Shown: piece after piece, positions 1-35,561 of the stretch
How the letters are laid out: each line of letters begins with the position of its first letter
How positions within the stretch are numbered: position 1 is the first letter of the stretch
NCBI GenBank assembly: GCA_002919195.1
Contig: PKEU01000091.1
Coordinates: 1-35,561 of the forward strand
Reading direction: 5' to 3'
DNA length: 35,561 nucleotides
Source: a bacterium
GTDB taxonomy: Bacteria > Bacillota > Limnochordia > DTU080 > RSA5
Program-made: the position numbers and the translations under genes
Notes under the pieces: model-generated
Database searches by the model: none
Told to the model about the DNA's origin: nothing
The model's input: the letters and a program-made list of their open reading frames with translations, nothing else

Positions 1-552
1 CTCTTCGTGGGTGGGGCTATCGTGAACGATCACGCTGCCGTCGGCCTGTTTTTGGCCTTCCTCGGCAAGCCGCAAGAGCAAAAGCCCAAGGCGCGTCCGG
101 ACCTTGGCGAAGGCCAGTTGCGCCACCTGCTCCTCGAGGGCGCTGATCCGCTGGCAAAAGAGTTGCAAAAGGGCCAGGGCGCCGTCGCCCGAAGATGCCA
201 GCTGGAGCAGCTCGGCCACGCCCAAGTGCACGATGACGGCGTCCTCGACCACCATCGCCCGCTCGTTGCGCTCGTGCTGGTGGCAGAGGCAAAACTGCCC
301 AAACAGTTCCCCGGGACCGAAGATCCCGGTCACGAGCTCTCTTCCTTCCGAGGAGAGGACGCTCGCGCGCACTCTACCTTCCCGGACTAGGTAAAGCCGG
401 TCAACGGGGTCGCCGTAATCGTAGAGGAGCGTGCCGGCCTCGTAAGCCGCCGGTGTACCGAACGCAGGCAAAAACTGGTGACCGGAGCGGATCACTTTCA
501 TTAAGGCGCTGCATTGGCTGTGCGTCGAAAACAAGATGCGCTGCTTCGACAA
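1..552 (-). CDS. Crp/Fnr-family transcriptional regulator, C-terminus cut by window edge
   Basis: The minus strand reads through an N-terminal cyclic-nucleotide-binding-type beta barrel (about residues 30-115, with YEAGTLLYDYGD and LYLVREGRVR) and a long dimerisation helix (RISALEEQVAQLAFAKVRTR). It ends at THEE, where the winged-helix DNA-binding domain of the family normally begins, so the 3' end lies outside the window. I chose a TTG start at 552 because GGAGGTGA sits five bases upstream. A GTG at 561 and an ATG at 501 are in frame but poorly placed. The phosphate-binding cassette is atypical: FGQ replaces the FGE expected of a cAMP binder, and it is followed by a Cys-x-Cys-His-x-His cluster (C88, C90, H91, H93). 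The ligand is therefore probably not cAMP and may be a metal, heme or redox signal; that part is inference. Confidence 0.85.
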   Translation of the reverse strand, partial: MSKQRILFSTHSQCSALMKVIRSGHQFLPAFGTPAAYEAGTLLYDYGDPVDRLYLVREGRVRASVLSSEGRELVTGIFGPGELFGQFCLCHQHERNERAMVVEDAVIVHLGVAELLQLASSGDGALALLQLFCQRISALEEQVAQLAFAKVRTRLGLLLLRLAEEGQKQADGSVIVHDSPTHEE

Positions 553-941
553 GGATGTCACCTCCGTGTTCCGGTTTGACGCAGCGTCCCACCGTATCCC
601 AGAGGTCTAGCGCTAAGCCCTCTTGTGATGACCGGATCGTCAGGCACGCAACGGGTATTTCCTAGCGCCAAGGACCTCCGCCTCACCATCTCCTTACGCA
701 GGGCGACAATACTTCCTTCGTTCCTCCAGCGGGATGCTCCAATGGTGACGGGTGGAACACCGAAAACGAGCGGCCGGGCCTCGAACCAGCCGCCGAGGCC
801 GCGCGCCTTAGCACTTACCGGGAACGTGTGGGGGCAGGCACGCAGGTCTTGGCGGACCTGTTGCGAAAATAAAGAGACAAAGTCCCAAAACAGCGTTAGA
901 ATTTCAATCGGGGGCGATCCGCTCTGAGAACGCCGCTTCCC
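553..941. other. 389-base divergent intergenic region with a long-range inverted repeat
   Basis: This gap lies between the Crp/Fnr-type gene (minus) and the GH26 gene (plus). I recognise no tRNA or known riboswitch. The clearest structure is a two-part inverted repeat: GAGGTC-TA-GCGCTA at 602-615 pairs with TAGCGC-CAAG-GACCTC at 663-678. Close to the GH26 start, at about 860-905, the DNA becomes AT-richer (TTGCGAAAATAAAG, then TTAGAATTTC), the most promoter-like part, although I cannot place a convincing -35/-10 pair. An open frame of 132 codons covers the minus strand (956-558) and its stop overlaps the ribosome binding site of the regulator. Its codons do not follow the GC-rich third-position pattern of the neighbours, so I do not call it a gene. 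Confidence 0.5.
602..678. other. candidate structured RNA hairpin (two-segment stem)
   Basis: Outer arms GAGGTC (602-607) and GACCTC (673-678) and inner arms GCGCTA (610-615) and TAGCGC (663-668) are exactly complementary, giving 12 pairs split by a small 2x4 internal loop. The apical part contains further short complementarity (CCC/GGG). On the minus strand this would lie in the leader of the Crp/Fnr-type gene. The structure is seen in the sequence; its strand and function are unknown. Confidence 0.35.
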
Positions 942-2405
942 ATGCTCACGCTGCAATTGGTCGCTGCGCTCGCGGCTTTTGTATTGCTCATCGGGTTCGC
1001 CGCGATGTTCAAAGTTTCCCGCGCGACTGCCGCGACCGCCTCCCCGGGCGATGCGCCCCCGGAGTGGATCTACGAAGCCGAAGAGGCCGAACTCACCGGA
1101 GTTTCAGTGGCCGCCAGCGCGCCGGGCTTTTCCGGCCAAGGCTACGTCACCGGCTTCGACCAAGAAGGCGACGCGCTCACCTTCCGAGTGGAAGTCCCGG
1201 CTGCCGGGTTGTATCATCTCGTGATCGGCTACCGTTCCGCATTCGGCGAAAAGCGCCTCAACCTGCAAGTGAACAGCAGAGCGCACGGGGAGGTCGTCTT
1301 GGCGGCCTCGGACGCCTTTACCGAGACGGCTCCGGTCAAGACACTTCTCCAGGAAGGGGCGAATACGATCACGATTCTCGCGGGATGGGGTTGGTACGAT
1401 GTGGACTACATCAAACTGTCACCAGCAGAGCCGCTGCCCGGCCGGATCGCCAACGAGCTGGTCAACCCGAATGCGACGCCCGAGGCCCGGGCTCTCATGA
1501 GCTACCTCGTCGACATGCACGGAAAAGCCATCCTATCCGGCCAGCAGGACTATAAAAACCTCCCGTGGCTGGCGGAAAACGTCGGCAAGCTCCCGGCGAT
1601 CGTCGGTTTCGACTTCATGGACGACTCGCCGTCTCGGGTTGAGCGTGGGACCCGTTCAAACGAGACCGAGCTGGCCATCCGTTGGCACCGCCAAGGGGGC
1701 ATCGTCACGTTCGTGTGGCACTGGAACGCTCCCAAGGGCTTGATCGACGAGCCGGGCGGCAAGGAGTGGTGGCGAGGCTTCTACACGGAGGCAACAACTT
1801 TTGACGTCGCCTACGCCATGAGCAACCCCGACTCTGAAGATTATCAGCTCATCTTGCGGGACATCGACGCCATCGCGGCCAAGCTCAAGCAGCTGCAAGA
1901 TGCAGGCGTTCCGGTCCTCTTCCGCCCGCTCCACGAAGCCGAAGGCGGCTGGTTTTGGTGGGGCGCCAAAGGTCCGGAACCCGCGAAAGCGCTGTGGCGC
2001 CTCCTCTTTGAGCGTCTTACGTACCATCACGGGCTGAACAACCTCATCTGGGTGTGGAACTCCATTTCCCCGGAATGGTACCCGGGCGACGACGTGGTCG
2101 ACATCGTAAGCTTCGACTCCTACCCTCCCCCGGGAGACTACGGCCCCCTGATCAGCCAGTACGAAAGCCTCGTCTCACTGGTGCAAGGCCGCAAGCTCGT
2201 GGCGCTGACCGAAAACGGCGCGATCCCCGACCCCGATCTCTTGCAAGCGTACGGGGCTTACTGGAGCTGGTTTTGCACGTGGACGGGCGAGTTTTTGACC
2301 GGCGGCAGCCACAACAGCCTTGAGCATCTTAGGAAGGTGTATCACAGCGACTACGTGATCACCCTCGACGAGCTGCCCCGGTGGGACTGGCTCCAAACAC
2401 GTTGA
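942..2405 (+). CDS. exported endo-beta-mannanase, CBM35-like module plus GH26
   Basis: The 487-residue protein starts with a hydrophobic export segment (about residues 4-25). A carbohydrate-binding module of the CBM6/35 type follows (about 40-160; YEAEEAEL, GYVTGFDQEGD, and a final WGWYDVDYIKL). The rest is a glycoside hydrolase family 26 barrel. GH26 hallmarks are GKAILSGQQD near 190, the catalytic acid/base in RPLHEAEGGWFWW (E332), and the nucleophile in LTENG (E424). GH26 enzymes mostly cleave beta-1,4-mannan or mixed-linkage glucan with retention; the RPLHE and WFWW signature favours mannanase. It would act outside the cytoplasm and feed oligosaccharides to sugar importers such as those further on. 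It ends 9 bases from the convergent SDR gene. No strong ribosome binding site precedes the ATG, so the start is the least certain part. Confidence 0.9.
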   Translation: MLTLQLVAALAAFVLLIGFAAMFKVSRATAATASPGDAPPEWIYEAEEAELTGVSVAASAPGFSGQGYVTGFDQEGDALTFRVEVPAAGLYHLVIGYRSAFGEKRLNLQVNSRAHGEVVLAASDAFTETAPVKTLLQEGANTITILAGWGWYDVDYIKLSPAEPLPGRIANELVNPNATPEARALMSYLVDMHGKAILSGQQDYKNLPWLAENVGKLPAIVGFDFMDDSPSRVERGTRSNETELAIRWHRQGGIVTFVWHWNAPKGLIDEPGGKEWWRGFYTEATTFDVAYAMSNPDSEDYQLILRDIDAIAAKLKQLQDAGVPVLFRPLHEAEGGWFWWGAKGPEPAKALWRLLFERLTYHHGLNNLIWVWNSISPEWYPGDDVVDIVSFDSYPPPGDYGPLISQYESLVSLVQGRKLVALTENGAIPDPDLLQAYGAYWSWFCTWTGEFLTGGSHNSLEHLRKVYHSDYVITLDELPRWDWLQTR

Positions 2406-2414
2406 TGCGAAACC

Positions 2415-3167
2415 TCAATACGTCGCCCGCCCGCCGCTGATGTCGTAACATGCGCCGGTGCTAAAGCTGCACTCGCGGGAGCAGAGCCAAGCGATCAGCG
2501 CCGCCACCTCTTCCGGCTCCCCGGGACGGCCCATCGGGATCCGCTGGAGCATGTACTCGAGGTGCTCTTTACTCACTTGCTCCAAGATGGGCGTGCGGAT
2601 CACCGCCGGCGCGACGCTGTTGATCAAAATGCCGTCTTTTGCCACCTCTTTCGCCACCGCCTTCGTCAGCCCGATCACCCCCGCTTTCGCTGCGGAGTAG
2701 GGGACGGCGTTGGGGTTTCCTTCTTTGCCGGCGATGGACGCGACGTTGACGATGCGGCCGTACCCCCGTTGTTTCATCAGGGGGATCACCGCCCGGCAGA
2801 AGTAAAACACGCCGTCGAGGTCGATGGCGATTACCCGGCGCCACTCGGCGTCGTCCAGCTCCCAGATGGGCTGCGAACGACCCGCCACGCCCGCGGCGTT
2901 AACCAGCACGTCGATGCGCCCCCGCCACGCCCAGGCGGCGTCGACGCAAGCCGCCACCGATCGGGAATCCGTTACATCGACGTATAGGAAGAGGGCTTCG
3001 TTTCCTCTGGCTTGGAGCGCGGCCGCCACCTCTTGGCCCTTTTCCCGGTCTATGTCAGCCACGACCACCCGGGCCCCTTCGTCCGCCAAGCGGAAAGCTA
3101 CAGCCTTACCGATCCCGCTGGCCCCTCCGGTGATGAGAGCCACTTCCCCGTCGGCAAAATAACCCAT
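2415..3167 (-). CDS. SDR-family NAD(P)-dependent oxidoreductase
   Basis: The 250-residue protein is a classical short-chain dehydrogenase with all family motifs: cofactor loop TGGASGIG (13-20), an acidic residue after strand 2 (D38 and D40, suggesting NAD+ preference), NAAG (90-93), catalytic S144, and the Y157-x3-K161 pair. The C-terminal GRPGEPEEVA and SFSTGACYDISGG segments are also typical. Classical SDRs of this length are soluble tetramers that oxidise or reduce hydroxyl or keto groups; the substrate cannot be read from the sequence. Between a polysaccharidase and other sugar genes, a sugar or sugar-acid dehydrogenase is more likely than FabG of fatty-acid synthesis, but that is inference. 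The ATG is preceded by GAGGGG at suitable spacing. It is transcribed divergently from the ECF module. Confidence 0.9.
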   Translation of the reverse strand: MGYFADGEVALITGGASGIGKAVAFRLADEGARVVVADIDREKGQEVAAALQARGNEALFLYVDVTDSRSVAACVDAAWAWRGRIDVLVNAAGVAGRSQPIWELDDAEWRRVIAIDLDGVFYFCRAVIPLMKQRGYGRIVNVASIAGKEGNPNAVPYSAAKAGVIGLTKAVAKEVAKDGILINSVAPAVIRTPILEQVSKEHLEYMLQRIPMGRPGEPEEVAALIAWLCSRECSFSTGACYDISGGRATY

Positions 3168-3358
3168 GCGATCCGCCCCTCTTTCTCAAGGCGCGTTGCC
3201 ACTTTTTTCGGACTCGGGTTCCCCGGGGGCGGGCCCTTCCCCTGCAACGTTTGGCGGGATCCTGTTTCCCCAACCGCTCTTTAGATCAGCCCAACGGAGG
3301 GGAAGGGCCAGGACACACGGAACTTGAGAGAAAACAGCGAGCCTATGGGAGGAACGCC
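3168..3358. other. 191-base divergent intergenic region
   Basis: This must hold promoters for the SDR gene (minus) and the ECF operon (plus). It is GC-rich with runs of G and C near 3215-3240. I could not identify a convincing -35/-10 pair, operator or riboswitch. In particular I see no recognisable FMN, TPP or cobalamin element that would reveal the ECF substrate. Confidence 0.4.
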
Positions 3359-4192
3359 TTGATCACTCTTGAGGACGTCAGCTTCCGATACCCTGGCGCT
3401 GAGACCGCCGCGGTCTCCCGCGTCTCCTTGACCATCGCCCAAGGTGAGCGCGTGAGTATTGTCGGCTCCTCCGGCTCGGGAAAGTCGACGCTCGGCCGCT
3501 TGCTGGCAGGACTCCTCCGGCCGACCAGCGGCAGGATCGTTTACAGCGAAACTTTGGCCCAAGGGAGCGGAGCGAGCGAGGATGGCGAACCCTCGGGTCG
3601 CCGTGTCGCGATCGTCTTTCAAAACCCCGAAACCCAGCTGGTGGGAGCAACGGTCGAGGAAGACGTGGCGCTGGGCCCGGAAAATTTGGGCCTTCCAAGC
3701 CACGAGATTCGCCGGAGGGTCGACTGGGCGTTGGAGATCATGGGGATCGCGCACCTTGCCCGGCGGCCGATCGAAAACCTATCAGGGGGCGAAAAACAGA
3801 GAGTCGCCGTCGCCGGCGCCTTGGCGATGCTCCCCCGCTGCCTGGTCCTCGATGAAGCCAGCGCGATGCTCCATCCGCAGGCAAGGCGCGAGCTGGAGGC
3901 CGCCATCGCCCGGGTCCTCGCCGACGGCGTCGCCGTCGTCCAGATCACACACGACATGGACGAAGCCGCCCGGGCCGATCGCCTTGTGCTGCTGGAGCAA
4001 GGCGAGATCGTTGCCCAAGGCCCTCCCGGGGCTGTCCTCAGCGACCTTGCTCTCCTCTCCCGCACGGGCCTTGAGCCTCCCGAACCCTTGCAACTCGCCG
4101 TGGAACTCCGCGAACGGGGGATCGAGCTTGCAGGGCCCCTTTTCGACGTCTCTCAGCTGGCCGATGCGATTTGTAAGGCGGTGGCGCGGTGA
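3359..4192 (+). CDS. ecfA1: ECF transporter ATPase subunit (EcfA1-like)
   Basis: ABC ATPase of 277 residues. Walker A is GSSGSGKS (36-43), the Q-loop is FQNPETQ (Q88), the ABC signature is LSGGE (141-145), Walker B is CLVLDE (161-166), and the switch histidine lies in THDMDEA. The FQNPETQLVGATVEEDVA stretch is characteristic of energy-coupling-factor ATPases rather than importers with solute-binding proteins. I chose TTG at 3359 because GGGAGGA lies just upstream; an in-frame start at 3251 would add about 36 residues with no homology feel. The gene overlaps the next by four bases (GTGA), indicating translational coupling. With EcfA2 and EcfT it forms the energising half of a vitamin or cofactor transporter; no separate S component is encoded beside it. 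Confidence 0.93.
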   Translation: MITLEDVSFRYPGAETAAVSRVSLTIAQGERVSIVGSSGSGKSTLGRLLAGLLRPTSGRIVYSETLAQGSGASEDGEPSGRRVAIVFQNPETQLVGATVEEDVALGPENLGLPSHEIRRRVDWALEIMGIAHLARRPIENLSGGEKQRVAVAGALAMLPRCLVLDEASAMLHPQARRELEAAIARVLADGVAVVQITHDMDEAARADRLVLLEQGEIVAQGPPGAVLSDLALLSRTGLEPPEPLQLAVELRERGIELAGPLFDVSQLADAICKAVAR

Positions 4193-5061
4193 GCATCGAA
4201 GTGCGTGAGCTCTCTTTCGGTTACGACCCTGCCACACCGGTGCTTCACTCGCTCTCTTTCGCCGTCCAAGCCGGCGAGATGTGCGCTTTGGTCGGCCCCA
4301 GCGGGAGCGGCAAGAGCACCCTTTTGGAGGTAATCGCCGGGTTCCATCGCCCAAGCCGCGGCAGCGTCCGCATCTTTGGCGTCGACCCGGCTGCCAGAGG
4401 GCAGCTCCCCCGCGCCCAGACCATCGTCGCCCTCGTCCTCCAAAACCCCGAACGGCAGTTTTTCAACGAAACCGTGGGCGATGAGGTGGCCTACGCCTTG
4501 CGCCGCCGGAACGTTCCGGCCGCCGAAGTGGAAAAGAGGGTCCACGAGGCGCTAAATGCCGTGGGATGCCCTCCCAGCCGTTACCTCCGACGCTCTCCCT
4601 TTCACCTGTCGGGAGGCGAACAACGGGCTGTCGCCCTGGCGGTGGCGCTGGCCCTTTCGCCCCGGGCCTTGCTCTTGGACGAGCCTACCGCGGGCTTGGA
4701 CCCCGCGACCGGCCGCCGCCTCCTCGATCATCTGGACGCGTGGCGGCGCGCCCACGAGGCGCCGGTGATCCTCGTCTCCCACGACATGGCTCACGTGAGC
4801 CGCAGGGCCGATCGCGTCCTGGCCTTAAAGGACGGTCACGCCGCATTTTTCGGCGAGCCCGGGGAGTTTTTCACACAAGTAGAGCTCCTTGAGCGTTTGG
4901 GACTCGAAGAGCCTCCCGTTCCCCGCCTCCTCCGCACCCTGCGGGAGCGGGGGCTTGAGACCCCTTATCCTCTTTTCGAGGTCCACGAGGCGGCGGCGAG
5001 CCTCGCGCACCTTGTGCGGACGAGCCGGGAAAGCCCGGGGAGAAAGGAAGAGAACCGGTGA
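4189..5061 (+). CDS. ecfA2: ECF transporter ATPase subunit (EcfA2-like)
   Basis: Second ABC ATPase, 290 residues. Walker A is GPSGSGKS (36-43), the Q-loop is LQNPERQFF (Q85), the signature is LSGGE (140-144), Walker B is LLLDEP (161-166) followed by TAGLDP, and the H-loop is in SHDMAHV. LQNPERQFFNETVGDEVAY is an ECF-specific Q-loop sequence. It pairs with the preceding ATPase as the asymmetric EcfA1/A2 dimer that docks on EcfT. The GTG start overlaps the stop of the upstream gene, and its own TGA overlaps the GTG of ecfT. A basic C-terminal tail (about 275-290) is longer than usual. The assignment is firm; the substrate is not. Confidence 0.93.
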   Translation: MSIEVRELSFGYDPATPVLHSLSFAVQAGEMCALVGPSGSGKSTLLEVIAGFHRPSRGSVRIFGVDPAARGQLPRAQTIVALVLQNPERQFFNETVGDEVAYALRRRNVPAAEVEKRVHEALNAVGCPPSRYLRRSPFHLSGGEQRAVALAVALALSPRALLLDEPTAGLDPATGRRLLDHLDAWRRAHEAPVILVSHDMAHVSRRADRVLALKDGHAAFFGEPGEFFTQVELLERLGLEEPPVPRLLRTLRERGLETPYPLFEVHEAAASLAHLVRTSRESPGRKEENR

Positions 5062-5891
5062 GCGAAGGATCCGCAAGAGACGTGCCAGTCAACGGCGCGC
5101 GTCGCCGTGGGGCGGGGGGCTCGCGAGGGTACCTGCACGGGGACGGGATCTTTCACCGCCTCGATCCACGGGTGAAAGTGACGGCGGCGATCGTGCTGCT
5201 CGTCGCCATATTGGGCATCGATACGTGGGCGGGCTACGCGGCCATGGCGGGAGTGCTTGTTTTTGCGGCGGCGCTGGGGAAAATCCCGGGCATGCGCCTC
5301 GTTAAAGCCGTGCAAGGCGTCAGCTTTCTCTTGCTCTTTACGGTGGTGATCAACGGGTTTTTCACGCCCGGCGCAAGCCTCTTTCACCTGGGTCCGGTGG
5401 CCTTGACGTATCAGGGGCTGATGCGGGGACTCGCGCTCGGCTGCCGCTTGGCTCTGGTCGTGGGCGCGATGACCTTGCTCGCCGCGACCACCAAACCCCT
5501 CGATCTAGCCCACGGATTGGGTTGGCTCTTTGGACCCCTTCGTCGCTTCGGCCTTCCCGTGGCGGAGCTCGCCATGGTGACCAGCATCGCGCTCCGCTTT
5601 GTCACGGTTTTGGGCGAAGAGGCCAAACGCATCCGCATCGCCCAGAAAGCCCGGGGCATCGAGATCGGCGACCGCCCGCTCAGCCGGGCCACCTCGCTCG
5701 CGTCGATCGTCGTGCCCCTCTTTGCCGGGGCGCTGAGGCACGCGGACGAGCTGGGCATGGCCTTGGAAGCCAGGGGATACCGCCCCGGCGCCCGGCGGGG
5801 CCGCCTCTATCCGTTGAGCGTCGGCCTGGCCGATCTGCTATGTCTTGTCGCGGCAGTTGCTATCGCGGTGGTCTCTTGGGGTTGGCTCTAA
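5058..5891 (+). CDS. ecfT: ECF transporter transmembrane subunit EcfT
   Basis: Membrane protein of 277 residues with several hydrophobic helices (about 42-58, 61-74, 86-103, 125-143, 170-184, 251-276). The two Ala-Arg-Gly motifs that contact the ATPases are present: KARGIEIG (ARG 198-200) and EARGYRPG (ARG 238-240). The N-terminus has HRLDPRVKV, typical of EcfT (CbiQ family). It scaffolds the ATPases and a substrate-binding S component. The GTG start overlaps ecfA2 by four bases. The stop lies only 18 bases from that of the convergent Gx/NusG-II fusion gene, whose first domain belongs to a membrane fold related to S components and may be a partner (inference). Confidence 0.93.
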   Translation: MSEGSARDVPVNGARRRGAGGSRGYLHGDGIFHRLDPRVKVTAAIVLLVAILGIDTWAGYAAMAGVLVFAAALGKIPGMRLVKAVQGVSFLLLFTVVINGFFTPGASLFHLGPVALTYQGLMRGLALGCRLALVVGAMTLLAATTKPLDLAHGLGWLFGPLRRFGLPVAELAMVTSIALRFVTVLGEEAKRIRIAQKARGIEIGDRPLSRATSLASIVVPLFAGALRHADELGMALEARGYRPGARRGRLYPLSVGLADLLCLVAAVAIAVVSWGWL

Positions 5892-5909
5892 AGCTGCTGG
5901 GAGCGCGAC

Positions 5910-6938
5910 TTAATAGACCAAGGCGTCGTACTCCAACTCAGGCGGCGCGCCGCCGACGACGGTGATGAGCACCTGGGCGGGCACGCAGACGATCGCTTCC
6001 CGGGTATGCTCGATCCAGCCAGTGCCGACGCAGATCTGATCCGGACACGTCGACTCGATGACCCGCACCCGGCCGTGCTCGACCTCGAGAATCAGCCGTT
6101 CGCCGCCCACCGCGACCTCGTGGCGCCCCGGCTGATCCAAGGGCAAGAGGGTGTAGACCTCGCCGCCCACGGTCACTTTGGCCTGGGGATGCGCGACCGC
6201 CGCCGGCTGCCAGCTAAACGCCAAGGCGATGACGAGGCCCATGGCGGCGAGCGCGGCTGCGGTCACCCACGCGGCCCTGCGATGACCTTGGGCTTGTTCC
6301 AACCAGCGAAGCTTTGCCAGGGCTTTTTCAGGCGCGCCCACCGCGATTTTCCCGGCCAAGGAGAGGAGCTTGGTGGCGGTCACGCCGACGAGAGCGCCGC
6401 TGGGCACCGCAAACCACAAAAGGTATGGGAGATAGTAAAACACCTGGGGCTGCCCGAGCAGGGCCCAAGCCACCATGAGCTGGCCGATGTTGTGGGCCGT
6501 GGCCCCTGCCAGGCTTATCGCCACGGGCCCCAGCAACTTCCCTCCCACCTGGAGGAAAAGGGCCATCACCGCCACGCTCAGCACTCCGCCCGCCAAACCA
6601 AAGGCAAAGGCCGGCGTAAAGAGCGTGCCCGTAACCAGAGAACCCACCAGCTGCCGCATCACGGCGAGGAGGAGCGCTTCGCGAAACCCCCAAACGTAGA
6701 GCGCGAAGAGCGAAACCAGGTTGGCAAGCCCGATCTTGGCGCCAGGAATGGGAAGCGAGGGCAGTTGGGCCTCAAAGATATGAAGGGTAGTCGCAAGGGC
6801 CAGGAGCATCCCAAGGCGGGCGATGTCCCTCGCGCCCCAGAGGGAGTCCTTCGCCTGCTCCCAGGCGTCTTGGGCCCAGAGCGCCTCTTGGAGCTGGCCT
6901 TGTATCATTGCTATCCGGCCGGTTTCGGCGCCGTTCAT
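5910..6938 (-). CDS. fusion of Gx-transporter (heptaprenyl diphosphate synthase component I-like) and NusG domain II
   Basis: The protein has two parts. Residues about 40-215 (from the ATG at 6938) form a multi-helix membrane domain of the Gx transporter/Hpre_diP_synt_I type (IPGAKIGLANLVSLFALYVWG, RQLVGSLVTGTLF, GATAHNIGQLMVAW). One more transmembrane helix (about 228-248) leads to an extracytoplasmic NusG domain II (about 255-342) with the characteristic cysteines in CPDQICVGTGWI and IVCVPAQVLI. The two families are normally separate neighbouring genes; I recall them as EetB and EetA of the Listeria electron-transfer locus. As last gene of the rnf operon, downstream of apbE, it probably carries electrons or flavins across the membrane (inference). 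A TTG at 7022 would overlap apbE but has a poor ribosome site, so I chose the ATG. Confidence 0.85.
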   Translation of the reverse strand: MNGAETGRIAMIQGQLQEALWAQDAWEQAKDSLWGARDIARLGMLLALATTLHIFEAQLPSLPIPGAKIGLANLVSLFALYVWGFREALLLAVMRQLVGSLVTGTLFTPAFAFGLAGGVLSVAVMALFLQVGGKLLGPVAISLAGATAHNIGQLMVAWALLGQPQVFYYLPYLLWFAVPSGALVGVTATKLLSLAGKIAVGAPEKALAKLRWLEQAQGHRRAAWVTAAALAAMGLVIALAFSWQPAAVAHPQAKVTVGGEVYTLLPLDQPGRHEVAVGGERLILEVEHGRVRVIESTCPDQICVGTGWIEHTREAIVCVPAQVLITVVGGAPPELEYDALVY

Positions 6939-6999
6939 CTCATCCCACGCCCCTTGCTCGCCCCGTAGCGAGCGACACCCCTTAAAGCGCTCTTGCCGC

Positions 7000-8082
7000 T
7001 CATTCGGCGGGCAACCGCTCAAACCTGTCGACGAGCCCGCTGGTCACGTACACCTTGAGCTCATCGTCGATAAAGACCCCGTCGACGCCGGGCAGCGACT
7101 CAAGGAGCGCCATCCCCTTTTCGACTCCGAGGACAAACGCCGCCGTCGACAGCGCGTCGGCCCAGACGCCGCTGGGGGCCACCACAGTGACGCTGGCCAG
7201 TTCTTGGGCGGGCCAACCCGTCCTGGGGTCGACGATGTGGGAGTAGCGGACTCCCTCGTACTCAAAGTAGCGTTCGTAGTCGCCCGACGTGGCCACCGCC
7301 GCGTCGCTGACACGCAAGATGCCAAAGATCTTGCCCTGGGCCCTCGGGTGCCGGATCCCCAGCCGCCAGGGCGTCCCGTCGGGCCGGGTGCCCAGGGCGT
7401 ACACGTCGCCTCCCAGGTCGATCAGGGCCCGCAAGACGCCTTCTTGGCGCAGCAGGGCCGCGGCGCGATCGGCCCCGTACCCTTTGGCGACAGCGCCGAG
7501 GTCGACGGCTTGTCCTGCGACCGTGAGGCGCACCCGTCCACTTTCCCGGTCAATCTCGATGCCGCGGTAATCGACTCGCTTGAGGACCTCCTCAAGCTCC
7601 CGGGGATCCGGCGGCGCGACCCCGGCCATCGGGGTAGGCGATGACCCTTCCCGGGCTTCCTCGACTTCGATAAAGCCCCAAAGATCGACGACCGGCGCGA
7701 CGGTGGGATCAAAAGCGCCGCCCGAGAGCTCCGCGAGCTTGAGCGCCTCCTGCAGGAGCTCCAGCACCTCGGGCGTCACTTCGACCCAATCTCCGCCTGC
7801 AGCGTTGAGAGCGGAGATATCACCGTAGGGGCGGAAACGGTCAAAGAGCGGCGTCAGCCGGTCCAGCTCGGCCATGACCTTGGCCACTGCCTCCTCGGCC
7901 CGGTCTCCTTCCGCCGTGACGCGCACGACGGTTCCCATGGAAAACCCCAGGCTTTCCGCCCGGCTCGAGGCGCCTACCGCCGCCTCGGGCGGCTGGCGCA
8001 GCAACGTCCATCCCGCCGCGATGATCAATGAAGCGACGGCAACCACCGCCGCCCAGCGTCCAAAACGCCGCCCTTCTTGCAT
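7000..8082 (-). CDS. apbE: FAD:protein FMN transferase ApbE, membrane anchored
   Basis: The 360-residue protein has an N-terminal helix (about 11-24) that anchors it or directs export, then a full ApbE domain: SMGT (48-51), SGGAFDPTV (120-128), DLGAVAKGYGAD (194-205), HIVDPRTGWP with metal-binding D285, and ADALSTAAFVLG (D309). ApbE uses FAD and Mg2+ to attach FMN to a Thr or Ser in proteins on the outer face of the membrane. Its evident clients are encoded in the same operon: RnfG, RnfD and the double FMN-binding protein. I chose the ATG at 8082 because AGGAGG lies at good spacing upstream; the open frame extends a further 24 codons without support. Confidence 0.95.
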   Translation of the reverse strand: MQEGRRFGRWAAVVAVASLIIAAGWTLLRQPPEAAVGASSRAESLGFSMGTVVRVTAEGDRAEEAVAKVMAELDRLTPLFDRFRPYGDISALNAAGGDWVEVTPEVLELLQEALKLAELSGGAFDPTVAPVVDLWGFIEVEEAREGSSPTPMAGVAPPDPRELEEVLKRVDYRGIEIDRESGRVRLTVAGQAVDLGAVAKGYGADRAAALLRQEGVLRALIDLGGDVYALGTRPDGTPWRLGIRHPRAQGKIFGILRVSDAAVATSGDYERYFEYEGVRYSHIVDPRTGWPAQELASVTVVAPSGVWADALSTAAFVLGVEKGMALLESLPGVDGVFIDDELKVYVTSGLVDRFERLPAE

Positions 8083-8175
8083 CCCGTTCGCCTCCTGACT
8101 GCCCCTGCCTTGCCCGACGCCCGTCGTCGCCCCTAGAAAAGAAGGCGAAGCCAAGATCCGCTTCCTTTTCCCGGG

Positions 8176-9018
8176 TTACGACGCGACGCCCACCGCGACA
8201 CCTGCATCCACCAGGATGTTGCGCATCGCGTCCGTCGGGCACTTCTCGACGCACTTGCCGCAGGCGGTGCAGCGGTCCGGATCGACCACCGCAAGGTGCC
8301 CCAGCATCTCGACAGCGCCTTCCTCGCACACCCGCACGCAGATGCCGCAGCCGATGCACCCGACCTCGCAGACCGAACGCACCTGCTTGCCGGGGGCCGT
8401 CGAGACGCAGCGGACAAAGATCTCTTGGGAGGCGTCAAACACGGCGATCACGCCGCGGGGGCAAGCCGCCTCGCAGAGCGCACAGCCCGTGCAGAGGTTT
8501 TCGTTGACGTGGGGCAACCCGTCTTCGCCCATCGTGATCGCGCCAAAGGGGCACACACGGGCGCAGGTGCCAAGGCCCAAGCAGCCAAAGACGCAAGCCT
8601 TGGTCCCCTTGCCGACGAGATCAGCGGCCCGGCAGTCGAGCACCCCTTCGTAGTCGGCCCTCCGGGGAGCAAGGCCCCGGGTGCCGCCGCAGCGGACCCG
8701 CGCCACGCGCCGCGTCCGGTTGACGTTGCCGTTGGACAAGCCCAGGGCTTGGGAAAGCGCCTCAATTTGCGCTATCGTCGCGACAGGGCAATGTTGAGGG
8801 ACCGCCTCACCCCTGGCCAAAGCCTCCGCCATCGCGGCGCAACCGGCCATGCCGCAGGCGCCGCAGTTGTTGCCGGGGAGGAGGTTGGTCAAGAGCTCGA
8901 TCTTTTCATCAGAGCCGTCCCCTTGGGTCTTCTTGGCCATGGTGTAAAGCACGGCTCCCAAGAGGCTGCTGAGTCCCACCATCCCTGCCGTCGCGGCGAC
9001 AATCGTCGTCATGCTCAT
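8176..9018 (-). CDS. rnfB: Rnf complex iron-sulfur subunit RnfB
   Basis: The 280-residue protein has an N-terminal membrane helix (about 5-25), then the Fe-S domain NNCGACGMAGC...CP (about 50-80) of RnfB proteins. After this come several ferredoxin-type cluster motifs: CVFGCLGLGTCARVCP, CTGCALCEAACP, CIGCGICVRVC and CTACGKCVEKCP. This is the long, clostridial form rather than the short proteobacterial one. RnfB takes electrons from reduced ferredoxin at the cytoplasmic side and passes them into the membrane subunits. In the third motif the usual Pro after the last Cys is Glu, a common variation. It lies between rnfA and apbE in the same direction with short gaps. Confidence 0.96.
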   Translation of the reverse strand: MSMTTIVAATAGMVGLSSLLGAVLYTMAKKTQGDGSDEKIELLTNLLPGNNCGACGMAGCAAMAEALARGEAVPQHCPVATIAQIEALSQALGLSNGNVNRTRRVARVRCGGTRGLAPRRADYEGVLDCRAADLVGKGTKACVFGCLGLGTCARVCPFGAITMGEDGLPHVNENLCTGCALCEAACPRGVIAVFDASQEIFVRCVSTAPGKQVRSVCEVGCIGCGICVRVCEEGAVEMLGHLAVVDPDRCTACGKCVEKCPTDAMRNILVDAGVAVGVAS

Positions 9019-9086
9019 CGCCGTTCCCCCTTTCCGTCTCCGTCCGACTCACTGGCCGTCCCCATCCTGCCAAATCGCCCGGCTCG

Positions 9087-9665
9087 TCACGAGCTGAGCC
9101 CGGCAAAGCCCATAAAGCTGAGGGCCATGATGCCGGCGGTGATCAGCGCCACCCCTGTCCCTTGCAGGCTCGGGGGCACGTCGACCAGCTCCAACTCCTC
9201 TCGGATCGCCGCCATCATCGCCATCGCGAGGGTGATGCCGGCGCCCGAGCCGATGGCAAAGACCAGCGATTGGAGGAAGGTGTAGTTTTCGCCGACCATG
9301 AGGAGGGCCAGCCCCAAAATCGCGCAGTTGGTCGTGATCAAGGGGAGGTAAATCCCGAAGGCCCGGTACAGCGCGGGCATAAACTTGCGGATAATCATCT
9401 CCAGCACCTGGACCATCGCCGCGATGACCAGGATGAAGAGGATCGTCTGCAGGTATTCGAGCCCCAAGGGCGCAAGGCCCCAGTGGTAGATCGGCCAGAT
9501 CACCAAGACGCTGGCCACCATCACCGCTGTCACCGCGATCCCCATGCCGACGCCCGCCTTGAGCTCCCGGGTCACGCCCAAAAAGGGGCAGATCCCTAAA
9601 AACCTCGTGAGGAGGAAGTTGTTGACAAGCGCCGCGCCGATAAAGAGCAGCACCAGCTCGGTCAT
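9087..9665 (-). CDS. rnfA: Rnf complex membrane subunit RnfA
   Basis: The 192-residue protein of six hydrophobic segments is typical in length and sequence of RnfA/NqrE. It contains the half-sites FLGICPFLGV and LITTNCAILG, whose cysteines hold the intramembrane [2Fe-2S] cluster shared with RnfE. The ATG overlaps the stop of rnfE in an ATGA. RnfA and RnfE are homologues inserted in opposite orientation. Confidence 0.97.
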   Translation of the reverse strand: MTELVLLFIGAALVNNFLLTRFLGICPFLGVTRELKAGVGMGIAVTAVMVASVLVIWPIYHWGLAPLGLEYLQTILFILVIAAMVQVLEMIIRKFMPALYRAFGIYLPLITTNCAILGLALLMVGENYTFLQSLVFAIGSGAGITLAMAMMAAIREELELVDVPPSLQGTGVALITAGIMALSFMGFAGLSS

Positions 9666-10357
9666 GCCGTTTCTCCCCCTTCAGCGGCCTCCCGCATGCG
9701 CTGCAAGCCCACGCCCGGGATCGTCACTCGCCGGGCGGCTCCCCGCTGCCGCCAGAGCGTGATCACGCCTACCAAGATGCCCATCGTCCAAAAGGCTCCC
9801 GCCGGCGTGCGCATGATGGCCCAGGGAACAAAGGCTGCCGGCATCACGCGCAGGCCAAAGAGCGTCCCGGCGCCCAGGATCTCCCGTATGGCGCCGATCA
9901 GGGTCAGGGCCCAGGTAAACCCGAGGCCGTACCCCAGCGAGTCCGCCAACGCCCTGGCCGGGGTGTGCTGGGCTGCAAAGGACTCGATCCGCCCCAAGAT
10001 GATGCAGTTGACCACGATGAGGGGGATAAACAAGCCCAGCACCTGGTGGATCTCGGGGAAAAAGCCCTTCAAGACCAGCTCGGTGATGGTGACGAGGGTC
10101 GCGACCGCCACGGTGTAGATAGGAATCCGGGTTTGCCTGGGGATCGCCCGCCGGAAAAGGGAGATCAACACGGTCGACCCCACGAGGACAACGGTGGTCG
10201 AAAGCCCCATGGCCATCCCGTACACCGCCGCCGTCGTCACGGCCAGGCTCGGGCACATGCCTAGGGCCGTAAAGAGGGGCGGCGTCCGTTTCCACAGGCC
10301 TTCTGAAAGGTCTTCAAGGTAGACGTTGGGCTTCTTTTCGACCTGGCTGGCCATCAT
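9662..10357 (-). CDS. rnfE: Rnf complex membrane subunit RnfE
   Basis: The 231-residue membrane protein is of the RnfE/NqrD family, with paired motifs ALGMCPSLAVT and LIVVNCIILGR giving the cysteines of the intramembrane Fe-S site, and LTLIGAIREILGAG near the middle. The frame is open upstream to about 10702, but the ATG at 10357 overlaps the TGA of rnfG as ATGA and the conserved N-terminus begins there, so the longer version is not real. Its own stop overlaps the start of rnfA the same way, so these genes are translationally coupled. The C-terminal 25 residues are charged and cytoplasmic. Confidence 0.96.
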   Translation of the reverse strand: MMASQVEKKPNVYLEDLSEGLWKRTPPLFTALGMCPSLAVTTAAVYGMAMGLSTTVVLVGSTVLISLFRRAIPRQTRIPIYTVAVATLVTITELVLKGFFPEIHQVLGLFIPLIVVNCIILGRIESFAAQHTPARALADSLGYGLGFTWALTLIGAIREILGAGTLFGLRVMPAAFVPWAIMRTPAGAFWTMGILVGVITLWRQRGAARRVTIPGVGLQRMREAAEGGETA

Positions 10358-11391
10358 CGCCCACCCCCGTAGCCGCCTACGACCTCCACCATCTCCAAAG
10401 CTCGCTTCACGGCTTTGGTCACGGCCTCCGCCGAGTAGGTGGCCATCGTAATGCCGTCGATGTCGACGCCCACCTGGAGCGGGTCTTGCGGCCCCTTCTG
10501 GAAAAACTGCTGGAGGAAGAAGGGCTCCGCCACCGCGTCGCCAAGACCAGGAGTCTCGTTGTGGGAAAGGACTTCCACGCCCAGCACGGTCACGTCGGCC
10601 GGATCGATGAGCGTGAGCACGCTCACGGGACCGCCGTACCCCTGCTCTTCGACGCGGACCGCCCAAGCGAGCTGGCCGCCCTCTTCGGCCTTGACCAGCC
10701 ACACTTCAGCTGGTTCCAAAGTGACGTCCTCGCCCAGAGCCTCGCGGATCCGCTGGGCGTACCCGGGCTCTGCTCGTCTTGCCGCAGCTTGACCTTGAGC
10801 GCCACCAGTCGGTTGTACCGCGACCTCCACCTCGACGCCCATCGCCGCCAAGACCTCCCGGGCCGACCGCGAGACCGTGTCGGCAACGCCCCGGGTCGAC
10901 ACCGTCGCCCCGCTGATGGCTTCAACGTCTTCGCCGGCTCTAAAGGGATCGGCCAGATCCTTCCCGGCAAATTGACTCAAAAACCACTCTTCCGTGATGG
11001 CCGAGCCTAACCCCGGAGTCTCTTGATGTTCCAAAACCCTGACGCCGACAACTCGCTTTTCGACGGGGTCGACGCCGACGGCGAGGCGAAAGACGTCCCA
11101 GCCTTGCCCTGTCACGTAGTACATGAGCCCGAGGGACTGGTTTTGGTTGTCAAACACCTCGTAGACCGGGGCTTCCACTCCCGGCGGCAGATCATCGATC
11201 TCAACGGCGCTCATCCTGGCCGCCTCCGGGAAGATCGTCCTCAACCCCATCTCGATCACTTCTTGCTCCCGCCGCGCCTCGATGATCGGGTTGATCCAGG
11301 CGTAAAAGACCGAGACGATCAGCCCCGATAGGCCCGCGACCAGGATCAGCGGCAAGAGCATCTCCCACATCTTGTTTCGCCGCGCCGTCAT
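10354..11391 (-). CDS. rnfG: RnfG with two tandem FMN-binding domains
   Basis: At 345 residues this is far longer than the usual RnfG of about 180-220. A membrane helix (about 10-32) is followed by two copies of the extracytoplasmic FMN-binding domain. Copy 1 (about 80-185) has ETPGLG (124-129) and a canonical flavinylation motif S160-G-A-T163. An Ala/Gln/Gly-rich linker (about 190-210) leads to copy 2 (about 212-335) with ETPGLG (279-284) and D312-G-I-T315-M-A-T318, where the motif Gly is Met. RnfG carries covalent FMN added by ApbE and moves electrons between RnfD and the other subunits. The ATG overlaps the stop of rnfD. Whether copy 2 is flavinylated cannot be told from the sequence. Confidence 0.95.
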   Translation of the reverse strand: MTARRNKMWEMLLPLILVAGLSGLIVSVFYAWINPIIEARREQEVIEMGLRTIFPEAARMSAVEIDDLPPGVEAPVYEVFDNQNQSLGLMYYVTGQGWDVFRLAVGVDPVEKRVVGVRVLEHQETPGLGSAITEEWFLSQFAGKDLADPFRAGEDVEAISGATVSTRGVADTVSRSAREVLAAMGVEVEVAVQPTGGAQGQAAARRAEPGYAQRIREALGEDVTLEPAEVWLVKAEEGGQLAWAVRVEEQGYGGPVSVLTLIDPADVTVLGVEVLSHNETPGLGDAVAEPFFLQQFFQKGPQDPLQVGVDIDGITMATYSAEAVTKAVKRALEMVEVVGGYGGGR

Positions 11392-12347
11392 TTCCCGTTC
11401 ACCCCTTTACCGCTGCCTTTGGGCCTTGTCATCATGTTGATCAACGGAGTGGCGCCGTTCATGAGGAGGATGGCAAAGGAGACACCCTCTGGCGCCGCCG
11501 CCCAAAGCCTAATCACCATCGTCAACACGCCGATGCCCACCGCGAAGATCCATTTCCCTTTGCGGGTGATCGGCGAAGTGACCCAGTCCGTCGCCATGAA
11601 AAACGCTCCCAGGAGCAGCCCACCCGACAAGACGTGGGCGATGGGATCGACGCCGGCAAGCAGGGCAAAGATCGCCGTCGTCCCGATAATTCCCACCGGG
11701 ATCCGCCAGTCGACGATCCCCTTCAAGATGAGAGCAATCCCCCCGACCACCAGCGCCACGGCCGACGTTTCTCCCAAAGAGCCGCCCGTCGCCCCGGTCA
11801 CGAGCGACCACAGATCGCTGTAGGTCCCGGTGGCGGCGATCTCGACCAGAGGCGTGGCGCCCGTCACCCCGTCAAAGGGACGAGGCCACGTGCTCATGGG
11901 AGCCGCGAAACTCACGGTGAGAAACGCCCGTCCCACCAGGGCGGGGTTAAACGGGTTGGAGCCCAATCCGCCAAAGGCGTGCTTGCCGATGCCGATGCCG
12001 ACTACGCCGCCCAGAAACGCCATCCAGAGGGGAAGTTGGGGCGGCAGCGTAAAGGCCAGGAGCAGGCCGGTCAGCGCCGCCGAACCGTCCCAAAGGAGGA
12101 TCGGGCGTTTTCGCGCCCACAAGCACAGGGCCTCGGTGATCATGGCCCCGGCGATGCTGGCGACCATCACGCCCAGCGCAGGCCACCCAAAGAGGTAAAC
12201 GGCGACGCCCGCCGCCGGCAAGAGCGAGGCGATCACGGTCAGCATCGCGCTCTGCGTCGAGATCGGGGCGTGGATGTGCGGCCCCGGCGAGACCAACAAA
12301 GAGGCTCCGGGGTCCGTTTCAACGATCTGCGCCGTTGTCTTGGCCAT
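11388..12347 (-). CDS. rnfD: Rnf complex membrane subunit RnfD
   Basis: The 319-residue multi-spanning protein of the RnfD/NqrB family has the conserved SAALTGLLLAFTLPP and KHAFGGLGSNPFNPALVGRA stretches. The flavinylation motif D-G-V-T-G-A-T-P-L (acceptor T165 counted from this ATG) lies in the extracytoplasmic loop. The ATG at 12347 follows the rnfC stop by one base and has GGAAGGGG about eight bases upstream; a GTG at 12356 is in frame but sits directly on that ribosome site. RnfD holds FMN and is thought to form part of the ion path. Confidence 0.95.
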   Translation of the reverse strand: MAKTTAQIVETDPGASLLVSPGPHIHAPISTQSAMLTVIASLLPAAGVAVYLFGWPALGVMVASIAGAMITEALCLWARKRPILLWDGSAALTGLLLAFTLPPQLPLWMAFLGGVVGIGIGKHAFGGLGSNPFNPALVGRAFLTVSFAAPMSTWPRPFDGVTGATPLVEIAATGTYSDLWSLVTGATGGSLGETSAVALVVGGIALILKGIVDWRIPVGIIGTTAIFALLAGVDPIAHVLSGGLLLGAFFMATDWVTSPITRKGKWIFAVGIGVLTMVIRLWAAAPEGVSFAILLMNGATPLINMMTRPKGSGKGVNGK

Positions 12348-12348
12348 C

Positions 12349-13635
12349 TCACGCACCCCTTCCAGCTCGAGCCTTTTTGATGATCTCGCGTTTGCCCATA
12401 CGAATCAGTTGCGTCAAGGGGAGGTCGGCGGGGCACACGTAGCTGCAAAGGCCGCACTCCATGCACTCCGTCGCTCCCAACTCGTCTGCTTTGTCAAACA
12501 ACCCCCGGGAGCTGAGGCGTGCGAGCATCGTCGGCATCAACCCTGCAGGGCAGGCGTCGACGCAACGGCCGCAGCGCAGGCACGCCGATTCCCGGAAATG
12601 GTGGAGTTCCGCCTCCGTGCGGGCCAAGACGCCCGACGTGCCCTTGATGACCGGCACGTCGTCGCTGGCCACCGTGATGCCCATCATGGGCCCGCCCATC
12701 ACGATCTCCCGGGGCCGCTCTCTGAGGCCCACGGCCTTCAAGACATCTTCAAGAGGTGTGCCGATGGGAATCATCAGGTTGCAGGGCTTGGCGACCGCCG
12801 CCCCGGCCACGGTCACAGGCCGCCGGATGAGGGGGATGCCGTCGCGCAGGGCGTCAGCAATCGCGGCCACCGTCGCGACGTTGTGGACCACGACGCCCAC
12901 CGAATCGGGGTATCTTCCGGGCGGTATCTTGCGCCCCGTCACCGCCGGAACGAGCACCCGCTCGCCGCCGTAAGGGTAGCGGGCAGGCAAAGCCCGCACT
13001 TCAAAGTCGCGATACACGTTCGCGAGCTCCCGGTAGAGCCGGATGGCATCGCCCTTGTTGGCCTCGATGGCCAAGATCACCCTCTTGGCCCCCACGGCGT
13101 GGCGAATGGCCCGCATGCCGTAGAGCAGGGCGTCCGTCCGTTCGAGCATCGTGCGGTGATCGCAGGTCAGGACCGGTTCGCACTCGCAGCCGTTGATGAC
13201 GACGGTATCGATGGGCGTCGACGGAGCAAGTTTCACCGCTGCTGGGAACATCGCTCCCCCCATCCCTACGATCCCCGCTTCCTGGACTCGCTGGCGGATC
13301 ACCTCAGGGCTCACCGACTCCGGATCCTTGATCCCAGGAGGCAGCTCCTCCCAGCGGTCCTCCCCGTCGTTTTCCACGATGATCGCCATCGACCAGATGC
13401 CCCACGGGTGCAGCACAGGTTCGATCGCTTTTACCTTGCCCGAGACCGAGCTGTGCACCGGGGCCGAAATGGGACCGTCCGCCCGGGCTAGCAGCGTCCC
13501 GATCCTGACCTCGTCTCCTCTTTTGACGACGGGCACCGCAGGCTTGCCCTGATGCTGCTGCACCGGAAAGCGGAGAAGAGGGGGAGGGTCGAGCGGGCGA
13601 ACGGGGTCGCCTGCCGTCTCCTTGTCATGCGCCAT
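12349..13635 (-). CDS. rnfC: Rnf complex NADH-side subunit RnfC
   Basis: The 428-residue soluble subunit has the N-terminal RnfC barrel-sandwich domain (SAPVHSSVSGKV), the nucleotide and FMN-binding domain (GMGGAMFPAAVKL, INGCECEPVLTCD), the SLBB-like segment, and two C-terminal [4Fe-4S] motifs (CLRCGRCVDACP and CMECGLCSYVCP). RnfC exchanges electrons with NAD(H). The ATG at 13635 has AAAGGGAG upstream; the open frame reaches 13674 but that extension lacks family features. It follows the double FMN-binding gene by 138 bases. Confidence 0.96.
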   Translation of the reverse strand: MAHDKETAGDPVRPLDPPPLLRFPVQQHQGKPAVPVVKRGDEVRIGTLLARADGPISAPVHSSVSGKVKAIEPVLHPWGIWSMAIIVENDGEDRWEELPPGIKDPESVSPEVIRQRVQEAGIVGMGGAMFPAAVKLAPSTPIDTVVINGCECEPVLTCDHRTMLERTDALLYGMRAIRHAVGAKRVILAIEANKGDAIRLYRELANVYRDFEVRALPARYPYGGERVLVPAVTGRKIPPGRYPDSVGVVVHNVATVAAIADALRDGIPLIRRPVTVAGAAVAKPCNLMIPIGTPLEDVLKAVGLRERPREIVMGGPMMGITVASDDVPVIKGTSGVLARTEAELHHFRESACLRCGRCVDACPAGLMPTMLARLSSRGLFDKADELGATECMECGLCSYVCPADLPLTQLIRMGKREIIKKARAGRGA

Positions 13636-13743
13636 TGCGACTCCCTTTCGCCGTTCCCACACTCTCCACCCCATCGCTCGTCCCTCCCAGCGTTAGCCGA
13701 CACAAGTTTCTTAAGCCACCGGATTTCTAACTTTCTCCCGACC

Positions 13744-13766
13744 TCGGCCTTTCCGGGAAAGGCCGA
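13744..13766 (-). other. perfect 11-bp stem-loop between the FMN-binding gene and rnfC
   Basis: Arms TCGGCCTTTCC and GGAAAGGCCGA are exact complements around a single central base. The element starts eight bases past the stop codon of the double FMN-binding gene, in the 138-base gap before rnfC. No T-tract follows on either strand, so a classical intrinsic terminator is unlikely. A partial terminator, or an mRNA processing or stabilising hairpin setting unequal expression of the exported protein and the Rnf subunits, fits better (inference). Confidence 0.55.
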
Positions 13767-13773
13767 TAAACCC

Positions 13774-14484
13774 CTATTTCTCAGCCGACTTCAAAGCGTT
13801 GGCCACTGCCGTCAGCCACTTCTTCGACGACGACGTCGATCCGGTGATCAGGTCGACCTCGACGCTCTGCTGGGCGACGATGGCCTCCTCCAGCTGGCTC
13901 TTTCCTTTCACGGTCGGCTCCCAAGGATAGGTCTCAAAATCCTTCCAAGTGCCGTCGGGCAGCACTTCGTTGAGCGTCACCGCTACGATCCGATCGTTTT
14001 CGATGGTCACCAAAGCGGTGCCGTAGCCGTGGTCGTCCGCGGGCGACCGGCCAAAGAAGGTGCCGTCAAAGTATTTGCCGGTGGTAGCTCCGGAGGCTTT
14101 CTCCAAAGCCCTCCGCACCGCGGTGCGGGCGCTCTCCGAGGTCCCCGTCGCCTGCGCGACGATGTCAACGTCCCAGCTGTTGGCCTCGACAAACCGCTCG
14201 GGCAGCACTTTCATCGCTTCGTGATACTGCTCCCACGGATAGGTCGCCGGCTTGGGATCGCCAAAACCGTTCATCTCCGTCAAGCGCACCTGGACGATCT
14301 TGCCATCCTTGATGGTCACGATCGCCATCAGGTACCCGTGCTGCGTCGCGTCGGAGACAGCCACGTAGGTGCCATCCTGGTACGCCGCCTCCACCGCTCC
14401 GGCCGGCGCTGCGACGACCAGCACGACGCTGAGCGCCGCCGCGAGGATAAAGGCTGTGACCTGTTTGCTCTTCCTCGAGCCCAT
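13774..14484 (-). CDS. exported protein with two FMN-binding domains
   Basis: The 236-residue protein has a signal peptide (basic start, hydrophobic 9-28, AGA-VEAAY) and no lipobox. It contains two FMN-binding repeats: about 35-130 and 137-235, each opening with a DGTY/DGTF motif and an ITIKDGKIVxVxL-type strand pair. The expected flavinylation positions are noncanonical: T113-G-T-S116 in repeat 1 and T214-G-S-T217 in repeat 2. A canonical S131-G-A-T134 lies in the linker. The layout resembles PplA, the double-flavinylated lipoprotein of Listeria extracellular electron transfer, but here it would be released to the periplasm or outside. AGGAGGG precedes the ATG. It leads the operon ending with apbE and the Gx/NusG-II fusion. 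Confidence 0.88.
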   Translation of the reverse strand: MGSRKSKQVTAFILAAALSVVLVVAAPAGAVEAAYQDGTYVAVSDATQHGYLMAIVTIKDGKIVQVRLTEMNGFGDPKPATYPWEQYHEAMKVLPERFVEANSWDVDIVAQATGTSESARTAVRRALEKASGATTGKYFDGTFFGRSPADDHGYGTALVTIENDRIVAVTLNEVLPDGTWKDFETYPWEPTVKGKSQLEEAIVAQQSVEVDLITGSTSSSKKWLTAVANALKSAEK

Positions 14485-14514
14485 CGGTTGAGTCCCTCCT
14501 GCTTTTCAACGTAG

Positions 14515-14666
14515 TCCCATGGGCACTTGGCCCCTCACTCACATCGTGCCACAAATCACAAAGTGTTCCCAGCGGCTCACGTCCTCAGTTTCTTGGGACA
14601 AATGCCCAGTGCATCTTGGGACAACACATTCCCCAAAGACCGGGACAATTTTTGCCCACAAAACAA
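14515..14666. promoter_or_regulatory. upstream region of the rnf operon with three regularly spaced TTGTCCC repeats
   Basis: On the minus strand, the operon strand, TTGTCCC occurs three times. In plus coordinates GGGACAA is at 14595-14601, 14618-14624 and 14642-14648, so spacings are 23 and 24 bases. Each copy is followed by a CCC run that makes a short imperfect palindrome (for example CTTGGG...CCCAAAG at 14615-14638). Two or more turns of phased operator-like repeats ahead of the first gene suggest cooperative regulator binding. No clear -35/-10 pair was found. The regulator is unknown. Confidence 0.5.
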
Positions 14667-14698
14667 AGCAGGGGATCGAACTCGGCCGATCCCCTGCT
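14655..14698 (-). terminator. intrinsic terminator of the fucU/isomerase operon
   Basis: A 12-bp perfect stem (AGCAGGGGATCG at 14667-14678 with CGATCCCCTGCT at 14687-14698) and an 8-base loop is followed on the minus strand by TTGTTTTGT, a good T-tract. It starts 12 bases after the fucU stop codon, so it ends transcription before the rnf-operon regulatory region. Confidence 0.88.
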
Positions 14699-14709
14699 CT
14701 AAGCCAGGG

Positions 14710-15147
14710 TCAACCGCCGACGGGTGTGACCCCTTTTTTCAAAATGATGTTTCCATATTTGGCTGTTTCACCGGTCATCACGACCGCGAAAGCCTGTTTG
14801 GCCCGCTCGTAAAAGGCAAACCGCTCGATCCTCTGGATGGGCGGCGTTTCCGGGACGTGCCGGTCGACGACCTCGCGGTAGCGCTTTTCGACCTCTGGGT
14901 CTAAGGTGTCCCCGGGCACCGGCGCCATCATGATGAGCGGGCTCTCGACGTAGGTATCCAACGGGAAAAGGGGCAAAATCGCGTCGAGCAAGTCGGCCAC
15001 CTTGATCCCGTCGGCCCGGATCACCCGGGCGTTAAGGCTTTCCCCGGGGAAGTGCGCGTCGGCCAACACGATCTCGTCACCGTGCCCCATGCGGTGAAGC
15101 GTCGCCAAAAGATCGGGGCCGATCAGAGGAGAGATCCCCTTGAGCAT
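14710..15147 (-). CDS. fucU: L-fucose mutarotase FucU (RbsD/FucU family)
   Basis: The 145-residue protein closely matches the FucU pattern as I remember it from E. coli: MLKxISPLI at the start, [15 protein letters not shown] with the catalytic His (about residue 22), [21 protein letters not shown], and the C-terminal [14 protein letters not shown]...[12 protein letters not shown]. FucU interconverts the alpha and beta anomers of L-fucose and related sugars, speeding entry into catabolism or isomerisation. It is translated from three bases after the stop of the upstream isomerase gene and ends in a strong terminator. No fucose isomerase or kinase is in the window, so its sugar may be fucose, arabinose or galactose. 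Confidence 0.93.
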
Positions 15148-15150
15148 CGC

Positions 15151-15903
15151 CTATTTCCCCATCGCTTTAAGGGCTTGGAGGCAGCGCCTGACGCATTCGA
15201 GCGGCTCGTAGGCGTAAGACTCCTGTTCGACGATGTACCACTCGGTTGCCCCGGTCGTTTCGCAGAGGCGGAAAATCTCCGCCCAGGGCACGTCGCCCTC
15301 GCCGATGAGCGCCTTGTCGTTGGTCGCCGAGTACTCCTTGAGGTGCACGGTGACGGCCCGGCCAGGATAGCGCTCGAGGAAGGGCACCGCGTTGGCTCCG
15401 CCGTGCATGGCGTTGCCGGTGTCAAACTGCATGATCACTTCGGGCTTGGTGTTGCTGAAAAAGATGTCCCAGGGCAGCTCTCCATCCATCGGTTGAAACT
15501 CAAAGGTATGGTTGTGATAACCCACCTGCATGCCGTAGGGCTTCACCTTTTCGGCCAGCTCGTTAAAGAGCTCCGCCGCTTTGAGCCACCCTTCGCGGTC
15601 CGGGCGGCGTTCCTCGGGCATCCACGGGACGATGAGGTACTTGTTGCCTAGGATCTGGTTAAACTCGATCGTCTTTTCAAGACGGTCACCGAGGAGGTCG
15701 TCGAGGGGGATATGGCTGCCGGCGACTTTCAGCCCGTTGTCGTCGAGGAGTTTGCGCAGCTCCTCAGCGGAGTAGCCGTAGTAACCGGCAAACTCCACGC
15801 CTTCGTAGCCCATCTCTGCCACCTGTTTTAGAACGCCGGGGAGATCCTTTTCACAATCATGACGGACCGAATACAACTGGAGCGCAATCGGAATGCGAGC
15901 CAT
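15151..15903 (-). CDS. sugar phosphate isomerase/epimerase family protein (xylose isomerase-like TIM barrel)
   Basis: The 250-residue TIM barrel of the AP-endonuclease-2-like family starts with IALQLYSVR and carries the metal-ligand strands GVEFAGYYG, VGYHNHTFEF, MQFDTGNAM and VHLKEY, and the terminal EQE. The HNHTFEF and DTGN motifs are typical of sugar epimerases and inosose isomerases in this family. It likely isomerises a free sugar or sugar acid in the cytoplasm. The start has AAGGGGAATA upstream. It forms a two-gene operon with fucU and is divergent from the sugar-binding protein at 16143. The exact substrate is unknown. Confidence 0.85.
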   Translation of the reverse strand: MARIPIALQLYSVRHDCEKDLPGVLKQVAEMGYEGVEFAGYYGYSAEELRKLLDDNGLKVAGSHIPLDDLLGDRLEKTIEFNQILGNKYLIVPWMPEERRPDREGWLKAAELFNELAEKVKPYGMQVGYHNHTFEFQPMDGELPWDIFFSNTKPEVIMQFDTGNAMHGGANAVPFLERYPGRAVTVHLKEYSATNDKALIGEGDVPWAEIFRLCETTGATEWYIVEQESYAYEPLECVRRCLQALKAMGK

Positions 15904-16058
15904 CGCTTATTCCCCTTTTGTCGATCGAGTGATTTTCCCATCTATTTCGTCATAAACCGCAAGAGATTCCTTCAGCCACGGTTGTTATCGCCGCGCGAGG
16001 GGACGTCAGCGCTCCGATCCCCATTCGGCAACACCGGACCAAGATATCGGAAAACTCA

Positions 16059-16109
16059 CTCTATAATAGAGGATCATCTTAAACATTATCGAATCGTAAG
16101 AAACATTAT
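16059..16109. promoter_or_regulatory. promoter/operator region between isomerase and solute-binding protein
   Basis: CTCTATAATAGAG (16059-16071) is a perfect 13-base palindrome containing a consensus -10 TATAAT (16062-16067) for the plus strand. No good -35 lies 17 bases upstream, so it may need an activator. Just downstream AAACATTAT is repeated directly at 16081-16089 and 16101-16109 (20-base period). This DNA is conspicuously AT-rich for the window, so promoter and operator functions are likely, but the regulator is unknown. Confidence 0.5.
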
Positions 16110-16142
16110 TCCACGCTGGCGGCCGAAAGAGGGGTGTCATCC

Positions 16143-17459
16143 ATGTTGAGACGATCCAGAGGGAGAAAGCGCCACCCAAGCAGGCCAAAGAGGCAGGCAC
16201 GCCTTGTGGGAGGCCTCGTGTTGTTGGGGCTCTTGGCGCTCAACGCTGCGGCGAGTTTCGCGGCCACAAAAATTACGATCGCTGTGCACTTTGAAGCAGG
16301 GCAGATCGAGTACCTTGAGCCCTACGTCCAAGAGTACCAGCGCCTCCACCCCGAGGTCGAGATCGAGCTCCTGTCGACGCCTTTTGCCGAGTTTTTGCCC
16401 AAGCTGCAAGTGATGCAAGCCTCGGGCGTCGGACCCGACATCGTACACGTCTACTCCCTGTGGGCGCCCCAGTTGCGTGATCTCCAACTGGTATCACCGG
16501 CCCCAGCCCCGGTGGCGCGCGACATCGAGGAGCACTACGTCTCCACCGCCGTCCAGGGAGTCACCTTGGACGGCGAAATCCTGGGGTACCCCACGGAGAT
16601 CAACAACTACATGCTGCTTTATAACAAGCGCCTTTTCGCCGAACGAGGGTTGGCCGGACCGCCCCTCCTTTGGGATGAGATGATCGAAACTGCGAAACGC
16701 CTCACCGACCGCGACCCGGCTGGCACCATCACCCAAGCGGGCTTTGCTTTCCTGCGGGGTTGGGATTCGGCTGTCGTCCACCCGTTTCTCGCCCTGCTAT
16801 TTTCCGAAGGGGGACGCCTCTTTTCCGCCGACCAGAGGGAAGTGCTGCTGCATTCACCTGAAGCTTTGACGACGCTCGAACGTCAAGTCCGCATGTTTGA
16901 GGAAGGGGCCACCGATCCCGCCGTCGACCTTTGGGGCGGTTTCCCGGGAGAAAGGGTCGCGATGGTCGTCATGGCGCCCTGGTGGGAGTCCTCGCTGAAA
17001 AGCACGATGGGCGACCGCTTTGAAGTGGTGGGCGTCGCCCCGATCCCCGGCGGGAGGGAAGGAAACAAAAGCCTCCTTTACACCTGGTTTTGGTCGGTCA
17101 ACGACCGCAGCCCGCATAAGGACCAGGCCTGGGCCTTTTTGCAATGGCTCAACGGTCCCAGGCAATCGGGCGAAACCTCCCGCATGGGCGACTTTCTCGT
17201 GACGCTAGGCATCATCCCCTCGCGCTGGATCGACATTGAAAACCATCCTGAGGAGTTTCACGACGACTTTACCCGCCCCTTCGTCGAACACCTGGAAGCA
17301 TCGCTCCCCGAGCCCGTCGTCCCTAGGGGCCAGGAGATCAAGGAGATCATGTGGCAGGAGATCGAAGCCGCTTGGTTTGGCCAAAAGCCGCCCCGGGCCG
17401 CGCTCTTGGACGCAAAGCAGCGCATCGACGCGATCTTGGCAGAGACGCATGCCCCATAA
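16143..17459 (+). CDS. ABC transporter sugar-binding protein (family 1)
   Basis: The 438-residue extracellular solute-binding protein has a long basic n-region, a hydrophobic core (21-35) and a signal peptidase I type site (ASFA-AT, about 40); no lipobox Cys is present. Family-1 features are ITIAVHFEAGQIEYLEPYVQEYQRLHPEVEIEL, DIVHVYSLWAPQL, the YNKRLFAERGL hinge region, and a late NDRSPHKDQAWAFLQWL. It captures a sugar or oligosaccharide for import. I chose the ATG at 16143 because AGAGGGG lies eight bases before it; a GTG at 16134 is in frame but overlaps that site. It is the first gene of a plus-strand transport cluster. Confidence 0.9.
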   Translation: MLRRSRGRKRHPSRPKRQARLVGGLVLLGLLALNAAASFAATKITIAVHFEAGQIEYLEPYVQEYQRLHPEVEIELLSTPFAEFLPKLQVMQASGVGPDIVHVYSLWAPQLRDLQLVSPAPAPVARDIEEHYVSTAVQGVTLDGEILGYPTEINNYMLLYNKRLFAERGLAGPPLLWDEMIETAKRLTDRDPAGTITQAGFAFLRGWDSAVVHPFLALLFSEGGRLFSADQREVLLHSPEALTTLERQVRMFEEGATDPAVDLWGGFPGERVAMVVMAPWWESSLKSTMGDRFEVVGVAPIPGGREGNKSLLYTWFWSVNDRSPHKDQAWAFLQWLNGPRQSGETSRMGDFLVTLGIIPSRWIDIENHPEEFHDDFTRPFVEHLEASLPEPVVPRGQEIKEIMWQEIEAAWFGQKPPRAALLDAKQRIDAILAETHAP

Positions 17460-17624
17460 GACAAACTGACTTCGTTTCAACATCTTGACGCCAGCGAGCG
17501 CCAACCGCTCCTTGCGGGATAGCTTGCGATCCGATAAGGTGGTGGATGAAGGGAGTTTCCCTTTCGCTGCGAAACGTCTAAGCGCAGGTATCTGGTGGAT
17601 GCACCGGACTCGGAGGTGTCTCGC
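17460..17624. other. intergenic region between two solute-binding protein genes
   Basis: The gap contains a short hairpin, AAGGGA-GTT-TCCCTT (17549-17563), without a T-tract, and no clear promoter. The GGAGGTG ribosome site of the next gene lies at its end (about 17612-17618). Confidence 0.35.
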
Positions 17625-18899
17625 ATGTCGCAGATACGTTGGGCGCGGACAGCGCGAGGGCGAGCGCTTGTCGCGGGGATGTTGGCGGCGCTGGTCGTCG
17701 GAATGTGGACCCTCGCTGCGTCGGCCGCGCCGGTCAAGATCACCTTTTGGCACGCGCTGGGCGGAGAGCATGGTGAAATCATCGCCGACCTGGTCGCAGA
17801 GTTTAACGCTTCTCAAGACGAGGTCCTCGTGGACGCGCAGTATCAAGGAAACTACGGCACGTTGATGCAAAAGCTGATGGCCGCGGTGGCCGCGGGCGAC
17901 CCGCCCACTTTGACGGGTTCGTACAACAATTGGACGTCGGTCTTTATCGACGCGGACGCGATCACACCGATGGCCCGGTTTGTCAACGACGCCCAAGTGG
18001 GCCTAAGCGACGACGAGCTCGCCGACTTTTTCCCGGCATTTCTCGAGGCCAACACGTGGGACGGGGTGCTCTACAGCCTCCCCTTCAATAAGAGCGTGCA
18101 GGTGCTCTATTACAACAAAGACCTGCTCGACCAGGCGGGGGTCGGCGTGCCCCGCACGATGGACGAGCTCGCGCACGCGGTGCGGGAGGTCAAGGCCAAG
18201 ACCGGAGTCCCTGGCCTGGCGTTGCGGCCGGACATCGACACCTTTGCCGCTTACTTTCGCGCCTTTGGAGGCGAGTGGCTCGACGCCAGCGGAAATCCAG
18301 CCTTTGACGGCGAGGCCGGGGTGCGAGCGATCCGGTTTATCCAGGAGCTCGTCGCCGACGGCTCGGCCTATACGTTTGACGGCTGGCTCGACGAGGAGTT
18401 CAACAAAGGCAACATGGCGATGTTCATCCACTCCAACTCGACCATCCCCTGGGTGCGCGCCGGAGCCACCTTCGCTTGGGGCACCGCGCCTGTTCCGGCG
18501 GGAGACCGCCCCGCTTCGACCGTAGCCGGGCAGGACCTGGTGATCTTTGCCACCGCGAGCGAGGAGGAGCAGCTGGCCGCCTGGAAGTTTGTCAAGTGGC
18601 TCCTTTCACCTGAAATCAACGCGCGCTTCAGCGTCGGCACCGGTTACCTGCCCGTGCGCCGCAGCGCTTTGGAGACGCCGGTGATGCGCGCGTACATCGG
18701 GCAGGCTCCTGAACAGTACGCTTCGGGCAATGAGAGCCTTGACCGCCTGGTCTTTGATCCGTCGATCCCGGCGTGGAACGACATGCGCAGCTTTATCTCC
18801 GAGGCCGTCGAGAGCGTGCTGCTCCTTGGCGTCGACCCGCAAGCCGCCCTCTCGGACGCGGCGAGAAAATCGCGCCAGGCGATCCTCGATCACATGTAA
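17625..18899 (+). CDS. ABC transporter sugar-binding protein (family 1, UgpB-like)
   Basis: The 424-residue protein has a signal peptide (hydrophobic 14-32, site ASA-AP near 34) and no lipobox. VKITFWHALGGEHGEIIADLVAEFNASQ and YQGNYGTLMQKLMAAVAAGDPPTL are typical of glycerol-3-phosphate/oligosaccharide binders of the UgpB and MalE class. GVLYSLPFNKSVQVLYYNKDLLDQAGV is the hinge region and EEEQLAAWKFVKWL the C-terminal lobe. GGAGGTG lies six bases before the ATG at 17625. It is followed after 25 bases by the first permease gene, so this is the cognate binding protein of that permease pair. Confidence 0.92.
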   Translation: MSQIRWARTARGRALVAGMLAALVVGMWTLAASAAPVKITFWHALGGEHGEIIADLVAEFNASQDEVLVDAQYQGNYGTLMQKLMAAVAAGDPPTLTGSYNNWTSVFIDADAITPMARFVNDAQVGLSDDELADFFPAFLEANTWDGVLYSLPFNKSVQVLYYNKDLLDQAGVGVPRTMDELAHAVREVKAKTGVPGLALRPDIDTFAAYFRAFGGEWLDASGNPAFDGEAGVRAIRFIQELVADGSAYTFDGWLDEEFNKGNMAMFIHSNSTIPWVRAGATFAWGTAPVPAGDRPASTVAGQDLVIFATASEEEQLAAWKFVKWLLSPEINARFSVGTGYLPVRRSALETPVMRAYIGQAPEQYASGNESLDRLVFDPSIPAWNDMRSFISEAVESVLLLGVDPQAALSDAARKSRQAILDHM

Positions 18900-18924
18900 A
18901 GCCCGCAAAGGGTGACTGAACTGG

Positions 18925-19839
18925 ATGCAAGCCCGAGCGCCGCTTAGCAGGACCCGCCTCAGGCGGGTCCTGCCCCACATTGAGGGGTATCTCTACGTCC
19001 TTCCCGCCTTTCTCATCCTGGGCGTCTTTCACCTGTGGCCTTCCGTGTACACGTTCTTCCTCAGCCTCCACAATTGGAATTTCATCCGGCGAAACCCCAC
19101 ATTCATCGGGTTTGCCAACTTCCAAAGACTGTGGAGCGATGAGTACTTTTGGATCGCGCTGAAAAACACGGCGGTGTACGCCCTGGGGGTCGTTCCGGCG
19201 AGCATTGTCATCGGCCTGTGCCTTGCCCTTTTGCTCTCCGAAGGAGGGCGCCTTTCCGTGCTCTACCGGGTCCTCCTTTTTACGCCCGTGGTCACGGCCG
19301 CGAGCGCCGCTGCAGTCATCTGGAAGTGGTTGTACGCCCCGGGGGCCGACGGCTTCTTCAACATCCTCCTGGGCCTTTTCGGCCTTGGTCCTTACCGGTG
19401 GTTGCAAGATCCTAGTCTCGCGATGCCCAGCGTGATCCTCCTCGGGATCTGGAAAAGCATCGGGTACAACGTGGTGATCTTTTACGCCGGACTGCGAAAC
19501 ATCTCCCGAGAATACCGGGAGGCGGCGCGCATCGACGGGGCATCCCCTTGGCAAGAGCTGGTCCACATCGTGCTACCGCTCCTGGCGCCGACGACCTACT
19601 TTGTGTTGATCGTCTCGACGATCAGCTCGTTTCAGGTGTTTTCCCAGGTGTACGTGATGACCGGCGGCGGGCCGCTCAACCGGACGCTGGTCCTCGTCTA
19701 CTACCTGTATGACCGGGCATTCGCCTCGTTTCGCATCGGTTACGCCGCGGCGATCGCCTTTGTCCTTTTTGTCATCATCATGGCGCTCACGCTGGCGCAG
19801 CGAGCCGTCCTACAGCACCGCATCCACTACGACCGTTAG
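18925..19839 (+). CDS. sugar ABC transporter permease (MalF/UgpA type)
   Basis: Membrane protein of 304 residues with six hydrophobic segments. The EAA loop that docks on the ATPase reads EYREAARIDGASPWQELVHIVLPLL. Family features include YLYVLPAFLILGVFHLWPSVYTFFLSL at the N-terminus and GGPLNRTLVLVYYLYDRAF. It pairs with the next permease to form the membrane channel. No ATPase gene is in the window, so an MsmX/UgpC-type shared ATPase is presumably encoded elsewhere. Confidence 0.94.
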   Translation: MQARAPLSRTRLRRVLPHIEGYLYVLPAFLILGVFHLWPSVYTFFLSLHNWNFIRRNPTFIGFANFQRLWSDEYFWIALKNTAVYALGVVPASIVIGLCLALLLSEGGRLSVLYRVLLFTPVVTAASAAAVIWKWLYAPGADGFFNILLGLFGLGPYRWLQDPSLAMPSVILLGIWKSIGYNVVIFYAGLRNISREYREAARIDGASPWQELVHIVLPLLAPTTYFVLIVSTISSFQVFSQVYVMTGGGPLNRTLVLVYYLYDRAFASFRIGYAAAIAFVLFVIIMALTLAQRAVLQHRIHYDR

Positions 19840-19850
19840 GTGAGGCCGCG

Positions 19851-20723
19851 ATGCAGACCAACACTTTCAGGAGGGAAAGATCCATACCGGGGAGATCCGT
19901 GGACCCGTTGGGCTTGAGCCCGGCAGGGCGCATCGCCGCCCACGCGGCCCTCGTGGTCGCAGTGGTGGCGGTCTGCCTCCCTTTCCTTTGGATGCTCCTG
20001 ACCAGCGTCAAGGTGCCCACCGACATCTTTAGCGGCCGCTTTTGGCCTTCGCGCTTTGCCTGGGACAACTACGTGCGGGCGTGGGAGTCTGCGCCTTTTG
20101 GGCGGTACTTTCTTAACACAGCGTTTGTGTCTATTGCGACCGTCGCGCTGCAGCTAGCAACGTGTTCGGCTGCGGCGTACGCCTTTGCGAGGATGCCGTT
20201 TTTCGGCCGGGAGGTCCTCTTTTACCTCCTCCTCGCGACCATGATGGTACCGGAGGAAGTGACCCTGGTCGCCAACTACGTCACGCTCTACCGCCTCAAT
20301 TGGCTCGACACCTACCAGGCACTCATCATCCCCTGGGGCGCGAGCGCCTTTTCGATCTTTATGCTCCGCCAGTTTTTCGCCGGGATCCCCGACGATCTCG
20401 AAGACGCGGCCAAGATCGACGGGTGCGGCCGCTTTGCCTTTTTTTGGCGCATCGTGCTCCCCCTGGCCCGGCCAGCGCTGACCACCGTCGCCCTTTTCGC
20501 GCTGGTGGGCAGTTGGAATGCGTTTACGTGGCCCCTGGTCGTCACTAACAGCCAGGAGATGCGCACGGTGCAGGTGGGCGTCTCGTTTTTCGCCCAGGAC
20601 TTTGGCACCAACTACACCCTGCTGATGGCGGCGGCGACCGTGGCCGTGGCGCCCGTGCTGATTCTCTTCGCGGCGGTGCATTCCCAGTTTACCGAGGGGA
20701 TTGCCCGCAGCGGCCTGAAATAG
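19851..20723 (+). CDS. sugar ABC transporter permease (MalG/UgpE type)
   Basis: The 290-residue permease of the carbohydrate-uptake-1 class has FLWMLLTSVKVPTDIF near the first helix, ATMMVPEEVTLVANYVTLYRLNWLDTY, and the EAA loop DDLEDAAKIDGCGRFAFFWRIVLPLARPAL. GSWNAFTWPLVV and the C-terminal FTEGIARSGLK are also typical. GGTGAGG precedes the ATG 11 bases after the first permease. It ends the three-gene transporter unit. Confidence 0.94.
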   Translation: MQTNTFRRERSIPGRSVDPLGLSPAGRIAAHAALVVAVVAVCLPFLWMLLTSVKVPTDIFSGRFWPSRFAWDNYVRAWESAPFGRYFLNTAFVSIATVALQLATCSAAAYAFARMPFFGREVLFYLLLATMMVPEEVTLVANYVTLYRLNWLDTYQALIIPWGASAFSIFMLRQFFAGIPDDLEDAAKIDGCGRFAFFWRIVLPLARPALTTVALFALVGSWNAFTWPLVVTNSQEMRTVQVGVSFFAQDFGTNYTLLMAAATVAVAPVLILFAAVHSQFTEGIARSGLK

Positions 20724-20970
20724 CGCTGCGACTGAGCCTGCTTCGCCTCGCTCCCCCTGCCGCCTCGGGGCAAGAGGTCCTTGCCCGACACCCCCTATCA
20801 CCCGGGCGCGTCCCACACAGACCGCCGCCGCGACCAGTCGTACCGGAGTTTAGTGAGAGAACAGGAGGAATTATCACTCTTTGCGTTTAATACTCGCGAT
20901 CGGTAACGTTACCGGAAAACTTCAGGCGGTCAGGCACCCAAAATTTTAGAAACCATCGGAGGGGGAGTGA
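20724..20970. other. 247-base intergenic region with a stem-loop and operator
   Basis: A GGGCAAG/CTTGCCC stem (20768-20786, 5-base loop) lies after the second permease but lacks a T-tract, so it is at most a weak terminator. Further on come an AGGAGG run (20863-20868) not followed by a gene, the palindromic operator at 20901-20914, and the strong ribosome site GGAGGGGG before the ATG at 20971. This suggests that the following gene has its own promoter. Confidence 0.5.
20898..20916 (+). promoter_or_regulatory. palindromic operator, LacI-type
   Basis: GATCGGTAACGTTACCGGA contains the perfect 14-base palindrome CGGTAACGTTACCG with a central CG step, the usual form of LacI-family operators. The same 19 bases occur in the same orientation relative to the gene upstream of the GH51 gene at 33856. 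It lies 55 bases before the solute-binding protein start, a position fit for repression. Confidence 0.75.
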
Positions 20971-22218
20971 ATGGTGAAAGACGGCAGGTGGTGGTTGGCC
21001 ACCGTGGTTTGGCTCGCGGTCGCGCTGCTCGCCGCGGCGCCAGCCGCATGGGGCCAAGCGCCCAAGATCGTCCAATGGGACTGGTTTGACAAGAGCACCA
21101 AAGAAGGCGGTCCGTGGTGGACCTACGTCGAAGAGCAACTTAAAGGGTGGGGCGTCGAGTTTGAGATGGGCATCGGCTGGGACGAGGCCAAAGTGCCGAT
21201 CGCCATCTCCAGCGGCGTGGTGATCGACGGCATCCAGATTCCCTTCCACCAAGCCGCCAACTGGACCGAGGCAGGGCTCCTCTATCCCATCACCGGCTTT
21301 ATCGAGCGCGATCCGACGCTTTCCGTCGAGGACTTTGTGCCCGGCGCCTTCGACCCCGTCACCAAAGACGGCGAGATCTACGCCCTCCCGTGGATCATGG
21401 ACTTTGAGCTGATCCTGGTCAACGTCGACCTCTTCCGGGAAATGGGCATCGATCCCAGCGTGACGGACGACTGGGACTGGGACACCTTCCTTGAAATCGC
21501 AAAGAAACTCACCCGTTTTGAGCCTGACGGCACGGTCGCCCGGACCGGCTTTGCCGCGTGGATGAACCGCTGGACGTGGAACACCTTCCTCTTTGCCAAC
21601 GGCGGCCGCTTCTTTAACGAAGACGAGACGGCCGCGGCCTTCAACTCGCCCCAAGGCATGGAGGCGCTGGAGTTTCTCATCGAGATGCACCTGCAGCACC
21701 AGGTGATGCAGCCGGGGTTTGAGGGAGAGCAAGCGTTTATCAACGGCCTTTCGGGGATGACGCTCAGCGGCCCGTGGGTCGAAGCCTTCCATGAGTTCCC
21801 CATGGAGTTTGACTTCGCGATGATCCCCAAGGGCCCCAGCGCCCAACGGCCATCCACCCGGGCGTGGATCAACTACCGGGCAATCCCAAAGACCACGTCC
21901 GATCCGGAGCTGGCCTGGCGCTACCTTTCGTGGTACAACCAGCAGCGGGCCGTGAAGTATGAGATGATCGGCACGCATCGAAGCCCGTACCTGCCTTTTT
22001 ACCAAACGCCCGAGTGGGAAGCGAGCCTCTACGAGCGGCCCTGGAACCACAAGATCCCCTACATGATGCAGCTTGGGACGCTCGATCCCCAAAAGGGCGC
22101 GTCTCACTGGTCTGACCCGGTCAACCAGTTGATCATGGACGCGATCAACGGGGTTCGCTCGCCCGCCGACGCGCTCTCGCAGGCTGAGACGATCGTCAAC
22201 GCCGCGCTGCGCCGGTAA
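20971..22218 (+). CDS. ABC transporter sugar-binding protein (family 1), operator-controlled
   Basis: The 415-residue protein has a signal peptide ending near AWG-QA (28/29) and no lipobox. It opens with PKIVQWDWFDKSTKEGG, is rich in Trp and Asp (DDWDWDTF, MNRWTWNTF) and has the hinge motif GEIYALPWIMDFELILVNVDLFREMGI. The many aromatic residues suit binding of an oligosaccharide rather than a single sugar. A LacI-type operator sits upstream and a strong terminator downstream, so it seems to be expressed on its own and to borrow permeases. The operator shared with a GH51 arabinofuranosidase suggests an arabino-oligosaccharide ligand (inference). Confidence 0.9.
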   Translation: MVKDGRWWLATVVWLAVALLAAAPAAWGQAPKIVQWDWFDKSTKEGGPWWTYVEEQLKGWGVEFEMGIGWDEAKVPIAISSGVVIDGIQIPFHQAANWTEAGLLYPITGFIERDPTLSVEDFVPGAFDPVTKDGEIYALPWIMDFELILVNVDLFREMGIDPSVTDDWDWDTFLEIAKKLTRFEPDGTVARTGFAAWMNRWTWNTFLFANGGRFFNEDETAAAFNSPQGMEALEFLIEMHLQHQVMQPGFEGEQAFINGLSGMTLSGPWVEAFHEFPMEFDFAMIPKGPSAQRPSTRAWINYRAIPKTTSDPELAWRYLSWYNQQRAVKYEMIGTHRSPYLPFYQTPEWEASLYERPWNHKIPYMMQLGTLDPQKGASHWSDPVNQLIMDAINGVRSPADALSQAETIVNAALRR

Positions 22219-22273
22219 CTCTTCGTCGCCGCCCGGCATGTACAGCGGGAATCAACTGGAGCCGCAGCTCATA

Positions 22274-22320
22274 AAAGAGGCGCTGGGCCCACCTTTGGCC
22301 GAGCGCCTCTTTGCTTGTTA
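22274..22320 (+). terminator. intrinsic terminator after the third solute-binding protein
   Basis: An 11-bp stem (AAAGAGGCGCT at 22274-22284 with AGCGCCTCTTT at 22302-22312) is followed by a T-rich stretch, TTTGCTTGTTA. The A-rich 5' side would also allow some termination from the other strand. Confidence 0.85.
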
Positions 22321-22325
22321 CGTCA

Positions 22326-22354
22326 TTGACACCCTGGCTTGCTTACGTTAGCCT
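22326..22354 (+). promoter_or_regulatory. probable sigma-A-type promoter of the MATE gene
   Basis: TTGACA (22326-22331) matches the -35 consensus exactly. Seventeen bases later TAGCCT (22349-22354) is a weak -10. It lies between the terminator and the MATE start, as a promoter should. Confidence 0.5.
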
Positions 22355-22403
22355 GTTGTCATGCATGCTGCACACCACAAATCACAGCGGAGCGAGGACC
22401 GTT

Positions 22404-23828
22404 ATGAGCCGACACCCATCCCAGTCTCTCGCCGGTGATGGAGCCCGCCGGATGCGGGATTTCACGACAGGCAGCATCCCCCGGCACATCCTCTCTTTCT
22501 CGCTGCCGATGTTTTTGGGCAACCTCCTGCAAGCCCTGTACAACACCGTCGACAGCTTTTGGGTGGGCCGTTTTTTGGGGCCCGAAGCCCTGGGCGCCGT
22601 CTCCATCAGCTTTCCTATCATTTTCGCCTTGATCTCGCTGGTGTTGGGCCTCACGATGGCCAGCACGACCATGGTGGCCCAGTACCGCGGGGCGGGCCAG
22701 CACCACATGGTCCGCAAGACGGTGGCCAATTCGCACCTGCTCATCGCCATCGTAGGCGCCGCCTCGACCCTCGTGGGGCTGGCGCTTAGCGATACGATCC
22801 TGCGCCTGATGCAGACGCCTCCGGAGATTTTCGAGCAGGCTGCGCTTTATCTCAACATCTTTTTGACAGGGCTCGTCCCCATGTTTCTTTACAATGTGGC
22901 GAGCTCCATCTTGCGGGGGCTCGGCGACTCCCAAACGGGCCTCAGGTACTTGGCCTACGCGACGGTGTTTAACATCATCGCGGACCCGATCTTCATCTTT
23001 GGTGCCGGCCCCATCCCGCCCATGGGGATTCGGGGCGTGGCCATCGCCACCGTCCTGGCCCAGGTGTTGAGCGCGGTCTTGATCATCCGCTACATGGTGC
23101 GCAAGACCGACCTTGTGAGCTTTGACCCCAAGCTCTGGCGCCTGGATGGGCAACTTTGCCTGCACATGTTTCGGATGGGGATCCCCGCCGGCCTGCAGTC
23201 GGTGGTCGTCTCCTTTGGGATGATCGTGTTGACGACGATTATCAACACCTTTGGCCCGACGGTCGTCGCCGCTTTCGGCGTCGCAAGCCGCATGGACCAA
23301 TTTGCCTTTATGCCCGCCCAAACCATCAGCTTTGCGGTCACCGCCCTCGTCGGGCAAAACCTAGGCGCCCAGCGGCACGACCGGGTGCGGGAGATCGTCC
23401 GCTGGAGCACACAGCTGGCCTTTGGCATCACGGCGCTTGTGACGATCATCGCTTTCCTACACCCGACGCTCCTCATCCGGATCTTTACCAACGACCCTGA
23501 CGTGTTGCGGGAGGGCGTGGGGTACTTGAGGATTGTCGGCCTCTCATACGTCCCCTTGGCGTTGATGTTTACCGTGAGCGGGGTGATGCGGGGCGCCGGC
23601 GACAACACACCCACGATGGTGATCAGCTTCGTCACTCTTTGGCTGGTGCGGTTGCCTCTCGCCTACGTCTTGTCCTACCGCTTTGGTTGGGGCGTGAGCG
23701 GCGCCTGGGCCTCGATCACGGTCAGCTCGACGCTGGGCTTCTTGCTCAACTACGCCTACTACCTGACCGGCCGCTGGAAGAGCAAGGTGATCGTCCAGCC
23801 GCCTCCGGCGCCCGCCCCGCAAGGTTAG
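22404..23828 (+). CDS. MATE-family efflux transporter
   Basis: The 474-residue protein has about 12 membrane segments in two homologous halves, as in NorM/DinF-type exporters. Family features: FSLPMFLGNLLQALYNTVDSFWVGRFLG at the start, MTxxxxxVAQYRGAGQ, LRGLGDSQTG near 205, and in the second half FGMIVLTTIINTFGPTVVAAFGVASRMDQFAFMPAQTIS and GVMRGAGDNTPTM. It exports cationic or organic compounds by ion antiport. GAGGA precedes the ATG at 22404; the frame is open to 22311 but that part is terminator and promoter. Its role beside sugar genes is unclear. It ends eight bases from the convergent gene. Confidence 0.93.
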   Translation: MSRHPSQSLAGDGARRMRDFTTGSIPRHILSFSLPMFLGNLLQALYNTVDSFWVGRFLGPEALGAVSISFPIIFALISLVLGLTMASTTMVAQYRGAGQHHMVRKTVANSHLLIAIVGAASTLVGLALSDTILRLMQTPPEIFEQAALYLNIFLTGLVPMFLYNVASSILRGLGDSQTGLRYLAYATVFNIIADPIFIFGAGPIPPMGIRGVAIATVLAQVLSAVLIIRYMVRKTDLVSFDPKLWRLDGQLCLHMFRMGIPAGLQSVVVSFGMIVLTTIINTFGPTVVAAFGVASRMDQFAFMPAQTISFAVTALVGQNLGAQRHDRVREIVRWSTQLAFGITALVTIIAFLHPTLLIRIFTNDPDVLREGVGYLRIVGLSYVPLALMFTVSGVMRGAGDNTPTMVISFVTLWLVRLPLAYVLSYRFGWGVSGAWASITVSSTLGFLLNYAYYLTGRWKSKVIVQPPPAPAPQG

Positions 23829-23836
23829 CTGGTTTG

Positions 23837-25084
23837 TTATCGCTGCGCGATGGCGGCGTTAATCTCTAGCTCCATCTGCTCCAGCGCCTCCCGCGCCGGG
23901 ATCTGTCCTTCGAAAGCCTGCCGCAGGTACCCGGTAAAGGGAGGGTAGATGCGGGGCAGGTGGAGCGTTTTTACTGTGCGGGCGTTAAGCAGCGCCAGGG
24001 CCAGCTGCTGCAGCCTGGGCTCCTGCGTGAAGTAGGGATTGTCAAAGTACGCGATGGAAGCCGGCACGTTGCCCGCCGCGGCCAGGGCTTCCTGAGCCTC
24101 ATACGACATGGCAAAACTCAAAAACTCCACAGCCTCGGGAATGTGGCGTGCTGCTCTCGGAATTCCCGCCGCATCACCGCCGAGGAAGCTCGAGTGATTT
24201 CCGCCAGCAGGCCGGGGGATGGGGACGACTCCCCATGGTTCGCCAAGATCCCTTTCCCGCTCGAGAATGCCGTTGACCACCGACGAACCATCGATCCGCA
24301 TCGCGGCCGCGATCTCCCAAAAGCCGTGCCCCGACGGATGCAAGTCAGCGTTGACGCCCCGGGTCACTTGTTCGGCCCAAAAGGTGACGGCCTCTTCGGC
24401 GGGAACGCGGTGCTGGCTCCAGATGGTCACCCGGTCGCCCTCGGGGTCGAGCAGGTCGCCGCCGTTGCCCCAGACAAAGGGCAGGAAGGTGAAAAGGTAC
24501 CAGCCGTCGCCCCAGATCACCTTCATGTCCCATCCGTACTGCTCCTTGGAGGGCTGGGTGAGCTTGTAGGCCATCTCAGCCAGGTCGTCCCAGGTCTCCG
24601 GGCCCGTGGAAGGAAGCCCTGCCTCTTCAAAGAGCCGGGTCCAGAAAAAGAGGACCGAGAGATCGGGAATGACGGGCACCCCGTAAAGCTCGCCCCTCCA
24701 CCGGACGGCGTCGACGATACCTCCGGGCACCTCGTCCAGATGAAACCGGTCGGCGTACCGGTCCAGCGGCAAGAGCATCCCTTGTTCGGCAAACTCGGGC
24801 CACTGGACGACGTCGCTGCTGATGACGTCGGGCGGCGTGCCTGCGGCCACCGCGATGGTAAACTTCTCCCGGGCCTCGTTGGGCGCTCCCAGCATCGTGA
24901 GCTCGGCGCGCAGCGGCCGGCCTTGCCGCTCCATCTCCTGGTTAAACAGGTCGACGACGAGCTCCATCTGCGACAGCCGGGTCCACACCGAGATCACGGT
25001 CGTTTCTTGGGCGCCTGCGTGCAAAGCGAGCGTCGCCACGACCGCGGCCGCCAAGAGCCAACAAACCAAGGTGCGCCTGGTCAT
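23837..25084 (-). CDS. ABC transporter sugar-binding protein (family 1), orphan
   Basis: The 415-residue protein has a signal peptide (hydrophobic 6-22, AGA-QE near 25); the only early Cys, at 8, is not in a lipobox. Family traits are TTVISVWTRLSQMELVVDLFNQEMERQGRPL, KFTIAVAAGTPPDVISSDVVQWPEFAEQGMLLPLD, GELYGVPVIPDLSVLFFWTRLFEEAGLP and WGNGGDLLDPEGDRVTIW. I chose the ATG at 25084 with GGAG eight bases upstream; the GTG at 25093 touches the ribosome site. No permease gene accompanies it. It lies downstream of the GntR/LacI regulator, same strand. Confidence 0.9.
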   Translation of the reverse strand: MTRRTLVCWLLAAAVVATLALHAGAQETTVISVWTRLSQMELVVDLFNQEMERQGRPLRAELTMLGAPNEAREKFTIAVAAGTPPDVISSDVVQWPEFAEQGMLLPLDRYADRFHLDEVPGGIVDAVRWRGELYGVPVIPDLSVLFFWTRLFEEAGLPSTGPETWDDLAEMAYKLTQPSKEQYGWDMKVIWGDGWYLFTFLPFVWGNGGDLLDPEGDRVTIWSQHRVPAEEAVTFWAEQVTRGVNADLHPSGHGFWEIAAAMRIDGSSVVNGILERERDLGEPWGVVPIPRPAGGNHSSFLGGDAAGIPRAARHIPEAVEFLSFAMSYEAQEALAAAGNVPASIAYFDNPYFTQEPRLQQLALALLNARTVKTLHLPRIYPPFTGYLRQAFEGQIPAREALEQMELEINAAIAQR

Positions 25085-25267
25085 TTTTTTCACTCCTCTC
25101 GCAAGTTTTCATTGGATCGTGTCTAAAGCTGCCTGAAAAAGGTATTTTCCTAATCCTCCCGTTACTCTGACCCTTTCGCGCCGCCCTCCCTTCTTTCAAA
25201 AGTCACGGCGATCGCCGGCAATCACGTCAATCACCTAAGCGACCGCCAGCTTGCCGAGAGATCAAGA

Positions 25268-26398
25268 TCAGAGTTCCGACGCCGGCCTTTCCTGAGCCTT
25301 ACTCACGCTCACGGCGCCGGTGGAAGCCCGGACGATGAGCTGGGTGGGCACTACCACCCTCAAAGGGTACCCCCGCTTGCCGTCGATTTGCTCAAAGAGC
25401 AAGCGGGCGGCGGTTTCGCCGATCTCTTTGCGCAACACCCGCACCGTCGACAGGGCCGGCAGGCTCTCTTGAGCCAGTTGGATGTCGTCAAAACCCAGCA
25501 CTGAAAGCTCCTCGCCCACGGTGACACCCGCTTCTCGCGCCGCTTGGCAGGCTCCGAGAGCCAAGAGGTCCGAAGCGGCAAAGACCGCGGTGGGCCGGGG
25601 ATAACGGCGGAGGAGCTCTTTCATCGCCTCGTACCCATCTTCGAGCCGCCAGCCGCGCGAGCTCTCCAAAGCGTCGCTGGGCGTGATGCCAGAAGCCGTC
25701 AAGGCTTCTCGATACCCTGCCTGCCTCTGCCTCGAGGGAATGCTGCCCGGCGGCCCACCGATAAACGCGATGCGCCGGTGGCCGAGCTCGAGGAGATGCC
25801 GCATTCCTTGCATCGCCCCGCCGAAGTTGTCCACTTCGACCGTGTCGACCGCGAGGTTTTCCAGCGAGGGGCTGATGAGCACGACGGGCAGCCCCTTGGC
25901 CACGAGCTCGCCGAGCAGCTGGTCGTCACGCAGCTCGCCGCAGATGATGCCGTCCACTTTCTGAGCCAGCTGCTCGAGGCGGAGCGCATCGCGCTCCCCT
26001 TCGCGATAGTGCTGCACGATGCAGTGAAAATCCCGGGCGGCCGCTTCGGCCTCGATGCCCGCGAAGACCGCCGGGTAAAACACGTCCACGCCGATCGACG
26101 TGGGCAGCCTCGAACCCAGGCAGCGGATCACCGCGATGTTTCCCGTCCGCCGCCGCATCACCGGCGCCCGGGCTTTCACGAAGGTTCCCTTCCCCGGTAG
26201 GGTCTCCAGCACGCCTTGCGCCGCCAGCTCGGCCAGGGCCCGGCGCACGGTCACCCGGCTGAGCCCGAAAAACTCGACGAGCTCCCGCTCGGAGGGCAGC
26301 TTGTCGCCGGGCTTGAGCCGCCCCGACTGGATCTCCGAGATGACGTGCTCCGTGATCTGGGTAAACACTCCGTGACCGGACGAACGCCGCGGCAACAC
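25268..26398 (-). CDS. GntR/LacI hybrid transcriptional regulator (AraR-like)
   Basis: The protein of about 376 residues has an N-terminal GntR winged helix (VFTQITEHVISEIQSGRLKPGDKLPSERELVEFFGLSRVTVRRALAEL, to GVLETLPGKGTFV) joined to a LacI/periplasmic-binding-protein sensor domain (about 85-365; GIICGEL, HLLELGHRRIAFIGGPPGS, GYEAMKELL, AVFAASDLLALGACQAAREAGVTVGEELSVLGFDDI). This pairing is that of AraR of Bacillus, which responds to L-arabinose. It fits the adjacent GH127 arabinofuranosidase, transcribed divergently. GAGGAG lies six bases before a GTG at 26398; an ATG at 26440 with a poor ribosome site is the alternative. It likely represses its neighbours through the ATACCAG repeats between them. 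Confidence 0.92.
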   Translation of the reverse strand: MLPRRSSGHGVFTQITEHVISEIQSGRLKPGDKLPSERELVEFFGLSRVTVRRALAELAAQGVLETLPGKGTFVKARAPVMRRRTGNIAVIRCLGSRLPTSIGVDVFYPAVFAGIEAEAAARDFHCIVQHYREGERDALRLEQLAQKVDGIICGELRDDQLLGELVAKGLPVVLISPSLENLAVDTVEVDNFGGAMQGMRHLLELGHRRIAFIGGPPGSIPSRQRQAGYREALTASGITPSDALESSRGWRLEDGYEAMKELLRRYPRPTAVFAASDLLALGACQAAREAGVTVGEELSVLGFDDIQLAQESLPALSTVRVLRKEIGETAARLLFEQIDGKRGYPLRVVVPTQLIVRASTGAVSVSKAQERPASEL

Positions 26399-26452
26399 GC
26401 TCCACTCCTCATCGCCTGACAGCTTGACTGGCATGGGCATCTTTGTTACGTT

Positions 26453-26471
26453 AATACCAGTTATACCAGTT
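26453..26471. promoter_or_regulatory. direct repeat ATACCAGTT, candidate regulator site
   Basis: ATACCAG occurs at 26454-26460 and 26463-26469, a nine-base period, in AT-rich DNA between the divergent regulator and GH127 genes. Direct repeats about one helical turn apart are used by some GntR-type regulators. This is the best candidate for the local operator and for autoregulation. Confidence 0.45.
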
Positions 26472-26519
26472 TTATGCAAGTTGTGTCAATTGTCTCCCAA
26501 CGGAAAGGAGCGGGTGTTT

Positions 26520-28466
26520 GTGGGCGTGGTCAGCATCTCTCCGGCGTCGATTGAGCGGATCGGGGGCTTTTTGGGCCAGCGGTTTCTTAACAACAAGGAG
26601 AAGCGGCTTAAAGACTGGACGCTGGCCGAAGAGTTTATCTCCATGTACGAGCGCAAGTCGCATCAAGATTGGTTTTGGATCGGCGAGCAAGCAGGAAAGT
26701 GGCTCGACGCAGCGGCCTACGCCGCTGTCATCAGCCGGGACGAGGCTTTAAGAGAACGCGTCCTCCAAGCGGTCGATCGCCTTGCGGCAAGCCAAGAGCG
26801 GGACGGGTATCTTGGGATCACCGCCCCCTGGCACCGCACACCCGTGAGGGGCATGCAGCTCTATGAGTGGTATTACCTGATTCACGGTCTCTTGGTCTGC
26901 CACGAGCTCTTGGGTTCGGAGCGGGCCCTCGAGACGGCGCAGCGCCTGGGAAAGTTTATCATGCGCACCTGGGGCGTAGGCGAGGGGCGCTTTCCGCTGA
27001 TGGGGCGCTTTCCCGGAAACGGTCACGACGGGGGCGAAGGGACGCTGATCCTGGAGCCCATGGTCTTGCTCGGCATGAGGACAGGCGACGATTCGGTCAT
27101 CCGCTGGTGTGTGGAGACCCTCCAGATGTGGGACGAGTGGGCTGAAAAGTATCCCGAAAGCCGCCACACTGGTTCTTACTCCATGATGAAAGCCGTCGCC
27201 CAAGGCGAGGCGGAGCTGTACGACGTGCGAGACAACGTCCACGCCCACACGCTTCACATGACCTTGCTGGGGCTTGCGGCGCTCCACGAGGCCACGGGCG
27301 AAACGGAGTACCGGCAGGTGGTGCTGGGCTGCGTCGACCGGATCCGGGAGACCATGGTCTTTATCACCGGAGGGATGAGCTCCGGTGAGCGCTACGTCCC
27401 GTATCCTTACTACAACCCGCGCAACGACATCGAAGTCTGCCCCATGCACACGTGGATCTTGCTCTGCGCCCAGGCGCTGGCGTGGACCGGCGAGGCCCGG
27501 TACGCCGAAGAGATCGAGCGGACCCTCCTCAACAACTTTCTCGCAGCCCAACGGGCCGACGGCTCCAACTGGCATTACATGATGCCGATGAACCGCCCAG
27601 CCCAGCCCGTAGGCACGCCCAACTGCTGCAACTCGTCGGGACCGCGCATCGCCGGCCGCATGCCTACCTTCTTGTACGGCAGGAGCGGCCAAGGCCTCGC
27701 CGTCAACCTCTACTGCGATTCGGAGGTATTTTTTGGGACCGGCCCAGCGCCCGGAGCGGGCGGGCTGGGCGAAAGCGCCAACGCCGTCTCCGTCCGGGTC
27801 CGCCAAGAGACCAGCTACCCCAGCGACGGCCGGGTCGAATTGACCCTTGAGCCTGAGCGGCCGTGCCGTTTCCCCCTTTACCTCAGGATCCCGTCATGGG
27901 CGAAAGGCACCGAGGTTTTGCTCAACGGCGAACGGGCGGCCGTGTCCAGCGGAGCCGCCGGCGAGGGCTTCGGAGGCGATCGCAACCCCGCGACGGGCGA
28001 TGCCGCGCCTGGAACGTACGCCATGATCGAGCGGGAGTGGCGGCCGGGCGACCGGGTGGAGATCGTGCTTCCGATGCCCATCCGCCTCCACCGGGGCGCA
28101 AGGGAGCTGGCGGTCCTACGGGGGCCGCTGGTGTACGCCTACTTTCAATCGCAGCAAGACGATCCGCAGCGGTTTTATTGGAACCACGGCCTCTACCCTG
28201 ACGACGTGGAGCTCGTCATCGACGGCGACGAGCCTCACGAGCTCTTCGAAGAAGAAGCGGCGCCAGAGGGGTGGCTCGGCCCCGCGCTGCGGGTGCGCGC
28301 CGTCCAAAAGCCCCGGGCGCCCATGTTTGCCCACGAAGCGGCAAACCAGCGCTTGCCGGGAAGAAAGGAATTTTCCGCCCGCCTTCTCCCCTTTGCCAAC
28401 CACGGCGCCCAAGGCGGCCCTCACGCCGTGTTTCTCGCCTACACCAGCGGGAAAGAGAACGGCTGA
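26520..28466 (+). CDS. GH127-type beta-L-arabinofuranosidase
   Basis: The 648-residue protein of the DUF1680/GH127 family has no signal peptide, so it is cytoplasmic. It has an alpha/alpha barrel (QDWFWIGEQAGKWLDAAAYAA, RDGYLG, YYLIHGLLVCHELLG) and a C-terminal beta domain (FPLYLRIPSWAKGTEVLLNGE, VLRGPLVYAYF). The active-site zinc-thiolate residues known from HypBA1 are in place: acid/base E290 in SSGERY, E305 and C307 in IEVCP, and the C369-C370 pair in PNCCNS, one of which is the nucleophile. It releases L-arabinofuranose from beta-linked substrates such as hydroxyproline-linked arabinan or pectin side chains. The start is taken as GTG at 26520, nine bases after AAAGGAG. Confidence 0.9.
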   Translation: MGVVSISPASIERIGGFLGQRFLNNKEKRLKDWTLAEEFISMYERKSHQDWFWIGEQAGKWLDAAAYAAVISRDEALRERVLQAVDRLAASQERDGYLGITAPWHRTPVRGMQLYEWYYLIHGLLVCHELLGSERALETAQRLGKFIMRTWGVGEGRFPLMGRFPGNGHDGGEGTLILEPMVLLGMRTGDDSVIRWCVETLQMWDEWAEKYPESRHTGSYSMMKAVAQGEAELYDVRDNVHAHTLHMTLLGLAALHEATGETEYRQVVLGCVDRIRETMVFITGGMSSGERYVPYPYYNPRNDIEVCPMHTWILLCAQALAWTGEARYAEEIERTLLNNFLAAQRADGSNWHYMMPMNRPAQPVGTPNCCNSSGPRIAGRMPTFLYGRSGQGLAVNLYCDSEVFFGTGPAPGAGGLGESANAVSVRVRQETSYPSDGRVELTLEPERPCRFPLYLRIPSWAKGTEVLLNGERAAVSSGAAGEGFGGDRNPATGDAAPGTYAMIEREWRPGDRVEIVLPMPIRLHRGARELAVLRGPLVYAYFQSQQDDPQRFYWNHGLYPDDVELVIDGDEPHELFEEEAAPEGWLGPALRVRAVQKPRAPMFAHEAANQRLPGRKEFSARLLPFANHGAQGGPHAVFLAYTSGKENG

Positions 28467-28473
28467 AACGGGC

Positions 28474-31400
28474 TCACCTCAAGCCCCATAGCTCGACCCG
28501 GCCTAACTGCCAGCTGCTCGCCGGTTCTTCAAAGCCCTGCATCGTCAGGGAAAACCAGTTGGCATGGAGGTCGTGAGGCACCTCCCCCGCGACGGTGATT
28601 TCGGCGACGAGGGCGCCGTCCTCGCCGTCGCGGGCGGGCTCGGCCGCCACCCGGCCGATCTCCACCTGGTAGAGCAAGAAGGTCCAACGCTCGCCATCGG
28701 AGGAAGCGCTCAAGGCGAGGCGTTCGACCAGCTCCGCGGCGAGCCGCGCCTCGGCGTCCATGCGACCCTGCGAGCCGTTTTCCAAGAAATCTTTCAGGGC
28801 CCGGTAACCCGGGGCCGTTGGCGCGACGCGGGCGTACACGGTCGCAGCGAACCTCTTCAGCTGCGGCATGCGCCAGGTGAGCCGTTCCAAGGAACCCGGG
28901 GCTCCAGGAGCGATCCGGCTAGCGTCCCCGAAATACCGCTCAGGCTCCTCTTGCAAAAAGACCCATCCCGCCGTCTCGTGTTCCGTCCTGAGCTGCTTGA
29001 TCTCGCCGCCAAACCAGCCCTCTTGAGGCGGCAAGAGCTCATCCTCCAGACGGCGCCAATTGGAGACAAACACGTTGCCTCCGGCGCGAAACGCCTTGGA
29101 TCCCTCGGGTGTGTCGTACTCCACCTCGACCGAGACCACGTGGCTGCCGTCATCGAGCGGGAGGGTGTCGACCGCCAAGCGGTGGACAGGCTCATCCCGC
29201 TCCACGGCGAGCTCTTCATCGATCCAGAGCCTCAAGCTGCGAAACTTCCACCCGGCGGGAGCATAGTGGCGGATCTCCACAGGCATCTCGCCCTTGGCAA
29301 GCCCAATGGGAAGCTGGACGTCGATCACGGGAGGCTCTAGATAGCGCAGCATGTTGAGAAAGAGCAAGGTGGCCGCAGGGTCAACACCCAAGTTGTCGGT
29401 CACTTTGAGCTGGTTGATGAGGTAAAATCCTTGGCCCACCCGGGCTTCGACCAAAGAGGCATTGTGAGGCCCGACCACGCCGGCGATGGGCGTCACCCCC
29501 GGCGGCGGGGCAGCGACTCCTCCGGGAATCTGGACGGCGTCGTCGACCACCCGGCCGTCGCCGTGGCGCCAGTGGGCGATGAGCTGCGAGGGAAGCCCCG
29601 CGACGACGGGATGACCCCGGTGCAAGATCGCGGCGTACCGGCTCATCAGCACGTCCTTGGTCGTAGAAGGCACGCCTAAGTTTCGCCAGTTGTACAGCAC
29701 CGGAAGATCCGCGGACCAAAACCCGAGGCCGTGGGGTAGCCAGGGCGTGGGGAGGCGAAGATCAGGGTGGTGCCACGGCTGGCCAAACGGGAGCCGGGCC
29801 TCTTGCTCCATGATCAGGACGCGACCGCCCCTGTCGACAAAGCTCAAGAGCTCCTGGGCCTGGTGGGAGGGAAGCGTCGCGAGGCCGTTTCGCCCGATGA
29901 TCAGCGCGGGGCTCGCCGCATCGACAAGGTCCGAAAGATCCGCCAAAGACCGGTACGAGATCTGTTGCGCATCCATCCAAGCGCGCAGCGCCCCCTCGGG
30001 ATCGTAGAGCATAAAAGGCTCGAGGGGCGAAGGGGGGATGAAAAGCTCAGGCGAAAGCACGTGGATCCGCTGCTCGTTGGTCATGCCGTAGCCGCCGGCC
30101 TGCACCGTGAGCTCTAGGATGATCTCGCCGGCGGGCGGCACGTCCACCTCGATGGGAACATCGGCCCGTTGGCCGTTGGCAAGCGCGAGCATCGCCTCGC
30201 CCTCGTCCAAGATTCCAGCCGGAGACCTCCATCGCCAGACAAGCTGGACGGAAAGATCTCTTGGCGTATCGTTGATCACCACCGCGGTGCGGGAGATCCG
30301 CTCGCCCGCCATTGCCACGGTCCCCCGCTCCTCGACCCCGACAAAAAGCGGCGAAAAAGCGTCGCGGTAGAGCGCCTCCGCCTTGGGGTCCACCACAACT
30401 CTGCCTGCCGAAAAGGGCAGCGCCGGGTAGATCAAGCTGCGGTCAAAATCGAAGGGCATGGTGTGGACGCCGGCCATGCGGTGCATTTCAATGCGCTCCC
30501 GGCGGGCCAGGTGGTGGGGATCCACCTCGAGCCCTCGTTCGGACCAGCCGTAGGGGACCAGCATGCCCCCGCCGTGGTGCACCTGCCTGCCGATCCACCA
30601 CTCGCCGAGGATCACCGGCTTATCCGGCTGCTTTTCCCACGCCCGAAAGACCGCGTCGTAGTTTTCCGCCATGTGAAAGGAGTAGACCTGGGCGTCGTCG
30701 CTAAACTTCCCGCCCCCTGAGTGGAGGAGCACCCGGGTGCGGTCGTGCCGCTGGACCATCTCCTCCAGGCGCAGCGCCCAAGGCCTTCGCAGGGGCGTTC
30801 CCCAGCGCAAGATCTCGTTTTCCACATCCCAAAAGACCACGGAGGGGCTGTTACGATCGCGCCTGACCCACTCTTCAAACTCCTTTTCCAGGTTGCTGAA
30901 AAAGAGGGAGCCTCCCCGCTCATAGGGTTCGGCGGCCGTCCAGAGGCCCGATTGGGGGATGACCAAAAGCCCCAGCTCGTCGGCGACTTCGATCTCCACC
31001 CGGTTGCCGACGCGGTAGTGCAGGCGCACCGCGGTCATGTTCATCGCCTTGTAGGCGCGATAGAGCGCCTCCACACCGGGCCGATCGTGGCGGGACCACG
31101 GTCGCCCCGGACGAGGGGTATCTTCACCCGGGCGGGGATCCCATTTGGGCCAGACGCCGCTTTCGCCCATCAGCCGGACCTTGTGGCCGTTAAGAAGAAA
31201 GTGGGGGCCTTCGATCCAAAACTCGCGAAAGCCGAAACGGACGCTCCGGCGGTCTAAAAGCTCACCGCCGGCGGCGATCTCCGTGGTAAACCAATAAAGA
31301 AAGGGGTTTTCCAGATCCCAAAGGATCGGATCGGGCCAGGGAATCTCAAAGGTCAAGACGCGCTCTTGTCCCGGCTCGAGCACAAGCTCCTCGGCCGGCG

Positions 31401-32331
31401 TCGCAGGGCCCAGGACGCTTGAGTCCGTCGCGCCTTGGATCCGGTGGACGACTTCAACGCGCTGGCTTTGGCGGCTGTGGTTGGCGAGTGTCACTTCGGC
31501 GGTGAGCTTTCTCTCCCGCACCGAGGTGATGACGTACTGGTCGACGACATGCACCGGATGGCGAGCCGAGAGGGTGACGCTGCCCCAGATCCCGGCGCTT
31601 TGCGGCAGCTCGGGCGTGAGCTCCAGCCGCTCCAATTCGGTGGTGCCGCCGACCTGGTAATAGAGCGCGCGACGTTGAGGATCGTAGGCCAGCGCGGCGC
31701 TGGCGTTGAGTACATGGAGGAGGTTTTCCTCGCCGAAGCGGACATGGTCGGTAATGTCGATCTCAAAGGGCGTAAAGCGGCCCGCGTGGGCGCCGGCGTA
31801 CGCTCCGTTGACATACACCTCGGCATACAACGTGACGCCCTCAAATGCCAGGTAGATCCGCTGGCCACGCATCGCCTCAGGAACCGTCAAGCGAAGGGCG
31901 TACCACGCCGTCTCAGGGCCGTCAAACTCCTGCGGCACCCTTTGGGTAGAGGGGGCGGGGGGGATGTTTCCCTGCTCGATGGGGTAGTAGCTCCATTCCC
32001 CGTCGAGCGAAACCTCGGGCCGCACCGGCGGGAGGGACCCGGGAGCGGAAAGCGCGTGGACCTCCTCGCCCCGCTTCATCAGCGCGGGAAGGAGCGACCG
32101 CGCCTTTTGAATCCGCTCCCGGAAGTGGGCTGGCACCATGTCGAGCGGGGGAGATGCCTCCACTGCCGCAAGATCGGCGGCTGGCTCTCGCGCCCCCGCC
32201 CAGGCCGTCTCCAACAGCGCGGCCGGCCCCAAAGCCAACGAGAGCACGAGCGCCAAAGCCAGCGCGATGTTCCTAGGACCGGCGCTGATGGCCAGCACGG
32301 CCAGCACCTCCATTCGCCTGCGGGCTGTCAC
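28474..32331 (-). CDS. very large exported GH2-like glycoside hydrolase
   Basis: The 1285-residue protein has a hydrophobic export segment (about 21-45). GH2 sugar-binding and immunoglobulin-like domains follow (SLDGEWSYYPIEQG at 108, AEVYVNGAYAGAHAGRFTPFEIDIT at 170-194, LWDLENPFLY), then a TIM barrel with acid/base E506 in WDVENEI and nucleophile E577 in ILGEWWIG. The C-terminal half adds a Rossmann/GATase-like domain (about 770-960; PALIIGRNG, FVDRGGRVLIMEQEA) and further beta-rich domains. GH2 enzymes are beta-galactosidases, mannosidases, glucuronidases or arabinosidases; which one is unclear. It starts five bases after the GH51 stop; a GTG at 32298 with GGAGG upstream is an alternative start. 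It ends 7 bases from the convergent GH127 gene. Confidence 0.85.
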   Translation of the reverse strand: MTARRRMEVLAVLAISAGPRNIALALALVLSLALGPAALLETAWAGAREPAADLAAVEASPPLDMVPAHFRERIQKARSLLPALMKRGEEVHALSAPGSLPPVRPEVSLDGEWSYYPIEQGNIPPAPSTQRVPQEFDGPETAWYALRLTVPEAMRGQRIYLAFEGVTLYAEVYVNGAYAGAHAGRFTPFEIDITDHVRFGEENLLHVLNASAALAYDPQRRALYYQVGGTTELERLELTPELPQSAGIWGSVTLSARHPVHVVDQYVITSVRERKLTAEVTLANHSRQSQRVEVVHRIQGATDSSVLGPATPAEELVLEPGQERVLTFEIPWPDPILWDLENPFLYWFTTEIAAGGELLDRRSVRFGFREFWIEGPHFLLNGHKVRLMGESGVWPKWDPRPGEDTPRPGRPWSRHDRPGVEALYRAYKAMNMTAVRLHYRVGNRVEIEVADELGLLVIPQSGLWTAAEPYERGGSLFFSNLEKEFEEWVRRDRNSPSVVFWDVENEILRWGTPLRRPWALRLEEMVQRHDRTRVLLHSGGGKFSDDAQVYSFHMAENYDAVFRAWEKQPDKPVILGEWWIGRQVHHGGGMLVPYGWSERGLEVDPHHLARRERIEMHRMAGVHTMPFDFDRSLIYPALPFSAGRVVVDPKAEALYRDAFSPLFVGVEERGTVAMAGERISRTAVVINDTPRDLSVQLVWRWRSPAGILDEGEAMLALANGQRADVPIEVDVPPAGEIILELTVQAGGYGMTNEQRIHVLSPELFIPPSPLEPFMLYDPEGALRAWMDAQQISYRSLADLSDLVDAASPALIIGRNGLATLPSHQAQELLSFVDRGGRVLIMEQEARLPFGQPWHHPDLRLPTPWLPHGLGFWSADLPVLYNWRNLGVPSTTKDVLMSRYAAILHRGHPVVAGLPSQLIAHWRHGDGRVVDDAVQIPGGVAAPPPGVTPIAGVVGPHNASLVEARVGQGFYLINQLKVTDNLGVDPAATLLFLNMLRYLEPPVIDVQLPIGLAKGEMPVEIRHYAPAGWKFRSLRLWIDEELAVERDEPVHRLAVDTLPLDDGSHVVSVEVEYDTPEGSKAFRAGGNVFVSNWRRLEDELLPPQEGWFGGEIKQLRTEHETAGWVFLQEEPERYFGDASRIAPGAPGSLERLTWRMPQLKRFAATVYARVAPTAPGYRALKDFLENGSQGRMDAEARLAAELVERLALSASSDGERWTFLLYQVEIGRVAAEPARDGEDGALVAEITVAGEVPHDLHANWFSLTMQGFEEPASSWQLGRVELWGLR

Positions 32332-32335
32332 CAGT

Positions 32336-33859
<1,524 letters not shown>

Positions 33860-33902
33860 CTACTACCCCTTTCCAAACCGCTGAAATTGCGCGCCGTGAG
33901 GC

Positions 33903-33921
33903 TCCGGTAACGTTACCGATC
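33903..33921 (-). promoter_or_regulatory. palindromic operator, LacI-type, second copy
   Basis: On the minus strand it reads GATCGGTAACGTTACCGGA, identical over 19 bases to the copy at 20898-20916 and with the same orientation to its gene. The core palindrome is at 33905-33918. It places the GH51 gene at 33856 and the GH2-like gene in one regulon with the solute-binding protein at 20971. Confidence 0.75.
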
Positions 33922-33995
33922 CGTCGCCTAGTAATGTTCTTGAGAGAAATGAAATCTCCTCGTGAGCTCTCTCGACTTGGATCTTGCGTTGGATC

Positions 33996-35480
33996 TTACG
34001 ACGCGCGCATGCGCAAGACGACGACCGACTTGGGCGGAAGCTTGACCGTCAATCCTCCCTGCTCGAGGCGGTGCTCGTCAAATTGTGTTGGCGCGACGCG
34101 CTCGGGGTCTTCAAAGGTGTTGTGCGCGTCGATGGCGCCGGCGGTCAACACCCGCCCGGTGATCTCGCGGATCTCGGTCCCTCGCGCCTCCCCTTTGAGT
34201 TCGATCGAGCGGTTGGGATCCAGGTTGCAGAGGGAGAGCGTGATCACGCCTTGCGCATCGCGGGAAGCCGACGCGCTGACGGCAGGGATCGCCTCGCCGT
34301 CCATCGTGTAGTTGTCGCAGTTTACCCATACCGGCAGCAGGGTTGCCCCCTGGTGATGCTGGTACATCTCAAAGACGTGGTACGTGGGGGTGACGATCAT
34401 CCTCGGCCCGTCGGTTAAGATCATGGCCTGCAGGACGTTGACCGTCTGGGCGATGTTGGCCATCTTGACCCGCTCGGCGTGGTTGTTAAAGATGTTGAGG
34501 TGAATCCCGGCCACCAAAGCGTCACGGAGCGTGTTTTGCTGGTAGAGAAATCCGGGGTTGGTGCCCGGTTCCACGTCGTACCATGTCCCCCACTCGTCGA
34601 CGATGAGCCCCACCCTCCGCTGGGGATCGTACCGGTCCATGATCGCGCTGTGGCGCCGGATCAGCTCTTCCATGTGCAACGCGTTTCTCAGCGTCGAAAA
34701 CCACTCGGACTCGTCAAACTGGGTGGCGGAGCCTTTCTTTTCCCAGGTGCCGGGCAATGTGTAGTAGTGGAGGCTCAGGCCGTCCATCCACCGCCCCGCT
34801 TCGCGCATCAGCACCTCCGTCCAGCGGTAATCGGCTGTGTTGGCCCCGCAAGCGATCTTGTACACCCGGTTGCCGCTATAGTGACGCACGTAGGTCTGGT
34901 AGCGGCGGTAGAGATCCGCGTAATACTCCGGCCGCATGTGCCCGCCGCATCCCCAGTTTTCGTTGCCGACGCCGAAAAAGGGAAGCCGCCAAGGCTCTTC
35001 CCTGCCGTTTTGCCGGCGGAGGTCCGCCATCTCCGACTTGCCGGCGAAGGTGATGTACTCCACCCACTCGGCCATCTCTTGAACGGTGCCGCTGCCCACG
35101 TTGCCGCAGATATAAGGATCGGCCCCCAGCTGTTCGCAAAGGTCCATAAACTCATGGGTGCCGAAGTGGTTGTTTTCCGTCACGCCGCCCCAGTGGGTGT
35201 TGACCCTCGCCGGCCGGCTCTCCCGCGGGCCGATGCCGTCCTTCCAGTGGTATTCATCGGCGAAGCACCCTCCCGGCCAGCGCAGGACCGGCGGCTTGAT
35301 TTTCCTGAGCGCCTCCACCACGTCGTTGCGGATGCCGCGGGTGTTGGGGATCGGCGACTCCTCTCCCACCCAAAACCCCTCGTAGATGCAGCGGCCCAGG
35401 TGCTCAGCGAAGTGGCCGTAGATGTACTTTTCAATGGTGACGGTACCCAAATCGGCCCCGATGATCACGCGGTTCACCAT
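33996..35480 (-). CDS. GH51 alpha-L-arabinofuranosidase, second paralogue
   Basis: The 494-residue cytoplasmic protein belongs to a different GH51 branch from its neighbour. The catalytic residues are E174 in [15 protein letters not shown] and E296 in [48 protein letters not shown] and [14 protein letters not shown] are typical of the IabF-like group, acting on arabinan and arabinoxylan oligosaccharides. AAGGGTGAG precedes the ATG. It is followed by a 139-base gap with the operator and then the first paralogue, so the two may be transcribed separately. The two proteins align only in the catalytic motifs, so a recent duplication is excluded. Confidence 0.94.
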
Positions 35481-35561
35481 GGCTCACCCTTTCCTTTCAG
35501 GCAAAAACTCCAGCACAAAGCGACCCGCACGAAGCTGAAAGCTTGCGGCGGGGCGCGACGG
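35481..35561. other. upstream region of the second GH51 gene, cut by the window edge
   Basis: The 81 bases contain the ribosome site AAAGGAAAGGGTGAG and otherwise no promoter or operator that I can recognise; the CGGTAACGTTACCG palindrome is absent here. Confidence 0.4.

Follow-up and report, generated by a model that had tools for sequence, protein, structure and literature searches.

Gene content of the locus

The window, by which we mean the whole 35,561-nucleotide stretch analysed (contig PKEU01000091.1 of assembly GCA_002919195.1, from a bacterium of the class Limnochordia), carries a gene in which a Gx transporter domain is fused to a NusG_II domain, lying between an ECF cassette and a set of rnf genes. 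The genes identified in this part of the window are the following:

3251..4192, plus strand: EcfA-type ATPase of a second ECF cassette (PF00005; TIGR04520 below its equivalog cut-off)
4189..5061, plus strand: EcfA'-type ATPase of the same cassette (PF00005; TIGR04521 below its equivalog cut-off)
5058..5891, plus strand: EcfT-type transmembrane subunit (PF02361, E 8.9e-35)
5910..6938, minus strand: fusion of Gx (PF07456, EetB-like ECF S-subunit), TM7 and NusG_II (PF07009, EetA-like), 342 aa, assigned by Pfam, AF2 and Foldseek
7000..8154, minus strand: ApbE, FAD:protein FMN transferase (PF02424, 306.5 bits), with an N-terminal membrane anchor read from the sequence
8176..9018, minus strand: RnfB (profile matches)
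9087..9665, minus strand: RnfA (open reading frame; homologous genes in the same place in relatives)
9662..10357, minus strand: RnfE (PF02508, NF009070)
10354..11391, minus strand: RnfG with two FMN_bind domains (PF04205 twice, TIGR01947; motifs SGATVST, then ITMATYS)
11388..12356, minus strand: RnfD with a TGATPL motif (PF03116, TIGR01946)
12349..13674, minus strand: RnfC (TIGR01945)
13774..14484, minus strand: secreted protein with two FMN_bind domains (PF04205 twice)

The minus-strand genes form an operon-like run in which no gap exceeds 99 bases, in the order FMN_bind protein, rnfC, D, G, E, A, B, apbE and fusion. The EcfT gene and the fusion are convergent, with 18 bp between their stop codons. 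The genome encodes one further EcfT, accompanied by ABC ATPases and located next to rplM- and truA-like genes, and at another place a BioY. The rplM/truA neighbourhood is the usual site of the housekeeping ECF module in Bacillota, so the cassette beside the fusion is an additional one. EcfT lies within 6 kb of the fusion in 6 of 20 fused loci and is absent from that distance in the other 14. One fused locus (L002, 10498-12420, minus strand) carries EcfA' and EcfT in one 641-aa frame beside the fusion.

The SGATVST motif of RnfG and the TGATPL motif of RnfD are of the ApbE flavinylation type. RnfG of the window is of double length, a long form also found in most fused relatives that have a separate rnfG. 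Multi-flavinylated RnfG proteins were described by Meheust et al. (2021; PMC8238504) and likewise have more than one FMN_bind domain, but the second flavinylation site of the window's protein is non-canonical. The secreted FMN_bind protein (ATGTSES, TGSTSSS) is a possible additional ApbE substrate, and such a protein also lies upstream of rnfC in L002 (1123-1887, plus strand). No FMN riboswitch or other flavin-linked RNA was found near the operon in 12 loci.

Variation in the rnf genes was also seen among the relatives. RnfD and RnfG homology occurs in one frame at L038:1015-2790, L039:13997-16207, L042:13682-15565 and L045:2845-5370, which suggests that two families of the class have these proteins naturally fused. 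In family f10, a second RnfC-like gene lies directly 3' of the fusion (L040:7822-9216, L043:7365-8906, L044:10049-11584); it scores better than the divergent rnfC that is also present at the start of the operon.

Domain organization of the fused protein

The fusion occupies a single stop-free frame opening with an ATG at 6936-6938, and AAGGGGCGTGGGATGAG, directly 5' of this codon, is a plausible ribosome-binding site. An alternative TTG start at 7022 would give a protein of 370 aa, the form to which the Pfam coordinates below refer; all other residue numbers are those of the 342-aa form unless stated. PF07456 matches residues 73-219 along its entire model (1-147 of 147; 143.7 bits, E 5.4e-42) and PF07009 matches residues 264-357 (model 12-105 of 107; 77.2 bits, E 1.3e-21, with a curated cut-off of 29.6 bits), both scores being well over the curated Pfam cut-offs. 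None of the NCBIfam models matches the fusion.

A linker and a hydrophobic helix at 222-242 (TM7) separate the two domains, and the NusG_II part contains the cysteines C298 (in CPDQIC), C303 and C318 (in CVP). Thus, the EetB-like and EetA-like assignments of the initial annotation, together with its extra membrane helix and its intact CPDQIC and CVP cysteines, are borne out. TM7 would most simply correspond to the N-terminal membrane anchor expected of separate EetA proteins.

The full-length AF2 model is confident in the Gx part only, with a mean pLDDT of 70.6 overall, but the NusG_II part modelled alone reaches a pLDDT of about 88 across its core. Its Foldseek matches are 4ESN (36% identity, TMt 0.86, E 6.3e-6), 4OBI, 3LD7 and Aquifex NusG. 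The standalone NusG_II/DUF1312 proteins 4ESN, 4OBI and 3LD7 thus share fold and sequence with this domain, which is here placed C-terminal to a transporter subunit.

Occurrence and origin of the fusion

PF07456 was found in 62 of the 73 genomes of the class sample and is fused to PF07009 in 13 of them. In the phylum sample of 398 genomes the fusion occurs in 14, six within the class and eight in four other family codes (f48, f51, f57, f142). Over both samples, the domain-architecture search proposed in the initial annotation yields 21 genomes with this fusion: the 13 of the class together with the eight that belong to other phylum families. The closest relative, of a different genus but with the same family code, has the same architecture and gene order at 66-68% identity, and the architecture is retained across very diverged genomes (34-66% identity), the invariant residues of both domains being kept within the fused chains. 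An erroneous joining of two genes might be imagined in an assembly of 219 contigs, but the chance of this is practically nil: both accident and assembly error are ruled out by the 21 genomes sharing the fusion, the other genus among them, and the fusion is also present in the single-contig genomes G008, G019 and G025.

The Gx domain comes first in all fusions, whereas separate adjacent genes are usually ordered NusG_II then Gx; the order of the fusion was seen in separate genes in four cases (family codes f5, f23 and f76). In two unfused loci (L122, L124), five consecutive genes are ordered NusG_II-EcfT-EcfA-EcfA'-Gx, an arrangement that links NusG_II to the complete transporter even where no fusion exists. 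In many class relatives, among them members of f7 and f13, PF07456 and PF07009 are found on separate contigs, so linkage is common but not universal. The two families had been described as usually encoded by separate adjacent genes; this holds as the usual pattern, although much of the class has the two genes non-adjacent.

A careful tree built on the Gx domain places the 20 fused rows on one side of a branch (one change, support 47/65), whereas a quick tree requires three changes of the fusion state. Neither tree is firm, and together they fit one to three origins. Of the 20 fused loci whose context was available, 16 have ApbE immediately upstream of the fusion, invariably accompanied by Rnf genes; the other four (three f51, one f48) have no ApbE or Rnf nearby.

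Cysteines and predicted topology of the NusG_II domain

All three cysteines are present in 20/20 fused and 18/29 separate NusG_II domains, with Asp replacing the second cysteine in the remaining 11. The pattern C-x4-C...C-[VLA]-P is found in all 20 fused rows, and the first and third cysteines are present in all 49 aligned NusG_II domains. Asp, the sole substitute at the second position, is likewise a potential metal ligand. This conservation speaks for a reading in which NusG_II serves as a metal or redox site for the Rnf complex or for ApbE targets, and fusion with the exporter does no more than hold it in position. On the other hand, the first two cysteines are missing from 3LD7, the solved structure of the Listeria homologue, and 4OBI reads C-D-C, so that, with the Asp in 11 of 29 separate domains, the site appears well kept yet dispensable to the family; we regard this alternative as unlikely. 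A NusG_II subtype lacking the usual C-terminal D-[AG]-hydrophobic tail was also seen (L111-L116, L121, L122, L124), with no Rnf or ApbE nearby.

In 11 of 12 fusions the linker between TM6 and TM7 carries a net positive charge. Under the positive-inside rule this linker would be cytosolic and the NusG_II domain outside. Judged from sequence, the NusG_II domain is most likely outward-facing and anchored in the membrane through TM7. The fusion had been said to fix this topology: a six-helix Gx domain, a seventh helix and a positive linker do make an outward NusG_II domain likely, but "fixed" is too strong for an orientation that is only predicted.

The Gx domain and its probable role in ECF-type flavin export

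In the AF2 model the Gx part is an all-helical membrane domain. Its nine best PDB matches in Foldseek are all ECF S-subunits (TMt 0.53-0.70, E 3e-3 to 3e-2). TmRibU, the riboflavin S-subunit, takes the first four places (probability 1.00, TMt 0.64-0.66), with E-values that are modest (3e-3). At positions 43 and 47 of TM1, small residues are invariant across 79 relatives and resemble the AxxxA motif, through which S-subunits contact EcfT.

A precedent for this arrangement is provided by Rivera-Lugo et al. (2023; PMC9973259). According to the sections of that paper on which we draw, Listeria EetB is an FAD-binding protein similar to ECF S-subunits and acts as the S-subunit of an ECF-type FAD exporter that feeds ApbE/FmnB; flavinylation by FmnB, which is ApbE-like and extracytosolic, requires EetB together with the ECF-T protein FmnA and EcfA/A'. 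The same sections count 572 Clostridia genomes in which eetB neighbours Rnf genes and 3,328 genomes in which it adjoins eetA, and report single-chain EetA+EetB proteins in 14 genomes, which those authors use to link EetA and EetB. They further state that deletion of eetA in Listeria gave no EET phenotype and that extracellular flavin was no different in eetB-deficient strains, and their discussion raises how exported FAD gets to ApbE instead of being lost. Our literature search for EetA together with NusG or DUF1312 gave no match.

Compared with what these sections describe, the Listeria system likewise combines a PF07456 S-subunit, an extra ECF-T and an adjoining ApbE (FmnB), and the extra ECF cassette of the window parallels FmnA versus EcfT in Listeria. 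The differences are that EetA is separate in Listeria, whereas here the domains are fused with their own A/A' pair next door, and that the client is the EET pathway in Listeria but would be Rnf here. By analogy, the RnfG/RnfD/ApbE/ECF surroundings fit the Listeria FAD-export model with Rnf as client. As far as these sections go, which state neither domain order nor taxa nor topology, the published single chains contain the same two families in one polypeptide, while here Gx comes first, 21 genomes are covered, and the fusion stands directly behind apbE in most loci.

We consider, with a probability of roughly 0.7, that the fusion serves as the substrate-binding (S) subunit of an ABC exporter of the ECF type whose substrate is FAD; substrate and direction are inferred for the source organism. 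In favour are the full-length PF07456 match, the ECF-S fold, the invariant small residues of TM1, ApbE upstream, the convergent EcfA/A'/T genes next door, which are additional to the housekeeping module, the five-gene runs of L122 and L124, and the RnfG and RnfD motifs. Several points speak against this reading: the ECF cassette is on the opposite strand and outside the operon, 14 of 20 fused loci lack an EcfT within 6 kb, four have neither ApbE nor Rnf close by, the two families are unlinked in many relatives, no FMN riboswitch turned up, and the Foldseek E-values are modest. In this scheme, the fusion and the adjoining EcfA/A'/T cassette would move FAD out of the cytosol; outside, it would serve the neighbouring ApbE as the source of FMN to be linked covalently to RnfG and RnfD, and perhaps also to the FMN_bind protein encoded in this operon. 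The seventh helix would keep the NusG_II domain on the outer face, where it would most likely act at the exit side.

Two other functions of the Gx part were weighed. ECF transporters are mostly importers, and the best fold match is an importer S-subunit, so the complex might instead take up flavin or another vitamin. TmRibU and other ECF S-subunits share the fold of the Gx part but import riboflavin or other vitamins and have no outer NusG_II domain; moreover, the fusion gene sits behind apbE and rnf and Listeria genetics tie PF07456 members to export, which makes import improbable. The Pfam name of PF07456 would make the Gx part heptaprenyl diphosphate synthase component I, and in an Enterococcus locus genes so annotated do adjoin polyprenyl synthase genes. 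This very remote candidate was rejected: the protein is a polytopic membrane protein with the ECF S-subunit fold, EetB binds FAD, and no prenyl synthase was found in the operon or among the genes identified at 3251-14484.

Possible role of the NusG_II domain

Within the FAD-export reading, NusG_II may dock ApbE or receive FAD and hand it over, a guess that we hold at appreciably less than even odds. More tentative still is the idea that the NusG_II (EetA) domain provides the delivery module that ECF flavin export has so far seemed to lack, sitting at the exit, taking FAD from the S-subunit and passing it to ApbE; if true, this would account for the unchanged extracellular flavin of eetB-deficient strains in PMC9973259. 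Since deleting eetA in Listeria left EET without a phenotype, an indispensable hand-off is doubtful in that organism, and any such hand-off may only raise efficiency.

That deletion is also consistent with a fusion that is near neutral, arising when co-expressed neighbours were joined once and then inherited, with NusG_II doing an independent envelope job. The careful tree, in which one event could suffice, and the unlinked genes of many class members point the same way. Against it, the architecture has been kept despite the divergence of its carriers, eetA adjoins eetB in thousands of genomes in the sections of PMC9973259 cited above, and NusG_II also belongs to the five-gene ECF-Gx run, so that we give this alternative a small though real chance. 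The fusion had been taken as direct evidence that the two families act as one machine; what stands is their association by fusion, which is guilt-by-association and less than direct evidence. That annotation had mentioned neither the published export function of EetB nor the adjoining ECF cassette, ApbE and Rnf genes, nor the earlier report of EetA+EetB fusions.

Overall, the fusion is real, conserved and functionally sensible, and is already reported in kind (PMC9973259). What is new here is modest: the Gx-first order, the clustering of the fused proteins, which is weakly supported and compatible with a single origin, and the operon type with NusG_II at one end and Gx at the other. The fusion is, in effect, a natural single-chain construct in which the NusG_II part can be deleted or altered while the exporter stays intact, making the role of EetA directly testable, and the single-contig genomes among its carriers ease the choice of material.
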